In this document: positions 1-64,000 of the stretch, piece by piece
How the letters are laid out: every line of letters begins with the position of its first letter
Numbering within the stretch: position 1 is the stretch's first letter
DNA from: Fodinibius roseus
GTDB lineage: Bacteria > Bacteroidota > Rhodothermia > Balneolales > Balneolaceae
Direction: 5' to 3'
Assembly: GCF_900129315.1 (NCBI RefSeq)
Contig: NZ_FQUS01000001.1
Coordinates: 372,001 to 436,000, forward strand
Length of the DNA stretch: 64,000 nucleotides
The notes under the pieces: generated by a model
What the model was told of the DNA's origin: nothing
The model's database searches: none
What the model saw: only the letters and a program-made list of their open reading frames with translations
Made by a program: the position numbers and the translations under genes

Positions 1-440
1 CCGGCGGTGACCGGGCTGAAGAAGTTCGGGTATGTCAACAGGTGTTACAATCCCTGGGCATCCGCAGTTTTGTCCCCCAGGTGACCGCCTGTCCGGGCTG
101 CGGGCGGACGAACAGCACCTATTTCCAGGAATTGGCGGATGAGATTCAACAGTACCTTCGTGAAATGATGCCGGTCTGGCGCGAAGTGTACCCCGGAGTC
201 GAAGAGATGAATGTAGCCGTCATGGGCTGTGTGGTCAACGGTCCCGGTGAATCGAGAAATGCCAATATCGGTATCTCGCTGCCCGGTACATTCGAGGAAC
301 CCAAGGCTCCTGTCTATATGGATGGAGAACATCACAGTACGCTCAGGGGCGACAACATCGCCCAGGAGTTTCGTGAAATCCTGGATGACTACATTATGCG
401 CAACTATGGAAAAGAGGGGACCGTTGAGGAAACTCTGTAG
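1..440 (+). CDS. ispG: IspG (GcpE), C-terminal part; 5' end outside window
   Basis: This is the C-terminal end of 4-hydroxy-3-methylbut-2-enyl diphosphate synthase, the [4Fe-4S] enzyme that reductively opens methylerythritol cyclodiphosphate in the non-mevalonate isoprenoid pathway. The frame is open from base 3 and starts inside the gene with [13 protein letters not shown]. Visible landmarks are the cluster-binding CPGCGRT (bases 90-110), the third cysteine in [12 protein letters not shown] (Cys codon at 228) and the conserved NGPGE glutamate. The C-terminus is family-typical, so the gene looks intact. The ATG/GTG at 42 is internal and is not the start. A dispersed repeat copy begins about 30 bp after the stop codon. 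Confidence 0.96.
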
Positions 441-471
441 TATATTCCCGGCCTCATTTAAGGAGGATTCC

Positions 472-612
472 AGGGTTTTGAGAAACCGGTTTTTTTTGTT
501 CAACATCAATTCCGAGCGATTTCAAAACCGCAGGCTATAGACTATGCATAAAGATGTTGAATTCGCGAACATGTAGCAATTGGGCAAAACCACGGTTTTG
601 CAAAGGTCTCTG
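472..612 (+). repeat. Dispersed cruciform-type intergenic repeat, copy A
   Basis: This is one of five related intergenic elements (others near 9177, 13288, 17364 and 57772). It has imperfect terminal inverted repeats: the left end reads gggttttgagaaaccggt and the reverse complement of the right end reads gacctttgcaaaaccgtgg. A conserved core holds gagcgatttcaaaac, then gttgaattcgcgaa. It lies between ispG and a lipoprotein gene, has no ORF of its own, and could fold into nested hairpins in DNA or RNA. Confidence 0.75.
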
Positions 613-616
613 AATA

Positions 617-1291
617 ATGAAGGAACAGACCGTTATGGCAAGCCATCTTATGGGTTATCTTCTTGTTTTTATAGTCTTTACCGGCCTTGCGGGATGCGAA
701 CATTCCGGGGACCAGTCAAACCGGCAACTGGTTGACCAACAGTATATGGATTCCGAGATCTATCGTTCATTCTCCAGCCAGGCCCGGCAGGAGCAACATG
801 ATGCGCGCAATCAAAAGAGGGGACTGACTGCCCGGTTAAAAAATCTTTCAGACTGCCCGGTTTCCCAATCGCTTACTCCACCATTTGCTATCGACTCGCT
901 GAAAATGGCCGAATGGAGTGAGTCCGACGCAAGCAACTGCTTTAGCGGGCAATCTTTTGAAAGCAGTCCGTATACCCTCAGGGTAGTAGCACAGACCTCT
1001 TTTCGCGATGTTAAGATGTTATGGATCCTGCGTTCCCGAGTCTCGATATACCGGAACGAGGAACTTATTTTAGCCACATTTAAAAATAAAAAATTACGGC
1101 ATGCTGAAAGTTTGGGTGCGTATCGAAAAAATTTAAAAGAACATATTTCAACAGGAATAGATGTGCGTTCGGGAAGTGAAGAATTGGTAATAACAGCCGT
1201 GGAGAATCGTAAAATCATATATCCGATTGAACAGAATAATGCTGTTGAACATGTTTATTATATCGATAGTGATGGAGATATAAAAGAATGA
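617..1291 (+). CDS. Putative lipoprotein of unknown function
   Basis: This 224-residue protein has a type II signal peptide: a hydrophobic stretch (residues 12-22) ends in the lipobox FTGLAGC with Cys27, so it should be a periplasm-facing lipoprotein. An in-frame ATG at 635 (MASHLM) is an equally good start. The mature part is rich in charged and polar residues and holds a possible disulfide pair (DCPVSQS and SNCFSGQ); the C-terminal half looks beta-rich and ends in YIDSDGDIKE. I do not recognise the family. It is followed 66 bp later by a TPR protein on the same strand, and the two could be cotranscribed. Confidence 0.7.
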   Translation: MKEQTVMASHLMGYLLVFIVFTGLAGCEHSGDQSNRQLVDQQYMDSEIYRSFSSQARQEQHDARNQKRGLTARLKNLSDCPVSQSLTPPFAIDSLKMAEWSESDASNCFSGQSFESSPYTLRVVAQTSFRDVKMLWILRSRVSIYRNEELILATFKNKKLRHAESLGAYRKNLKEHISTGIDVRSGSEELVITAVENRKIIYPIEQNNAVEHVYYIDSDGDIKE

Positions 1292-1357
1292 CCACCTATC
1301 ATTTTTTCAAATGACGGGATAAAAGCAGGTTTTCTAACTCAATAATTGGTGATTGTG

Positions 1358-2122
1358 ATGAGATTTATAAAATCGGTTTTTTTAGTGCTATTCAGCCTGT
1401 TTTTTTTACCTGCGACTTTCATTGCGCAAGAGCTCGAGTCGCTGGTTCACAAGGCGGATTCTCTCTACGCAGAATACCAGGAAAAGCAGAGTCTGCAACT
1501 GTACAAGCAGGTACTGGAGCGAGAGCCGGATCACTATCGAGCGCTGTGGAGAAGCAGTTTCCTACATTCGCGGATCGGAAACCGATTGGATGAGGAGGGG
1601 GAACAGGAAGACTATTTTAACCGGGCTATTGCATTGGCTGAAAAAGCACTGGCTGTAGATTCCACCGGTTCTCAGTCTAATTTTGTTATGTCCGTGGCCA
1701 TGGGACGTAAGGCCCTGATTTCAGGAGCGAGGGATCGTGTTGCAGCATCCCGGGCTATCAAAAAATATGCGGACCGGGCCATCAGATATGACAGTACCAA
1801 TGCAGGGGCCTGGCACGTACTGGGACGCTGGCATTTTAAGGTTGCCAATTTGAGCTGGGTTGAGCGGCTTGCTGCCAATACTCTTTTTGGAGGGGTCCCC
1901 GGCGATGCAAGTAATGAAAAAGCAGCGGAATATATTAAGAGGGCAATCTCCCTGGAGGGGCAATATGCTCGTTACTATTACGATCTGGCCCGGGTGTATG
2001 AAGAGCTCGGCCGGGATAAACAGGCTATCGTGACCTGCCAGGCAGCTATAGACTTGCCTGTTTTAACCTCAGATGATATGGAGATTAAAGACCAGTGCCA
2101 ACAGTTGATTGAGGATATTTGA
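1358..2122 (+). CDS. Secreted TPR-repeat protein
   Basis: This protein of about 254 residues has a cleavable signal peptide (MRFIKSVFLVLFSLF, then ATFIAQE). The rest is helical with TPR character: AEYQEKQSLQLYKQVLERE, then NRAIALAEKALAVDS, and near the C-terminus YYYDLARVYEELGRDKQAI. A frame extension back to a TTG at 1346 adds only four residues; I prefer the ATG at 1358, which starts the signal peptide directly. Such proteins are usually scaffolds for cell-envelope complexes, but nothing here gives a partner. It precedes the LacI-type regulator by about 75 bp, a gap that contains a palindromic operator. Confidence 0.75.
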   Translation: MRFIKSVFLVLFSLFFLPATFIAQELESLVHKADSLYAEYQEKQSLQLYKQVLEREPDHYRALWRSSFLHSRIGNRLDEEGEQEDYFNRAIALAEKALAVDSTGSQSNFVMSVAMGRKALISGARDRVAASRAIKKYADRAIRYDSTNAGAWHVLGRWHFKVANLSWVERLAANTLFGGVPGDASNEKAAEYIKRAISLEGQYARYYYDLARVYEELGRDKQAIVTCQAAIDLPVLTSDDMEIKDQCQQLIEDI

Positions 2123-2145
2123 CGGATGGAGTTTCTGTTGATATC

Positions 2146-2159
2146 TGTAAGCGCTTTCA
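2146..2159. promoter_or_regulatory. LacI/CcpA-type operator (cre-like)
   Basis: The sequence tgtaagcgctttca is a near-palindrome with a central CG. It matches the LacI-family/cre consensus TGWAARCGYTWNCW at every position. It lies 39 bp upstream of the LacI-family gene at 2198, which suggests autoregulation. Confidence 0.65.
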
Positions 2160-2197
2160 TTATTATCCAAAGAACTTCATAACGAGGTAGATCCAAG

Positions 2198-3208
2198 TTG
2201 TCCCATACGATATACGACATAGCCCGCCGGGCGGGCGTCAGTATTGCCACGGTTTCCAGAGTATTTAATGAAAGTGCAAAAGTTTCGCCTGCAACACGCG
2301 AAAAAGTACTGCATATAGCCCGGGAAGTGGGCTATATGCCCCAGGGTTTTGCACGGGGACTTGCCCGGCGAAAGAATAATGTTATTATGGCGGTAGTGCC
2401 GCTGCTTTCCAACTATTTTTTTCTACAGGTTCTCAACGGTATCCAGCATACGATTTCGGAAACAGATTTTGAACTGCATATTTATAATGTAAAGCCTGAA
2501 GAACCGGCGTTTTCTCAAGTTAAAAGGTTATTGGGCAGGCGGTGGGCGGACGGTTATCTTTTCGTTTCTATTCATCTCAGTGAAGGGCAGTGGCAGGAGA
2601 TCAATCAACTCGGTCAGCAGATGATTTTGATCGATGATGCCTGTACATCCTGCAACTATTTCCAGATCAACAACAAGCAGGGAGCGCGTATTGCAACAGA
2701 ATATTTCCTTGACAGGGGATTCAGCCGCATCGCACTGATCACAGCAGCCGACCGCTCTATTCCGGCCGCAAAACGATGCGAAGGATATTATGAAATGCTC
2801 CGGGAGTATGGGATAACACCGGATGACCCGCTTACGGCCAGGGGAAGCACCGATTATCGTGATGGCTTCAATGAACGCAACGGTTATGAAGCCATGCTTC
2901 AGCTATTGGCGTTGGATGAACACCCGGAAGCTATTGTTTGCGTATCGGATATACAGGCTATAGGCGCACTGTCGGCCATGAAGGAGCAGCAGGTGCATAT
3001 CCCCATCATAGGATATGACGATATTCAGTTATCCGAATATATCGGCCTTTCAACGATGCGCCAGCCGATGTATGAAATGGGTTGCAAAGGAACGAAATTA
3101 TTGCTTGACAACCTCGGGGAGGAGTCTTCAGCACTGGTTCAGAAGAACTATACGCCGGAACTCATTCTTCGATCTACAACCCGGGCGAAATCAAACAGAA
3201 AAGACTAA
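2198..3208 (+). CDS. LacI-family transcriptional regulator
   Basis: The N-terminal helix-turn-helix and hinge are clear (TIYDIARRAGVSIATVSRVF, then VSPATREKVLHIAREVGY). They are followed by a periplasmic-binding-protein-like effector domain (about residues 60-330) with the family core SDIQAIGALSAM and PIIGYDDIQLSEY. The start is a TTG at 2198; no ATG precedes the HTH, so TTG is the only start that keeps the DNA-binding domain. At 336 residues the length is normal. The next genes are pfkA and a GH13 glucanase, so control of maltodextrin or glycolytic flux is plausible. The effector is not readable from sequence. Confidence 0.92.
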   Translation: MSHTIYDIARRAGVSIATVSRVFNESAKVSPATREKVLHIAREVGYMPQGFARGLARRKNNVIMAVVPLLSNYFFLQVLNGIQHTISETDFELHIYNVKPEEPAFSQVKRLLGRRWADGYLFVSIHLSEGQWQEINQLGQQMILIDDACTSCNYFQINNKQGARIATEYFLDRGFSRIALITAADRSIPAAKRCEGYYEMLREYGITPDDPLTARGSTDYRDGFNERNGYEAMLQLLALDEHPEAIVCVSDIQAIGALSAMKEQQVHIPIIGYDDIQLSEYIGLSTMRQPMYEMGCKGTKLLLDNLGEESSALVQKNYTPELILRSTTRAKSNRKD

Positions 3209-3231
3209 CACAAATTATTCAGGATCAATTT

Positions 3232-4227
3232 ATGTCATCTAAAGAACCCAAAATTGAACGGATTGGAGTGTTAACTTCAGGAGGAGATGCCCCGGGCATG
3301 AATGCCGGGATTCGGGCGGTCGTTCGGGCTTCCGTATACTATCATATAACTCCATTTGGAATTCGGCACGGCTACGACGGATTTATCAACGATGATATTT
3401 GCGAGATGCATGCCGGATCCGTGAAGCATATCATCCATCAGGGAGGCACGATTTTAAAATCCGCCCGGAGCAGTGAATTTAAAACGGATGAGGGCATGAA
3501 AAAAGCCTGGGAAAACGTAAAGAAACACCAGCTGGATGCCATGGTTGTAATTGGAGGAGACGGAACCTTCAAGGGAGCGATGGAATTTGGAAATAGGTTT
3601 GATTTTCCCATTGTAGGAATTCCGGGAACTATAGACAATGATATATTTGGCACGGACTTTACCGTGGGCTTTGATACGGCTGTTAATACCGTGGTTGAAG
3701 CGGTTGACAAAATAAGAGATACCGCTACATCTCACAACCGGCTCTTTTTTGTTGAAGTCATGGGACGTGATGCGGGATTCATTGCCATGTACTCGGGCAT
3801 TGGCGCGGGGGCTGAAGAAATCCTCATCCCGGAAAAGGACCGGGGGGTGGAACAGCTGTTCGAGTCACTGGAACGTACTTCACAGCGAAAAAAAAGTTCA
3901 CGCCTGGTGATTGTTGCGGAGGGAGACAAAAATGCAAATGTTTATGATATCGAAGAGAAGGTGCAGGAACGTTTTGGTGACCGGTATGAGACCAAGGTGA
4001 CCATCCTGGGTCATGTGCAACGGGGCGGGCGTCCCAGTTGTACCGACCGGGTGCTGGCAAGCCGGCTGGGAGTCGCAGCTGTAGAAGCCCTCCGGAAGGG
4101 GAACCACGGTATGATGGTAGGGGTACGGAATCGAAAAGTTGAATTTACTGATTTTGAACAGGCGACCAAACGGAATCCCGAAATGGATCAGGAGCTCATG
4201 CGTGTCGCCAATATTATCTCTATTTAG
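3232..4227 (+). CDS. pfkA: ATP-dependent 6-phosphofructokinase
   Basis: This 331-residue enzyme phosphorylates fructose 6-phosphate to fructose 1,6-bisphosphate. The family blocks are complete: GGDAPGMNAGIRA (phosphate loop), GGDGTF, PGTIDND with the catalytic Asp, MGRDAGFIA and GHVQRGG. Glycine after GGD and Gly before TIDND are the residues found in ATP-dependent enzymes; pyrophosphate-dependent ones have Asp and Lys. It starts at an ATG 23 bp after the LacI regulator and is probably cotranscribed with it. Confidence 0.96.
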   Translation: MSSKEPKIERIGVLTSGGDAPGMNAGIRAVVRASVYYHITPFGIRHGYDGFINDDICEMHAGSVKHIIHQGGTILKSARSSEFKTDEGMKKAWENVKKHQLDAMVVIGGDGTFKGAMEFGNRFDFPIVGIPGTIDNDIFGTDFTVGFDTAVNTVVEAVDKIRDTATSHNRLFFVEVMGRDAGFIAMYSGIGAGAEEILIPEKDRGVEQLFESLERTSQRKKSSRLVIVAEGDKNANVYDIEEKVQERFGDRYETKVTILGHVQRGGRPSCTDRVLASRLGVAAVEALRKGNHGMMVGVRNRKVEFTDFEQATKRNPEMDQELMRVANIISI

Positions 4228-4297
4228 TGTAATGAGCAAATAGTTACATTAGAACCAGCGCTCAACGGTTATTGATATTTAATAAAATGTTAGAATT

Positions 4298-6091
4298 ATG
4301 TTAACGGAACAAGTTGATACCCCAACAGAAGAAATAGGAGGAGATCGAGCAGATCGTTCCTACCAAACCCCCGAATGGGCGAAGCATGTGATCTGGTACC
4401 AAATATTTCCCGAGCGATTCCGAAACGGGGACCCCTCAAATGATCCGGTGGCCGATCGGGTCAGCGGTCCCCCGGGGTGGGAAATTAGACCCTGGATCTC
4501 AGACTGGTATGACCGCACCGATTGGGAGAAATCGTTGGGAGATCGTTTCCAGGACGGCGTCTATCACCGCCGCTACGGGGGAGACCTGCAGGGGATTATT
4601 GACAAGCTGGGTTATCTGCAGGAGCTGGGGGTAGGAGCGATTTATCTGAATCCCGTTTTTGATGCGGTTTCCCTACACAAGTATGATACCAGCTGCTACC
4701 ATCATGTGGATCGCTTCTTTGGTCCCGACCCCGAAGGCGATGTACGTATTATGGAGGAGGAAGATCCGCTGGATCCGGAGACCTGGCAATGGACCTCCGC
4801 CGACCGCCTTTTTCTGAAACTCATAAAAAAGGTCCATGGCCGGGGAATGAAGATCATCATAGATGGCGTTTTTAATCATACGGGCACTGATTTTTGGGCA
4901 TTCCGGGACCTGGCAGAAAACCAGGAGAATTCTCCTTTCAGCGACTGGTATGCAGTCAAGTCGTTTAAAAGTACTGATGGTAATGATGCTGAATTTGATT
5001 ATGCCGGGTGGTGGGGACATAAAGAATTGCCGGAGTGGAAAGAAGTTGAGAATACACTGATTCAACCAGTGCGGCAACATATCTTTGATATCACCCGCCG
5101 CTGGATGGACCCTGATAGTGACGGAGACCCCTCGGACGGCGTTGATGGCTGGCGGCTCGATGTTCCTGAAGAGGTGGGAAAAGAGTTTTGGAGAGAATGG
5201 AACGCACTGGTCCGGGACATTAATCCGCAGGCGTATACGGTGGGCGAGATATGGTCCGATAAATCAAAAGAATGGGTAAGCGGTGATCTGTTTAATGCTG
5301 CTATGAACTATCCTTTTGCCAAAGCCGTACAGAAATATATGATTGACCGGGCCTTATCCCCCAGCGAATTTTTAACGCTTTTAAAAAAAGGACGCAGAAG
5401 TTTTCCCGGGGAAGCTTCTTTTGTGATGCAGAACCTGATGGACAGTCATGATACCCCGCGCCTGGCTTCGATGATCGTCAATCCCGGCCGGGAATATAAT
5501 GAAGACGGAAGGCCGGAGATGGGCTTTGACGTTCGAAAGCCTGATCCCGGGGAACGCCGCATTCAAAAACTGATAGCGCTCTTTCAATATACGTATGTTG
5601 GAGCTCCTATGATTTATTATGGCACGGAGGCCGGTATGTGGGGGGCGGGCGATCCTGACGACCGAAAACCGATGGTATGGCCTGAGTTTAATTATGAACC
5701 GGAAAAAAAACACCCCATGAATAAAGAACGTCCCGCCGATGATAACAATTTTGATCCAAACCTTTTCAAATGGTATCAAAAGCTGGGCGAAATTCGCAAT
5801 GAGCATCTGTCCCTGCAGACCGGGACCTTCCAGCCATTGAACATCGATGACGATAAGAATACTTTCGCATTTGCACGCATATTGAACCAACAGAAATTTG
5901 CCATCATTGCACTGAATCGTTCAGATCAATCCCAGAATATGCGGATTCCACTGGGTGACGTTGAAATTCCGGAAAAAAAGCATTTGGAAAACCTGCTGAC
6001 CGATACCCGTGTGGAAATCGAGAGGGAGCATGTCGAAATAAATCTACCTCCCGTTTCCGGTGTTGTCTTAAGTCCAGAACAAGACCGATAA
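4298..6091 (+). CDS. GH13 alpha-glucan hydrolase (cyclomaltodextrinase/neopullulanase-like)
   Basis: This 597-residue alpha-amylase-family enzyme carries all four GH13 regions in order: DGVFNHTG (about 189), GWRLDVPEE with the nucleophile Asp (about 285), VGEIW with the acid/base Glu (about 315) and MDSHDTPR (about 381). It has no signal peptide and begins almost directly with the barrel (HVIWYQIFPERF), so it is likely cytoplasmic and lacks an N-terminal CBM34. Cytoplasmic enzymes of this type cut imported maltodextrins or cyclodextrins. Its stop overlaps the next start by one base (taatg). The neighbours pfkA and LacI fit a glucan-to-glycolysis route. Confidence 0.88.
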   Translation: MLTEQVDTPTEEIGGDRADRSYQTPEWAKHVIWYQIFPERFRNGDPSNDPVADRVSGPPGWEIRPWISDWYDRTDWEKSLGDRFQDGVYHRRYGGDLQGIIDKLGYLQELGVGAIYLNPVFDAVSLHKYDTSCYHHVDRFFGPDPEGDVRIMEEEDPLDPETWQWTSADRLFLKLIKKVHGRGMKIIIDGVFNHTGTDFWAFRDLAENQENSPFSDWYAVKSFKSTDGNDAEFDYAGWWGHKELPEWKEVENTLIQPVRQHIFDITRRWMDPDSDGDPSDGVDGWRLDVPEEVGKEFWREWNALVRDINPQAYTVGEIWSDKSKEWVSGDLFNAAMNYPFAKAVQKYMIDRALSPSEFLTLLKKGRRSFPGEASFVMQNLMDSHDTPRLASMIVNPGREYNEDGRPEMGFDVRKPDPGERRIQKLIALFQYTYVGAPMIYYGTEAGMWGAGDPDDRKPMVWPEFNYEPEKKHPMNKERPADDNNFDPNLFKWYQKLGEIRNEHLSLQTGTFQPLNIDDDKNTFAFARILNQQKFAIIALNRSDQSQNMRIPLGDVEIPEKKHLENLLTDTRVEIEREHVEINLPPVSGVVLSPEQDR

Positions 6092-6636
6092 TGAGATTGG
6101 ATCCCAAATATTTTAATACTTTTTTAGCCGTTGTAGCTGTCGTTGCCGCGTTGTTTATTGCCTATTTTACGGTAAGCAGCCAACTGGACAAGCGTTCTGA
6201 ATTTAAGGAGCGGATAGTGCAGCAAGACTCCCTGCAGACGGTCACCTGGCCACTGGTAGAAAGCTCGGAAAGTATTAGTATTGCTGACTTTAGCGATCGG
6301 TTTGTACTGCTTCATTTTTGGTCGAACTGGTCGGAACGTTCTGTTGAAGCACACCGTCAATTGGCAAAACTGAAAAGGGAATATGGCGGACGGCTTACTG
6401 TCATTGCGGCCGCGGTGGGACTCCGGAGAGAGGAGGCGCTCTCGTATGCAAGTGAGCACGGGTTTCCCTTCTACCATGTAGCAGGCTCCCGGCTGTTTTC
6501 CGCTTTTCAGATTCCCGGAGTGCCTGCATATTTACTTTATGCACCTGAAGGCAGGCTTGAGTTTGTTTTGACAGGATCTATGGACGAGGTTCAATTTGAC
6601 AGCTTAAGGACGATAATGGATGGCAAACCAAAATAG
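6091..6636 (+). CDS. Membrane-anchored thioredoxin-fold protein without cysteines (TlpA/ResA-like)
   Basis: This 181-residue protein has an N-terminal membrane anchor (about residues 8-28, FLAVVAVVAALFIAYF) and a periplasmic thioredoxin-like domain: VLLHFWSNWSERS, then the cis-proline loop IPGVPAYLLY. The CxxC redox motif expected after FW is replaced by WSER, and the whole protein contains no cysteine. It therefore cannot be a thiol-disulfide oxidoreductase, although the fold looks intact. It overlaps the GH13 gene by one base and the PabC gene by 17 bases, so it is translationally coupled inside this operon. A non-redox binding or chaperone role is possible. Confidence 0.82.
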   Translation: MRLDPKYFNTFLAVVAVVAALFIAYFTVSSQLDKRSEFKERIVQQDSLQTVTWPLVESSESISIADFSDRFVLLHFWSNWSERSVEAHRQLAKLKREYGGRLTVIAAAVGLRREEALSYASEHGFPFYHVAGSRLFSAFQIPGVPAYLLYAPEGRLEFVLTGSMDEVQFDSLRTIMDGKPK

Positions 6637-7510
6637 CAGCTGGATTATCTATGACGGAAAGCTGAAACCGGCCAAAGAACCGGTGGCCTATGCGGCTTCG
6701 CGGGGACTTATGTATGGCGACGGAATATTTGAAACCCTCCGGGTGTATGGGGGAAAGACCCTCCTCTTTGAAAAGCATATGGAACGGCTGAAAGCAGGGT
6801 CGCAAATGCTGGGTATGGATTCGAAACATCTTCCGCGTGAAAAGAGCCTAAAGGTGCAAATCCACCGGCTGCTGCAGGAAAATACACTGCTTAACCGGGA
6901 CGCTATTGTCAGGTTGCAGTGCTGGCGTGGAGGGGAGCGGGGATATAGGCCCCGGACCCGGGCTGAAATTCATTATACGGTAACAGCTTCCCGGTGTCCC
7001 GATTACGAAGGAACTTACCCTGCCTTGGCCACCGTTGCAACGAGACGTATCCCCTCCGAATCGCTGCCTTCCACCGGCAAGTTTACCAACGGCATCAACT
7101 ACATTCTTGCTGCGCAGGAGGCAGCTGCGCAGAAGGCGGATGATGCGCTGATGCAAACCGTTGACGGCCGGGTATCGGAGACGACCATCGCCAATATTTT
7201 CTGGATTGAAGAGGGACAAATTTTTACTCCTTCAACAGAGTGTGATTTAATTCGGGGGATTACCCGGCAGGTTGTACTGGACATAATTGACCGTCATCCG
7301 GCGTACCGGTGCCGGGAGGGAAGCTATGCGGTTGAAAAATTATACCAGGCCGATGCGGTGGCCCTGTGCAATTCTGTTCGGGAGATTACGCCTGTCCGAC
7401 GGATTGATAATCATACCTTTGACACCAACCACCCTGTTTTTAACGAATTAAAGCAGTTATATTCAGATTATAGAGATCAAAAATTGAAACTCCTTCCGGG
7501 TAGTGATTGA
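6620..7510 (+). CDS. pabC: Class IV aminotransferase, probably 4-amino-4-deoxychorismate lyase
   Basis: This 296-residue fold-type IV PLP enzyme shows the hallmark blocks SRGLMYGDGIFETLRVYGG, the region with the PLP lysine (TGKFTNGINY, Lys154), then QTVDGRVSETTIANIFW and LIRGITRQ. Family members are branched-chain or D-amino-acid aminotransferases or aminodeoxychorismate lyase. The gene directly behind it is pabB with no gap, which strongly favours PabC: conversion of aminodeoxychorismate to 4-aminobenzoate plus pyruvate in folate synthesis. The start ATG lies inside the end of the upstream thioredoxin-fold gene. Confidence 0.85.
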   Translation: MANQNSSWIIYDGKLKPAKEPVAYAASRGLMYGDGIFETLRVYGGKTLLFEKHMERLKAGSQMLGMDSKHLPREKSLKVQIHRLLQENTLLNRDAIVRLQCWRGGERGYRPRTRAEIHYTVTASRCPDYEGTYPALATVATRRIPSESLPSTGKFTNGINYILAAQEAAAQKADDALMQTVDGRVSETTIANIFWIEEGQIFTPSTECDLIRGITRQVVLDIIDRHPAYRCREGSYAVEKLYQADAVALCNSVREITPVRRIDNHTFDTNHPVFNELKQLYSDYRDQKLKLLPGSD

Positions 7511-8776
7511 ATGTGTATTAACCTTGCAGCGATTTCAAAGGCACTGGAGCAAAAAGGGCCGGTGATACTGCTGGAGTCGCAGTCCCGCGACCACCCGTGG
7601 TCGCGGCGTTCCTACGTAGCCGCCCGGCCCACAGCTGAAATAAGAGCCTACGGCAGGGAGATCCATATTACAGGCAAAGAAGGTCGGCAGCATTTTGAAG
7701 CCAACCCGTGGGAAGCGCTGCGCGCATTCAGAGAACAGTATGATGGCTGGCTGTTTGGATACCTGGGGTATGACCTGAAGAATCATACCGAGCTGCTGAG
7801 CTCTCAAAACCCGGATGCGATAGGGGCTCCCGATCTCTATTTTATGGTCCCCGGGTTTATACTGGAACAGGATCGACATACTCTTCAGGTTCGCATGATC
7901 AGGGGATCCATACCTCCAAACGATGAGCGACATGCGTTCAGTGGCAGCAGGGGCCGTTTTAAGGTACGAGACCTGAAACCTCAGCTATCAATGGATGACT
8001 ACCTGGGGGGGATCAGGGAGGCGCAGCGGGCGATTGCTGACGGGGATTTTTACGAGATTAACTTGTCGCACCAGCTTCGGGGCAAATTCAGCGGCTCATC
8101 CATGGCGCTCTACCAGAGTATGAAAAAAGTGGGCCCGGTTCCTTTTGGCGCGTATCTCCGAACGCCCGATTGCACGATCTGCTGTCAATCGCCGGAACGT
8201 TTCTTGCGCAAGGAGGCCGGGACGGTTTTTTCTCAGCCGATAAAGGGGACCTCCCAAAGAGGGAAGGACGAACAGGAAGATCATTTGCTGAAAGAAGCGT
8301 TGTCCAGCTCAGTCAAGGAACGCGCGGAAAACCTGATGATTGTTGATCTGGTCCGCAACGATCTGAGCCGTATTGCTGAAAAAGGGTCGGTAACCGTTAC
8401 GGGGTTATTCGATATTGAAACGTTTGGAACCGTCCACCAGATGGTTTCCACGATACAAGCAGAGGCCGGGGATAAGGACCCCGTCTGCATCTTGCAATCC
8501 TGTTTTCCGATGGGCTCCATGACCGGTGCCCCAAAAATTAGCGTTATGGAAGCCATCGAACGAATTGAAAAGTACCGCCGGGGTATTTATTCCGGAGCTA
8601 TCGGTTACATCAAGCCGGCGGGGGATTTTGACTTTAATGTGGTCATTCGAACAGCAATTATCAAAGACAACGAACTGTTTTATGCGGTGGGCGGGGCTAT
8701 CACCGGTGATTCGAATCCCGAAGCTGAGTGGCAGGAAACGATGGTCAAGGCACAGGCCTTGAAGGATGCTACATAA
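7511..8776 (+). CDS. pabB: Aminodeoxychorismate synthase component I
   Basis: This 421-residue chorismate-binding enzyme uses ammonia to make 4-amino-4-deoxychorismate. The motif PIKGT (Lys245) is the form found in PabB, where anthranilate synthase has PIAGT. Other core blocks are ERAENLMIVDLVRND, TFGTVHQMVSTI, SMTGAPKISVMEAIE and GAIGYI. The ATG directly follows the pabC stop codon. A glutaminase partner (PabA) is not in this window and must be encoded elsewhere or shared with tryptophan synthesis. Confidence 0.93.
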   Translation: MCINLAAISKALEQKGPVILLESQSRDHPWSRRSYVAARPTAEIRAYGREIHITGKEGRQHFEANPWEALRAFREQYDGWLFGYLGYDLKNHTELLSSQNPDAIGAPDLYFMVPGFILEQDRHTLQVRMIRGSIPPNDERHAFSGSRGRFKVRDLKPQLSMDDYLGGIREAQRAIADGDFYEINLSHQLRGKFSGSSMALYQSMKKVGPVPFGAYLRTPDCTICCQSPERFLRKEAGTVFSQPIKGTSQRGKDEQEDHLLKEALSSSVKERAENLMIVDLVRNDLSRIAEKGSVTVTGLFDIETFGTVHQMVSTIQAEAGDKDPVCILQSCFPMGSMTGAPKISVMEAIERIEKYRRGIYSGAIGYIKPAGDFDFNVVIRTAIIKDNELFYAVGGAITGDSNPEAEWQETMVKAQALKDAT

Positions 8777-8860
8777 CCAAGTCATTTTTACTATAGAGCA
8801 GAAACGGACAGTACTCCTGTGCTATCAACCTGAATGCTGCGTGAAACACCTGTCAGCCCG

Positions 8861-9091
8861 TATTTCTCACAACGATTTATGGTATATTGTTGTAGCCTTA
8901 TGATACAGATAAATTATATCGATTGTTGAGCCCCAAACATTATAACAGCGTGTAACATACTGCGAAGGCTGCCGGTCAGCGGAGTTAAAGATAAAAATAG
9001 CGTGCTCTACGTACTGGGCTACGTTTCTGCTGCTATTTTTCCTTGCCTTGCCTTGCTGAAGTACAAATTTCTCGGTGAGAAATGCGGTTTG
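8861..9091. repeat. Candidate non-autonomous element with inverted ends
   Basis: The left end (cccgtatttctcac, 8862-8875) and the right end (gtgagaaatgcgg, 9075-9087) are inverted copies with one mismatch over 13 bp and weaker similarity further inward. Inside lies a second imperfect inverted repeat (8992-9042) with arms ataaaaatagc and gctattttt around ctacgtactgggctacg. Three tandem ccttg units follow (about 9041-9056). The right end also carries a perfect hairpin, atttctc-ggt-gagaaat. No ORF is present. Confidence 0.5.
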
Positions 9092-9176
9092 GAGGATCCG
9101 TAAATAAGCATTCGGGGATAGCTGTTCGTTTTTGAGTAGCAGATCAATTTTATTTATTGTAGTATTTATCCGTTGG

Positions 9177-9315
9177 TGGGCTTAGCAAAACCAGGAATTT
9201 TGTTCAAGGTCAAGGCCCCAGGGAGGTTGCCCTCACAGCATACCGCCCATATGTGAGGATTTAAACCGACCAATAAACCGATATCGTGCAAAAGAACGGT
9301 TTTGCAAAACCCTCT
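9177..9315 (+). repeat. Dispersed cruciform-type intergenic repeat, copy B
   Basis: The left end gggcttagcaaaaccagg and the right end aacggttttgcaaaaccc form the same terminal inverted repeat as copies A, C and D. The middle is the most diverged part (ttcaaggtcaaggcccc is shared with copy D). It lies immediately before the serine-protease-fold gene. Confidence 0.65.
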
Positions 9316-9376
9316 GTTAATGTTAGCTGCACCATGTTATTAATATTCGTCAACAGAAACCAAAAGAGGAAATTTT

Positions 9377-10306
9377 ATGCCGGCAACAATAGAAGAGATT
9401 CGAAGTGTACTCAACGAAGTGAGGCCCCAGTTAATGAACAAAGCCAATGTTATGGCTACGGGTATCGGATATAAAAGAGTGGATAACAGAACGACGGATA
9501 AACTGGCTATTATCTGTTCTGTAGCGATAAAAACATCTGTCGAAAAACTGGATGCAGAAGATTTGATCCCACAGGAAGTTCAAAGTGTCCCCACGGATGT
9601 AAACCCAACAGGCATGTTTCGCACCCTTCAGGATCCCAAGGCACGGTTTCGGCCGGCTCCGGGAGGCGTGAGTATCGGACATGTAAATATTTCTGCCGGC
9701 ACCCTCGGTTGCCTGGTTGAGAAAAACGGTGAGTTGTTTATCCTTTCAAATAACCATGTGCTGGCGAATAGTAATGAGGCTGATTTGGAAGACCCTATTT
9801 TGCAACCGGGTCCCTTTGACGGGGGACTCAAGGCGGAGGATGAGATCGCCAGGCTCAGTGAATATGTGCCCATTACGTATAACGATGGGGACGACAACAG
9901 TGATCACCCCGGAAACTTTGTCGACTGTGCCATTGCAAAGCCTAATAATACGGATGATATTGAAAACGAAATTTATCAGGTTGGATCGATTGCCGGGGTC
10001 AAAGAGGCCGAATTTGATATGGAGGTAAAAAAAAGCGGGCGGACGACGGGACTGACCACCGGCGTGATTGAACAGGTAGATGTGACGTCCCGGGTAAATT
10101 TCGGAAGTAACAAGGTGGCGATCTTTACGGATCAGGTGATGGCGGGCGATATGAGTCAGGGGGGCGACAGTGGATCCGCGGTCCTGGATAATGATGATAA
10201 TATTGTGGGACTCCTGTTTGCGGGAAGCGATACGAGTACCCTCATTAATCGCATTGAAAATGTATTTGATGCACTTGAGGTGTCATTGCCTGACAGTATG
10301 GTATGA
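9377..10306 (+). CDS. Trypsin-fold serine protease, cytoplasmic, with N-terminal accessory domain
   Basis: This 309-residue protein has a chymotrypsin-like catalytic triad: His127 in SNNHVLA, Asp183 in VDCAIAK and Ser265 in QGGDSGSAV. It has no signal peptide or membrane segment, which is unusual because most bacterial trypsin-fold proteases act outside the cytoplasm. Residues 1-80 form a separate domain (MATGIGYKRVD, then QSVPTDVNPTGMF). That domain resembles the 73-residue protein encoded 150 bp downstream. The overall layout recalls bacterial homologues of the plant NAL1 group; this is a family impression, not a search result. A good ribosome binding site (agagga) precedes the ATG. The substrate is unknown. 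Confidence 0.8.
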   Translation: MPATIEEIRSVLNEVRPQLMNKANVMATGIGYKRVDNRTTDKLAIICSVAIKTSVEKLDAEDLIPQEVQSVPTDVNPTGMFRTLQDPKARFRPAPGGVSIGHVNISAGTLGCLVEKNGELFILSNNHVLANSNEADLEDPILQPGPFDGGLKAEDEIARLSEYVPITYNDGDDNSDHPGNFVDCAIAKPNNTDDIENEIYQVGSIAGVKEAEFDMEVKKSGRTTGLTTGVIEQVDVTSRVNFGSNKVAIFTDQVMAGDMSQGGDSGSAVLDNDDNIVGLLFAGSDTSTLINRIENVFDALEVSLPDSMV

Positions 10307-10457
10307 AGATTGGATTAAAAAATGCAGATGCCTTTTGCAACCACGAAATGTTCAACTGGTCCCGGGCGATTCCGGGGATGTGAGGGGAGAGGCTCTGCTT
10401 TAAAAATATAAGCCCGTATTTTCCACCGGGAAGTATGGGACAGGAATCCAGAGTATT

Positions 10458-10679
10458 ATGGCTAATTACGAAGAGGCCGCGTTGATAAAACGGCAATATG
10501 AACAGAAATGGCTGGCCATGGAGGAAATTGCGGCCATAGGTATCGGAAGGGCAGGCGGGGAGACCGGCATTATTATTTCCGTGACGGAGCATCCCGAAAA
10601 AGTGAGAAGAGAGATTCCCGGCCGCATTGAAGGGGTACCCATACAAATTAAAAAAACAGGGGCCTTTAACGCTCAGTAA
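10458..10679 (+). CDS. Small protein matching the N-terminal domain of the upstream protease
   Basis: This 73-residue soluble protein has the order AAIGIGRAGG, then GIIISVTEHPEK, then RIEGVPIQIKKTGAF. It aligns by eye with residues about 30-80 of the preceding protease (ATGIGYKR, LAIICSVAIKTS, VQSVPTDVNPTGMF). It is therefore a free-standing version of that accessory domain. The ATG at 10458 is the natural start. Position and similarity suggest a partner, inhibitor or cofactor of the protease; this is inference. Confidence 0.7.
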   Translation: MANYEEAALIKRQYEQKWLAMEEIAAIGIGRAGGETGIIISVTEHPEKVRREIPGRIEGVPIQIKKTGAFNAQ

Positions 10680-10700
10680 CAAAAAGGATCATAATTTATT

Positions 10701-11618
10701 TCAGAAATGGTAGCCCAATACAATTCCAACCGTACCTCTTTCCCCGGGTGGGGCGCCTGTATCCCGAACATCAAACAGGTCTGCAAACTCGTAAATAAGT
10801 CCCCCCACAATGTTCAAAGGCGCCCCCTCCCTGTTCAGGTACAGGCCGAGTCCCCCGTTGGTTATATTATTGATACGGTTGAATCGGCTTCTTGAGTAGA
10901 CAGACAAAGCGACTCTGTTACGTAAAAAATCCGGAATATATACATAGTCCAGAAACAGGGAAAACTGGTCCACCGACCTTAACGTTCCCTCCCAGGCCGT
11001 GTACTCTGCCTCCGCTGTCCTGCTGGTACCGTTACTGTCCGTACCGGTAGTAACCGTCTCCTTTATGGTAAGCTCGGTTAAGCTTGAAATATTATTGGTT
11101 CTGTCATATCCGGCGTAGGTACCAAAAATCATGTTACCGTTGAGATAGTAATTATAGGAAAGTCCTATGTTGACCTTGTTAAATGACCGGGTGCTGATCT
11201 GCTGCTCGAACGGTGCATTGACGTTCATCATACGGTACTGAGCCGCTCCGATTCCGATCCTCAGATTCAGGTAATCATATCCCCGGGGCATAGAATTACC
11301 GGTTGATATATTTTTTAAACCCAAGTTAAAACTGATATGGGCTTCCGGACTGAGTTCTTTATTGGTCACGAGCGGGGCCAGTCCATTATTGGAGATTCCA
11401 CTGGCATCAATTCCTACTACGATATCCCTGTCAGAACGGTTATAATAATAACCCATTTTCAAGCTGTTACCCGTCGTATTAACCCGAATGAGGCCCCCGA
11501 CCGGCAGATTTATTGAGGTTGTTCCGTGCGCATCTTCAAAAAAGGTCTGCGCATGTATCTCCGCAGTAACAGACAGGCATAAAATTAAAAATAGAAGGTA
11601 TGTAGCAATGAGCTTCAT
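10701..11618 (-). CDS. Outer-membrane beta-barrel protein, function unknown
   Basis: This 305-residue protein has a cleavable signal peptide (MKLIATYLLFLILCLSV, then AEIHAQ). The mature part alternates aromatic and polar residues as in beta-barrels (SLKMGYYYNRSDRDIVVG, KVNIGLSYNYYLNG) and ends in a C-terminal phenylalanine (GIVLGYHF), the usual outer-membrane insertion signal. No plug, TonB box or enzyme motif is visible. It starts one base after the stop of the 96-residue gene upstream on the same strand, so the two form a tight two-gene unit. Confidence 0.75.
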   Translation of the reverse strand: MKLIATYLLFLILCLSVTAEIHAQTFFEDAHGTTSINLPVGGLIRVNTTGNSLKMGYYYNRSDRDIVVGIDASGISNNGLAPLVTNKELSPEAHISFNLGLKNISTGNSMPRGYDYLNLRIGIGAAQYRMMNVNAPFEQQISTRSFNKVNIGLSYNYYLNGNMIFGTYAGYDRTNNISSLTELTIKETVTTGTDSNGTSRTAEAEYTAWEGTLRSVDQFSLFLDYVYIPDFLRNRVALSVYSRSRFNRINNITNGGLGLYLNREGAPLNIVGGLIYEFADLFDVRDTGAPPGERGTVGIVLGYHF

Positions 11619-11619
11619 G

Positions 11620-11910
11620 TTACCCTTTTGGTGACAGGTCTATTTCATCAGAAAGCAGGGAGTATCCTTTATTTATTTCTCCGCGGTAAGTTTTGGTATG
11701 TTCCGTATCAATTACAATTTCCAGCTCCCATGAAGTGCCGTTCATTCCTTTGCAAAGCATCAGCAAATCAAGTTCTCCTTTGATTTCAAACTCTTCTATC
11801 GTCCTGCTCCATTCACTGACCCCATCGAAATACAGGCCTACTTCTCTACCTTCAAGTTCAATCGTAAGGTCAAGCACTGCTCCCGTAAACCTTATGTCCA
11901 GCTGATTCAT
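11620..11910 (-). CDS. Small beta-rich protein of unknown function, coupled to an outer-membrane barrel gene
   Basis: This 96-residue protein has no signal peptide or membrane segment. It is predicted beta-rich (LDIRFTGAVLDLTIELEG, then SWELEIVIDTEHTKTY) with a single Cys in LLMLCKGMNG. I do not recognise the family. Its stop codon is one base from the start of the downstream barrel gene, so translation is probably coupled. The residue pattern and lack of a signal suggest a cytoplasmic protein, unless it is exported by an unclassified route. Confidence 0.6.
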   Translation of the reverse strand: MNQLDIRFTGAVLDLTIELEGREVGLYFDGVSEWSRTIEEFEIKGELDLLMLCKGMNGTSWELEIVIDTEHTKTYRGEINKGYSLLSDEIDLSPKG

Positions 11911-12190
11911 AATGATTGCATGAATGGTTAATCTGTTGTGCTGCCCAGATGGTACTTCCCATATTTTTTTAGCGATTCAATGAAACCCGGCTGCGGTCTT
12001 TCTTTTTTCCGTTATCTTCTTTAAAGAAACTAATCTTCGCACCCCGGGATTTCTGTATTTCCTCTTGCGGCATGTTGGATATTAAAAAATATAAAAGATG
12101 AGTTGGCAATATTAAATAATTCTTTGGATTACATTAAACCTCTATTTATTATTTGTTAGACTTCACAATCAAATAAATGGTAGCAGCGAT

Positions 12191-13288
12191 ATGTCTGATG
12201 ACAGCATTTCCAGGAAGCGTTTTTTGAAACAAACCGGATCCGCTTTTGCCGTAGCCACCTTGGGCTTTCCCTCCATTATCATTCCCAAAAAGAAGGAAAA
12301 ACTGGGCGTGGCCCTTGTCGGACTGGGAAACTACAGTACCACGCGGCTCGCCCCCGGCCTGCAGCGTACCGAACACTGCGAACTGCGGGGTATTGTCACA
12401 GGATCCCCGTCAAAAATACCGGACTGGCAGCAGCGGTACGATATCCCCGACGACAATGTCTATAATTATGAAACCATGCACGAGGTGGCCAGCAACGACG
12501 ACATTGACGTAGTCTATGTTGTTGTGCCTACCGGGCTGCATGCCAAGTATTCCATTATTGCGGCTGAGGCAGGCAAGCATGTATGGTGTGAAAAGCCGAT
12601 GGCTATGAATGTCGGAGAATGCCAGGCGATCATCGATGCTACTAACAGAAACGGGGTTCAGCTGTGCATCGGTTACCGCATGCAGCATGAGCCCAATACA
12701 AGGACCATTATCCGTTATGGCCGGGAAGAAACCTATGGCGCGGTGACAAGTGTAGAAACGGGAGCGGGCTATAATGGCAGTCACCAGGAGGGCGACTGGA
12801 GACGGGATGCCGAGCTGGGAGGCGGTGCCCTGTATGATATGGGGGTGTATCCGATCAACGCCGCCCGCTACGCAACAAGCAAAGAACCGGTGGCTGTCAG
12901 CGGAATACAAAGTTCGGAGCGTTCTCAAATGTACAACGAAGTAGATGAGACTACGGTTTTTGAACTTGAGTTCCCGGAAGGGGTCATGGCCAAAGGGGAA
13001 ACCAGCTTTGGAAAGTCCATGAATTACCTGGATGTAGATTGCGCGGATGGCTGGTATTATTTGCGCCCTTTTCAATCGTACAGCGGGGTACAGGGTGAAA
13101 CAAGCGATGGTACAAAGCTTCCTCCGGACCCGAAGCATCAACAAGCCCGTCAAATGGATAACGAGGCCCTTGCGATCAAAGAGGATAGAGACCCGGTCGT
13201 ACCGGGGGAAGAGGGGCTCCGGGATATCAGAATAGTGCGGGCGATTATGGAGTCCTCTGAAAAAGGCGGAGCAAGAATATCTCTATGA
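12191..13288 (+). CDS. Exported Gfo/Idh/MocA-family oxidoreductase
   Basis: This 365-residue NAD(P)-dependent sugar or cyclitol dehydrogenase has a Tat-like leader (SRKRFLKQTGSAFAVATLGF; the pair is Arg-Lys rather than Arg-Arg). It then shows a Rossmann start (LGVALVGLGNYSTTRLAPGL), VVPTGLHAKYSIIAAEAGKH and the catalytic EKP (CEKPMAMNV, about residue 134). Family enzymes oxidise or reduce one sugar hydroxyl, often at C3. Export with bound cofactor fits the Tat route. The gene opens a catabolic segment with an amidohydrolase, a PVC-type dehydrogenase and a ThuA-like protein. Repeat copy C begins directly at its stop codon. Confidence 0.88.
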   Translation: MSDDSISRKRFLKQTGSAFAVATLGFPSIIIPKKKEKLGVALVGLGNYSTTRLAPGLQRTEHCELRGIVTGSPSKIPDWQQRYDIPDDNVYNYETMHEVASNDDIDVVYVVVPTGLHAKYSIIAAEAGKHVWCEKPMAMNVGECQAIIDATNRNGVQLCIGYRMQHEPNTRTIIRYGREETYGAVTSVETGAGYNGSHQEGDWRRDAELGGGALYDMGVYPINAARYATSKEPVAVSGIQSSERSQMYNEVDETTVFELEFPEGVMAKGETSFGKSMNYLDVDCADGWYYLRPFQSYSGVQGETSDGTKLPPDPKHQQARQMDNEALAIKEDRDPVVPGEEGLRDIRIVRAIMESSEKGGARISL

Positions 13289-13432
13289 GGGCTTAGAAAA
13301 ACCAGCAGTTTTGTTTAATACCAAAACGTGAGCGATTTCAAAACTGATGGGTATATATAGACATATATATGAGGAAGTTGAAATCGCGAAAATGTAGAGA
13401 TGGGCAAAATAACGGTTTTACAAAGCTCTTTT
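13288..13432 (+). repeat. Dispersed cruciform-type intergenic repeat, copy C
   Basis: The clearest copy. Terminal arms are gggcttagaaaaaccagcag (left) and aacggttttacaaagctctt (right). A second, internal inverted pair, gcgatttcaaaac and gttgaaatcgcg, flanks an AT-rich centre, so two nested hairpins can form. It starts at the last base of the upstream gene's stop codon. Confidence 0.8.
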
Positions 13433-13824
13433 AACAGCACATATTCTAAAACCATATTTATATATCTCTCCCGGCAACCAGGCTAAATGCGAAAGGTGCT
13501 GTCATAAAACAGTAAAAGGAAAGACGAATTTGTTTGATACAATAGCTTATTTCATAAGGGCATTTTATATTCACGGGCATACAAATTCCCAGGATGAAAA
13601 GGCCATAACATCCAAAATCAAAATGTATACTCATGCCTTCCTGATTAATGGATCAAGATATGGACTTAAATTATGGGTAACAGGTAGTAATAATATTCGA
13701 ATCTCTTTTTAAGACAATTACGCCATAAAAGAAAATAGCAAATCTTTTTTTATCTGATTATTTGGCGTTTCTATGATTTTTTTATATATACGAAATCAAA
13801 AAAAACAAATGAACTAATCTCCTA
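13433..13824. other. AT-rich interval, no gene supported
   Basis: This stretch contains one 60-codon open frame (13530-13712, TTG start) with no recognisable features; I do not call it. It holds long A/T runs (for example tttttttatatatacgaaatc, shortened here) just before the amidohydrolase gene. A promoter for that gene is likely here, but I cannot place it. Confidence 0.4.
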
Positions 13825-14784
13825 ATGCATAGATCCCAATCGATTTCCCGCCGGAAATTTATAACGAGTACAAGCCTGCTTATGGCAGGGGCAGCGTGGA
13901 AACTGTATGGCTCCGGAATAACCGGGCCGGACAGTGAACCAATTATTGATATTCATCAGCATACTGATTATACCGGCAGAACAAACGAAGAGCTTGTGGC
14001 TCACCAGCGAGCCCTGGGCATTACAACGACGATCCTGCTGCCGGCGGGACGTCCCGTGGAGAAAGCCTCCACACATTTTGGTGATTCCAATGGCCTGGCG
14101 GCCGGCGCCAGCGGTAACGATTCCTGCTATCAGCTGGCGCAGAAATACCCGGGTGAATTTCTCTTTGGGGCTAATGAGGTTCCCGATCTGGAGGATACTA
14201 TTCCGGAGATTAAGAAATATTTAGAGCGGGGGGCCAAGGTAATTGGCGAATCAAAGTTTGCCGTCCCGTGTGATTCTCCGGAGATGCAAAAAATTTATGA
14301 GCTGGCCGGGAGATATGATGTCCCCGTTCTTATGCACTGGAAGCATGGCAGCTATAATTATGGTCTTGATCGTTTCCATACCATGCTCGAAAAATATCCT
14401 GAGGTAAATTTTATTGGCCATGCTCAAACATGGTGGGCCAACATAGATAAAGATCATGAGGATCAAAGCGTGATGTACCCCAAGACCGACGTAACAGCCG
14501 GGGGACTCACGGACCAGTTGCTCAGTGATTATCCGAATATGTATGGAGATCTGGGGGCGGGTTCCGGTTTGAATTCACTCACACGTGATGAGGAGCACGC
14601 GCGCGGATTCCTGGAGCGGCACCAGGATAAACTATTGTATGGCAGTGACTGCAATGACAGCGACGGCGGAGGTCCTGACTGTGTCGGAGGAAAGACCATT
14701 GCCATGATCCGCAAGTTGTCGCCCACCAAAGCGATTGAACGGAAAATTCTGTACAAAAACGCTAAAAAACTGTTCCGGATATAA
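13825..14784 (+). CDS. Tat-exported amidohydrolase-2 family (lactonase-type) hydrolase
   Basis: This 319-residue TIM-barrel metal hydrolase has a Tat leader (SRRKFITSTSLLMAGAAW). Metal and catalytic positions are present: DIHQHTDY (HxH, strand 1), VLMHWKHG, FIGHAQTWW and the terminal Asp in YGSDCNDSDGG. The amidohydrolase-2 group contains sugar-acid lactonases (for example L-fuconolactone and L-rhamnonolactone hydrolases) and decarboxylases. With the preceding exported oxidoreductase, hydrolysis of a periplasmic sugar lactone is the simplest reading, but the substrate is unknown. Confidence 0.85.
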   Translation: MHRSQSISRRKFITSTSLLMAGAAWKLYGSGITGPDSEPIIDIHQHTDYTGRTNEELVAHQRALGITTTILLPAGRPVEKASTHFGDSNGLAAGASGNDSCYQLAQKYPGEFLFGANEVPDLEDTIPEIKKYLERGAKVIGESKFAVPCDSPEMQKIYELAGRYDVPVLMHWKHGSYNYGLDRFHTMLEKYPEVNFIGHAQTWWANIDKDHEDQSVMYPKTDVTAGGLTDQLLSDYPNMYGDLGAGSGLNSLTRDEEHARGFLERHQDKLLYGSDCNDSDGGGPDCVGGKTIAMIRKLSPTKAIERKILYKNAKKLFRI

Positions 14785-14847
14785 CCCTTGTTCAACGTGG
14801 AACCCGAGCTATCCTTATTTATTTAATCAGATTGGGATAAAATGATA

Positions 14848-14859
14848 ATTGTTAACAAT
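14848..14859. promoter_or_regulatory. 12-bp perfect palindrome upstream of the PVC-type dehydrogenase gene
   Basis: The sequence attgttaacaat is self-complementary and lies 27 bp before the ATG at 14887. It is a candidate operator; chance occurrence in AT-rich DNA cannot be excluded. Confidence 0.3.
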
Positions 14860-14886
14860 ATATATGATTAACCCAGAAAAATTATA

Positions 14887-17322
14887 ATGCAACACAAGAA
14901 CCTTCTTTTAACAACTGTAATAAGTTCATTACTGATATTCGGCATATCCTGTGAGCGGGATCATAATAATGCGGACGAGCGTCCCCTGGGAGAACGTTGC
15001 CTGTCCCTGTCTGCTAATATGGGCCAGGCGCCGGCCGCGGAACCCGGTGAAGCGGACTATGAATCTTATGCCGATTTGGAAGTGCCCCCGCTCCCCCCGG
15101 AAGAGGCACTGGAAACGTTCAACCTGGTCGAGGGCTTTCGCATTGAAGTGGTCGCCCATGAACCGATGATCACCAGTCCCGTAGCCATGGATATCGATTC
15201 CGACGGACGCCTGTGGGTGGTGGATATGCCCTCCTATATGCCGGGCGACGACATGGACGTGCTGCAGGATGCGGTGGCAACGATGGAGCGCGAGCGGGTG
15301 CCCGAAGGGCGCGTAACCGTGTTGGAGGACACCAACGGGGATGGCCAGATGGACACGCACCGCGTGTTTGCGGATTCTCTGATCCTCCCGCGGGCGATCA
15401 AGGTGCTCCACGATGGGGTACTGGTGGGAGAGCCGCCCAATGTGCGCCTGCTTCGCGATACCGACGGGGACGGAAAGGCTGATAGCGAGGAAATTGTTTA
15501 CAACAGTTACGGGGACGCCTCCGATCCGAATAATCATGGCTTTCCGGGGGGGCTGATGTGGGGAATGGACAACTGGCTCCACAGTTCCAATGAAAATGTA
15601 GAAAGTATCCGTCGGGTGAGCGGACACTGGCAGACGCGTCCCTTTAACCGGCTCGGGCAGTACGGAATGTCTCAGGATAACTGGGGCCGGCTATATTCTT
15701 CCAGTAATTCGTGGCCGCTTCAGACCCATTTTGTGCCGCACGGGTACAGCGACCGTCATCCCGAGTTTGATATCAGCGAAGGACAGAATGTACGCATTGC
15801 TCCCAATAAGCCACTTTGGCCGGCTCATCCTACGGGCGTCAACCGCGGGTATCGCGATGGCATGCTGCGGGATGACAGTACCCTTGTTCAATTTACTTCC
15901 GCCTCGAGCACAACCATTTACCGGGGCGGACAGTTCGGAAGCGAGTACGTTGGCAATGCTTTTACTCCGGAACCGGTGGGCAACCTGATCAAGCGGATGA
16001 TCATCGAGGGAGATCCGTCCCAAATTGAGACGGAAGCTCGGTTTGCCTATCAGGATCGTGAATTCCTGACGTCTACGGATGAACGATTTCGTCCGGTAAA
16101 TATGTATACCGCTCCCGACGGGGGACTCTATGTCGTTGATATGTACCGCGGGGTTTTTGAACATGCTTCGCACCTGACCGATTATCTGAGGAATTATACC
16201 ATTGAACATGACCTCCACAAGGCCAATGGCCCTTATGGCCGGATCTACCGCATTGTACGCGAGGGCCAGGATATCGATTATGACACTCCGCACTTCAGTG
16301 AGATGACTGCATCCGAGGTTGTCGGATACCTGCGGCACGACAACGGGCAGCTGCGAGACCAGGCGCAACAGGTATTAGCCCAGTGTTCGCCGCAAGAAGT
16401 TATTCCGGAGCTGGAAGAGATAGTCGCGGCGGGACAGGAGGCATCGGACTGGACCCGCCTGCAGGCGCTGTGGACCCTTGAAGGATTCGACCGGTCGGTC
16501 TACGGGCAGGAGGAACTTACCGGAACCGCCCTTGAGGCTCTGGGCGATGATCATGCCCGGGTTCGCGCTTCCGCCATCCGTATACTCGAGCCGGCTATTG
16601 CCGCGGGGGACAATAACGTGCTCACGTCCCTGGAACCCCTTGCCGGGGATTCCTCGCCCTATGTTCAGCTGCAGCTGCTGGCTTCCCTTGGAGAGTCCAA
16701 CGTGGATCCGGGACTGGAGCTGATAGCTCGAATTCTCGATCAGCACAGTACTAACCCGTACTTCCGGGAGATGGCCCTGACCGGCGTCTACCAGCGCGAA
16801 GCGCAGCTGGCCGGACTCCTGCGGGATGAATATGACTGGAGCAGTGATCGCGGCGAAGCGTATGCCCAGTTGCTTACGGCTCTTGACCAGGCGGAGGAGG
16901 AGCGTCCCCAGAGGAACCTAAGCGGGCTTACGGAGGCCCAGAGAACGCTTTATGAAGAAGGTCGCCAAAAATACTCGTCCTGTATCAGCTGTCACGGGCA
17001 GGATGGGAGCGGTGTCAGCGGTGTTGGTGCAGCGCTGGACGGCAGTGAATGGGTACAGGGTGATCCGGAAGCGCTGGCGCGCATTGTCCTGCAGGGATTT
17101 TCAGGCGGAGCAGAAGAGCGCGGTGAGGATATCTCCGGCGTGATGCCGGGCCACCATTACTTGTCCGACCGGGACGTGGCTTCCATACTGACCTATATCC
17201 GGCAATCGTGGGATAACGATGCGGCGCCGGTGTCTCCGGAGGAGGTGGAGCGCATCCGCCGGCAAACGGAAGATCATCAGGGTACATGGTCCCCGGCTGA
17301 ATTGCGTGAGCGAACTGATTAA
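14887..17322 (+). CDS. PVC-type membrane-bound dehydrogenase with HEAT repeats and cytochrome c domain
   Basis: This 811-residue lipoprotein has a signal ending in GISC (Cys19-20 region) and a beta-propeller (about 75-450) with repeated calcium-type loops (DIDSDGRLWVVDMPSY, DTNGDGQMD, DTDGDGKAD). HEAT-like repeats follow (about 470-640), then a C-terminal cytochrome c: CISCHG (Cys699-His703) with the likely Met ligand in SGVMPGHHY. Proteins of this plan are common in Planctomycetes and Bacteroidota sugar-degradation clusters. They are thought to pass electrons from a sugar oxidation to the respiratory chain. The gene is visibly richer in G+C than the SusCD region downstream. Confidence 0.87.
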   Translation: MQHKNLLLTTVISSLLIFGISCERDHNNADERPLGERCLSLSANMGQAPAAEPGEADYESYADLEVPPLPPEEALETFNLVEGFRIEVVAHEPMITSPVAMDIDSDGRLWVVDMPSYMPGDDMDVLQDAVATMERERVPEGRVTVLEDTNGDGQMDTHRVFADSLILPRAIKVLHDGVLVGEPPNVRLLRDTDGDGKADSEEIVYNSYGDASDPNNHGFPGGLMWGMDNWLHSSNENVESIRRVSGHWQTRPFNRLGQYGMSQDNWGRLYSSSNSWPLQTHFVPHGYSDRHPEFDISEGQNVRIAPNKPLWPAHPTGVNRGYRDGMLRDDSTLVQFTSASSTTIYRGGQFGSEYVGNAFTPEPVGNLIKRMIIEGDPSQIETEARFAYQDREFLTSTDERFRPVNMYTAPDGGLYVVDMYRGVFEHASHLTDYLRNYTIEHDLHKANGPYGRIYRIVREGQDIDYDTPHFSEMTASEVVGYLRHDNGQLRDQAQQVLAQCSPQEVIPELEEIVAAGQEASDWTRLQALWTLEGFDRSVYGQEELTGTALEALGDDHARVRASAIRILEPAIAAGDNNVLTSLEPLAGDSSPYVQLQLLASLGESNVDPGLELIARILDQHSTNPYFREMALTGVYQREAQLAGLLRDEYDWSSDRGEAYAQLLTALDQAEEERPQRNLSGLTEAQRTLYEEGRQKYSSCISCHGQDGSGVSGVGAALDGSEWVQGDPEALARIVLQGFSGGAEERGEDISGVMPGHHYLSDRDVASILTYIRQSWDNDAAPVSPEEVERIRRQTEDHQGTWSPAELRERTD

Positions 17323-17363
17323 TTTTGGGTAGGTATTACGGCAAGTAACTAACACGGATAAGA

Positions 17364-17410
17364 ATTTTGCAAAACGCTCCTGCCCAGAATACATGCCAGC
17401 GTTTCCGGCA
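17364..17410 (-). repeat. Dispersed cruciform-type repeat, truncated copy E
   Basis: The segment ttttgcaaaacgctcctgcc followed by cagaatacatgccagcg aligns with the right end of the family in reverse orientation (compare ttgcccaattgctacatgttc, shortened, on the minus strand of copy A). The other half is missing or unrecognisable. Confidence 0.4.
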
Positions 17411-17472
17411 GGTTTCAGGATTTAATACGTTATCATTAACATTCTTTGCGTAAACTAAAAACCAATAAACAT

Positions 17473-18372
17473 ATGAATATGTTATTTTCTACAGCTCCGT
17501 TATCCGGTCGGGAAGAAAGAAACAGCGTGGAACACGCCCGGCTACCGAAGCCGAAAATCTTCTTTGCCGGCCTTGCTTTTCTGGTTGCGCTCCTCGTTGG
17601 GACAGTTCCCCTGCAGTCGAAGGCATTAGGTCAGCCTTCCAATGCGACAGGTATAGAACAACATGCTTCTGAGGACCAGCCTCACGTTGTTTTTCTGATT
17701 AATGAGGACCCGCATAATTACGAGGCCCATAAAACGATCCCACCCTTTGCTGACAGGCTCGGCAGGGAACATAACTATAAGACGACCGTCATTGAAGCGG
17801 AAGGGGAACTCCCGGCCCTGCGGTTTCCCCGGCTCAGGGAGACCCTGTCGGGGGCCGACCTGCTTGTGATCTATTTTCGCCGGGCCTCGCTGCCGGCCGG
17901 TCAGCTGGCCGCCATTAAAAGCTATATAGCGGAAGGGAATCCCGTTATCGGCATTCGCACGGCCAACCATGCGTTTGCCGTGCGGGATCAGGACGGTGAA
18001 ATCCCGGAAGGCTATGAGGACTGGCCCGAATTTGTGCCGGAGATCCTGGGACAAGAAAATATCGGCTACGGCTCGGTCGAGGACGGCACGGCTGTAGCGG
18101 TGGCCCCGGGAGCAGCTGATCATCCGATTCTGGAGGGGTTTGAGCCCATCCAGTGGCAAAGCACCGGCAATATCTATCTTATCCGGCTGCTGGATGATCA
18201 GGCCCGCGTGCTGCTGAGCGGGATGGCCGGCGATCATGTGAACCCGGTTGCGTACACGCGCAGGGCGGGGGACAGCAGGGTATTCTACACCTCCCTTGGT
18301 TACCCGGATGACTTTGAGGAACCGCGGTACCGGAACCTGTTAATCAACGCCATCGACTGGGCACTGGATTGA
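17473..18372 (+). CDS. ThuA-like secreted protein
   Basis: This protein of about 299 residues has a signal or anchor segment (IFFAGLAFLVALLVGTVPL). A glutamine-amidotransferase-like alpha/beta domain of the ThuA (trehalose utilisation) type follows: HVVFLINEDPHNYEAHKTIP, GADLLVIYFRRASL, VIGIRTANHAF and NPVAYTRRAGDSRVFYTSLG, ending in LLINAIDWALD. ThuA-domain proteins are frequent in exported keto-sugar pathways; their reaction is poorly defined. A frame extension back to a TTG at 17446 adds nine residues; I prefer the ATG at 17473. It follows the PVC-type dehydrogenase by 150 bp. Confidence 0.82.
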   Translation: MNMLFSTAPLSGREERNSVEHARLPKPKIFFAGLAFLVALLVGTVPLQSKALGQPSNATGIEQHASEDQPHVVFLINEDPHNYEAHKTIPPFADRLGREHNYKTTVIEAEGELPALRFPRLRETLSGADLLVIYFRRASLPAGQLAAIKSYIAEGNPVIGIRTANHAFAVRDQDGEIPEGYEDWPEFVPEILGQENIGYGSVEDGTAVAVAPGAADHPILEGFEPIQWQSTGNIYLIRLLDDQARVLLSGMAGDHVNPVAYTRRAGDSRVFYTSLGYPDDFEEPRYRNLLINAIDWALD

Positions 18373-18398
18373 AGCAGGTCAAGGCAGAGCGTACGAAG

Positions 18399-18425
18399 TC
18401 GCGGCCCGGAGGCCTGAGGGCGCGA
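18399..18425 (+). other. GC-rich hairpin between ThuA-like and GNAT genes
   Basis: The sequence can pair tcgc with gcga and gccc with gggc around ggaggcctga. It is not followed by a T-run, so it is not a typical intrinsic terminator, and it ends 15 bp before the next ATG, where it could affect translation. Confidence 0.35.
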
Positions 18426-18440
18426 AACTAAATTATCTAC

Positions 18441-19292
18441 ATGAAAAAAGAATATGCAGATTCCCTATTGACGCAGGACGACATTGATGAGGCTTTTCGC
18501 CTGAGTTCACAGGTTGGCTGGAATCAAACAAAATCCGAATGGGCACGCCTGATAGAACTGAATCCGGAGACCTGCTTCGCTATCCGGGATGAGGAACGGC
18601 TGGTTGGATCGGCGACGCTGGCTACCTTTGGCACTTACTTGGGATGGATCGGCATGGTGATCGTTGACCAATCCTGTCGGGGCCTGGGAATGGGAAAACA
18701 GCTGCTGGAAACGGTCATCGCTGCCGGCCGGGAGCAGGGATGTGATATTATAGGCCTGGATGCGACCGACCAGGGCAGACCGCTTTACAGGCAGTATGGG
18801 TTTTGTGATGTTCGAGCCATCGATCGCTGGTCGGGAAGGCTCACCGGCCGGGCGAAGGATGAAGCGGTTGTAAACCTGAAAGAACATCACCTGGCAGAAG
18901 CCCTCCGGCTTGATCGCCAGTGGAGTGGCTGTGACAGGGGAAGACTTATTCGCCATCTGTTTTATGAAGATACCGTACGGGGATTGGGATGGATCCCCAA
19001 AAATAAATTGAAAGGGATGGCCTTTATACGCGAGGGTCGGGAATACGATCATTTGGGTCCCATCATGGCGGATACTACGAAAGGGTTTACTGACTTGCTC
19101 AGCGCAGCGTCCGGGGTGCTGCAGGGAAAGCCGGTTCTGCTTGACTGTATCAGGCGCAGAGAAACTTCGGCTCTGCTCGAGGAATATGGCCTGGAGGTGC
19201 AGCGAAGCTTAACACGAATGACGCTGGATAAACCCAGAGAAGTACTTAACAGACCAGAACTCCGCGCTGCCGTGTCGTTTGAGTGGGGATAA
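18441..19292 (+). CDS. GNAT-family N-acetyltransferase, two-domain type
   Basis: This 283-residue protein has an N-terminal GNAT fold (about 8-135) with the acetyl-CoA loop SCRGLGMGKQLLE and the strand PLYRQYGFCDV. A second, GNAT-like C-terminal half follows (GVLQGKPVLLDCIRRRE, LLEEYGLEVQRSLTRM). This layout matches bacterial two-domain GNAT proteins of unknown substrate. It is soluble and cytoplasmic. The gene stands 68 bp after the ThuA-like gene, but its product has no evident link to the sugar pathway. Confidence 0.85.
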   Translation: MKKEYADSLLTQDDIDEAFRLSSQVGWNQTKSEWARLIELNPETCFAIRDEERLVGSATLATFGTYLGWIGMVIVDQSCRGLGMGKQLLETVIAAGREQGCDIIGLDATDQGRPLYRQYGFCDVRAIDRWSGRLTGRAKDEAVVNLKEHHLAEALRLDRQWSGCDRGRLIRHLFYEDTVRGLGWIPKNKLKGMAFIREGREYDHLGPIMADTTKGFTDLLSAASGVLQGKPVLLDCIRRRETSALLEEYGLEVQRSLTRMTLDKPREVLNRPELRAAVSFEWG

Positions 19293-19496
19293 GGTTTAGC
19301 ATACAGAGGTGAGTTGCTTTTAAATTATAATTTAATAATATAGAGGAACCACAAAAACAAAACACAGAAAAACGGAAAACGCCTGCCGAACAGGCCGCTT
19401 GCCACGGAAAAAAGGGAAAAGCCTGTCTAATTAAAATTTATTTAGTAGATTATCGGATCCACCCCTGTTTTTAAAAACAATGAATGGAAAGTGCTC

Positions 19497-20099
19497 ATGA
19501 GTTATAACAATATTGAAAAGGATAGATCAGAAGGAAAAGGCGATGGGCTACGCCTCTGGGAATCCTTGTGCGGGGGAGAAAAAAAAGCGCTGGATGATTT
19601 ATTCCGATTATACTACACGCCATTGTACGACTACGGAATTAAGATCATATCAAACGAAAATATCGTCAAGGACGCTATTCAAGAATTATTTCTAAAATTA
19701 TGGAAGACGCACAGTTCTTTAAATACAACTCCTCGTTCTGTCAGAGCTTACTTGCTGGTTTCCCTCCGGCGAATCCTGTTTCGCAGCCTCAATAGGAAAC
19801 AGAAGTGTGATGAGCGAAACCGGAAGTACCTTGATAATGCTTTTAGAAATAATTTTACGCAGGAAGACCTGATGATCCGCAGTGAAACAGATGAGAAAAA
19901 GAAGAAGATTCTCCTTAAGGCTATCAACAGGCTGAATAAGCGGCAAAAAGAGACGCTTTTCCTCAGATACTACCACGGACTTACTAATGAGGAGATTGCT
20001 GACGTCCTTTGTATCAACCGTCAGAGTGTTAAAAATAACCTTTACCGGGCGCTGAAAAATCTGAGAGGCATTATCACATCTGTTCCTGATTCCGTGTAA
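19497..20099 (+). CDS. ECF RNA polymerase sigma factor (FecI type, SusCD-linked)
   Basis: This sigma factor of about 200 residues has region 2 (YTPLYDYGIKIISNENIVKD, then AIQELFLKLWKTH) and region 4 (INRLNKRQKETLFLRYYHG, then LTNEEIADVLCINRQSVKNN). It is followed by a FecR-type anti-sigma and a SusC/SusD pair, the standard Bacteroidota arrangement in which substrate binding at SusC releases the sigma factor. An alternative GTG start at 19491 adds two residues. The 184-bp gap to fecR contains gtgtcttata, a possible -10 element for a separate promoter. Confidence 0.92.
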   Translation: MSYNNIEKDRSEGKGDGLRLWESLCGGEKKALDDLFRLYYTPLYDYGIKIISNENIVKDAIQELFLKLWKTHSSLNTTPRSVRAYLLVSLRRILFRSLNRKQKCDERNRKYLDNAFRNNFTQEDLMIRSETDEKKKKILLKAINRLNKRQKETLFLRYYHGLTNEEIADVLCINRQSVKNNLYRALKNLRGIITSVPDSV

Positions 20100-20283
20100 C
20101 TGTACAGTCCCCTTTTTTTATACTTATCTAAAATTTGCACGCACTTTCCTGCGTATTCCTCTAATTCCTTTTAAAAAAAAGAAATTTGAGTACTCACACT
20201 TTTTGACTGTGTCTTATAGGTTGAAGTAATGAAGGGAAACTCCCGATTACAAGAAACGGAAACCTATATACCATTACAGAGTT

Positions 20284-21378
20284 GTGTCGAAGAACGAAGA
20301 AGAAATAGAAAGATTACTGGCTGATGATTCATTTGTTGCCTGGATAGAAGGGAGCGCCTCTGAGAAGGAGATTGCCAAATGGCGCGCATGGTTGGAAAAT
20401 GACCCGGCCCGAAAACAAATATTGAAAGAGGCACAATCGTTTCACGGGGAAATTGATTTTAAAGGATCCCGCCGGCCTGAAGTGGATACGGAGCTGTATC
20501 GGTTGAAAGAAGCCGTCGATAATTTTGAGAGGTCGGCTGAACGGGAAAACGAGACTGCTATTTTCCGTATTCATCACAAAACAAGCTATTCCAATGTTGC
20601 AGCTGTTATTCTTCTTCTGGTAACAGTATTGAGTATAGCAACATTTATAAATCCGCCTGAGGTATACCAGTCCGATTCTCTTGAGAATGCGCCCCGGGAA
20701 CTAATTACTGCGACCACCCAAAACGGCCAGCAAAAAGCGTTGGCTCTTTCTGATGGCTCAAAAATTATTCTTAATGCCAATTCCAGTTTAACATATCCTT
20801 CCCAATATACCGGAGGTGATTTGGAAGTATCACTGGAAGGGGAGGCTTATTTTAACATCGTAAATAACCCGGGCTCCGGGAAACGCTCCTTTTCTGTTAA
20901 CGTGCCCGGGGGCGCAGTGGAAGTGGTGGGCACAAAGTTTAATGTCAATACCTATGATCAGACTACGGAAGTCGTGCTGGTAGAGGGACGCGTGGATGTG
21001 AAGATGAGGGATAGGCTGAGCCGGGTTAAGGATTCATACGTCATGGCACCCGGGGAAATGAGTCGAATGTCCCTGCCTGATGGAACTATTAACACTACGA
21101 GGGTGGAATCTGATATGTATGTTGCCTGGACACAGGATAAGCTGGTTTTTGACCGGACACCTCTTGCAGAGGTAGCCAAGCGCATTAAGGATATCTATGG
21201 AGTTGATTTCCAGTTGAACGACTATGAGTTAAGAGAAACGTTGGTTTCAGGTTCACTTCCCAATAACAATATCAATGTGTTTTTAAATACGCTGGAAAAT
21301 ATGCTGGAGCGTCCAGTCACTAATAAGAACGGAGTAATAATACTTGGGGAACAGAAGTCCGAGACCAATCATGAATAA
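20284..21378 (+). CDS. FecR-family anti-sigma factor
   Basis: This 364-residue membrane protein has a cytoplasmic N-terminal part (about 1-95), one transmembrane helix (about 102-121, VAAVILLLVTVLSIATFI) and a FecR domain (ITATTQNGQQKALALSDGSK, then FSVNVPGGAVEVVGTKFNV). A C-terminal DUF4974-type domain (FDRTPLAEVAKRIKDIYGVD) contacts the signalling domain of SusC. The start is a GTG. It overlaps the following SusC gene, so the two are co-translated. Confidence 0.92.
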   Translation: MSKNEEEIERLLADDSFVAWIEGSASEKEIAKWRAWLENDPARKQILKEAQSFHGEIDFKGSRRPEVDTELYRLKEAVDNFERSAERENETAIFRIHHKTSYSNVAAVILLLVTVLSIATFINPPEVYQSDSLENAPRELITATTQNGQQKALALSDGSKIILNANSSLTYPSQYTGGDLEVSLEGEAYFNIVNNPGSGKRSFSVNVPGGAVEVVGTKFNVNTYDQTTEVVLVEGRVDVKMRDRLSRVKDSYVMAPGEMSRMSLPDGTINTTRVESDMYVAWTQDKLVFDRTPLAEVAKRIKDIYGVDFQLNDYELRETLVSGSLPNNNINVFLNTLENMLERPVTNKNGVIILGEQKSETNHE

Positions 21379-24300
21379 TATCAAATCCAATCCAAACCTA
21401 ACGATGAGATACACGATTATGAAAAGGATGATACTATTAATAGCAGGATGGTGCCTGATGGGCCAATTCTCTCTCCATGCTCAGGATATCGAAAATGTCT
21501 TGACGATGAAAGAGCAGATAAAAAAATATGAAAATACGCTATCCCTGGAAGAATCACTCAGGCTTTTAGAAAACAAGTACGATGTTACTTTTTTCTATAA
21601 AAGTATGCTGGTGGAGGACAAGGTGATTCCAAAAAAAATTACGGAGGCAAAGGATTTTCAAACGGCTTTAACTGAACTTGCCAGGTTTCTGAAGATAGAA
21701 TATGAACAAGTTGGTCCCCGTAGCTTCCATTTATCATCCCCTGAACTTTTGCCGGTACCGGCAAAAAAGGTACAGGAAACGATTCGTGGGACGGTAACCG
21801 ACGTCCGCACCGGGGAGACTCTTCCGGGAGTGAATGTAATAGTTAAAGGTACACCCTCGACAGGTACGGCGACTAACCTTGACGGAAGTTATGAACTTAC
21901 GGTCGAGAGCCTGCAGGATACGCTTCGTTTTTCTTTTGTAGGTTTTGCCACACAGGAAGTCCCAATAAACGGGCGAACAGTGATTGATATCGCACTGGAA
22001 TCGCAAATGGTGGCAGGTGATGAAATGATAGTGGTCGGATATGGTTCGGTGCAGAGAAGTGATCTGACCGGTTCCGTACAGCGGATAAGCGGTGAAACCT
22101 TTGAAAGTCAAGGTGTGACTAATGTTTCCGATATGCTTGCAGGTACGATAGCGGGATTTAATGCAAATCAACAAACAGGTGCTGCCGGTGGCAGTTCAAT
22201 GGAAATAAGGGGACGAAATTCGTTGACAGCCGGGACCAATCCGATGATAGTCGTTGACGGGAATATATTTAACGGAAGCTTGCGGGATATAAATCCGAAT
22301 GATGTGGAGTCTATTGATGTCTTGAAAGATGCCAGTTCTGCCGCTATTTATGGTGCCCAGGCAGCTTCAGGCGTCATTCTTATTACAACAAAAAGAGGGA
22401 CGGAAGGTAAACCCACCATTAACTTTACAACAAGAATAGGCCGCACAGATGTAAGAACCGACCGTTATGCGCCAAAGAATGCTGACGAATATGTCCAGTT
22501 CAGGCAAGACTACTACAGGAATCAGCTTGATTCTCCGCCGTATGAATATTACAGTCATCCTGAAAACCTCCCGGAAGGGGTAACTATTGATGACTGGCGT
22601 AATTTAGCTTCCGGTACTCCGAATGAGGATAATTTAACCGAGTGGATGAATCGCATGAACTTCTTTGCAGTTGAACAGGAAGGGTATCGCGAAGGCAGGG
22701 AAATAAACTGGTACGACAAGACTATGCCGGGCGGCATGCAGCTGGAGGGTGATATAAGTATCTCCGGAGGGTCCGAAAACTCACAATATTACTGGTCAAT
22801 CGGATATATAGATAATGAAGGCATGATAGCCGGGGATCAATTTTCGGCCCTGCGAACAAGGCTGAACCTTGATTTTCAGATAACGGATTGGTTGACAGCC
22901 GGAACAAATTTGCAGTATTCTGATCGTGATGAAAGTGCCGTACCGGCTAGCTTGTCTGAAATGTATCAAGTGAGTCCATTTGGACGAATGTACCGTGATG
23001 ACGGTTCTCTGGAATGGTGGCCCGGTGAACAACGAACAGCTATCAACCCGCTGATAAATACCCTGGGTCAGGACCGGTCCCGAAAACTGTCAAACCTTTT
23101 TGGGTCGCTGTATGCTGAAGTTTCGCTGCCATTCGGCATTACCCACGAGGTCTCATTTCAACCGCGTATACAAAACGTGCGAGAGTTGAACTATTGGTCT
23201 CCCGAAACGCTAATCGGGGGCAACAGTTATACAGGTGGACGCGCAACCCGCATGGATCATGATTCTTTTGAATGGATGCTGGATAACCTGTTAAAATGGA
23301 ACAGAGATTTCGGAGTACACAGTTTTGATGTTACGCTCCTGCATTCTGCCGAGAAGTTCCTGACCTGGCAAAATGATCTGTCCAATAATACCTTCAGTCC
23401 CTCCCCGGCTCTGGGATACTCAGGGCTGGATTACGGCAACAATGCTGCTTTGAGTGTTAATGACACCCAGGTCACCGGAGATGCCATGATGGGCCGATTG
23501 AATTATACTTTAATGGACAGATATCTGTTTACGGCCTCTGTACGGCGAGATGGGTATTCCGCCTTTGGTCAGGAGAATCCCAGAGCCGTATTCCCGGCCG
23601 GTGCCTTTGCCTGGAGAATATCCGAGGAAGACTTTTTCAATATTGATTTGATAAATGATCTTAAAATAAGGCTGTCATATGGTGTCAACGGGAACCGATC
23701 TATTGGAGCTTATTCCTCGCTGGCACGGTTGGCATCAAACAGATATTCCAATGGTTCAACGATAAATGTGGGTGTGTACACCAATTCTCTGTCAAATCCC
23801 GGACTGAGATGGGAAGAAACCGAATCCTATAATATGGGACTGGATATTGCCCTGCTTGAAGACCGAATCAATCTCAGTCTCGATTATTACGATATGACTA
23901 CAACTAATTTGTTAGTGAATCGTACGCTGCCCATAAGCACGGGGTTTAACAACATCACTGACAATATAGGTGAATTGGCGAACAGAGGTTTTGAGATGAC
24001 GGTGCATACAAACAATTATACCTCCTCTGATATCAGCTGGAGGTCAAGCCTGAACTTCTCGCTTAACCGGAATGAAATCACGCAGCTTTTCGGAGATACA
24101 GGAACCTACACGTTAGTGGGTGAAGAGTATGAGGGAGAGCTGCCTGACTATACTAATGAATGGTTTCCCGGTCGTGCTGTTGATGTAATCTGGGACTATG
24201 AGAGAATAGGTATATGGCAGGAAGAAGAAGTGGATGCTGCCGCTGAATACAACCAGATTCCCGGTGATATTAAAGTGAGGGACTTAGATGGTAATCAGCT

Positions 24301-24796
24301 CTATGAGGAGGATTACGATAAACAGTTTATCGGTCATACCGAACCGCGATATCGCATCGGTTTGAGAAATGAAGTGGATTTTTTGGGTAACTTTTCCGCT
24401 TCCGTATTTGTACGGGCTGATCTCGGTCATAAGGCTGAGTTTGAAGGACCGGGATTTGGTGGGAGTTCAACACATGAACGCCATAGCATAGAACCTTACC
24501 CATACTGGACCAAAGAGAATCGCAGTAATGAATATCCTTCCTTACATCATAACCCTAATGATTTTGCGGGCGGTTATACCTTTTGGAAGGATGCCTCATT
24601 TGTGAGAGTTCAGGATGTTTCTCTGTCTTACAACCTGCCGTCATCCATAGCTCAACAAGTTGATTTGCAGAGTGTGCGCATTTTTGGTTCCGTTCGGAAT
24701 CTGGCGACCTTTACAAATTGGCCCGGTTGGGACCCTGAATCTTTAAACAGTCCTATGCCAAGGACTTTTTCGCTCGGACTAAATGTATCACTTTAA
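21371..24796 (+). CDS. SusC/RagA-type TonB-linked outer-membrane transporter
   Basis: This transporter of about 1141 residues has a signal peptide (MKRMILLIAGWCLM, then FSLHAQ) and an N-terminal STN domain that signals to FecR (SLEESLRLLENKYDVTFFYK). A carboxypeptidase-regulatory-like domain (GETLPGVNVIVKGT), a TonB-box/plug (GDEMIVVGYGSVQRSDLTGS, then DASSAAIYGAQAASGVILI) and a 22-strand barrel follow. The start codon is uncertain: ATGs occur at 21371, 21404 and 21419, all before the signal peptide, and 21371 overlaps fecR by 8 bases. It imports an oligomeric or complex substrate with its SusD partner; the ligand cannot be read from the sequence. Confidence 0.95.
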   Translation: MNNIKSNPNLTMRYTIMKRMILLIAGWCLMGQFSLHAQDIENVLTMKEQIKKYENTLSLEESLRLLENKYDVTFFYKSMLVEDKVIPKKITEAKDFQTALTELARFLKIEYEQVGPRSFHLSSPELLPVPAKKVQETIRGTVTDVRTGETLPGVNVIVKGTPSTGTATNLDGSYELTVESLQDTLRFSFVGFATQEVPINGRTVIDIALESQMVAGDEMIVVGYGSVQRSDLTGSVQRISGETFESQGVTNVSDMLAGTIAGFNANQQTGAAGGSSMEIRGRNSLTAGTNPMIVVDGNIFNGSLRDINPNDVESIDVLKDASSAAIYGAQAASGVILITTKRGTEGKPTINFTTRIGRTDVRTDRYAPKNADEYVQFRQDYYRNQLDSPPYEYYSHPENLPEGVTIDDWRNLASGTPNEDNLTEWMNRMNFFAVEQEGYREGREINWYDKTMPGGMQLEGDISISGGSENSQYYWSIGYIDNEGMIAGDQFSALRTRLNLDFQITDWLTAGTNLQYSDRDESAVPASLSEMYQVSPFGRMYRDDGSLEWWPGEQRTAINPLINTLGQDRSRKLSNLFGSLYAEVSLPFGITHEVSFQPRIQNVRELNYWSPETLIGGNSYTGGRATRMDHDSFEWMLDNLLKWNRDFGVHSFDVTLLHSAEKFLTWQNDLSNNTFSPSPALGYSGLDYGNNAALSVNDTQVTGDAMMGRLNYTLMDRYLFTASVRRDGYSAFGQENPRAVFPAGAFAWRISEEDFFNIDLINDLKIRLSYGVNGNRSIGAYSSLARLASNRYSNGSTINVGVYTNSLSNPGLRWEETESYNMGLDIALLEDRINLSLDYYDMTTTNLLVNRTLPISTGFNNITDNIGELANRGFEMTVHTNNYTSSDISWRSSLNFSLNRNEITQLFGDTGTYTLVGEEYEGELPDYTNEWFPGRAVDVIWDYERIGIWQEEEVDAAAEYNQIPGDIKVRDLDGNQLYEEDYDKQFIGHTEPRYRIGLRNEVDFLGNFSASVFVRADLGHKAEFEGPGFGGSSTHERHSIEPYPYWTKENRSNEYPSLHHNPNDFAGGYTFWKDASFVRVQDVSLSYNLPSSIAQQVDLQSVRIFGSVRNLATFTNWPGWDPESLNSPMPRTFSLGLNVSL

Positions 24797-24839
24797 TAAA
24801 ATAAATGAAGTGAATAAAATTGAACTTAATGAACTAATT

Positions 24840-26747
24840 ATGAAACGATTTATAAAATATCCAATATTTTTAACTGTATTGTTTCTGACCCTAACGGCAT
24901 GTTCAGAAAATTTTCTGGAACCCGAACCGAAATCCTTTTTTGCCCCTGAAAATGTATATACGGATAAATCAGGCTTTGAAGCTCAGTTGGTAACATTGAG
25001 AAAAAATCTTACCAGGGAGCATTCCGGACCGAGAGGCACTGCATTGATCCATTCCCAATGGATTTTTGGAGAAACCCATATAGGTGGAGCTTTTATGCAC
25101 TTCAATCGTGACTTAGGTCCGATTACATCAAGCGACTGGTTTGAAATTAACGGTACTATTGAGGACATGTATCGATTTATTAAAGATGCAAACGTTGTTA
25201 TTTCCCGTATTAATGATATAGAATGGGACAACCAGGGGGATAAAGAGCTCATATTGGCTGAAGCCTTGTGGCACCGCGCCTATTGGTACAACCGAATGGT
25301 GAACTCATATGGTGATGTACCCTGGATTGGTGAAGAAGTAAGAAGTGCAAGAGTTGACTTCAAAACACACACGCGCGGGGCCATACTGGATAAGATTCAA
25401 TCCGATTTAGAGAATCACGTTATAGGAGTATTACCGACGTCCGCGGAACCCGGTGCGGTTTCAAATGGTGCCGCAAATCATCTGCTTACCAGAGTTGCAA
25501 TGTCCAATGCCGACTGGGATACCGCTATAGAAGCAGCAACGAGAGTCATCGATGGACCATACGATCTGATGACAGATCGTTTCGGCGTTGAGGCGGATGA
25601 TCCAAGACATAACGTTATATGGGATCTGCATCGTGCGGAAAATGTACATGCGGGTGATAATACCGAAACAATTTTAGCTTCTGTTGACAGGTACAGCGAC
25701 CCCGATGATGTTAAAACCAGCGGTAGTTACCGTACGTATAAATATAATCCTTCCTGGCATCATTCCCGTGTTCAGGACAGCGAAGGTGCAGCATGTACCT
25801 ATCGTCCTTCCGAAGCGGAGATGGATACCTTGCTCGGAGCAGCCCAGTGGGATACATTGGGACAGGGTGCTACCAGTGCACCGCCGAATCAGTTTTTTCA
25901 ATATCATGTCTGGGAAGAAAATGGCTATACCTACGAAAATACTCCTGACCTGAGAAGACGCGGGGGGAGCAACTGGTGGGAAATAGATGAAATTCTCTGC
26001 AATGTTCCGGAATCAGTTGATTACGGGCAGCCGGCTCTTACTGCGGCCCAAAATGGTACCATTGGGGGACAACCACCAGGGTTGATACATACTTCATTAT
26101 TTGCTGCCAACGTATATAAAACCTATTATCCAGAGCAAGACGGGACCCCGTGGGGAGGTAATGCCGATCTGTACATCTTCCGCTTGGCTGAAACGCTCCT
26201 TTTGAGAGCTGAAGCTTATTACTGGAATAACCAGCCTGGCCTGGCCGCAGCTGATATCAACAGGGTCAGACAGCGGGCTGGAGCTGAACCGGTCGATGCC
26301 GGCGACGTAACCATCGAGTACATCTTTGATGAGACGATTCGCGAGCTTTTCTTCGAGACCCCGCGGCAAAATGATCTGATAAGAGTGGCTCTGTATGTAG
26401 CGGAAGAAGGTATCCCAACAGAATACGGTACCTTCAGCATGGAAGATTTCGCAAACGACAATTGGGCTTATCAAAGAATTATCCACACCAACGATTTTTA
26501 CCCGCAGTATGAGGGACCTTATGTTGGGGACACCACTCCCATCGGATTCGAACTTCCACTGGGGTGGCAGTATAGGTTTCTTTCAGGTACTACCCCTACT
26601 ATATCGCCCCATCATGTTTTGTGGCCCATAAATGGTGATTTCATACAAGCCAATACGCAGGGTACGATAAATCAAAATCCGGGATATCCGGGTGTTGAAA
26701 GAAATGAACCGCCTCTGGAAACGATTGAGGATGAAGAAACTTACTGA
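24840..26747 (+). CDS. SusD/RagB-type substrate-binding lipoprotein
   Basis: This lipoprotein of about 635 residues has the lipobox TLTACSENF (Cys20-21) and the usual early motif FLEPEPKSFF. TPR-type helices and the SusD signature LAETLLLRAEAYYWNN, then INRVRQRAGAEPV, are present. An upstream ATG at 24783 would put 19 polar residues before the signal peptide, so I start at 24840. It forms the surface lid over SusC. A strong terminator follows the gene, separating it from the aminotransferase genes. Confidence 0.94.
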   Translation: MKRFIKYPIFLTVLFLTLTACSENFLEPEPKSFFAPENVYTDKSGFEAQLVTLRKNLTREHSGPRGTALIHSQWIFGETHIGGAFMHFNRDLGPITSSDWFEINGTIEDMYRFIKDANVVISRINDIEWDNQGDKELILAEALWHRAYWYNRMVNSYGDVPWIGEEVRSARVDFKTHTRGAILDKIQSDLENHVIGVLPTSAEPGAVSNGAANHLLTRVAMSNADWDTAIEAATRVIDGPYDLMTDRFGVEADDPRHNVIWDLHRAENVHAGDNTETILASVDRYSDPDDVKTSGSYRTYKYNPSWHHSRVQDSEGAACTYRPSEAEMDTLLGAAQWDTLGQGATSAPPNQFFQYHVWEENGYTYENTPDLRRRGGSNWWEIDEILCNVPESVDYGQPALTAAQNGTIGGQPPGLIHTSLFAANVYKTYYPEQDGTPWGGNADLYIFRLAETLLLRAEAYYWNNQPGLAAADINRVRQRAGAEPVDAGDVTIEYIFDETIRELFFETPRQNDLIRVALYVAEEGIPTEYGTFSMEDFANDNWAYQRIIHTNDFYPQYEGPYVGDTTPIGFELPLGWQYRFLSGTTPTISPHHVLWPINGDFIQANTQGTINQNPGYPGVERNEPPLETIEDEETY

Positions 26748-26786
26748 TGTTAAGGGGCATTTGTAAGTATTGCTTTATGAACGAAG

Positions 26787-26820
26787 TGCAGCTTGGCATT
26801 TAAGCCAAGCTGCATTTTTC
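26787..26820 (+). terminator. Intrinsic terminator after susD
   Basis: A perfect 11-bp stem (tgcagcttggc and gccaagctgca) with a six-base loop is followed by a run of five T. It should end the sigma/FecR/SusC/SusD transcript. Confidence 0.9.
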
Positions 26821-26875
26821 ACTTTTCGTATTATTGGTTTGCTGATGTGACTGAAGTGTTAAAACTCTTATCACT

Positions 26876-28252
26876 ATGAAAAAGAAAAAATATACAAGAC
26901 GCGAGTTTATCAAACAGAATTCATTAGCCGGCGGTGCGTTTCTGACCCTGGGAGCTACCTCTTCGCTGTTTGCGGGCGGCGTTAAAAAAAGTGATACCCC
27001 GGCGATTCTGGGCGGACCGGCGGTTCGAAGCAACGGCTGGCCGAGCTGGCCCATATGGAACCCTGAAACCGATGAAAAGCAGGTGCTGGAAGTTCTTCGA
27101 AGCGGGGTCTGGTCGCGATCAAAAACCGTTGCCGAATTTGAACAAAAATGGGCCGAAACGGTCGGAGCCAAACGCTGTCTTACTACGGTCAATGGGACCA
27201 ATGCGCTGGTTTGCTCCCTTGCCAACCTGGATATTGGAGGCGGAGATGAAGTTATTGTATCCCCCTATACCTGGATAGCCACCATTCAGGCCATATTACA
27301 AACGGGAGCCATGCCCGTTTTTGCCGATATTGATCCGGAAACTTTTCAAATTGACCCGGTTAAAATCCAGGAGAAAATCACCTCCCGTACTAAAGGCATA
27401 CTTCCGGTCCATATTTTGGGATTACCCGCAGATATGATCCGCATCATGGAAATAGCGAAAAAAAACGAGCTGGTTGTAGTAGAAGACGCCTGCCAGGCCT
27501 GGCTTGCAGAGATTAATAATAAGCAAGTGGGAACGTTCGGAGACGCCGGTTGTTTCAGCTTTCAGAACTCCAAAAATATTCCCATGGGAGAGGGCGGGGC
27601 TATTGTAAGCAATGACGAAGAATTTATGGACAGGTGTTATTCCTATCACAACTGGGGCGGACAACATGGCTCGGTTACAGGGGAGGCTGATTCTGGAAGA
27701 TGGGTTATGTCGGGCACTAAAATGCGGTTGTCAGAATATCAGGCCGCCATCGGACTGGCCCAACTGGAACGGCTGGAGGAACAGACGCTCAAAAGGAGTA
27801 CGAATGCCGAATATTTAAAATCACAAATTAAAGATATTCCGGGCATTCTTCCCTATAAGCTCTACGATCATGTTACCCGGGCCGCTTTTCATCTCTTTCC
27901 GTTTCGATATAAAAAAAACGAGTTCAAGGGATTGGCAAGGTCAGATTTTCTAAGCGCCCTTCGTGCCGAGGGTATTCCGGGGTCGGATGGTTATACGACC
28001 TTGCACGATCAGTCATTCCTGGGTCATGCCTTCAACTCTAAAAACTTTCAAAAGATGTATCCACAGCATATGTTAGACTTGGATAGCTTTCAAGAAAGCA
28101 ATCAGTGTCCTGTTACTGACAGGATATGCAATGAGGAGGCCGTGTGGTTTTCACAACAAATGTTGCTTGCTGACAAATCGGATATGGATGATATTGCGAT
28201 GGCTATTGAAAAGATCTATGAAAATGCCGAAGATATAAAAAATCGAATTTAA
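26876..28252 (+). CDS. Tat-exported DegT/DnrJ/EryC1/StrS aminotransferase, copy 1
   Basis: This 458-residue fold-type I PLP enzyme is of the sugar/cyclitol aminotransferase group. It has a Tat leader (TRREFIKQNSLAGGAFLTLG), an N-terminal substrate region (AILGGPAVRSNGW), VNGTNALVCSL, VVVEDACQAW and the PLP-Lys region SFQNSKNIPMGEGGA (Lys233). Most family members are cytoplasmic and act on nucleotide-linked keto-sugars; a periplasmic, cofactor-carrying form is unusual. It lacks close operon spacing to SusD but is followed within 24 bp by an exported amidohydrolase. The first 362 bases are identical to those of the second copy at 30047. Confidence 0.9.
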   Translation: MKKKKYTRREFIKQNSLAGGAFLTLGATSSLFAGGVKKSDTPAILGGPAVRSNGWPSWPIWNPETDEKQVLEVLRSGVWSRSKTVAEFEQKWAETVGAKRCLTTVNGTNALVCSLANLDIGGGDEVIVSPYTWIATIQAILQTGAMPVFADIDPETFQIDPVKIQEKITSRTKGILPVHILGLPADMIRIMEIAKKNELVVVEDACQAWLAEINNKQVGTFGDAGCFSFQNSKNIPMGEGGAIVSNDEEFMDRCYSYHNWGGQHGSVTGEADSGRWVMSGTKMRLSEYQAAIGLAQLERLEEQTLKRSTNAEYLKSQIKDIPGILPYKLYDHVTRAAFHLFPFRYKKNEFKGLARSDFLSALRAEGIPGSDGYTTLHDQSFLGHAFNSKNFQKMYPQHMLDLDSFQESNQCPVTDRICNEEAVWFSQQMLLADKSDMDDIAMAIEKIYENAEDIKNRI

Positions 28253-28275
28253 ATTCTTAAAAAGTACGTTCTTGT

Positions 28276-29208
28276 ATGACACATGATATCAGCCGCAGAA
28301 GTTTTTTGAGGAATACCGCCTTATCGACAGCTGGCCTGATGTTGGGAGGCAGTGTTGCCGGATGTTCTTCTCAGGCGGAATCGGGCTCTTCTTCCGACTA
28401 TCTTATTAATATTATGGAAAAAGTCAGAAGATACCGGAAAATTAACTCGCATGCTCATATAGGGCTGAGTGTAGGAGGACCTGAAGATCAGATTGATTTT
28501 GCGAACCGGTTGGGAATTGACATATCGGTTATTTCCAGACCCGTCACAACGATGGACAGCAGCCCAGAGTTGTTTCGGAAAAACAATGACCTGATCATGA
28601 GTGCGGTGGAACAATTTCCCGACCGATTTATCGGGCAAATGACGGTAGACCCCACCTACCAGGAAGAATCTTTGGAGGAGATGGACCGGTGTGTTGACCG
28701 GGGGATGGTGGGATTAAAACTGTATAAACAAGTTAAAATTAATGACCCGCTGCTTTATCCCATCATAGAAAAGTGCATTGATCTGAATATGGTTATCCTT
28801 ATGCACTCAGGTCCGGATGTTACACGCATAGGTCCTGAGTACGGGACGCTTGACCCCCCGAGCCTCTCTATTCCCGAGGATTTTGTGGACATTGCAGAAA
28901 GATATCCCGAGGCAATGTTTCAATTTGCTCACCTGGGGGGAGGACTGGACTGGGAGTATGCCTGCAAAGCACTCAGAGATTCTCCCAATGTATATGTGGA
29001 TGTTTCGGGCAGCAACAACGAACAAAATATCATTAACTTTGCCGTTGAACATCTTGGTGAAGACCGCGTGCTATATGGGGGGGATCTGAACCCATACACA
29101 GGGGTTGGAAGTATGTTTTCGGCCGTTTTGAATGAAGGACAGCGTGAGAAAATTTTCTTTGAAAATTATAATAATATTCTGAAAAAGGGTGGTTATCATG
29201 TTAGTTGA
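28276..29208 (+). CDS. Tat-exported amidohydrolase-2 family hydrolase
   Basis: This 310-residue TIM-barrel protein has a Tat-type leader (SRRSFLRNTALSTAGLMLGG), and a Cys after SVAG could also be a lipidation site. Metal-ligand positions are present: KINSHAHIGL (HxH), VILMHSGPD, FAHLGGGLDW and GGDLNPYTG. It resembles amidohydrolase-2 lactonases and decarboxylases. It overlaps the next gene by 11 bases, and that neighbour lacks the metal ligands, which suggests a catalytic/non-catalytic pair. Confidence 0.85.
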   Translation: MTHDISRRSFLRNTALSTAGLMLGGSVAGCSSQAESGSSSDYLINIMEKVRRYRKINSHAHIGLSVGGPEDQIDFANRLGIDISVISRPVTTMDSSPELFRKNNDLIMSAVEQFPDRFIGQMTVDPTYQEESLEEMDRCVDRGMVGLKLYKQVKINDPLLYPIIEKCIDLNMVILMHSGPDVTRIGPEYGTLDPPSLSIPEDFVDIAERYPEAMFQFAHLGGGLDWEYACKALRDSPNVYVDVSGSNNEQNIINFAVEHLGEDRVLYGGDLNPYTGVGSMFSAVLNEGQREKIFFENYNNILKKGGYHVS

Positions 29209-29989
29209 TATGAATGCTTATGTGGGACACTGGCCTTTCAGAAAGCTTAATTATAACACCTGTGAGAGCTTGCTCGGCAGAATGAACGAGTTCGGTGTGG
29301 ATATATCCGTTATTAGCAACTTGCAGGGAATTTTTTACCAGAACCCGCAATCGGCTAATGAAGAACTGCATGAAATGCTGCAGTCAAATAGCTTATTTGA
29401 AGACCGATTTATACCCTTTGCTGTCCTGAATCCTGTCTATGCTGGATGGGAACACGATTTTGGCGTTTGCAGCGAAGAAATGGATATGAAAGGGATTCGC
29501 CTGTATCCCCGATACCATCACTATGAGATCACTAATCCCTCTTGCATCGAACTGGTCAAAAGTGCCCGTGACAAGGGTATGCCTGTGGCGATCTCCCTTC
29601 GCATGTCAGATAGCAGGGCCACTTCCTGGATGGATCTGGAAAGAGGGAATGAGTGGTCTTTGAAAGACGTTCTTCCCCTGATAAAAGAAGTACCCGACGC
29701 CAGATATCTCATCCTGAATGTAGTGGGCAATCCATTTCTCGATGATGAAGAAACGGAATTTTTTAAAAAAACGAATATCGTTATGGATACTTCCGGAAGG
29801 GGACTGAGAAGGTTTGCTGAACTGCTTAAACGATACGGAAAAGATAAATTTGCCTTCGGAACCCATTCTCCGATACTGGACTATGTTACCGGAGCATTAC
29901 GGATTGAATCCCTCAGAAACTCTGAAGCCGGGGAAGAGACAAAGGAGCTGTTGAGGCACGGGAATGCAGAGAAAATGCTGGATCTGTAA
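29198..29989 (+). CDS. Amidohydrolase-fold protein lacking the metal-binding HxH
   Basis: This protein of about 263 residues has the overall amidohydrolase-2 layout (FGVDISVISNLQGIF, then GIRLYPRYHHYEITNPSC, then ILNVVGNPFLDDEE). The first metal motif HxH is replaced by N-A-Y (LVDMNAYVGHWPF), and the usual C-terminal GSD/GGD aspartate is replaced by GTHSP. It has no signal peptide. The ATG at 29198 is preferred over a GTG at 29189. It overlaps the active-looking homologue upstream by 11 bases. It may be a structural or regulatory subunit or use a different chemistry; the different signal status argues against simple co-export. Confidence 0.8.
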   Translation: MLVDMNAYVGHWPFRKLNYNTCESLLGRMNEFGVDISVISNLQGIFYQNPQSANEELHEMLQSNSLFEDRFIPFAVLNPVYAGWEHDFGVCSEEMDMKGIRLYPRYHHYEITNPSCIELVKSARDKGMPVAISLRMSDSRATSWMDLERGNEWSLKDVLPLIKEVPDARYLILNVVGNPFLDDEETEFFKKTNIVMDTSGRGLRRFAELLKRYGKDKFAFGTHSPILDYVTGALRIESLRNSEAGEETKELLRHGNAEKMLDL

Positions 29990-30046
29990 CATCTCCATGC
30001 ACCGGGAGCAGAATGATTATTCTAAATTAACAGAAGTAACAATAAT

Positions 30047-31423
30047 ATGAAAAAGAAAAAATATACAAGACGCGAGTTTATCAAACAGAATTCATTAGCC
30101 GGCGGTGCGTTTCTGACCCTGGGAGCTACCTCTTCGCTGTTTGCGGGCGGCGTTAAAAAAAGTGATACCCCGGCGATTCTGGGCGGACCGGCGGTTCGAA
30201 GCAACGGCTGGCCGAGCTGGCCCATATGGAACCCTGAAACCGATGAAAAGCAGGTGCTGGAAGTTCTTCGAAGCGGGGTCTGGTCGCGATCAAAAACCGT
30301 TGCCGAATTTGAACAAAAATGGGCCGAAACGGTCGGAGCCAAACGCTGTCTTACTACGGTCAATGGGACCAATGCGCTGGTTTGCTCCCTTGCCAACCTG
30401 GATATTGGTTTTGGGGATGAAGTAATCGTTCCACCTTATACTTTTATAGCGACGGTACAGGCTATTTTGTTGAATGGTGCAATGCCCGTTTTCGTGGATA
30501 CGGATCGGGAAACATTCCAAATTGATGCGGAAAAGATTGAGGGTAAAATAACCTCCCGAACCAAAGCCATATTACCGGTTCATATCTATGGTCTTCCAGC
30601 GGATATGACACGGATTATGGAAATAGCGGGTAAACATGACCTGGTTGTGGTCGAAGATGCCTGCCAGGCCTGGTTGGCAGAAGTCGGGCACCAACAGGTA
30701 GGCACGTTCGGGAATGCCGGTTGTTACAGTTTTCAAAATTCAAAGAACTTGCCAATGGGCGAGGGCGGGGCTATTGTAAGTAATGACGAAGAATTTATGG
30801 ATCGGTGCTACTCCTATCATAACCTTGGTGGTTCTTACGGATCGGTCTCTGGTGCCCCCGGTGCCGGCAGACTTATGCTGGGAAATAAATTGCGGTTATC
30901 GGAATACCAGGCAGCAATAGGGCTTGCCCAGCTGGAACGGCTGGAGGATCAGACCCGCAGAAGGAGTGAGAATGCAGCATATCTCAAATCACAAATCAAG
31001 GATATTCCCGGAATTGCACCTTATAAACTGTATAATGATGTTACAAGGGCCGTTTTCCATCTTTTTCCTTTTCGGTATCAGAAAGAAGAGTTTAAGGGTT
31101 TATCAAGAGCAACCTTTCTGAAAGCGCTCAGGGCAGAAGGGATTCCCAACGGAGACGGGTACAGTACTCTGAATAACCAGCCGTACCTTGAGCATGCGCT
31201 CAGTACGAAAAACTTTCAACAGGTTTATCCCTCCCATATGCTTGATTTTGATAACTTCTTAGAAAGGAATCAATGCCCGGAAAATGACAAACTGTGTAAT
31301 GAGGAAGCGGTGAGACTTTCGCAATGGATGTTGTTGGGGAACCGATCAGATATGGATGATATCGCTACCGCAATCGAAAAAATTTATAATAGTGCTGAAA
31401 AGATAAAACAGTCGATTAGCTAA
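30047..31423 (+). CDS. Tat-exported DegT/DnrJ/EryC1/StrS aminotransferase, copy 2
   Basis: This 458-residue paralogue of the 26876 gene has the same length and layout, including Tat leader, VNGTNALVCSL and SFQNSKNLPMGEGGA (Lys233). The first 121 residues, from the start codon on, are identical to copy 1 at the nucleotide level; the remaining two thirds have diverged (for example FGDEVIVPPYTF against GGDEVIVSPYTW). This points to gene conversion or a fused duplicate. The two copies flank the amidohydrolase pair, and all four genes run in one direction, so they are probably one functional unit. Confidence 0.9.
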   Translation: MKKKKYTRREFIKQNSLAGGAFLTLGATSSLFAGGVKKSDTPAILGGPAVRSNGWPSWPIWNPETDEKQVLEVLRSGVWSRSKTVAEFEQKWAETVGAKRCLTTVNGTNALVCSLANLDIGFGDEVIVPPYTFIATVQAILLNGAMPVFVDTDRETFQIDAEKIEGKITSRTKAILPVHIYGLPADMTRIMEIAGKHDLVVVEDACQAWLAEVGHQQVGTFGNAGCYSFQNSKNLPMGEGGAIVSNDEEFMDRCYSYHNLGGSYGSVSGAPGAGRLMLGNKLRLSEYQAAIGLAQLERLEDQTRRRSENAAYLKSQIKDIPGIAPYKLYNDVTRAVFHLFPFRYQKEEFKGLSRATFLKALRAEGIPNGDGYSTLNNQPYLEHALSTKNFQQVYPSHMLDFDNFLERNQCPENDKLCNEEAVRLSQWMLLGNRSDMDDIATAIEKIYNSAEKIKQSIS

Positions 31424-31740
31424 TTCCTGGAGAGTATAAAAAAAGAGAATCAGTATGGAATCGTTTGGATAATGAAAGGAAAATTTTTATTGTCTTGTGC
31501 CACTATTTTTATGACTGGTACTTTTTGAGGTTATAAAAGCGCATGGCAGTGATGGGCTAAGCCTGTATTGATGATAATTGCCGGAAATCTACCAACAGCA
31601 GGGCCAGCTCACACGGTGGTGGGTTTCAGTATCCATGGGCAGGGCAGTCTCAATTCAATAAATTTTCAGGAATACTGAAAGGAAACCAGTTACTTTTTAC
31701 TAATTTTTTTAACTATTGTTAATCATCAATTAAGGGTTGC
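31424..31740. other. Non-coding interval with a possible decayed signal-peptide ORF
   Basis: An 18-codon frame from 31472 reads like the start of a secreted protein (MKGKFLLSCATIFMTGTF) and then stops. The following 200 bases keep no open frame. It may be the remnant of a lost gene, but chance is equally possible. No repeat copy or terminator was seen. Confidence 0.3.
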
Positions 31741-33471
31741 ATGCCAGAGGACAGTAGATTATCGAAGGAAGATAATAAGCGTTTTGATGAAGAGGCCCGG
31801 CGATTGCGGGCTCTGCAGGGTGAAAAATGGTATGTAAAATTAAAGACCTATTTTGCCTTGTCGGGACCGGGATGGCTTCAGAGTGCGTTGACGCTTGGGG
31901 GGGGATCGCTGGCCAGCGGTCTGTACCTGGGAGTACTGACCGGTGTCAGTATGTTGTGGCTGCAGCCTCTGGCAATGCTGTTGGGCATCATTATGCTCAG
32001 CGCGCTCGGACTGGTGACGCTGGCCACGGACCAGCGGCCGTTTTATGCGATCAATGAACATATCAACCCGGTACTGGGATGGGGGTGGGCCCTCGGCTCG
32101 ATTCTGGCCTGTATGGTCTGGGTGATGCCTCAGTTTTCCCTGGCTAACGGGGTGGTACAGCAAAATCTGTTGCCGGGAATATTCGGGCCCGGAAGTGTGT
32201 TCGGTGATTTTGGCAGCATGCTGTTTATCTCGGTACTGGCCCTGGCTATTACGCTGGGGATGACCTGGAATTACGGGGGCGGAAGCCGGGGGGTCACGAT
32301 TTTCGAGATGATTCTTAAAGGGCTTGTGGCCATTGTTGTGCTGTCGTTCATAGGAGTGGTGGTCCGTTTGACTATCGCCGGTAATGCGATCGACTGGGGG
32401 GAAGTATTCGCCGGATTTATCCCCAATCCGGCCCTGATATTTCGTCCCGCCGAAGGTTTTCTACCCCTCTTGAATGAGCTTCCCGAGATATCAGCCCAGT
32501 ACTGGTCGGAACTGATTGTCTCCCGTCAGCAGGAGGTGATGGCAGCCGCCCTTTCAAGTGCCGTGGGTATCAACGCCACCTTCCTTTTTGCCTACTCCAT
32601 GCTGCGACGCAAGTGGGGGACCGAATACAAGGGGATGATGAAGTTCGATTTGATTGCCGGTATGCTTCTTCCCTTTATGCTGGCGACAAGCTGCGTGGTT
32701 ATTGCCGGCGCCAGCCAGTTTCATACCGTCCCGCAACCGGGATTTTTGGAAAATGATCAGAGTGTTCAGTGGGAGCCGAACGAACAACAGGTCAGTGAAT
32801 ACAACCGGTTGCTGGAAGGCCGGGTATTGCACGAAGCGGGGGGGACCGGAGCGCTGTCCGATGAGCAGATAGCCTCACAGGTCGAGCAGCTGGGAGATAC
32901 TGAGCAGCGCATGGCCGCCACTTTGGTCACCCGTGATGCTTTTGACCTTGCCCTGTCGCTTCAGCCGCTGCTCGGCGGAGCCTTCAGCAATATTATATTT
33001 GGAATCGGAGTATTTGCCATGGCGCTCTCCACGATAACGATACATATGGTCATCTGTGGATTTGTGGTCTGCGAGATCATGAAAGTCCCCTATGACAGCT
33101 GGCATTTCCGGGCCGGTATTATGATACCGAGTGTCGGGGTATTGGGCCCGTTTTTTTGGGACCAGGCGCTGTTCTGGCTGGCTATTCCCACGTCGGTGGT
33201 TACGCTCATGCTGCTGCCCATTGCCTATGTGACGTTTTTCCTAATGCTCAACAGCAAGGCTATCATGAAAGAACACAAGCCGACCGGTCGCCGGAGAGTC
33301 ATATGGAATACGCTGATGATCCTCTCCATTGTGCTGATCGGCACCGCCAGTATCTATATGCTTTGGCAATACGGCGGAATCTGGGGATTAACTGCTCTCC
33401 TGCTGTTCCTTGGCGCCGCAGTCGTAGTCGAGTGGAAGAAGCGAACAAAAAGTAGTCCTCTCAGATCATGA
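31741..33471 (+). CDS. Nramp-like (SLC11-related) membrane transporter without the metal motifs
   Basis: This 576-residue integral membrane protein has about 11-12 hydrophobic segments and the Nramp-like entry SGPGWLQSALTLGGGSLASG. Canonical Nramp transporters bind metal through DPGN in helix 1 and MPH in helix 6. Here the corresponding parts read GPGW and GINATFLFAYS, so divalent-metal transport is doubtful. A hydrophilic insertion (about residues 325-405, QVSEYNRLLEGRVLHEAGG) separates two membrane segments. Its stop overlaps the DUF6807 start by four bases (ATGA), tying it to the sugar cluster. It may carry an organic substrate; the assignment rests on fold resemblance. Confidence 0.72.
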   Translation: MPEDSRLSKEDNKRFDEEARRLRALQGEKWYVKLKTYFALSGPGWLQSALTLGGGSLASGLYLGVLTGVSMLWLQPLAMLLGIIMLSALGLVTLATDQRPFYAINEHINPVLGWGWALGSILACMVWVMPQFSLANGVVQQNLLPGIFGPGSVFGDFGSMLFISVLALAITLGMTWNYGGGSRGVTIFEMILKGLVAIVVLSFIGVVVRLTIAGNAIDWGEVFAGFIPNPALIFRPAEGFLPLLNELPEISAQYWSELIVSRQQEVMAAALSSAVGINATFLFAYSMLRRKWGTEYKGMMKFDLIAGMLLPFMLATSCVVIAGASQFHTVPQPGFLENDQSVQWEPNEQQVSEYNRLLEGRVLHEAGGTGALSDEQIASQVEQLGDTEQRMAATLVTRDAFDLALSLQPLLGGAFSNIIFGIGVFAMALSTITIHMVICGFVVCEIMKVPYDSWHFRAGIMIPSVGVLGPFFWDQALFWLAIPTSVVTLMLLPIAYVTFFLMLNSKAIMKEHKPTGRRRVIWNTLMILSIVLIGTASIYMLWQYGGIWGLTALLLFLGAAVVVEWKKRTKSSPLRS

Positions 33472-34436
33472 AGACCGTCTCCAATACCGTCCTCTTTTTC
33501 GTTATACCATTAGTCGTTTTTGGCGTGCTCGCAGGCTTCCGGACGGGCGTGCAGGAAAACGGTGATTTTTCTTTCGGTGAAAATGACTCTACGCTTACCA
33601 TTTACGAGCATAATCAGCCCGTCTTGAGCATTGTACACGGGCGTATGGATCCGCCTGAAGGCATTGATAGCAAATACTGGCGATCCAATTATATTCATCC
33701 CATTTTCGGTCTTGATGGTGAAAAGCTAACCGAAGATTTTCCGGAAGATCATCCGCATCACCGCGGACTCTTCTGGACCTGGCCGGATGTGACCTTTGGC
33801 ACGAAAAGTATCGATCCCTGGGCACTGGACGGGGCCCGGCAGCTATTTCGGAAGTGGTATCATAAAGAGGCCGGTGAGGAACAGGCTACTATTTCGTTTG
33901 AGAGCGGATGGCGTCTGGATGAAGGATGGAAATCTTTTGTGGAGGAGTTCATCAGCATTACCATCCATAAATCAGATGAAATAGGCCGCTCTATTGATTT
34001 TACCCTTCGTTTTCAAAATGTTTCAGCAAAGGAAGTAACGTTAAGGGGACGTGGAGAAACCGGTTATGGCGGTTTTAATATACGTCCCGTCGGCAGCCGT
34101 CCGGGTAATAAAATAACAACAGCTGAAGGGGTAATGGAGGATGATGCCCTGGTGGTGGATAGCGGCTGGGCGGACTATTCATCTCTGATATCCGACGATA
34201 CTTATGCGGGATTATCTGTTTTTCAGCATCCAGGGAACCCGGGATTTCCCCACTCAGGATGGATTCTCCGGCATTACGGGTTTCTCGGGGCTTCCTGGCC
34301 GCAATATGAGCGGCTGGCGCTTAACCCGGGTCAAACTTTTGAACTCAAGTATCGTGTTTTTGTGCATCGCGGGGATGCCGACTTAGCCGGGGTGGAAAAG
34401 AAGTTTGAGAATTTTGTCCGGGAATCCTCACCTTGA
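33468..34436 (+). CDS. DUF6807 (PmoA-like) secreted protein, copy 1
   Basis: This 322-residue protein has a signal peptide or anchor (LFFVIPLVVFGVLAGF). The conserved DUF6807 blocks are YIHPIFGLDGEKLTEDFPED, HPHHRGLFWTWPDVTFG, and near the end FPHSGWILRHYGFLGASWP. The family is annotated by similarity to PmoA but is common in sugar-catabolic clusters; its reaction is unknown. The start overlaps the transporter gene by four bases. Its 3' end overlaps the convergent enolase-superfamily gene by nine bases. Confidence 0.82.
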   Translation: MKTVSNTVLFFVIPLVVFGVLAGFRTGVQENGDFSFGENDSTLTIYEHNQPVLSIVHGRMDPPEGIDSKYWRSNYIHPIFGLDGEKLTEDFPEDHPHHRGLFWTWPDVTFGTKSIDPWALDGARQLFRKWYHKEAGEEQATISFESGWRLDEGWKSFVEEFISITIHKSDEIGRSIDFTLRFQNVSAKEVTLRGRGETGYGGFNIRPVGSRPGNKITTAEGVMEDDALVVDSGWADYSSLISDDTYAGLSVFQHPGNPGFPHSGWILRHYGFLGASWPQYERLALNPGQTFELKYRVFVHRGDADLAGVEKKFENFVRESSP

Positions 34437-35672
34437 CCGTCTGACCAGGTCTTGTAATTTATCCTCGTCGACCTCAATGCCCAGCCCCGCGCCCTGCGGT
34501 ACCCGTACTTTTCCGTTAACGGGACGAAAAGGCTCGGTTATAATACTCTCGGCCAGAAATTGCGGTCCGTTAAGGGCGGCAGGGTATGATAAGTCATAGG
34601 CACTGAAAAGAATCAGGGAAGCTGCCAGGGATACATCGGGGTCGGTAAGTCCGCTGCCAAGGAACCGGAGTCCGGCATGACCGAGCAATTCTATCTGCTG
34701 GCGCGCTGAAAGAAGTCCCCCGGTACGGGCCGGTTTCATGGCTACTCCATCGAGACATTCCAGTTTGATAAACTCAAGGACCTGCGCCGGTGAAACCATG
34801 CCCTCGTCCACAATAATGGGAAGTGCCCCCTGGTCCACAAGCCTGCGGTAACCGGTAATCTGGCTGATAGGTATGGGCTGTTCCAGTACCGGCACGCCGG
34901 CGTCTGCCAGCCTGGGAGCAGCGTCAAGGGCCGTGGAGAGGTCGTATCCCCCATTGGCGTCCGCCCAAAGGAAACTGTCGGGTACGATCTGTTTGACCTG
35001 TTCCACAAGCTCCAGATCATACTCCGGATCCGGACCCACTTTGAGATTAAAATGCCGGTATCCTTTTTCCAGCCCTTTCTTGACCAGATCCTCCGCTTCG
35101 CCAAGATCTGTGGTGCTGATCGTCCAGCTCAGTGTTATTTCGTCGCCCGTCGTCCTTCCCCACAATTCAGCGATATTCCGCCCGGTGACTTTCCCCATCA
35201 GGTCGTGGAGTGCCATGTCAATACCTGATTTTGTGATCGGCATGCCGGTAGTGAATGATGGGGCAATTTCCCGACTCATCAGCTCATTGATCCCCTTGAG
35301 ATCAAACGGGTTGTGTCCCGTCAATACCGGCGTAAGATAGGTGTCTATGGCATGGACCGAGGCTTCAAGCGTCTCGTAACTCCACCGGGGCACCGGTACG
35401 CTTTCTCCCCAGCCAACGCTGCCGTCATCGGCCGTAATTTTTACCAGGACTGCGGGACGCCCGGTACCTGTCGGACCATCCAGAAAACGGAATGGCAATA
35501 CTGAAGGGTAACGTACCGGGAAAGTTTCAATCCTTTCAATTTTTATGTTCTCCGGAAGGGACGTTACAGTATTATCGGAAGTAGTATCCTGCCCGGTTAA
35601 ATCGGGAAGGAAAGGCAAGGCAGCGGCAGCCGTTGTCCTTGCAAGAAATTTTTTTCGGCTAATATTGCTCAT
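34428..35672 (-). CDS. Tat-exported enolase-superfamily enzyme (mandelate racemase/MLE type)
   Basis: This 414-residue protein has a Tat-like leader (SRKKFLARTTAAAALPFLP) and an N-terminal capping domain (ERIETFPVRYPS, VLVKITADDGSVGWGES). The barrel carries metal ligands in FLWADANGG, VLEQP and IIVDEGM and a catalytic lysine in VAMKPARTGG. The strand-2 motif reads FNLKVGPD, so only the second Lys of the usual KxK is present. Relatives are dipeptide epimerases, muconate-lactonising enzymes and sugar-acid dehydratases. An exported version is unusual and fits the Tat-rich cluster. It is probably cotranscribed with the Gfo/Idh/MocA gene 63 bp upstream on the minus strand. Confidence 0.83.
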   Translation of the reverse strand: MSNISRKKFLARTTAAAALPFLPDLTGQDTTSDNTVTSLPENIKIERIETFPVRYPSVLPFRFLDGPTGTGRPAVLVKITADDGSVGWGESVPVPRWSYETLEASVHAIDTYLTPVLTGHNPFDLKGINELMSREIAPSFTTGMPITKSGIDMALHDLMGKVTGRNIAELWGRTTGDEITLSWTISTTDLGEAEDLVKKGLEKGYRHFNLKVGPDPEYDLELVEQVKQIVPDSFLWADANGGYDLSTALDAAPRLADAGVPVLEQPIPISQITGYRRLVDQGALPIIVDEGMVSPAQVLEFIKLECLDGVAMKPARTGGLLSARQQIELLGHAGLRFLGSGLTDPDVSLAASLILFSAYDLSYPAALNGPQFLAESIITEPFRPVNGKVRVPQGAGLGIEVDEDKLQDLVRRSR

Positions 35673-35735
35673 ATCGGGTAACTTGGTTGGACGGTTGTTT
35701 TACCGAATGAATTCTAAAAATCGGTGAATAACTTA

Positions 35736-37127
35736 CTACATATCTATATAGTTGGTACCATAAGGATGACGTTGCGGCCGGCTTAGCATGGAATTGGCGC
35801 TGTCGTTATTGACAAACCGCTCTTTGTCCGGATCCCATTCCAGTCTCCCCGGTATTTTCATGGCAATGTGACTGATCAGGCAGAGCGTGCATATATGATG
35901 TCCCACTTCAATGGGAGACATCGGCTGCTTTCGTGACCGGATGCAGTCCAGCCAGTTGCCATGGTGCTCATTGGTAATGGGATACAGGCGAATTTCATCT
36001 TCTTTAATTTCCGAGGTAAGAATTTTGGGATCGCTGGCATTAAGTACTTTCCTGTTGGTTTCCGAGGTAGCCGGGTTATCCTTTGTCACAGAATAGTCTC
36101 CTCTGAACACTTCTATCCAGCCTTCTGAGCCTTCATACCTGATAACAACCGGAGATCTTGAATTGGCATACATGGTGACACCGTTCTTATATTGAGTCTT
36201 GACCATAAAATCACCGTGAACATGACGCGGGCGATTTTTATAGAACCGGGCCATGGCTTCTATAGAGGTCGGACCGGTATATTCCGTACCCATTCCCCAG
36301 GCAGCCAAATCGAACTGATGTTGTCCCCATCCTGTGATCATACCGGCCCCGAATTGCTCCTGCCATAACCAGCCCGGCCGGCCATAGCCGTCATTGGGGT
36401 GTACGGCAGATTCCGAGTAGGGCATTTCGGGGGTCGAACCCAGCCACTTGTCAAAATTCAAGTGGCGGGGAATAGGCATCCGGGTTATCTCTGGCCCGGG
36501 ATCATCAGCGGGAAAGTTTACAATTACCGTGTGTAATGTCCCAATTCTGCCGTTTCTGACCAACTCCGCAGCATATTTAAATTGTTTAGAGGTGGAACGA
36601 ACCTGTGTGCCAACCTGTAAAATTGTTCCCTGTTCCTTTACCACATCGCGTAATAGTTGACTTTCGGCAACGGTCAAAGAAACGGGTTTTTGCAGGTAAA
36701 CATCCTTGCCCGCCAGGGAAGCCTCAATGGCTGGCTGTACATGCCAGTGATCAGGCGTACTAATGATCACCGCATCAATATCAGGATTTAGGAGCAGCTT
36801 GCGGTAGTCTTCATACATTTCCACATCCATATAATTTTTACTGCCCTTTTTTTCCGCATAGAATTGCTCGACAAGGTTCTTCCCGTCTTTCATGCGTTTC
36901 TTGTCGACATCACAAACAGCGATTATTCTGGCGACATCATGGTTAAGCGTTTCCGGAATATCATGGCCCCGGGCAATACGTCCACAGCCGATCTGACCAA
37001 TATTAATCTTATCATTGGGCGTGTTTTTGCCTAATACAGAGGAGGGCAGGATGGCGGGAAAGGCCAATGTTCCCGCTGATGTTGCCAACGCATTTTTTAA
37101 GAAAGTTCTGCGGTTAATTTTTTTCAT
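35736..37127 (-). CDS. Tat-exported Gfo/Idh/MocA-family oxidoreductase
   Basis: This 463-residue enzyme has a Tat-type leader (INRRTFLKNALATSAGTLAF), a Rossmann start (KINIGQIGCGRIARGHDIPE), DAVIISTPDHWHVQPAIEAS and QKPVSLTVAES, where the usual EKP reads QKP but the lysine is kept. The C-terminal domain carries GYGRPGWLWQEQFGAGMITG and WGQHQFDLAAWGMG, typical of the large exported subgroup found in Planctomycetes and Bacteroidota. Expected role: NAD(P)-linked oxidation of a sugar in the periplasm. It is divergent from the amidohydrolase at 37404 across a 276-bp promoter region. Confidence 0.88.
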   Translation of the reverse strand: MKKINRRTFLKNALATSAGTLAFPAILPSSVLGKNTPNDKINIGQIGCGRIARGHDIPETLNHDVARIIAVCDVDKKRMKDGKNLVEQFYAEKKGSKNYMDVEMYEDYRKLLLNPDIDAVIISTPDHWHVQPAIEASLAGKDVYLQKPVSLTVAESQLLRDVVKEQGTILQVGTQVRSTSKQFKYAAELVRNGRIGTLHTVIVNFPADDPGPEITRMPIPRHLNFDKWLGSTPEMPYSESAVHPNDGYGRPGWLWQEQFGAGMITGWGQHQFDLAAWGMGTEYTGPTSIEAMARFYKNRPRHVHGDFMVKTQYKNGVTMYANSRSPVVIRYEGSEGWIEVFRGDYSVTKDNPATSETNRKVLNASDPKILTSEIKEDEIRLYPITNEHHGNWLDCIRSRKQPMSPIEVGHHICTLCLISHIAMKIPGRLEWDPDKERFVNNDSANSMLSRPQRHPYGTNYIDM

Positions 37128-37403
37128 AAACTAATATAATTTTAAAGAATCCCCGGATTAAAGTTATGGGTATAGAAAAAATCTCATCTAAAAAATTTCC
37201 TCCGCCGTAAATATATTCAGTCATCCAGCGAAATGCATGTCATAAAGACCCTAATACAGGCAAATATGATTTAAATCCCTGTTATACAAAAATAATCTTA
37301 GACATAAACTTTCAAAATAGTTATATACCGTAAAATAAACCAATATCACACAATCAAAACATAACTTTTCGGTTGTGTTTCTTTTTATAATAGGGCATAA
37401 ATA

Positions 37404-39191
37404 ATGTTAGTCAAATTTAATAGAAAGGTAATGTATAAATTTCAGTGGGTATTCTTTATTAGTATGTTCCTGTTCTTCGGAGCCTGCAGCAGTGGACCTC
37501 CGGCGGACCTGGTAGTACAGAACGGAAAAATTCTAACGGTCGACAGCTCTTTTTCGCAGGTGGAAGCGGTCGCGATCCGCGGGGGAGAGTTCGTGGCGGT
37601 TGGAGATAATGGCGACGTCGAGGATTTTATCGGCGGGCAGACCCGGGTCATTGATGCAGCCGGAAAGACGGTGGTGCCCGGGCTGATTGCCTCGCATACG
37701 CATGCGATAAGTGTGGTACGGCGGGAGTACGCCACACCTTATCCGTTCGAGCAGCACGGCTCTATTGCGGATATCCAGCAATGGCTGCGCGAGCAAGCTG
37801 AGCAGACCCCGCAGGGACAGTGGATTCAGCTGCCGCGGACCGATGTCACGCGTATCGAAGAGGGACGTATTCCGACTCCACAGGAGCTGACCGAGGCGGC
37901 CCCGGATCATCCGGCCGTTTTTAACTGGCAGTTTGCCAGCCGGCAGGTGCAGGTGCTGAACGAGGCGGCCCTCGAGGCGGCGGGTATTACCAGTGCGACC
38001 ACCGCCCCGGAAGGAGGGGAGATCGAGCGGGATTCCGGGGGCGCCCCCACGGGGGTTCTGGAAAACAGCAGCGAACTCATTGACGAGTACCTCTACTCCC
38101 GGGAGATTCCCGACAAGCAGTTCTATGATGACCTGGAGCGGCTGCTCAACACCTATACCGACGTTGGGATTACCAGCATCGGCGAACGGGGCAGCAATCT
38201 GGAGGGCTACCGGGCATATCAAAAGCTAAGGGAAGAGAACCGCCTTCCTGTCCGTGCAACAGTCACGATGTATCTCGAGTCGGATGGGTCGGTCAAGGAG
38301 ACCGAGGAATTTATTCGCTCGCTCCCGGTCGACTACGGGGACGGGGATGAGCACGTGCGCGTGGGACCGCTTAAAATCCGGGTGGACGGCGGCATCCTGT
38401 ATGGATCAGCATATATGCGTGCCCCGTATGGGGAGGAGGCTCTCTCGTTTTATGGCTTTGACGATCCTGATCACCGGGGCGAACTGCTGATTAGTCCGGA
38501 TGAGCTGGATAACCTTATTCATACCGGACATCGAATGGGCTGGCAGCTGAGCGCTCACGTGACCGGCGACGCGGGGGTGGACGCAGTGCTGGACGCCGTG
38601 GAAGCTTCCCAAGAGCAGCTGCCGGACGAAGAATTGCGGTTTAATCTCATTCACGCCTATTTTGCCCATCCCGAAACGGCCGAGCGTGCGGCTGCCCTGG
38701 GGGTTGGGGTGGATACGCAGCCTGCCTGGTATTACAAGGATGGCGATGCCCTGGCGGATATCCTGCGTCCCGACCTGATGGAGAAATTTATCGGACTCCG
38801 AAACTGGCAGGAGGGCGGAGCAATAGTCTCTATCAATTCGGATCATATGTATGGTTTTGATCCGGACGACTCCCTGAATCCGTATAATCCCTTTATTACT
38901 ATGTATACAGCCATCACGCGACGTACGGAAGGAGGGCAGGTCATCGGGCCGGCCCAGCAGGTCTCGCGGGAAGATGCCCTCCGCATGATGACCATCAACG
39001 CGGCCTGGATGAGCTTCGAGGAAGACCGTAAAGGGTCTATCGAAGTCGGCAAGCTGGGTGACCTGGCGATTTTGACGGATGACCTGATGAGTGTCGAGGA
39101 AGAAGCCATCAGGGATATCCGCGCGGAGTATACGATCGTAGGCGGAAAGGTGGTGCACGGGCCGGACACAAGCAAACCATCGGCGCAATAA
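37404..39191 (+). CDS. YtcJ-like amidohydrolase, lipoprotein
   Basis: This 595-residue amidohydrolase-3 family protein has a lipobox (FLFFGACSSG). Family blocks are LVVQNGKILTVDSSFSQVEA, VPGLIASHTHAI (HxH present, the common Asp before it is Ala), LKIRVDGGILYGSAYMR, AHVTGDAGVDAVLDAVEA, and IVSINSDHMYGFDPD. The C-terminal blade (IEVGKLGDLAIL, then YTIVGGKVVHG) is complete. An internal ATG at 37431 is an alternative start nearer the signal peptide. It precedes a second DUF6807 lipoprotein by 81 bp. The substrate is probably an amide, lactone or similar cyclic compound. Confidence 0.86.
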   Translation: MLVKFNRKVMYKFQWVFFISMFLFFGACSSGPPADLVVQNGKILTVDSSFSQVEAVAIRGGEFVAVGDNGDVEDFIGGQTRVIDAAGKTVVPGLIASHTHAISVVRREYATPYPFEQHGSIADIQQWLREQAEQTPQGQWIQLPRTDVTRIEEGRIPTPQELTEAAPDHPAVFNWQFASRQVQVLNEAALEAAGITSATTAPEGGEIERDSGGAPTGVLENSSELIDEYLYSREIPDKQFYDDLERLLNTYTDVGITSIGERGSNLEGYRAYQKLREENRLPVRATVTMYLESDGSVKETEEFIRSLPVDYGDGDEHVRVGPLKIRVDGGILYGSAYMRAPYGEEALSFYGFDDPDHRGELLISPDELDNLIHTGHRMGWQLSAHVTGDAGVDAVLDAVEASQEQLPDEELRFNLIHAYFAHPETAERAAALGVGVDTQPAWYYKDGDALADILRPDLMEKFIGLRNWQEGGAIVSINSDHMYGFDPDDSLNPYNPFITMYTAITRRTEGGQVIGPAQQVSREDALRMMTINAAWMSFEEDRKGSIEVGKLGDLAILTDDLMSVEEEAIRDIRAEYTIVGGKVVHGPDTSKPSAQ

Positions 39192-39272
39192 ACGGTTCTT
39201 CGTATCCTCAGGGCAGGGGGGACCTGCCTGTGAACATAACAAGTTAAAAGACAAAAAAACTACACAACCATA

Positions 39273-40544
39273 ATGGAATATTCAGTTCGCAAACGTTTTG
39301 CCTCTCTATTGTCATTCAACGCCGCAGCGACTTTGTGGTGCGCCGCATTCATCCTGGCAGGCTGCGGAGGAGGTGACGAGCTCAATCATAGCGATAATTC
39401 CCCTGCCGATACCGGTCCGGTAAGCGTCACTGCAGGGGATAATACGATTACGATAACCAGTGATACCTATGACCTGACGGGAATGCCGGTGGCTGCGCAG
39501 TGGGAGGGTGAGGTCCCCTCCTGCATGGAAAGCGATGGTCAGGTCGTGCCGGTCCAGTCCCGTTCGGACGGTGATCGTACCCAGTTATGGTTGCCGGCTG
39601 ATGTGCCGGCCGGGGAATCGCGGACCTATGAACCCAGCAGTCAGACCAACTGCGGTACTTCCGACTTTGAATGGCAAGAGGTCGATTCGGATCGCTCCCG
39701 GTTGCTGGTCGACGGACAACCGGCCGTCGAATATGTCCACCCGGAGTTTGATCTTAGCCGTTATAAAGAGACGATGAAGCCCTATCATCATGTCTATGCT
39801 CCCGACGGCTCACAGCTGATTACAAAGGGGGATGTAGACGGATTATACCCCCATCACCGGGGCATTTTTTACGGTTACAGAGATATTCGTTTTAAGGATG
39901 ATACCGTAAGTACCTGGTCGAGCGACGGTGATAACCTTGAGGGCACCCAACACCTTCGTATCCTGGAACAGTGGGCCGGACCACTGTTCGGAGGACACCA
40001 GGCAGCCATTGACTGGCGGGACGGTGAGGGGGAGGTTTTTGCCGAGGAAGTGCGCACCCTCCGGCTGTATCCGCGGTCGGACGGGACCATGGTGATTGAT
40101 GTGGAGAGCAGGCTTTCCTCGAACGTGGGACCGGTGACCCTGGACGGGGACCTCCAGCACGCCGGCCTTCAATTCCGGGCCGCCCAGTATGTGGCCGACC
40201 ACACGGAGCAATCCCGATATCTCCGCCCGCAGCAGTGGTCGGACCACCCCGCCGATGAAGAGCTCAATGATACCGAAGAGCGGCTGGATGAGCCGTGGAA
40301 TGCTTTTCAGTTTGTGGTAGAAGACCAATCGTACACGGTAGGCTATTTAAGCCATCCGGACAACCCGCCAGGGGGACAGATGTCCGAACGCCTGTACGGG
40401 CGGTTCGGGGAGTTTATCCCCGGCGTGGTAATCGACGAGGACGAGCCGCTGCGCCTGCAGTACCGGTTTGTCATAGCTGAAGGCCATGATATCGACCGGC
40501 AGCAGATGGAAGCAGAGTATGCTGCCTATGCCGCGAGCCCGTGA
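39273..40544 (+). CDS. DUF6807 (PmoA-like) lipoprotein, copy 2
   Basis: This 423-residue lipoprotein has the lipobox FILAGCGGGDE. Compared with copy 1 it has an extra N-terminal beta-rich domain (about residues 45-140). It then shows the family core YVHPEFDLSRYKETMKPYHH, GLYPHHRGIFYGYRDIRF and SHPDNPPGGQMSERLYGRF. HHRG is shared by both copies and is the best candidate for catalytic or metal-binding residues. Adjacent Gfo/Idh/MocA and amidohydrolase genes place it in the same catabolic system. Confidence 0.82.
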   Translation: MEYSVRKRFASLLSFNAAATLWCAAFILAGCGGGDELNHSDNSPADTGPVSVTAGDNTITITSDTYDLTGMPVAAQWEGEVPSCMESDGQVVPVQSRSDGDRTQLWLPADVPAGESRTYEPSSQTNCGTSDFEWQEVDSDRSRLLVDGQPAVEYVHPEFDLSRYKETMKPYHHVYAPDGSQLITKGDVDGLYPHHRGIFYGYRDIRFKDDTVSTWSSDGDNLEGTQHLRILEQWAGPLFGGHQAAIDWRDGEGEVFAEEVRTLRLYPRSDGTMVIDVESRLSSNVGPVTLDGDLQHAGLQFRAAQYVADHTEQSRYLRPQQWSDHPADEELNDTEERLDEPWNAFQFVVEDQSYTVGYLSHPDNPPGGQMSERLYGRFGEFIPGVVIDEDEPLRLQYRFVIAEGHDIDRQQMEAEYAAYAASP

Positions 40545-40570
40545 GGCTATTCGACGAAGATTAGTCAAAA

Positions 40571-40594
40571 TGCCGGGCGAACGGTTTCCCGGCA
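40571..40594 (+). other. Hairpin after the second DUF6807 gene
   Basis: A perfect 7-bp stem (tgccggg and cccggca) with a 10-base loop. No T-run follows, so termination would be weak or factor-dependent. Confidence 0.4.
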
Positions 40595-40712
40595 GACATA
40601 TTTAAGAGAATACCATTATAAAAGTGTCCAGGATTGAGTGACTATGAAAAAAACCTGCAACTTGGGCACTGTGACGAACTAATATCAATAAATTTATCAA
40701 GCAGCGTTTTTT

Positions 40713-42086
40713 ATGAGTAATAAAAACACAGGCGATCAGAACACGGAATCTTTTACAGGCAATCCCAATGAAATCCGCCTCATGACGCTGGATCCGGCCC
40801 ATTTTCACGCGGCCCTGGTGCAGAAGCATCCGATCCCCCAGGTGGACTCCACGGTCTATATATACAGCCCCGGGGGACCCGATCTGGATATGCACCTGGA
40901 GCGGATTGAAGGTTTCAACAGCCGGGATAAAAATCCCACAGACTGGACCTGCAAAGTCTACAAAGGGGACGATTTCCTGGAGCGGATGCTCCGGGAGAAA
41001 CCGGGCAACGTCATGGTCACGGCCGGCAATAATCGAAAGAAGACCGAATATATCAAACAGACGGTGGCAGAAGGTATTAACGTGCTCTCCGACAAGCCGA
41101 TGGTGATTGACAGGGAGGGATGGGAGCTGCTGGTGGAGGCCTTCGAGCTTGCCGAAGAAAACGGGGTGCTGCTCTACGATATCATGACTGAACGCAAGGA
41201 GGTGACCACCAGGATCCAGCGGCGCCTTGCCCAGCGGGAAGAGCTGTTTGGCGAGCTTGTAGCAGGCACGATCGACAAGCCGGCTATTGTCCAGCAGAAT
41301 ACCCATCACCTGCTAAAAAGCGTGTCCGGACAGACGCTTCGGCGTCCCCCGTGGTATTTTGACGTCAACCAGCAGGGAGAAGGCATTGTGGATATTAATA
41401 CCCATCTGGCGGACCTGGCTCTGTGGGGTGCATTCCCCGGAGAATCTTTTGATTACCGCGAAGATGTACAGATGCTGCAGGCCGAACGTAGTCCCACGGT
41501 ACTATCCCCCGAGCAGTTTGAAAAAATTACCGGGGAGACCGAATTTCCAGATTATTTGCAGGATCAGCTTGTGGATGGTAAACTGCCGTATTACTGTAAC
41601 GGGGAGATGCTGATAACGTTGCGGGGACACCATACCAAAATATCGGCCCAGTGGAATTACCAGGCCCCTTCGGGCGGCGGAGATACCCACTATTCGGTCT
41701 TCCGGGGCACCCGCTGCAACCTGGTAATCCGCCAGGGCCCGGAGCAGGAGTTTAAAAGTACGCTCTACGTGGAGCCGGTGGAGGGGATAGGACAATCTAC
41801 CCTTCAACCGGCATTCGACGAGGCAGTGGCAGATCTGGAGAAAGATTATCCCGGACTCAGCTACCAGCCGTCCCCTGAGGGGTGGAAGCTGACGGTTCCG
41901 GACTCCTTCTATCTCGGTCATGAAGCGCATTTCGGGAAAGTGGCCGAAGACTTTTTCAGCTATCTGGTAGACGGACAGCTCCCCGCCTGGGAGGTTCCCA
42001 ACATGATCACCAAGTACTATATCACCACACAGGCACGGGAGTTGGCACGGGCGACGGAAGATGGGTATAAAACAGATCAGCGCTAA
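40713..42086 (+). CDS. Gfo/Idh/MocA-like oxidoreductase with a Bacteroidota-type C-terminal domain
   Basis: This 457-residue protein has no signal peptide and starts with NEIRLMTLDPAHFHAALVQK. The lysine region reads LSDKPMVIDREGWELL (EKP replaced by DKP). A long C-terminal domain (QGEGIVDINTHLADLALWG, YCNGEMLITLRGHHTKISA, SFYLGHEAHFGKVAEDFFSY) matches the putative-oxidoreductase C-terminal family often found in sugar clusters. Unlike the other two Gfo/Idh/MocA proteins it should be cytoplasmic, so it may act after uptake. It closes the catabolic region. Confidence 0.85.
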   Translation: MSNKNTGDQNTESFTGNPNEIRLMTLDPAHFHAALVQKHPIPQVDSTVYIYSPGGPDLDMHLERIEGFNSRDKNPTDWTCKVYKGDDFLERMLREKPGNVMVTAGNNRKKTEYIKQTVAEGINVLSDKPMVIDREGWELLVEAFELAEENGVLLYDIMTERKEVTTRIQRRLAQREELFGELVAGTIDKPAIVQQNTHHLLKSVSGQTLRRPPWYFDVNQQGEGIVDINTHLADLALWGAFPGESFDYREDVQMLQAERSPTVLSPEQFEKITGETEFPDYLQDQLVDGKLPYYCNGEMLITLRGHHTKISAQWNYQAPSGGGDTHYSVFRGTRCNLVIRQGPEQEFKSTLYVEPVEGIGQSTLQPAFDEAVADLEKDYPGLSYQPSPEGWKLTVPDSFYLGHEAHFGKVAEDFFSYLVDGQLPAWEVPNMITKYYITTQARELARATEDGYKTDQR

Positions 42087-42228
42087 TGAAATGAAAAAGA
42101 GGCGAGTTTAGTTATATGGTAGGACGGGTTGGCGCTCCAGTACTTAATAATTTGAAAAGGACCTGGTGGTAAATGACTGTCAGTTTCCCTTAGCATAACG
42201 TTCTATCATAAAGAAGATCAGGAAACAG

Positions 42229-43746
42229 ATGACAAAAAGCGATTTCGACCCACGGTATAAGGATGTTGAAACCTTAGGTCAACTCAAAAAGACGGAATGG
42301 GCTTCTGTTTCTGTTAAAGAGGAAATTCGACAGAACCTTATTACCAAAATACAATCCGGGGACCCGTTATTCCCCGGTATTAAAGGATATGATCAGTCGG
42401 TTATACCGGAACTTCAGCACGCCCTGTTGGCCCGGCACGATTTTATCCTGTTGGGACTGCGCGGGCAGGCAAAGACGAAGATTTTGCGACAGCTTACATC
42501 ATTTCTGGATGAATATATACCGGTCGTCAAGGGATCGGAGATTAATGATGATCCCCTGAACCCCATTTCCAAACAGGCACGTGAACGCATCGAAGAGCAG
42601 GGGGACGATACCCCGATCGAGTGGATTCACCGGAGTCGCCGGTACGGAGAAAAGCTGGCAACGCCCGATACGGCCGTTGCCGATCTGATCGGAGATATCG
42701 ACCCCATTAAGGCCGCTGCCCAAAAGCTGACCCTGGCCGATCAGAATGTTATTAATTTCGGCTTGGTGCCGCGAACCAATCGCGGTATTTTTGCCATTAA
42801 CGAACTGCCGGATCTTCAACCCCGTATCCAGGTTGCTTTACTGAATATTATGCAGGAACGGGATATACAGATCCGCGGCTTCAATGTTCGCATACCGCTG
42901 GATGTGCTCATGGTTTTTTCGGCGAACCCGGAAGATTATACCAACCGCGGAAGTATCATTACGCCGTTGAAGGATCGGATTGATTCCCAGATAATGACGC
43001 ATTATCCGCGTGAAATAACCATTGGAATAGAAATTACTGAACAAGAGGCGTGGACGAGCAGGAATGACCGGGTGAGGGTGGAGGTGCCTGAGATAATGAA
43101 AGAGCTGTTAGAGCAGACGGCTTTCGAGGCCCGGGAATCAGAATATATCGACCAGAAAAGTGGTGTTTCTACACGTATGACCATCACTGCAATGGAACAG
43201 ATGATCTCTTCCGCTGAACGGCGGGCTCTTGTCAATAATGAAGTGGAAGTGACGGTACGTGTAACCGATCTCTTTCATACCGTGCCGGCCCTGACCGGCA
43301 AACTCGAACTGGTATATGAGGGAGAGCAGGAGGGGGCCCTGAATGTGGCAAAACACATTATCGGAAAGGCTGTTAAACGGACGTTCGGCAGATATTTCCC
43401 GGATCCCGAAGAACAAAAAAAGCAGGAAGATACGAGTATTTACGAGCCGGTGTTAAACTGGTTTGCAGAAGGCAATACCCTTGAAATTAGTGATGATATG
43501 CCGGAAAAAAAGTACCGGAAAGCTCTTTCCGGAATCACGGGCCTGCAGCGTATTGTCGAGAAAAAAGTAAATCCGGATCATACAGAAAAGAAATACGTAT
43601 TTATGGATTTCGTGATTGAAGCTCTGCATCAACACTCGATGTTGGGCAAGGAAGATTTGGAAGACCGCCGTTCTTACTCCGACATGCTGGGAAGCATGCT
43701 CGGTTCAATGGATGATTTCGATGACTTCGAAAATTTTGATGAGTAA
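42229..43746 (+). CDS. AAA+ ATPase of the magnesium chelatase ChlI / MoxR type
   Basis: This 505-residue soluble ATPase has an unusual Walker A (LLGLRGQAKTKIL, about residue 76), Walker B (IFAINELPDLQPRIQV, about 187) and sensor and arginine-finger parts (LDVLMVFSANPEDYTNRG, IITPLKDRIDSQI). Relatives work with a von Willebrand A protein as chaperones for metal insertion or complex assembly. No VWA gene is adjacent here; the next gene is rpmE2. A C-terminal extension (about 380-505) ends in an acidic tail (DDFDDFENFDE). Confidence 0.85.
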   Translation: MTKSDFDPRYKDVETLGQLKKTEWASVSVKEEIRQNLITKIQSGDPLFPGIKGYDQSVIPELQHALLARHDFILLGLRGQAKTKILRQLTSFLDEYIPVVKGSEINDDPLNPISKQARERIEEQGDDTPIEWIHRSRRYGEKLATPDTAVADLIGDIDPIKAAAQKLTLADQNVINFGLVPRTNRGIFAINELPDLQPRIQVALLNIMQERDIQIRGFNVRIPLDVLMVFSANPEDYTNRGSIITPLKDRIDSQIMTHYPREITIGIEITEQEAWTSRNDRVRVEVPEIMKELLEQTAFEARESEYIDQKSGVSTRMTITAMEQMISSAERRALVNNEVEVTVRVTDLFHTVPALTGKLELVYEGEQEGALNVAKHIIGKAVKRTFGRYFPDPEEQKKQEDTSIYEPVLNWFAEGNTLEISDDMPEKKYRKALSGITGLQRIVEKKVNPDHTEKKYVFMDFVIEALHQHSMLGKEDLEDRRSYSDMLGSMLGSMDDFDDFENFDE

Positions 43747-43825
43747 TCCGCTTTTTTCCGATAAATTTGCTTGCATGAACAAGGTGAATGAAAAAGTACA
43801 CGGGTATACGTACCTGCTTTGAACA

Positions 43826-43840
43826 AACGTTTTAAACGTT
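43826..43840. promoter_or_regulatory. 15-bp perfect inverted repeat in the interval before rpmE2
   Basis: The sequence aacgttt-t-aaacgtt is a perfect inverted repeat 80 bp after the AAA+ stop codon and about 140 bp before the rpmE2 promoter. It is a candidate regulator site; no family is assigned. Confidence 0.35.
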
Positions 43841-43979
43841 GATACAGCGCAGAGGCCTTATTATTCCGCCGGGTGGGGGTATATTGGTATCATATCTGCG
43901 AACAAAACCATACACCATTGTTTTTTAGAGGCTCAGCGTATTCCATATATTTTTTATTCGGTGGAAATGCGGGTTCGGA

Positions 43980-44010
43980 TTGCAAGTAGACTTATATAGT
44001 CTTATCTTTG
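43980..44010 (+). promoter_or_regulatory. Bacteroidota-type housekeeping promoter of rpmE2
   Basis: TTG at 43980-43982 and TATCTTTG at 44003-44010 are separated by 20 bases, matching the Bacteroidota TTG / TAnnTTTG consensus. The rpmE2 start codon follows about 39 bases downstream. Confidence 0.65.
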
Positions 44011-44048
44011 AAAACCTGAAACAGGTAATAAAGAAATTTAATGATCTT

Positions 44049-44261
44049 ATGAAAAAAGGAATTCACCCAGAATACAACGAAATCACAGTCGTCCTCAGCG
44101 ACGGAACAGAATTCAAAACACGAAGTACCATGGACCCGGAAGACGGGGTTTTCCGGAGTGAAGTGGACTCCAAAAATCATCCCTTTTACACCGGTAACAT
44201 GAACTTTCAGAAGAAAGCGGGTCGTATTGATCGTTTTAAGAAGCGTTACGGGAAGGACTAA
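44049..44261 (+). CDS. rpmE2: Ribosomal protein L31, cysteine-free type B
   Basis: This 70-residue large-subunit protein starts MKKGIHPEYNEITVVLSDGT and continues with STMDPEDG and SKNHPFYTGNMNF. It has no cysteine, so it is the zinc-independent C-minus form of L31. A longer frame starting at 43980 runs through the promoter and is rejected. A promoter precedes it and a strong terminator follows, so the gene is monocistronic. Confidence 0.93.
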   Translation: MKKGIHPEYNEITVVLSDGTEFKTRSTMDPEDGVFRSEVDSKNHPFYTGNMNFQKKAGRIDRFKKRYGKD

Positions 44262-44285
44262 TTTTTGATTATCTGTTAATTATAT

Positions 44286-44322
44286 AAGGATGCATGTCGT
44301 AGTGAGATGCATCCTTTTTTTT
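44286..44322 (+). terminator. Intrinsic terminator after rpmE2
   Basis: A perfect 10-bp stem (aaggatgcat and atgcatcctt) with an 11-base loop is followed by a T-run. Confidence 0.9.
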
Positions 44323-44361
44323 ATAGAAAAGGTGTGTAACATTTAGTTGTGAATACTTTTT

Positions 44362-44997
44362 ATGCAAATTAACTGCTTTACTGTCGGACCGTTTGCCGAA
44401 AACACTTATCTGCTTACCGAAAAACAGCAGGCGTTGATCATTGATCCCGGGTTTTCCGATACAAGTGAGTTTGATCAAGTCATATCCCTGCTGGACTCTC
44501 AGGAAGTACATTTGCGGTCCATTCTCTTGACGCATGCACATGTGGATCATCTGTTCGGATTGTCGATGGTACTTGAGCATTTTGACGTTCCTGTCTATTT
44601 AAGTGACAAAGATCGTTACCTGTGGAATAACTATGCGTCTCAGGCCGCCCTGTTTGGATTTCAGGTCCGGGACTTTGGTTTTGATCCTGAGATATTGCCG
44701 GTTGACGAAGACTGGACGACAGGTCCGTTTATGTTTGACATACGCTATACGCCGGGTCACTCTCCGGATCACCTTTCCCTGTATCACAAAAGAAGCGGGA
44801 GTCTTATTGTTGGGGATGCGCTTTTTAAAGAGGGCGTGGGACGTACGGATCTTTACAAGGGAGATATGTCCCTCTTAAAGACTTCGATACGCGAACAGCT
44901 ATATACGTTACCCGATGAAACGGTCGTCTATCCCGGGCATGGTCCTGAAACGACTATTGGGCATGAAAAGCAGGCCAACCCTTTTGTTACGGGGTGA
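44362..44997 (+). CDS. Metallo-beta-lactamase-fold hydrolase (glyoxalase II-like)
   Basis: This 211-residue cytoplasmic hydrolase has the two-metal site HAHVDH in ILLTHAHVDHLFGLSM. It also has YTPGHSPDHLSLYHK, LIVGDALFKEGVGRTDLY and the terminal His in VVYPGHGPETTIGHEK. The size and blocks fit the YcbL/glyoxalase-II-like group that hydrolyses thioesters such as S-lactoylglutathione analogues. It stands convergent to the TPR gene, with three bases between the stops. Confidence 0.9.
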   Translation: MQINCFTVGPFAENTYLLTEKQQALIIDPGFSDTSEFDQVISLLDSQEVHLRSILLTHAHVDHLFGLSMVLEHFDVPVYLSDKDRYLWNNYASQAALFGFQVRDFGFDPEILPVDEDWTTGPFMFDIRYTPGHSPDHLSLYHKRSGSLIVGDALFKEGVGRTDLYKGDMSLLKTSIREQLYTLPDETVVYPGHGPETTIGHEKQANPFVTG

Positions 44998-45000
44998 GCG

Positions 45001-45645
45001 CTATTCCTCTTCGGAATTTTTTCGTTTAATTTCTCTAAGACGGCTAATCTGCTCGTCGAAATAATCGCTTTTATCCTTCTTGATTTTTTTCAGTTGCTGG
45101 TAAGATCGAATAGCCGTATCTATTTTTCCTTGTTTTTCATGGATCTTTGCCAGTGTTTCTGAAACAATATCATCTGCCTCGGTGTCCTTTCCCTCCTTTT
45201 TCCGTGAATTTTTATCTTTTGGAAAAGCTTCTTTTGGTGTAATACGATGGGTTTTGACATCGGATAGTTTTTGTATGAGTGAGTCTAAATCCAGCACCGG
45301 ACTTCTCCGGTCTGTTGTCGGTGAGGAGGGGGAGGCGCTATACCCTGATGGTTTGGTATCGGGCGTCCAGGCCTCAAAGGTACGGGGATGACTCAGGTAA
45401 TAGTGCAGTTTTTGAAAAAAAGAGCTTCCCGGGGCGAATATGCGAGCCCGCAGCGCTTCTTCCACGGCCTCTTCATGCATCCCCCGCAAATGATAAAACC
45501 AGGCCAACAAGAAATACCCGACGGCATCGGGACCTCTTTTTTTCAACTGTTTTTTGAGCCGCTGAGTCGCCCGCACAGGATTCTCATCAAAATGTTCTGC
45601 ATAGGAAGAAAGCGACCTGGATATTTTAAAGGGTAGTTGAAGCAT
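45001..45645 (-). CDS. TPR-containing protein downstream of lptE
   Basis: This 214-residue soluble protein has TPR-like helices at both ends (GYFLLAWFYHLRGMHEEAVE, SETLAKIHEKQGKIDTAIRS) joined by a low-complexity linker rich in Ser, Pro and Lys. A TPR gene after lptE is the usual Bacteroidota order (sigma-54 activator, lptE, TPR protein). The frame closes with a charged KRKNSEEE tail. The function is not known; a role near the envelope pathway is inferred from position only. Confidence 0.72.
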   Translation of the reverse strand: MLQLPFKISRSLSSYAEHFDENPVRATQRLKKQLKKRGPDAVGYFLLAWFYHLRGMHEEAVEEALRARIFAPGSSFFQKLHYYLSHPRTFEAWTPDTKPSGYSASPSSPTTDRRSPVLDLDSLIQKLSDVKTHRITPKEAFPKDKNSRKKEGKDTEADDIVSETLAKIHEKQGKIDTAIRSYQQLKKIKKDKSDYFDEQISRLREIKRKNSEEE

Positions 45646-45731
45646 CTATTCTGTTTAAAAGTTCCCATACCTGCTGTCACCCTTCAGTATATGAATAGAT
45701 GGGGAAAGCAGACAAAAAATTATCATTGTAA

Positions 45732-46250
45732 TTACCAGCCGCTTACCGCATCATTAAACATATTATCCGCAGCTCGTCCCAGAGCTTCTGCAGCGGCTGT
45801 TGTTTCTCCATCAATAGGATTTTCATTGATGTCATAGGTGGCTGAAACGCTAAATGATTTACTCCATTCCGGTTCTTCCTCTCCGTTGAACTGAAACGTG
45901 GCACTTATGCTGATGGTGACCTCGTTCAGACTGGTTTCATCCTCACCGGTCACGCTGAAAGGGCCGTTCGTATAGCGGACAATGGAACCTTCCAATACGG
46001 CATCGGCTGTGGCCTGTGAGTTGGCCAGCTGGAGGCGTGTTTGATTAATGAAGCGATCTACAAGTGCATCATTGAGCCGGTCGCTCAGGTTCCCCACCCC
46101 GCTCGATGATTGATCCGCAAAAAAAGGAATATAGACCGAATTGACATCTTCCGGGATGGAAGTTCCAGTAAAGCTATATCTGAAACAGCCGGCCAGGATC
46201 AGACTTGCCAGTAAAAGGAAGACAACCGTTATGTTTTTATTGCAGATCAT
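45732..46250 (-). CDS. lptE: LptE-family lipoprotein
   Basis: This lipoprotein of about 172 residues has a signal (VVFLLLASLILAGCF) and the Bacteroidota LptE start YSFTGTSIPEDVNSVYIPFF. TRLQLANSQATADAVLEGSI and DNMFNDAVSGW follow. LptE plugs the LptD barrel that inserts lipopolysaccharide into the outer membrane. An upstream ATG at 46283 would add 11 residues before the signal; the ATG at 46250 is better. It overlaps the sigma-54 activator gene by 14 bases. Confidence 0.86.
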   Translation of the reverse strand: MICNKNITVVFLLLASLILAGCFRYSFTGTSIPEDVNSVYIPFFADQSSSGVGNLSDRLNDALVDRFINQTRLQLANSQATADAVLEGSIVRYTNGPFSVTGEDETSLNEVTISISATFQFNGEEEPEWSKSFSVSATYDINENPIDGETTAAAEALGRAADNMFNDAVSGW

Positions 46251-47535
46251 ATTGATCGAGCTTGCGATATAATGTCCGTTCACTTATACCCAGCGCTTCT
46301 GATGCCTTGCGGCGATTACCCTCAAATTTTTGCAGTGCCTGTTCTATGAGGAATTGCTCGGTCTTTTCAATAGAAGGGATCGTCCCGGTATTGAAGAACC
46401 GGTTAAATATTTTTTCGTCCTGCTCCTCTCTTTCTTCTGAGATATCAGCTTCGGCAAAAGACTGTACGCCTATATCCTCATCGGCCGTGTCATCAACGTC
46501 AATATCCAGGTCCGACATATTGCTGTGCTGTACTTCATCCTGGATGTTTTGGGGCAAAGCTTTCAGATTTTTTTGAGAAAAAGTGGAATACAGAAAAGTG
46601 CCGAGCATTTTCTTTAGTTCGCTAATATCATTACGAAGCTCTACCAATGCCCGGTAAATAAGTTGCTGTTCCCCGTCTCCGAAGGCTCCATTTGATGAGG
46701 TATTTTTGTGCTGATCAGCTAACATCGGCAGGTTATCGGCAGAACCGGTGTGCTGACGTCCCTTTAGATATTTCCGAAGCTTTTCGGTATCAATAAACTG
46801 TGATTTTTCCAGTACAACCAGTTGCTCGGCAACGTTGCGCAATTCCCGGACGTTACCCGGCCACCGATAGGAGATCAGAAGCTCTTTGGCATCGTCTGAA
46901 AATCCCTTGAATACAGAATCATATTTGGCTGAAAATTCAGTGACAAAGGTCCGGAAAATGGGGATGATATCATCCGGCCTTTCCCTGAGGGGAGGAAGTT
47001 TAACCTTAACGGTGTCAAGCCGGTAGTAAAGATCTTCCCTGAATTTTTCCTCCTGTACAAGATTCCAAAGATCTTTGTTCGTCGCTGCAATAACCCTTAC
47101 GTCCGTGGTGCGCATCTTACTGGAACCGACACGAAAATATTCTCCCGACTCAAGAACGCGCAGCAGCTTCACCTGTACATTGGGCGGGGTGTCTCCGATT
47201 TCATCCAGAAAGATGGTCCCGCCGTCGGCTTTTTCAAAATAGCCTTCCCGGGCTTCATGAGCGCCGGTAAAAGCGCCTTTTTCATGGCCAAAAAGCTCGC
47301 TTTCGATGATGCCTTCAGGAATGGCACCGCAGTTCACGATAACCATATTTTCATTTTTTCGCTTGCTTACTTCATGGATGGCCTTGGCCGTTATATCCTT
47401 GCCTACTCCGCTTTCGCCCTCCAGGAGAATGGTGATATCGGTATCAGCTACCTGTATAACTTTGTCAATAACCTGCTTGAGTGCAGCTGATTCGCCGATG
47501 AGTCCAAATCGTTCCTGAAATGCTTCGCGGTCCAT
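46237..47535 (-). CDS. Sigma-54-dependent activator without receiver domain
   Basis: This 432-residue enhancer-binding protein starts directly with the AAA+ domain: Walker A GESGVGKD (40-47), the sigma-54 contact loop GAFTGA (87-92) and Walker B GGTIFLDEIGD. A linker (about 265-370) rich in acidic residues and a Fis-type helix-turn-helix (RRKASEALGISERTLYRKL) complete it. It lacks any N-terminal sensor or receiver, so its activity must be set by level or by a partner. It is the first gene of the sigma-54/lptE/TPR unit. Confidence 0.93.
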   Translation of the reverse strand: MDREAFQERFGLIGESAALKQVIDKVIQVADTDITILLEGESGVGKDITAKAIHEVSKRKNENMVIVNCGAIPEGIIESELFGHEKGAFTGAHEAREGYFEKADGGTIFLDEIGDTPPNVQVKLLRVLESGEYFRVGSSKMRTTDVRVIAATNKDLWNLVQEEKFREDLYYRLDTVKVKLPPLRERPDDIIPIFRTFVTEFSAKYDSVFKGFSDDAKELLISYRWPGNVRELRNVAEQLVVLEKSQFIDTEKLRKYLKGRQHTGSADNLPMLADQHKNTSSNGAFGDGEQQLIYRALVELRNDISELKKMLGTFLYSTFSQKNLKALPQNIQDEVQHSNMSDLDIDVDDTADEDIGVQSFAEADISEEREEQDEKIFNRFFNTGTIPSIEKTEQFLIEQALQKFEGNRRKASEALGISERTLYRKLDQYDLQ

Positions 47536-47841
47536 AGGAAAAACGCCAGTTTAAAGTCTTAAATACTTTTTTATTCTCTATCCCAAAGGTAATAATTACT
47601 CATTTAGATACCTAAATTAACCTGCTTGCGGGTTACCATAAATTAAATATTATTTAATGGTGTGCCGGGCATGTGGATCTGTCTTGCCTGAGACCAACGC
47701 TCCCGGGTTGTGCTTTCGGTACAACGAAAAGAATAGTCAAAAATTGAATAAAAAAGATTTTTTTGAATTTCCCCCTTTCATTTAAAATTTCAATGGTTAT
47801 TTTTACGGTTTAAAATAGCAGGAAGAGTATATTCATGGCAT
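47536..47841. other. Divergent promoter region between the sigma-54 activator and the GH13_18 gene
   Basis: AT-rich and non-coding. It contains a small inverted repeat (aacctgc-tt-gcgggtt near 47618). Promoters for both directions must be here, but no clear consensus could be placed. Confidence 0.35.
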
Positions 47842-49575
47842 ATGGTTTTTGAGCAAAAGGTTTTGGAGCATCTTCGTGTAATTTATGACCGAGACACTGC
47901 AGAAACACTTGTCGACCGTATCGATGAATTGTTCTCGGATTACGGGTTCAGAGTTCAGGAGAAACAGACTAACTATCCCTCCTGGAGCGAACAGGACGCG
48001 ATATTAATCGCTTATGGAGATGTCATTAATCAAAATGGACGGGCCAACCATAAAATCCGGTTCCTGGATAATTTTCTCAGCCGGTATCTGAATGATGCTG
48101 TAAATTCGGTTCATATTTTGCCTTTTTTCCCGAGTTCTTCGGACGAGGGCTTTTCGGTCATAGACTATAAGCAGGTTCGGGACGATCTGGGAGAATGGTC
48201 TGACGTGGAGCATATGGCCGGTAAATACCGCCTGATGGCGGATTTGGTCATCAACCATACCTCACGCTTTAGTGAATGGTTTGAAAATTACCAGATGCGC
48301 AAGGAGCCCGGTAAGGATTATTTTATCGAGATTGATCCGTCCGTGAACCTCTCCAAGGTTATTCGTCCCCGCAGCTCCCCCTTATATACAGCCGTGGAAA
48401 CCAGCAATGGTCTTCGGCACGTGTGGACCACCTTCAGTGATGATCAAATTGATCTGGATTTTTCTAATCCGGATGTGCTGCTTGAATTTATCGATATATT
48501 TCTTTTCTATCTTTCGAAAGGGATCAGTCTGATTCGGCTGGATGCCATCGCGTACTTGTGGAAAGAGATAGGAACGAAGTCTATCCATCTGGAAAAGACA
48601 CATCATGTCGTCAAGCTTTTCCGGGATATCGTGGATCATATTGATATTGATGCTATCCTTATTACAGAAACCAACGTGCCGTTCGAGGAAAATGTGAGCT
48701 ATTTCGGAGAAGGCGATGAGGCCCATATGATTTACCAGTTCAGCCTGCCGCCCCTGCTGCTGCATGCTCTTCTGACGGAAAATTCCCGGTACCTTACCGA
48801 ATGGGCCAGCGAACTGCCCGAGCCGCCGAAAGGGTGTACCTATTTCAACTTCACGGCCTCCCATGATGGTATCGGGGTTCGTCCACTGGAAGGCCTGGTA
48901 CCGGAGGATGAGTTCGACTACCTTATGGAAAGCACCAAGGAGCGTGGGGGATTTGTATCCTACAAAACCAATTCCGACGGTACCCAAAGTCCCTATGAGT
49001 TGAATATCACCTACTTCGATGCTTTTTCGGAACCGGGACAGGAGGAGACGGAACTTCAGATGAAGCGCTACCTGAATTCCCAGATCATTATGCTGAGTCT
49101 GCAGGGCGTACCCGGCATCTATTTTCAGAATCTGGTGGCTTCGAAAAACTATGTTGCCGGCGTTTTGAAAAAGGGCGAAAAACGTTCGATCAACCGGAAA
49201 AAATGGAGCTACGAGGAGCTGACAAAAAGGGTAGAGGATGAGTCCGATCCAGCTCATATTGTATTGAATTTTTATAAAAAGGCACTGAATATCCGAAAGA
49301 AGCATCCCGCCTTTAACCCCGAAGCCGAGCAGAAAGTATTGGATTTAGGCAGTGAGCTGTTTGCTTTTACCCGGACGGCCGTCCAGCAGGAAGAAGAAAT
49401 CCTGGTGATAAGCAACATGACCGCCCACGACGTAAGGTTGCCCGATGCCGACCTTTCCATGTTTTTTGAATCAGAAGAACGTAAAGAAGTAACAGACCTG
49501 TTAACGGATAAGCCGCAGTCTGTTTCGCCTGAATTAATGTTGGATCCTTTTGAAACGCTTTGGCTGTCCCGTTAG
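47842..49575 (+). CDS. GH13_18 phosphorylase, probably glucosylglycerate or sucrose phosphorylase
   Basis: This 577-residue enzyme has the sucrose-phosphorylase-type barrel: HILPFFPSSSDEGFSVIDY, LMADLVINHTSRFSEWF, the nucleophile in LIRLDAIAYLWKE, the acid/base in ITETNVPFEENVSYFG and TASHDGIGVRPLEG. GH13_18 includes sucrose phosphorylase, sucrose-6-phosphate phosphorylase, glucosylglycerol phosphorylase and glucosylglycerate phosphorylase. The convergent neighbours encode glucosyl-3-phosphoglycerate synthase and a HAD protein, so glucosylglycerate phosphorylase (release of glucose 1-phosphate plus glycerate) is the best guess. It is cytoplasmic. Confidence 0.88.
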   Translation: MVFEQKVLEHLRVIYDRDTAETLVDRIDELFSDYGFRVQEKQTNYPSWSEQDAILIAYGDVINQNGRANHKIRFLDNFLSRYLNDAVNSVHILPFFPSSSDEGFSVIDYKQVRDDLGEWSDVEHMAGKYRLMADLVINHTSRFSEWFENYQMRKEPGKDYFIEIDPSVNLSKVIRPRSSPLYTAVETSNGLRHVWTTFSDDQIDLDFSNPDVLLEFIDIFLFYLSKGISLIRLDAIAYLWKEIGTKSIHLEKTHHVVKLFRDIVDHIDIDAILITETNVPFEENVSYFGEGDEAHMIYQFSLPPLLLHALLTENSRYLTEWASELPEPPKGCTYFNFTASHDGIGVRPLEGLVPEDEFDYLMESTKERGGFVSYKTNSDGTQSPYELNITYFDAFSEPGQEETELQMKRYLNSQIIMLSLQGVPGIYFQNLVASKNYVAGVLKKGEKRSINRKKWSYEELTKRVEDESDPAHIVLNFYKKALNIRKKHPAFNPEAEQKVLDLGSELFAFTRTAVQQEEEILVISNMTAHDVRLPDADLSMFFESEERKEVTDLLTDKPQSVSPELMLDPFETLWLSR

Positions 49576-49584
49576 AAGCCGGTG

Positions 49585-50487
49585 CTAAGTCGACAGGCAA
49601 TCATTGATCTGGCTGAGATCGTCCACAATAAGATCGGGACGATACCGGGTCTTTTTCAGATCGCCCGGCTGGTGACGAATGGATCGCTGGTCTCCCACAT
49701 ACAGGGCGGTCCGCAATCCCAGTTCTTTGGCCGGTTCTATATCTTTGCGGATATCATTGCCCACGTATAATACTTCCCGGGGTTCCAGCTTCTCCCTTTT
49801 GGCTGCTTCTGTAAATAGGCTGTAGAGCTCGGTTGAAGGTTTTTTTCGTCCGGTTTCGTAGGACCAGATCAACAATTCCTTGTTAAATCCAAAGGAGGCC
49901 GGCGACTGATTGAGCAAAGCTTCGAAAGCAATAGGGGTATAGTACTGGGAATTGGAAATGATGCCGAGTTCCAGTCCGCGATTTTTTAATGATCCCAGGA
50001 CGGCAGAAAGGTTGGGAACAGGCCAGATATCATTGATACGAAATTCAAACTCAATGCCGAACTGAATGGCCTTACTACGACTTGTGTCGCCACGTATATC
50101 ACCTGATTCCATGAGTTCGTTCAGGACATCCAGCCAGACGGCAACAATATTGGGTTCCGGATATTCGATCCCCTTATCCCGTGCCCTGCGGACGTGATTT
50201 TCGACGGTTTGCTCAAAAATGCTGATGCCCCTGGGGCCGACATCCGGCCTGGATATGGAAAATCCGCTGTCTTCCAGCGCTTCGACAAACCAGCCGGGGC
50301 TCTGCTGCTGTTGCTGCTCATCAACCCCGATATCTCCCACTGCCGAGATAAACATAGTCCCGTAAAAATCGTAGGCCACACAGCGAATCCCCCTGATCTT
50401 CTGCAGCCGGGTTGCGTGTCCCGTTGAAACAGGCTCGAGCGGGTGAGTGAGCGTACGTATGCGTTGGATCAGCTGCTCTTTATTCAT
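49585..50487 (-). CDS. HAD-superfamily hydrolase, candidate glucosyl-3-phosphoglycerate phosphatase
   Basis: This 300-residue HAD protein has motif I AYDFYGTMF, motif II LGIISNSQYYT, and motif III/IV VLYVGNDIRKDIEPAKELG. The cap domain lies between about residues 60 and 165. The second Asp of motif I is Tyr (DxYGT), as in L-2-haloacid dehalogenases and some uncharacterised HADs, so phosphatase activity is not certain. It begins five bases after gpgS, which makes dephosphorylation of glucosyl-3-phosphoglycerate the natural hypothesis. Confidence 0.82.
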   Translation of the reverse strand: MNKEQLIQRIRTLTHPLEPVSTGHATRLQKIRGIRCVAYDFYGTMFISAVGDIGVDEQQQQQSPGWFVEALEDSGFSISRPDVGPRGISIFEQTVENHVRRARDKGIEYPEPNIVAVWLDVLNELMESGDIRGDTSRSKAIQFGIEFEFRINDIWPVPNLSAVLGSLKNRGLELGIISNSQYYTPIAFEALLNQSPASFGFNKELLIWSYETGRKKPSTELYSLFTEAAKREKLEPREVLYVGNDIRKDIEPAKELGLRTALYVGDQRSIRHQPGDLKKTRYRPDLIVDDLSQINDCLST

Positions 50488-50492
50488 CTTTG

Positions 50493-51491
50493 TTAATCCA
50501 TCGATCGATTGAATTTTTTGCGATATTCATCAATTTCAATCATAGGAGGACGCTCTTCTTCAATGATTTCAAGTTCAACTTGCTCATAGGTGTTGTCTTT
50601 TGCCTGCGTTTGCCGCAAGATTGTGTTAAAATCAGAAATATCCTGAATGATATCGAGTGCTTTAGCCCGCTTGATGAATGTCTGCAGGATACCAAAAGCC
50701 ATCTTGCCCAAAGCCCGCGTAGGCTTATTTTCATGCACGCGCTGGTCCAGATCGGTTTGAGCAAAGGCATCGAGGCCATATTTGGTATATACGTCAATAA
50801 GATGAGAGGTTTCAACCCCGTAGCCAATAGGAAAGTTTATATTCTCTAATACTTCCCGCCGAACAGCATACTCTCCCGAAAGCGGTTGGATGATTCCGGT
50901 AAGTTCCGGAAAATACAGCGAGAAGAGGGGACGTATCAGGATTTCTGTCACGCGTCCCCCGCCCGAAGGTCGTACCGAACCCGATACGGCAAGGGGACGA
51001 TCATAAAACGCTTTTACATATTTGACTTCCTCGCGATAAATCAGCGGGGCCACCAGTCCGTATACAAAACGGGGATGGATATTACTGATATCGGCATCGA
51101 CATAGACAATGATGTCGCCTTCCAGCTGGTGTATCGCCTTCCAAAGGTTTTCACCTTTGCCTTTCTTCTTTTCCAGTCCGGGCAGGATATCATCAGCGAG
51201 ATATACATCCGCTCCGAAGTTTGCTGCTATTTCACGGGTCTGATCGTCCGATCCCGAGTCAATCACTGCGATTTCATCGAGCAACGGATACCGGTCAACC
51301 AGTTCCGACTTAAAGATAATAACTTCTTTTCCGATCGTTTTTTCTTCATTGAGCGTGGGGAGACACAAAGAGATGGTCAGCCCATTTTTTTCTTTTTTTT
51401 CAACCAGTTTTTTCAAGTCCCAAAACTGTGAGTGGTGATAGGTGTTGTCGTCGATCCAATTTTTAAGCTTCTTCACAATAACCTCCATCAA
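50493..51491 (-). CDS. gpgS: Glucosyl-3-phosphoglycerate synthase (GT81)
   Basis: This 332-residue GT-A glycosyltransferase moves glucose from a nucleotide sugar to 3-phosphoglycerate, the first step of glucosylglycerate synthesis. Family blocks are SLCLPTLNEEKTIGKEV, VIDSGSDDQTREIA, KGKGENLWKAI, YVDADISNIHPRFVYGL and GYGVETSHLIDVY. Length and layout are typical. It overlaps the M20-like gene upstream by up to 29 bases. Glucosylglycerate is a compatible solute under salt or nitrogen stress, which fits a halophile. Confidence 0.92.
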   Translation of the reverse strand: MMEVIVKKLKNWIDDNTYHHSQFWDLKKLVEKKEKNGLTISLCLPTLNEEKTIGKEVIIFKSELVDRYPLLDEIAVIDSGSDDQTREIAANFGADVYLADDILPGLEKKKGKGENLWKAIHQLEGDIIVYVDADISNIHPRFVYGLVAPLIYREEVKYVKAFYDRPLAVSGSVRPSGGGRVTEILIRPLFSLYFPELTGIIQPLSGEYAVRREVLENINFPIGYGVETSHLIDVYTKYGLDAFAQTDLDQRVHENKPTRALGKMAFGILQTFIKRAKALDIIQDISDFNTILRQTQAKDNTYEQVELEIIEEERPPMIEIDEYRKKFNRSMD

Positions 51492-52632
51492 TTGCTAATA
51501 ATGTGCCGATAATTTGTGCGATACCGGTGTATATGGGCTTGATTTCAATGCTTTCATTAGTTTCATGAATATTGTCGCCGTGCGTGAGACCAAGGGTTAT
51601 CGCCGGAATATCCTTGTCGATAAAGGCAGAGAGCTCAGAAGTACTGGGACCGGGGCGAGGGGCAATATCCAGCTGGTCCATGATACGGCGGGTATGGCGT
51701 ATCAGCGGGTGAGAGAATGAAACACCACCCGGCTCACGTTGGGCAAAGATATCAAGGTGGATGGTATCGCCGCTTTGGGATGCTACTTCCGTTACAATCT
51801 CTTCCATCGACCGGTGAATATCCTGCACCATCCCGGAAGATTCCGAACGAATTTCAAACTGAAGCTTGGCTTTAAGAGCCGTGGTATTAAAAGAACTTCC
51901 GCCTTCTATAGAGCCCATAACAATGCTGGTTCGGGGACGTTGAGGCAGACGTATTTCATTGATATGATTGATTACCTCGTTGAGAGTGAGAATAGCACTG
52001 GCATCTCCAAAACGGGACCAGTCGTATTCTTCGGGGACCCGGCAGGTTATCTCACCCCGTTTCATACCAATGGAAGTATGACTCAGGCGACCCAGTTCGA
52101 CGCCTTCAATGCCCACCCCCGCCTTGATAGGCTGTTCAAAATTGGAAAGAAAAAAACGGAGTCCCTCCAGATCTCCGCGTCCCAGGCTTCGGGTAGCGCC
52201 CATGAGAATAAGATTGTGATTCAATTCGATATCCAGTTTCTCCAGAAAAGTGGGGAGGGTCGACAGAACAGCCAGTCCAAGACTGTTGTCGGCAACCCCT
52301 GCACCGGTAACGCTCTCGGGTTGAATCTGTATGGTATGATCCACTTTGGTGTTGAAGACGGTATCGGCATGGGCCACTACCAGGACGTTACCACTGTTTT
52401 CTTTTCCCTCTAAAATACCGATGCCATTACCGACTTCATCAACCGAGTTTTTGGTAATACTGGCTTCTTTGAATCGGTTCAGTACAAACTCCATACGTTT
52501 ATCCTCCCCGAAAGTGGGAGCCGGAATTTCTCCAACCATGACCAGGTTGGCCAAAAGAATTTCTCTCAGCTCCTGTGCCGTTTTTCTGATTTCGGAAAGC
52601 GAACCCAGAATGTCTTCAAATGACTGTTCCAC
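51463..52632 (-). CDS. M20-family metallopeptidase-like protein with an altered active site
   Basis: This 389-residue protein has the M20 catalytic-domain layout: VLVVAHADTVF (His88, Asp90), GAGVADNSLGLAVLS (Asp115) and LTHGDNIHETNES (terminal His), with a dimerisation domain between about 190 and 300. The Glu-Glu pair that supplies the general base and a metal ligand is absent; the matching position reads LMGATRSLGRGD. It may bind one metal or none. It heads the gpgS/HAD operon, so a role linked to glucosylglycerate is inferred from position only. Confidence 0.8.
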   Translation of the reverse strand: MEQSFEDILGSLSEIRKTAQELREILLANLVMVGEIPAPTFGEDKRMEFVLNRFKEASITKNSVDEVGNGIGILEGKENSGNVLVVAHADTVFNTKVDHTIQIQPESVTGAGVADNSLGLAVLSTLPTFLEKLDIELNHNLILMGATRSLGRGDLEGLRFFLSNFEQPIKAGVGIEGVELGRLSHTSIGMKRGEITCRVPEEYDWSRFGDASAILTLNEVINHINEIRLPQRPRTSIVMGSIEGGSSFNTTALKAKLQFEIRSESSGMVQDIHRSMEEIVTEVASQSGDTIHLDIFAQREPGGVSFSHPLIRHTRRIMDQLDIAPRPGPSTSELSAFIDKDIPAITLGLTHGDNIHETNESIEIKPIYTGIAQIIGTLLAIDGGYCEEA

Positions 52633-52788
52633 TGTTTTCTCCTTAGATTAACGGTTGCCTTTGTAGTGCGTTAAAAGGTAAAAAATCATATCTCTATAAA
52701 GATAAGTAAGATATATTTTAAAGCTATTCCAAAGAGATGATATTTCCTCGCACATATTTACAGAAGGCTTAATTATAAAAAATAATTT

Positions 52789-52820
52789 TGTAACCATCAG
52801 CAATCATAATCGTCTTATAA
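52789..52820 (+). promoter_or_regulatory. ECF-type promoter of the sigma/anti-sigma operon
   Basis: TGTAACC (52789-52795) and CGTCTTATAA (52811-52820) are separated by exactly 15 bases. The same two boxes with the same spacing occur before the DUF4382 gene at 56758. It sits 90 bases before the ECF sigma gene, so it probably serves autoregulation. Confidence 0.75.
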
Positions 52821-52910
52821 TTAAAGTGGAAACTATCTGAACTTTAGTTTATGATATAATGGTGTTCGCTCTGCCGGCACTGTTACATATTCTTTAGTTT
52901 AATATTCCAG

Positions 52911-53471
52911 ATGAACAATTCGGAAGAAGAATTTCAGATAGTAGAAGCCGTCCTGAACGGGCAGAAGGATCGATATCGGGAATTAGTCGATCGGCATGCT
53001 CCATTGGTTTTTAATATCGTGAATCAATTTGTGAGTCGGAGGGAGGAAGCAGAAGAACTTGCTCAGGAAATATTTGTTAAAACCTATGAGAGGTTGTCTT
53101 CCTTTAACAAGCAATCGAAATTTTCTTCCTGGCTGTACCGTATTGCCTATAATCATTGCCGGGATTACGCAAAGAATATACGGCGAAAGAACGAATCCTT
53201 TGACGAAGTGAGAGAACAGGATCTCAAAAATAACATGGGAGGATATAGCATGCCGGATGCGGAACTGGAAAAAGCTGAATGGATTGCGCTGTTGAAGAAG
53301 GGATTAAAAGAGATTAACACCGATTATGCGGAAGCATTCTTAATGAAGTATGAAGCAGGAATGACGTACCAGGCCATGGCTCAACGGCTTGAGGCTTCCA
53401 AAGGAGCGCTGAAGGTGCGCGTATATAGAGCCAAAAAGGAATTAAAAGCTTTTATCGAACAAAACAGCTGA
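52911..53471 (+). CDS. ECF RNA polymerase sigma factor
   Basis: This 186-residue sigma factor has region 2 (YRELVDRHAPLVFNIVNQFV, then EEAEELAQEIFVKTYERLSS and SSWLYRIAYNHCRDYAKN) and region 4 (FLMKYEAGMTYQAMAQRLEA, then GALKVRVYRAKKELKAF). It differs clearly from the FecI-type sigma at 19497. The stop codon is three bases before the anti-sigma ATG. An ECF-type promoter lies just upstream and recurs before the DUF4382 gene. Confidence 0.94.
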   Translation: MNNSEEEFQIVEAVLNGQKDRYRELVDRHAPLVFNIVNQFVSRREEAEELAQEIFVKTYERLSSFNKQSKFSSWLYRIAYNHCRDYAKNIRRKNESFDEVREQDLKNNMGGYSMPDAELEKAEWIALLKKGLKEINTDYAEAFLMKYEAGMTYQAMAQRLEASKGALKVRVYRAKKELKAFIEQNS

Positions 53472-53474
53472 AAT

Positions 53475-54206
53475 ATGAAGAACAGGGAAGAACTATTCCA
53501 ACAATATGTCGACGGAGAGCTGTCGCCCCAGGAGGAGAAGCAGGCTCTTCATAAAATTGCAGAAGATGATGAGTTGCGTTCGATGCTTCGTTTTGAGCAT
53601 CAACTAAATGATACGGCATTCGTTGCTTTGCTTCAGTCGGAGGCCGACCCCGTGCCGGAGGGATTTTCAGAACGGGTGATGCAGGAAGTGTACGGGATGG
53701 GGGAATCATCCGATTCTTTGGGTGTTACCGGGCGTCTGCAGGCCTGGTATCGCAGCTTGTGGATTCCGAAACAGATACAATGGCGGCCTGCTTACGCTTT
53801 AGCTATCGCTGTTATACTGCTATTCTCGCTTGGCTATCCGCTGTATATGGTTCAGGATATGGGAAATGAACGTCCTTTTGCGAGTTCCGAAAGTGCTGGT
53901 TTGAATGATTCTGTCCGGCAGATCTCTTCCGGAGATGGCGGGGAAGAGGTCATTCTTCGCTTTTTTTATATCGATGAAGAAGCACAATCGGTATCCGTGG
54001 CGGGTGATTTCAATGACTGGGAGCCCGTTGAGCTGACCCGTCAGGAGGTAAACGGCGAAGAGGTCTGGACCGGCTTCGTATCGGTGAAGCGCGGCGAGCA
54101 CCATTACATGTTTGTGAAGAACGGGGAACAGTGGGTTACCGACCCGCTGGCTCCCGTGCACCGTGATGATGGTTTTGGCAATAAAAATGCTGTGATCTAT
54201 TTATGA
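53475..54206 (+). CDS. Anti-sigma factor with extracytoplasmic glycogen-binding (CBM48/AMPK-type) domain
   Basis: This 243-residue protein has a cytoplasmic helical anti-sigma part (about 1-95, YVDGELSPQEEKQALHKIAE) and one membrane helix (about 103-122, PAYALAIAVILLFSLGYPLY). The outer domain (about 155-243) is of the isoamylase/AMPK glycogen-binding type: VSVAGDFNDWEPVELTR, then EHHYMFVKNGEQWVTDPLAP. There is no zinc-type HxxxCxxC motif. Its outer part may sense an alpha-glucan or a partner protein. It overlaps the next start by four bases. Confidence 0.86.
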   Translation: MKNREELFQQYVDGELSPQEEKQALHKIAEDDELRSMLRFEHQLNDTAFVALLQSEADPVPEGFSERVMQEVYGMGESSDSLGVTGRLQAWYRSLWIPKQIQWRPAYALAIAVILLFSLGYPLYMVQDMGNERPFASSESAGLNDSVRQISSGDGGEEVILRFFYIDEEAQSVSVAGDFNDWEPVELTRQEVNGEEVWTGFVSVKRGEHHYMFVKNGEQWVTDPLAPVHRDDGFGNKNAVIYL

Positions 54207-55462
54207 AGCAACTCCCGTTCATCATATGCCTGCTCTTTTTGACAACACCATCCGGATTCGGCCAACATGGACAAACGGTGTTGTCTCTCGATTCACGGGT
54301 GGGATACTCGACGAACAGTTATTTAAATCCATTTTTGGGAGAATGGGACAGTACGGTGGAAACAGGATATAATTTTACGTCTCTCTTAGGCCGGTCGTTC
54401 TGGTACGGCAGCGGCCATTCTTTTTCACTGTCGGGAGGTGTGATCTATGAACCTTTTTTTGACAAACAGCTTTCCACCTGGAAGGGAGGAATAGGACTTG
54501 TGGACTATAACTACCGACTTACGAACAATGTTAGTATCGGAGTGGAGGGAGGGAGTAGTTATATGCAAAGCCAGTATAACCGAACATTCGCCTGGGTACA
54601 ACCCAAATTCACCTGGTTCCTGACGCCCTTTACGCTTCTTCGAACTAAACTGGGTTCCAACTTCAGAAGATATAGGAACTATGGAGAAGTGGATGAGCTA
54701 TCCGACCGGCTGGACCTCTACAGCCTGGAATTCGAAACATGGCCTACGTATCGCTGGAGGCTTACTGCCGGAATTTACGGGGGAATGGATACGTTGCCCG
54801 ATATTCAAGAAGGATTTACCACCCAGACTTCAGCAGGCTATTATTTTCGAAATGGAGCTTCGATAACCCTGACCGGTTATTTGCAGCAATACCAGTTTCA
54901 ACAAGCGATAACCGAAAGCAATGGAGGCACAAATGCGATTCCTCCTGGCGGGGGAGGATCTGCAACGGGGACTGCTGATCATACAAATCGCATTCTGCGT
55001 GTGGGATTGGAAAGCGCCCTGCCTGTGAGTAAACGTCTGGCCCTTTTTGCTGATATCGGGGCAATGCGCTTTTTAGACAATGCTGTGGAAGAGTCCACCA
55101 GCGATTTTAACGTTTCCGGAGGCATACGCTTCAGCATTGAGCCAAAATTAAACAGCGGCGCTCCTGCTATTACCCCCGAGTGGGAGAAAGAAGGGGAACA
55201 TCAGGAGATTCATATATCATTTTCGGGCGAAGGACGCCTGTATCTCGTTGGTAGTTTTAATAACTGGAACAAAGAGGGGATACCTTTAACAGAGCAGTCT
55301 GAGAATACATTCACCACCCAACTCTCACTGGAGATGGGGGCTTATGAATACAAAGTACTGAGAGTGCGGGGAGATTCAGAAGAGTGGCTTGAATTTTCCA
55401 ATGAAGTGTATACGGTCAGTGACGGGTTCGACAATGAAAATGCAATGATTTTAGTTGAATAA
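54203..55462 (+). CDS. Outer-membrane-type protein with C-terminal glycogen-binding domain
   Basis: This 419-residue protein has a signal peptide (FIICLLFLTTPSGFGQ) and a beta-barrel-like region (about 25-310, GYSTNSYLNPFLGEWDSTVE, FTSLLGRSFWYGSGHSFSLS). A C-terminal domain (about 330-419) is of the same AMPK/CBM48 type as in the anti-sigma factor: RLYLVGSFNNWNKEGIPLTE, then EYKVLRVRGDSEEWLEF. It overlaps the anti-sigma gene by four bases. The shared domain in two coupled genes suggests a common ligand or a direct interaction across the periplasm. Confidence 0.78.
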   Translation: MKQLPFIICLLFLTTPSGFGQHGQTVLSLDSRVGYSTNSYLNPFLGEWDSTVETGYNFTSLLGRSFWYGSGHSFSLSGGVIYEPFFDKQLSTWKGGIGLVDYNYRLTNNVSIGVEGGSSYMQSQYNRTFAWVQPKFTWFLTPFTLLRTKLGSNFRRYRNYGEVDELSDRLDLYSLEFETWPTYRWRLTAGIYGGMDTLPDIQEGFTTQTSAGYYFRNGASITLTGYLQQYQFQQAITESNGGTNAIPPGGGGSATGTADHTNRILRVGLESALPVSKRLALFADIGAMRFLDNAVEESTSDFNVSGGIRFSIEPKLNSGAPAITPEWEKEGEHQEIHISFSGEGRLYLVGSFNNWNKEGIPLTEQSENTFTTQLSLEMGAYEYKVLRVRGDSEEWLEFSNEVYTVSDGFDNENAMILVE

Positions 55463-55477
55463 TCATACCAAAAAATT

Positions 55478-56419
55478 ATGAATGTTTTAGAACATCTTTT
55501 ACTTGCAGGACTTATGGGCGGACTCTTGTTGTTGACGACCGGTTCGGTCCAGGCGCAAGGCACAAAGGTTTCGGCCCTGATAGAAAAGGCTGAGGCTGCA
55601 GGGATCGAGCAATCGGCGGTAACGGAGCTCCAGAACAGGGCCCAAAGCCAGGGCATGAGTAACCAGCAGCTTCAGCAGATTCTGGAATCGGCTCTGGATT
55701 TGTCTGACCAAAACCTGCCGGGACAAGTTGCCATTGATAAAGCCCTCGAGGGACTCTCGAAGGGGGTCCCTGCAGATCGTATCATTCCCGCCGTTCTTAA
55801 TATAGCAGAAGGAATGAGGCAAGCCGCTGAAATAGTAGACCCGTGGATGAAGCGGCCGGAAGTACAGCAGATGATGGGACGTCCGGGGCGATCGATGTCG
55901 CAAAACAACTACCGGGGGCAAATGATCAGGGCAGCGTCTAAATCATTCGTTCAAAAAATTCCTCCCGGTCAAGTCAAACGTATTTTTAATGAGATCGGAA
56001 ATAAAGAGATCCTCTCCGAGCGTTCGGCTGCTGATCTGCTTACAGCGATCAATGTCCTGCCGGACTTGCCTACCACCTCTACTCAGCCTGAAACTTCTGC
56101 TTCCCTCATTGTCAGGGCGCTCCGGGGCGGTTTTGATGCCGATAAGCTACAGCAGCTTCCATCAGCGATGAAGATGGGTCAGCAGCGAAGCCAGCTGCCT
56201 GCGGCCTCGGTGATCAAAGGCGCGGCTCAGCAAATGGAACAAGGTACTCCGGCCAAACAGGTTTTACAGAATCTTTTCAATGGCAACATTGGGGGCGGTC
56301 CGCCGGGAAACCTCCCCCCGGGACTGGAGCGTCGTCCCGATCGCGGTAATAATCCCGGCAATAATAATCGCGGTGGCAATAACAACCGTGGTGGTAATAA
56401 CGGTCCCGGCGGTAGGTAA
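55478..56419 (+). CDS. Secreted helical protein with Gly/Asn/Arg-rich tail
   Basis: This 313-residue protein has a signal peptide (LLLAGLMGGLLLLTTGSVQA). The body is helical, with three or four related segments of the type LIEKAEAAGIEQSAVTELQN, and ends in a low-complexity tail of GNN/RGG repeats (about 275-313). It follows the barrel gene by 15 bases and completes the ECF operon. I do not recognise the family. The tail and repeated helical units suggest a binding or surface-associated protein. Confidence 0.68.
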   Translation: MNVLEHLLLAGLMGGLLLLTTGSVQAQGTKVSALIEKAEAAGIEQSAVTELQNRAQSQGMSNQQLQQILESALDLSDQNLPGQVAIDKALEGLSKGVPADRIIPAVLNIAEGMRQAAEIVDPWMKRPEVQQMMGRPGRSMSQNNYRGQMIRAASKSFVQKIPPGQVKRIFNEIGNKEILSERSAADLLTAINVLPDLPTTSTQPETSASLIVRALRGGFDADKLQQLPSAMKMGQQRSQLPAASVIKGAAQQMEQGTPAKQVLQNLFNGNIGGGPPGNLPPGLERRPDRGNNPGNNNRGGNNNRGGNNGPGGR

Positions 56420-56625
56420 TTCTCTTCATTCACTGTTGTCTTGAGGATTATAAGGGAGGAGTTAAATGACTGCGAGCGTCGGGGAGACCAGCACAAGTTA
56501 AGCCATCCACAATTTCGGTGTTTTTTGCATTGTTTCCCCTCATAACTCATAACACGGGCTAAACGACAGCGCAATCAAGCCGGCATTTAAAACAACACAG
56601 GTCCCCAAATTACGGGTAAAAATAT

Positions 56626-56646
56626 CCGTAGAAATCGTTTCTACGG
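56626..56646. other. Perfect 9-bp hairpin or operator upstream of the DUF4382 gene
   Basis: ccgtagaaa, tcg, tttctacgg form a perfect inverted repeat with a three-base centre. No T-run follows. It lies about 110 bases before the ECF promoter, so it could be an operator or the end of an upstream transcript. Confidence 0.5.
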
Positions 56647-56757
56647 GCCCGGCACATCATATGAAGAGATAATACAACCTTCATTCCAATGTATAGCTGC
56701 CATACCATTCCTTCACAATGGAAAACCAGGGACTCATCTGCAAAAATAAATAATTCT

Positions 56758-56789
56758 TGTAACCTTTTGGGATTTCGGTCGTCTTATAA
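56758..56789 (+). promoter_or_regulatory. ECF-type promoter of the DUF4382 lipoprotein gene
   Basis: TGTAACC and CGTCTTATAA are separated by exactly 15 bases, with box sequences and spacing identical to the promoter at 52789; the spacer sequence itself differs. It lies 45 bases before the start codon. Confidence 0.75.
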
Positions 56790-56833
56790 GCAGAATTCAA
56801 AAAAATATGATTAATAGTTCTTAAAAGAGTTAT

Positions 56834-57673
56834 ATGATATTACAAAACAAAATATTATCTGTCCCCCTGACACTCTTGATTGGAATTTCAGTGCTTGTCG
56901 TCGGTTGTGAGACCGATGACAGCGGACTGGGAGCAGATGGTGGTATGGGAACAATGACCGTTCAAATGACAGATGCCCCCATAGATTCCGCGGATGCAGT
57001 GAATGTCTTCATTGAAAGAGTGGAAGTCAATAATGCCGAAGATGAGGAAGGGTGGACGGTCTTAAATGAGCCTCAACAAAGCTATAACTTGCTGGAACTT
57101 GTGAATGGTGCTACAGAAGTAATCGGCAGCAGTGAGCTTGAACCGGGAGTTTACAACCAAATTCGACTCATTTTAAGCGAAGGCGGACATAGTGTGGAAG
57201 TTAACGGGGAAGTGCATGATATGAAGGTCCCCAGTGGTCCCCAGACCGGAATCAAGCTTAACATTAATGCAGAGATAGAACCTGATATTGAATATGTGCT
57301 GCTGCTTGATTTTGACGCCAGTCGCTCTGTCGTTGCAGCGGGCCCGCCGGGCAATGCTGTTAAATATCTTTTAAAACCGGTTGTTACTGCAAAAGAGGAA
57401 GCGATTACCGGGAATATTGAAGGTACCGCCGATCCCGCTGAATCTCGTCCCGTTGTCTATGCCATTTCGGGTACCGATACGCTTGCTTCCACGATTGCCG
57501 ATACCACAAGCGGTGATTTCAGAATTATTGGCCTGGAGGAGGGGAGTTATGAGGTAGCCCTGCATTCCAGGAATGAGGCCTATCAATCCGTAGTGGAAGA
57601 AGACGTGAGTGTGAGTGTTGGCGCGACGGCTGAGATAGGGACGATTGAACTGCCTCCGGCTACGGAGGAGTAA
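56834..57673 (+). CDS. DUF4382 lipoprotein with carboxypeptidase-regulatory-like domain
   Basis: This 279-residue lipoprotein has the lipobox ISVLVVGCETD. The DUF4382 domain (about 38-180) shows MTVQMTDAPIDSADAVNVFI, YNLLELVNGATEVIGSSELE and GVYNQIRLILSEGG. A C-terminal Ig-like regulatory domain follows (about 195-275, RIIGLEEGSYEVALHS). DUF4382 proteins are surface or periplasmic proteins of unknown function. The ECF promoter ahead of it makes it a likely target of the sigma factor at 52911. A terminator follows. Confidence 0.86.
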   Translation: MILQNKILSVPLTLLIGISVLVVGCETDDSGLGADGGMGTMTVQMTDAPIDSADAVNVFIERVEVNNAEDEEGWTVLNEPQQSYNLLELVNGATEVIGSSELEPGVYNQIRLILSEGGHSVEVNGEVHDMKVPSGPQTGIKLNINAEIEPDIEYVLLLDFDASRSVVAAGPPGNAVKYLLKPVVTAKEEAITGNIEGTADPAESRPVVYAISGTDTLASTIADTTSGDFRIIGLEEGSYEVALHSRNEAYQSVVEEDVSVSVGATAEIGTIELPPATEE

Positions 57674-57730
57674 GAAACGGTATGCGATAAGCAGAGAAGG
57701 AAGCAGGCACTGAGTATTCTTTAGGGCGGT

Positions 57731-57766
57731 AGGGGTCCGCGACGTATGTTGCGGGCCCTTTCTTTA
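57731..57766 (+). terminator. Intrinsic terminator after the DUF4382 gene
   Basis: The arms gggtccgcgac and gttgcgggccc pair over 11 positions including two G-U pairs, with a short loop, and are followed by ttctttatt. Confidence 0.7.
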
Positions 57767-57771
57767 TTAAT

Positions 57772-57922
57772 AGAGTTTTGCAAATCGCTCTTTTGGCCGA
57801 TTTCTGTATTTTCGCATATTCAACATCCCCACATGCACATATGCCTTTTTCTTCATAAGCTGCGGTTTGGGATGCACTCAGGCCTTGACAGTGATTAAAG
57901 TTTCTGGCTTTTCAAAGTCCTC
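57772..57922 (-). repeat. Dispersed cruciform-type intergenic repeat, copy D (inverted)
   Basis: Read on the minus strand, it shares ccaaaccgcag, gatgttgaatatgcgaaaat and agcgatttgcaaaactct with copy A, and ctgtcaaggcctgag with copy B. It ends exactly where the miaB stop codon begins (57923). Confidence 0.7.
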
Positions 57923-59284
57923 TTATACTGCGACCGGTTCGGCCTCAAACTCCGCAATACTGCTTTTTCGGATAGGATCGCCCATCAGCGTGGCCGATGT
58001 ACAGTCCGTGATCGTCACTTCCACATAATCCCCTTTTTCATAATCCCGACGGTCGAATACCACCATCTTATTGGTGTCGGTCCGCCCGCGCAGCTGCTCG
58101 TCGGAACGTTTGCTGGTCCCTTCCACCAGCACCAGGTGCCGCCGACCGATTTCTTTCTTGTTTAACTCTTCCTGTATATTCATTTGCTGTTCAATGATTT
58201 CCGAGAGCCGCCGCTTCTTGACTTCCTCGGGTACATTGTCCTCATACTTTCGCTGGGCGAGCGTGCGGCCTCGCTCGGAATAGGCAAACATGTAGGCCAG
58301 GTCGTACTTGACTTCCGCCATCAGGGAAAGCGTGTCCCGGTGTTCCTCTTCGGTTTCATCGCAAAATCCGGTGATAATATCCGTGGAAAGAGTGACCCCC
58401 GGGATAATTTTCCGCATTTTTTCCACCAGGTCCAGGTACTGTTCGCGCGTATAGGGACGCCGCATCCGCTCCAGGACCGCATTGTTTCCGGACTGTGCCG
58501 GGATATGGATATAATTACACAAATTCGGCTGTTCACTGATACTCTGGAGCAGTTCTTCCGGGAAATCCTTGGGGTGAGGGGAAGAGAACCGGATGCGCAT
58601 CTCAGGGTCCACCTGACTGGCTTTGTACATCAGATCCGCAAACGAATGCTCCCCGTCGTCGTAGGAGTTAACATTTTGCCCCAGTAACGTAACCTCTTTA
58701 TACCCCTGATCGCTCAGCCGCTGGAGCTCGTCAAGGATGCTTTCGGCCGGACGGCTGCGTTCACGTCCCCGCGTAAAGGGAACCACGCAGAAGGCACACA
58801 TATTGTCACAGCCGCGCATAATGGTTACAAAGGCACTAACACCGTTGTCATTGGTGCGTACGGGTTTGACATCAGCATATGTTTCCTCCAGCGACAGCAA
58901 TACATTGACGGCCTTTCGTCCGTCGTCCACATCCGCCAGTAATTTCGGCAGATCCCGGTAGGCGTCGGGCCCCACAACGAGGTCGACCAGCTCTTCTTTT
59001 TCCATGATCTGTTCGCGGATGCGTTCGGCCATGCATCCCAGGACACCAACCGTAAGCCGGCCGTCTTTTTCTCGTTTAAGAGCCTTAAACTCTTTCAGGC
59101 GGTTCCAGACGCGTTCTTCGGCATTTTCCCGGATAGAGCAGGTATTCACAAAAATGACTTCCGCCTCGTCAGGTTCGTTCACCGGCTGCATGCCCTCTTC
59201 CATGAGGATAGAGTTTACAATCTCCGTATCAGAGACGTTCATCTGACAGCCGTATGTTTCGATGTAGAAGTTGCGTTGATCCAA
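57923..59284 (-). CDS. miaB: MiaB, tRNA-2-methylthio-N6-dimethylallyladenosine synthase
   Basis: This 453-residue radical-SAM methylthiotransferase adds the 2-methylthio group to position 37 of tRNAs. The N-terminal cluster cysteines are in [20 protein letters not shown] and [11 protein letters not shown]. The radical-SAM motif CxxxCxxC is in [19 protein letters not shown]. The C-terminal TRAM domain ([34 protein letters not shown]) is complete. In many Bacteroidota miaB is followed on the same strand by a sigma-54 activator and lptE; here those lie 10 kb away on the same strand. Confidence 0.96.
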
Positions 59285-59542
59285 AGGAATAGGAGTTTTT
59301 TGCTTGCGGATTATGAAGGGTAAATATAATAAAAATTTTGGGATAAAAAGACTCCCATAGTTGTCATTTTGGTTCTTGCATTATTCCGGCATTCCTTTAT
59401 TTTTGGATGGTAGATAGCCGGATGATCTGAATTAAAGGCTATTTTCCATGCTGAAGAAAGGAATTCGCCGGCAGCGATAAATGGAGGCGAACATTACTGA
59501 TGCCTGATTCAATAGCATAAATAGATATCTTACGGACAAGAG

Positions 59543-61036
59543 ATGCAATTACTGGGATTTGATATAGGGAGTTCAGGGATTAAAGCTTCGCTGCTTGAGG
59601 CATCCTCAGGCAAAGAGGTTGCTTCGGCCACCTCCCCGGAAGAGGAGCTCAAGATGGATGCGCCGCGGCCCGGCTGGGCAGAGCAGAATCCGCAGACCTG
59701 GTGGGAGCATGTCGTTCGGGCCACGACCATGGTCATGAAATCAGCGGCTGCCGACCCTCAGGCCGTTAAAGGCATCGGCATTGCCTACCAGATGCACGGC
59801 CTGGTGCTGGTGGATGAGCATCAACAGGTACTGCGTCCCGCCATCATCTGGTGCGACGGGCGGGCGGTGGAAATCGGCGATAAAGCTTTTGCCGGCATCG
59901 GCCGGGAGTATTGCCTGACCCACTACCTGAACTCTCCCGGTAACTTTACCGCCTCCAAACTGCGATGGGTGAAGGAGCACGAGCCCGAGCGGTACGCCAG
60001 AATTCATAAGGCGATGCTGCCCGGCGACTACATAGCTATGAAGCTTACCGGCGATATCAGAACCTCCATATCAGGACTTTCGGAAGGGATCTTCTGGGAC
60101 TACCAGTCCCACAGCATTGCCGACAGACTGCTTGAGTACTATGATATTTCCCCCGATCTATTGCCGGATTACGATCCGAATTTTGCCGTTTCCGGGGAGC
60201 TGACACCGGAAGCTGCCGGGGAGCTGGGCTTACAGGCAGGCACACCCGTGGGGTACCGGTCCGGCGACCAGCCCAACAATGCTCTTTCCCTGAATGTATT
60301 GCAGCCGGGGGAAGCCGCCGCTACGGCCGGGACTTCAGGGGTTATTTACGGGGTCACCGATGAACCGCTCTACGACGAGCAATCCCGCGTGAATACTTTT
60401 GTGCATGTGAACCATGACGAGCGGCAGTCGCGGTACGGCGTGCTGCTCTGCATCAACGGAACCGGGATATTGAACAGCTGGCTGAAAAATGAGCTGTTCA
60501 ACGGATTACACAGTTATGATAAGATGAACGAGCTTGCTGCAGCGGTGGAAACAGGGGCAGAAGGCGTAACGGTGTTGCCTTTTGGTAACGGGCCGGAACG
60601 CGTGTTGGGGCAGCAACCGACAGGTGCGCAGGTAAAGAATCTGGATTTCAATCGACACTCTCAGGCGCATATTATTCGGGCCGCGCAGGAGGGCATCGCC
60701 TTCTCCATGAACTACGGGCTGCAGGTTATGCACCAGATGGGATTGGATATCGATACCATCCGGGTAGGCCACGGCAACATGTTTTTGAGTCCCGTTTTCC
60801 GGGAGGCTTTTACCAACACCACCGGACTCTCGGTAGAACTGTACGACAGCAGCGGGGCGCTTGGGGCGGCAATCGGCGCCGGCATCGGTACAGGAGTTTT
60901 TGAAAACAGGAAGGAAGCTTTCCGGGGACTCGCAAGGACGGACACCCTGTATCCCGCCTCTGAATTGCAGCAACCATATAACGAGGCCTACGACCACTGG
61001 CATGAGATCTTACAAAAGGAATTGGAAGGCGAATAA
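59543..61036 (+). CDS. xylB: Xylulokinase
   Basis: This 497-residue FGGY-family kinase phosphorylates D-xylulose. Landmarks are LLGFDIGSSGIKASL, YQMHGLVLVDEHQ, PAIIWCDGRAVEIG, GYRSGDQPNNALSLNVL (catalytic Asp) and GTSGVIYGVTDEP. The adjacent xylose isomerase gene confirms the specificity. It is cytoplasmic and feeds xylulose 5-phosphate into the pentose phosphate pathway. Confidence 0.94.
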   Translation: MQLLGFDIGSSGIKASLLEASSGKEVASATSPEEELKMDAPRPGWAEQNPQTWWEHVVRATTMVMKSAAADPQAVKGIGIAYQMHGLVLVDEHQQVLRPAIIWCDGRAVEIGDKAFAGIGREYCLTHYLNSPGNFTASKLRWVKEHEPERYARIHKAMLPGDYIAMKLTGDIRTSISGLSEGIFWDYQSHSIADRLLEYYDISPDLLPDYDPNFAVSGELTPEAAGELGLQAGTPVGYRSGDQPNNALSLNVLQPGEAAATAGTSGVIYGVTDEPLYDEQSRVNTFVHVNHDERQSRYGVLLCINGTGILNSWLKNELFNGLHSYDKMNELAAAVETGAEGVTVLPFGNGPERVLGQQPTGAQVKNLDFNRHSQAHIIRAAQEGIAFSMNYGLQVMHQMGLDIDTIRVGHGNMFLSPVFREAFTNTTGLSVELYDSSGALGAAIGAGIGTGVFENRKEAFRGLARTDTLYPASELQQPYNEAYDHWHEILQKELEGE

Positions 61037-61226
61037 AAATTTAAATTTCAGACGTTAACACATAAACTCTGCTATTTCCAAAGAAATTATTATACGAATC
61101 TAAACGAAAAGGACACACCGTTGCGCAGAGGATTTTCGTGAATACCGATCCGGGCTACTCAGGCAACTTATTTTGTTGTATATGAATAAAAGATAGCGGG
61201 GGACATGCAACCTTTAAACACGTTAA

Positions 61227-61238
61227 TTTAGTACTAAA
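61227..61238. promoter_or_regulatory. 12-bp palindrome before xylA
   Basis: tttagtactaaa is self-complementary and lies 27 bases upstream of the xylA ATG. It is a candidate operator for a xylose regulator, but it lacks the central CG typical of LacI-family sites. Confidence 0.3.
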
Positions 61239-61265
61239 CTTAATAATATCTATCATACATAATCT

Positions 61266-62594
61266 ATGAATATCACTACCGGCAGTACTTCTTATTTTCC
61301 CGATATCGATGAAATTCCCTTTGAAGGGAAAGACTCTACGAATCCATTAGCCTTTAACTATTACCAAGCAGATCGCAAAGTAGGTGATAAGAGCATGAAA
61401 GAGCATCTCCGCTTTGCAGTTGCCTACTGGCATACCTTCTGCGAGCAGGGAGGGGATCCCTTCGGGACCGGTACCCGCCTCTGGCCCTGGATGAGTTATG
61501 AGGAAGCCCTGGACCGCGGCCGGGCTAAAATGGATGCCGCCTTTGAGTTTATCACCAAGCTGGGCGTCTCCTATTATTGTTTTCACGATGTTGACGTGGT
61601 GGATGAAGGGGATAGCATAGCAGAAACAGAGCGACGCATGCAAAAGATGGTAGAGTATGCGAAACAGAAACAGGAAGAAAGCGGCGTTCAGCTGCTGTGG
61701 GGAACCGCGAATCTGTTCAGCCATCCCCGCTACATGAACGGGGCGGCGACCAATCCCGATTTTAATGTGCTTGCCCATGCGGCGACCCGGGTTAAGCATG
61801 CCCTTGATGCCACGATAGCACTCGGAGGAGAAAATTACGTGTTCTGGGGCGGCAGAGAGGGATATATGTCCCTCTTAAATACGGATATGAAGCGCGAGCG
61901 CGATCACCTCGCTCAATTTCTGCATACGGCCAGGGATTACGGGCGGAAAAATGGGTTTGAGGGTACCTTTCTCATTGAGCCCAAACCCATGGAGCCCACC
62001 AAGCATCAATACGACTTCGACACGGCTACGGTTATCGGCTTCCTGAATGAATACGGCCTGCAGGATGATTTTAAGGTCAATATCGAGGTGAATCACGCTA
62101 TTCTGGCCAAGCATACGTTTGAGCACGAGCTGCAGGTAGCCGCCGATGCCGGGATGCTCGGCAGTATCGATGCGAACCGGGGGGACTATCAAAATGGTTG
62201 GGATACCGATCAGTTTCCGGCCGATATTTTTGAAGTGACCCAGGCCATGCTGGTCATTTTGGAAAACGGCGGATTTGATACCGGCGGCATCAACTTTGAT
62301 GCGAAGATCCGGCGCAACTCCACCGACCTTGAAGATCTCTTTTATGCGCATATCGGCGGCATGGACATCATGGCCCGGGCACTGCTGACAGCAAACAAAA
62401 TCCTGGAGGAATCCCCGTATCGTGAATTCCGAAAGCAGCGATATGCTTCCTATGACAGTGGCCAGGGCGCTGCTTTTGAAAAAGGCGAGCTAAGCCTCGG
62501 GGATCTGAAAGAAGTGGCCATGGAGCAGGGCGAGCCGGAGCAGATCAGCGGTCGCCAGGAATACCTGGAAAACCTGATTAACCAATATATTTAA
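61266..62594 (+). CDS. xylA: Xylose isomerase
   Basis: This 442-residue class II enzyme interconverts D-xylose and D-xylulose. It has the base-type His in [12 protein letters not shown], the signatures [17 protein letters not shown] and [15 protein letters not shown], and metal ligands in [18 protein letters not shown] and [18 protein letters not shown]. The length and N-terminal extension are typical of the longer class. It follows xylB by 229 bp, with a possible separate promoter. Confidence 0.96.
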
Positions 62595-62981
62595 TCGGGA
62601 CTCTTAATAAGTGAGTACAGGAAATTTTAAAATTCAACTATTACTATGGGGCTTTACCGTTTGCTTCTCCGGGTGAGTCTCCGCATCCCGAGACTATTCA
62701 ATATTTATATACATTAGCAGGCCCTGTATTGTCAGGCAGTTTTGTTATATTGGTATCGGTAACATCCTGTATATAACTTATAACCCGTTGTGCGGATGGT
62801 TACAAATAACCTTTCAGGATCCACAAGACTTGAAACATTCTTTTATCAAAAACACTGAAGAAGCAAACACTCACTGATTGGCTGCCAGCACTGCTACACG
62901 CAGAAGGAATATATAATGATAAAATACGGGTAATAGAAACCGAGGCTGAACAGCCTGTTTAATTATTAAGAAACTTTTATT
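62595..62981. other. Interval between xylA and the LacI regulator, no gene supported
   Basis: Non-coding and AT-rich. It holds only a weak inverted repeat (ggtta-caaa-taacc, 62798-62811). No terminator with a T-run was seen. Confidence 0.4.
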
Positions 62982-64000
62982 TTGAGTTCTGAAGTCACGT
63001 TAAAGCATATCGCAGAGGCGCTGGGCGTCTCGGCCATGACTGTTTCCCGGGCACTGAATGATCGTCCCAATGTCGATGAGCAAACGAAAAAGAAGATCGT
63101 TGAGAAAGCCAGGAGCATGGGGTACAGGCCGAACCATGTGGCTAAAAGCCTCGTTTCCAACAAAACCTATACGATCGGCGTGGTCATTCCGGAAATTACG
63201 CACGCCTTTTTCCCCGAGGTCGTGCGGGGAATTGAAGAAGTTACCTACGGCTCGGATTACCAGCTTTTTCTGACCAACGCCAATGAGCAGTTTAGCCGTG
63301 AAATGGAGGCGATCCGGGCACTGCAATCGCAGCGGGTAGACGGTATTTTGATTTCCTCCTCACAGACCGTGGAAGATTTTTCATTTTACGAGGAGCTCCT
63401 CAACTCACGCACCAAAGTGGTATTCTTTGACCGTTGTGTTGAGAACCTCGGAGCCAGCTGTGTCAGTGTCAACGATCGCAGCAGCTCTACCCGAATTACG
63501 GAGCACCTTATTACTACACATAACATTAAGAAAATTTCATATCTTAGTGGACCCCAGGAAGTTTCGGTCGGACGTAAACGATACCGGGGATTTATGGAGG
63601 CCTTGGAAAAACATAACATCCCCGTAAATGACGACTGGGTCATTGAAGCGGGCTTCCGGGAAAAGTCCGGCTACAACGCCATGAATAAACTGCTGGCCCT
63701 CCCCCCGGAGGACCGTCCCGAGGCCGTAGTGACGGTCAACGATCCCTGTGCGATCGGGGCTATCCAGGCCATAGGTGAAGCCGGCTTTTCCATACCGGAT
63801 GATTTTGCGGTTGTCGGGTTTACCGATGATGTCCGGGCAGAGCTGCTGAAGGTACCGCTTACCACCGTTCATCAGCCCGCCTATGAAGTAGGGAAGAGGG
63901 CCGCTCAAAAACTGATCAAGACGATAGAACATGAAGAGGAGCCCGCCGAAAATATCGAAGTGCTCACAACGCTGAAGATACGGGAGTCGTGCGGGTGTGG
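62982..64000 (+). CDS. LacI-family transcriptional regulator next to xylBA, 3' end outside window
   Basis: The frame is open from a TTG at 62982 to the window end (about 339 codons). It shows the HTH TLKHIAEALGVSAMTVSRAL, hinge NVDEQTKKKIVEKARSMGY, effector-domain blocks YTIGVVIPEITHAFFPEVV and DFAVVGFTDDVRAELL, and ends near LKIRESCGCG, where LacI proteins normally finish. Thus only a few codons are missing. TTG is the first start after an in-frame stop (62967); the next ATG would cut the HTH. Its position suggests xylose control, but the effector is inferred from context only. Confidence 0.88.
   Translation, partial: MSSEVTLKHIAEALGVSAMTVSRALNDRPNVDEQTKKKIVEKARSMGYRPNHVAKSLVSNKTYTIGVVIPEITHAFFPEVVRGIEEVTYGSDYQLFLTNANEQFSREMEAIRALQSQRVDGILISSSQTVEDFSFYEELLNSRTKVVFFDRCVENLGASCVSVNDRSSSTRITEHLITTHNIKKISYLSGPQEVSVGRKRYRGFMEALEKHNIPVNDDWVIEAGFREKSGYNAMNKLLALPPEDRPEAVVTVNDPCAIGAIQAIGEAGFSIPDDFAVVGFTDDVRAELLKVPLTTVHQPAYEVGKRAAQKLIKTIEHEEEPAENIEVLTTLKIRESCGC

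Follow-up and report, generated by a model that had tools for sequence, protein, structure and literature searches.

The locus, from a salt-loving bacterium, raises the question of why an anti-sigma factor and the outer-membrane protein encoded right after it should carry the same type of glycogen-binding domain (AMPK/CBM48-type, hereafter CBM), and whether the two form a signalling path across the envelope. A preliminary description of this DNA had proposed that they do, and that this would be a new type of envelope signalling. We analysed the locus in its window (the whole stretch of 64,000 nucleotides), in 129 genomes of the order, and in more distant bacteria. The open reading frames of the four genes in 52911-56419 lie where the preliminary description had put them. 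With the features around and within them, they are the following:

52790..52818, + strand: ECF-type promoter GTAAC-N16-CGTC-NNAY, 5' of the sigma gene, conserved at nearly all loci of the order.
52911..53471, + strand: ECF sigma factor gene, 186 aa (Sigma70_r2 2.3e-17, Sigma70_r4_2 4.4e-10; TIGR02937 9e-29).
53475..54206, + strand: gene of the predicted anti-sigma factor, single-pass, with a C-terminal AMPK/CBM48-type domain (Pfam, NCBIfam, model, hydropathy).
53475..53633, + strand: N-terminal helical zinc-less anti-sigma domain, residues 1-53 (modelled helices 4-12, 18-30, and 32-53; weak anti-sigma profiles).
53796..53852, + strand: transmembrane helix of the anti-sigma factor, residues 108-126 (hydropathy maximum 2.16; helix 105-129 in the model).
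53943..54203, + strand: predicted periplasmic AMPK1_CBM/CBM48 domain of the anti-sigma factor, residues 157-243 (Pfam, PDB profile search, superposition).
54203..55462, + strand: gene of the outer-membrane barrel protein with a C-terminal AMPK/CBM48-type domain (Pfam, model); its first 4 bp are the last 4 of the anti-sigma gene.
54266..55138, + strand: 14-strand beta-barrel, residues 22-312 (predicted model; CymA Z 20.9, OmpG Z about 19).
55178..55459, + strand: predicted periplasmic AMPK1_CBM domain of the barrel protein, residues 326-419 (Pfam, model, PDB profile search, contact residues).
55478..56419, + strand: ORF4 gene, secreted helical protein with a Gly/Asn/Arg-rich tail (a module member kept even in distant phyla).
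56759..56787, + strand: second copy of the GTAAC-N16-CGTC promoter, 5' of the DUF4382 gene (pattern match).
56834..57673, + strand: DUF4382 lipoprotein gene, predicted regulon member (PF14321 2.7e-36; lipobox VVGC; own promoter).

The product of the sigma gene has regions 2 and 4 only of sigma-70, both matched above the cut-off, which makes it an ECF sigma factor. The protein encoded at 53475-54206 is predicted to be a class I membrane anti-sigma factor that binds and inhibits it, because of its N-terminal helical domain, its single transmembrane helix, the place of its gene after the ECF gene, and weak profile matches (NF052375 with an E-value of 7e-6 here, and zf-HC2, also weak, in distant relatives). 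The AMPK/CBM48-type domain that had been read at its end is confirmed. Both AMPK1_CBM (E 1.3e-7) and CBM_48 (E 1.2e-6) match above the curated cut-off of Pfam, and the motif GDFNDWEP is found at residues 177-184. In the AlphaFold model of the protein, whose confidence is modest (pLDDT 73, pTM 0.36), this domain superposes on the CBM of AMPK-beta2 (4yee) with a Z of 9.0 and 2.2 A over 80 residues, and the AMPK-beta CBM is its best structural match. The product of the next gene is barrel-like and ends in the same domain type, as had been claimed. Its model (pLDDT 82) shows a signal-peptide-like start, 14 strands between residues 22 and 312, and lastly the CBM at residues 326-418, which matches AMPK1_CBM above the curated cut-off (Pfam, E 7.5e-8) and contains the motif GSFNNWNKEG at residues 350-359. 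The nearest structures to the barrel, CymA and OmpG, are both 14-stranded porins. Profile searches of the PDB with either protein ranked AMPK-beta CBMs first, and these two proteins give the only two matches to PF16561 in the whole 5.1-Mb genome.

Because the number of strands is even, the N terminus is periplasmic, and the CBM comes after the last strand, the CBM of the barrel protein should be periplasmic. The predicted topology would thus place both CBMs, that of the anti-sigma factor and that of the barrel, on the same side, in the periplasm. The picture of a surface glycan sensor was dropped for this reason.

Our preferred reading, to which we give a probability of about 0.6, is an autoregulated envelope relay built on an ECF sigma/anti-sigma pair, in which both periplasmic CBM-type domains would set the stability of the anti-sigma factor by direct contact or through a shared ligand. 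The two domains would face each other in the periplasm, where the barrel CBM would contact the anti-sigma CBM, or else a ligand common to both (probably some alpha-glucan or alpha-glucoside) would let it compete with the anti-sigma CBM or form a bridge to it. The state of this contact or ligand would decide whether envelope proteases cut the anti-sigma factor. Upon its loss, the sigma factor would be freed and would transcribe its own operon and the genes of DUF4382 surface lipoproteins. A path from the barrel to the anti-sigma factor is the most economical reading. If this is true, an outer-membrane protein would control an ECF sigma factor by a route other than TonB, and bacterial AMPK/CBM48 domains would gain a sensory role beyond glycogen metabolism. 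It would also open a first way into the regulation of the DUF4382 lipoproteins, a functionally uncharacterized family that only one paper in the literature searched mentions. Since the promoter, the partner genes, and the residues are predicted, the model is directly testable, and cultured Fodinibius species have the module.

What the domains recognize can be approached through the residues W100, K126, W133, and N150 of AMPK-beta1, which are the ligand contacts in the cyclodextrin complex. All four are present in the barrel domain and three of the four in the anti-sigma domain. Across relatives, barrel domains keep W100 (46/46), K or R at 126 (43/46), W133 (44/46), and N150 (45/46). The anti-sigma domains keep W100 and N150 in 67/67 cases and W133 in 60/67, and the Lys126 position is a Met in 51 of the 67. 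The preliminary description had considered that the domains might lack any carbohydrate-binding residues, which is not the case, as the contact residues of AMPK-beta are largely kept in both. These residues suggest that the CBMs may be capable of glycan binding, and the Met at the Lys126 position suggests that this binding could be changed or lost in the anti-sigma domains. The CBM is also the most conserved part of the anti-sigma protein, with 27 of its 34 invariant columns, and its ligand loop DDGFGNKNA is nearly invariant apart from the Met at the Lys126 position. Such invariance is unusual in sensors and would point to a ligand or partner that stays constant.

A constant partner could be a protein. 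It is possible, if doubtful, that the CBM-type domains are now beta-sandwich modules for protein interaction that no longer bind glycans, and that the relay consists purely of contact between the barrel and the anti-sigma factor. The Met that most anti-sigma domains have instead of Lys126 and the near-invariant loop would fit a fixed protein partner, as would the presence of the domain on two co-encoded partners, and CBM48-like folds do occur in proteins unrelated to starch (e.g., the enterobactin esterase among our matches). However, both platform aromatics and the Asn are kept almost throughout, and the barrel domain retains the Lys. In a tree of 134 CBMs, which has only 95 columns and whose deep forks are unsure, the CBMs of the order fall into two distinct groups with good support, one of anti-sigma factors and one of barrels. 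Hence, neither set arose by recent copying of the other. The shared domain type alone is no proof of contact, since the two sets of CBMs are, as judged from this tree, separate old lineages.

Genes of glucosylglycerate metabolism (GpgS, a HAD phosphatase, and a GH13_18 phosphorylase-like protein; 47842-51491 in the window) adjoin the module. They adjoin it in about ten relatives too, either upstream or downstream. These neighbours are a lead to a possible alpha-glucoside ligand, but they may also reflect plain synteny.

Some RsgI proteins sense through CBMs. Those of Clostridium thermocellum, which are anti-sigma factors, sense different substrates (PMC12203970). By analogy, the anti-sigma CBM alone might bind a glycan, the barrel being a mere carbohydrate channel. 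The presence of the glucosylglycerate genes beside the module in some relatives would agree with such direct sensing, and so would the similarity of the barrel to CymA and OmpG, but the 14-strand geometry alone could explain these structural matches. Moreover, a channel has no need for a CBM of its own, and no glycan-degrading enzyme is found in the operon or among the promoter targets inspected, so we regard this explanation as unlikely. The module does resemble clostridial RsgI in that its anti-sigma factor sits in the membrane and has, beyond it, a sensor of a carbohydrate-binding type. It differs from it in lacking an RsgI domain in the Pfam scan and in its partner, an ECF sigma factor, whereas RsgI pairs with sigma-I. 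The RsgI proteins of cellulolytic clostridia also use other sensor families, in a Gram-positive background that offers no outer-membrane partner.

TonB cell-surface signalling already couples outer-membrane proteins to anti-sigma factors (PMC11637429). The module shares with these systems (FoxA/FoxR/FoxI, FecA/FecR/FecI) the combination of an ECF sigma factor, a single-pass anti-sigma factor, and an outer-membrane protein, and also a barrel-borne periplasmic domain that is predicted to be positioned to meet the C-terminal domain of the anti-sigma factor. In contrast to them, it has a 14-strand barrel without TonB receptor, plug, or signalling domain and no FecR (Pfam scan), and its own signalling domain is C-terminal, of the CBM48 type, and present on both partners. 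As to the glycogen-binding domain of AMPK-beta, the module domains have the same fold and family and retain most of the cyclodextrin-contact residues, but they are predicted to be periplasmic, they are carried by an anti-sigma factor and a barrel, and most of those on anti-sigma factors have exchanged Lys126 for Met. Membership in the TonB-signalling, RsgI, and RseA systems was considered in each case and rejected, as the Pfam scan showed none of the defining domains. Our literature searches, whose scope did not include the main ECF re-classification paper, returned no description of a CBM48/AMPK-type anti-sigma factor. The preliminary interpretation is partly supported: the shared domain type, the co-occurrence, the gene order, and the kept contact residues speak for a signalling path, but with RsgI and TonB signalling as precedents it would be a variation on known systems and not a new type.

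The motif GTAAC-N16-CGTC-NNAY lies 5' of nearly every sigma gene in the order, and similar sites, slightly varied, precede several sigma genes in other phyla. The operon is predicted to be autoregulated through this promoter. In the genus, sites are found before the sigma gene, before DUF4382 genes within and outside the operon, and, in three genomes, before the gene of an MbnP-like lipoprotein, whose match to MbnP is below the cut-off. By sequence, neither the DUF4382 nor the MbnP-like lipoprotein has a solved relative in the PDB. The raw count of a looser pattern is not enriched in the genus (41 vs 61 for the reversed control), and signal and noise are separated only by the context of the sites and by a stricter pattern across the order. 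We found 105 strict sites in the 43 module-bearing genomes vs 16 in the 86 genomes without the module (reversed-pattern controls: 47 and 55). At least one strict site is present in 34/43 of the former vs 10/86 of the latter (Fisher p 3e-14), a value that overstates independence because the genomes with the module are relatives of one another and, by construction, include the sigma site in their counts; several of the module-less genomes with strict sites are incomplete. Dispersed strict sites precede DUF4382 lipoproteins in four genomes (G034, G058, G069, and G127); further ones lie before other lipoprotein genes and, in G058, before a paralogue of ORF4. Not all strict sites have a lipoprotein gene behind them, as some are followed by response regulators, pilin-like genes, unrelated or unknown genes, or no gene. 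From these patterns, DUF4382 lipoprotein genes are the predicted regulon of the sigma factor.

A regulon with an outer-membrane protein and lipoproteins brings to mind a sigma-E-like general response to outer-membrane stress, in which the misfolded barrel would be the sensed client. Indeed, unfolded outer-membrane proteins are the best-known signal of RpoE (PMC8103513), and the module is like RpoE/RseA in that an ECF sigma factor would be governed by an anti-sigma factor which spans the membrane once and has an input related to the outer membrane. We nevertheless consider this quite improbable. The Pfam scan found neither the N-terminal nor the C-terminal domain of RseA, and the sites inspected are mostly before DUF4382 lipoproteins, with no chaperones, proteases, or assembly factors, so that the predicted regulon differs from the folding and assembly factors of RpoE. 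Furthermore, the module is patchy even in the genus, as it is missing from one genome of it (G016).

The survey of gene order suggested in the preliminary description shows that the two genes are tightly linked. They belong to a closely packed operon with the sigma gene and ORF4. Among the 129 genomes of the order, 41 have both genes, 86 have neither, and 2 have one alone (Fisher p 2e-31). Each family is thus present in 42 genomes, and the two exceptions (G070 and G077) have their single gene at the end of a contig. In the loci of the order that were fetched, the genes of the sigma factor, the anti-sigma factor, the barrel, and ORF4 are always in the same order where the flank suffices, a DUF4382 gene follows downstream in nearly all loci with enough flank, and the 4-bp overlap between the anti-sigma and barrel genes is exact in 28/35. 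The lack of co-occurrence that would have counted against the proposal is thus not observed. Fodinibius salsisoli, Fodinibius halophilus, and Gracilimonas MAGs are among the named carriers. Roughly two in three genomes of the order lack the module, which looks as though it had been gained or lost as one unit. Although CBM48 is also carried by alpha-amylases and stand-alone 99-aa proteins of the order, a co-location without joint function, by chance or neutral recruitment of adjacent domains, is very unlikely given the near-perfect linkage, the overlap, and the fact that a second CBM recurs in several phyla.

Related modules were identified in about ten other phyla. Full-length or nearly full-length relatives of the anti-sigma factor were found in MAGs of Rokubacteria, Nitrospirota, Myxococcota, Acidobacteria, desulfobacterial lineages, Eisenbacteria, Gemmatimonadota, Elusimicrobia, and Deferribacterota, and in other families of the class; binning errors are possible in MAG records. 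Barrel-CBM genes come next in the loci of Myxococcales, Eisenbacteria, and Gemmatimonadota and in the class relatives. The stretches examined at the loci of Rokubacteria, Acidobacteria, and the Desulfovibrio type contained no second CBM. At the Nitrospirota loci and some of the deltaproteobacterial ones, a protein of 120-145 aa encoded directly 5' of the sigma gene bears the second CBM. These small proteins have a lipoprotein-like N terminus with GC at a plausible lipobox (the strict motif is present in 2/6), and the Nitrospirota loci have a separate barrel-like gene after ORF4. Judging from this gene content, the small CBM lipoprotein and the separate barrel are the putative split form of the barrel-CBM fusion. 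Extending our reading to all these clades, we tentatively suggest a widespread class of signalling systems. In these, the inner-membrane anti-sigma factor and its outer-membrane counterpart, a barrel or a lipoprotein, would both detect one shared alpha-glucan-type ligand in the periplasm by means of their matching CBM48 domains, and would in this way control the family of DUF4382 surface lipoproteins. ORF4 has no confident match in Pfam or NCBIfam, and its one significant match in the PDB, to 32 residues of a designed helical repeat protein, was taken as an artefact. It is found in most of the loci of distant phyla.

Next to the module that includes the genes of the ECF sigma factor, the anti-sigma factor and the outer-membrane barrel protein lies a set of glucosylglycerate-type genes, itself adjoined by an M20 peptidase gene:

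window 47842-51491, genes for a GH13_18 phosphorylase-like protein, a HAD phosphatase and GpgS

About ten relatives also carry this set beside the module, where it takes one of two arrangements. In genome G012, the barrel gene (L036:3756-5005) is divided into two frames that overlap by 4 bp, with the break inside the CBM region, which represents a frameshift, a sequencing error or a natural split. Elsewhere in the Balneolales, AMPK1_CBM is found on stand-alone proteins about 99 aa long and on alpha-amylases of about 790 aa (loci L163, L164-L166 and L069).

The predicted GTAAC-N16-CGTC promoter of the module also precedes genes of MbnP-like lipoproteins, whose Pfam match is under the cut-off, in three Fodinibius genomes (L206, at G000:C30:219147 in F. 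roseus, L207 and L203). Another good promoter-like site of F. roseus, at L205:1474 (G000:C40:7973), has no long ORF within 250 bp and possibly corresponds to a small RNA or to a chance match. Searched with the ECF sigma profile, the whole F. roseus genome gave at least 33 matches.
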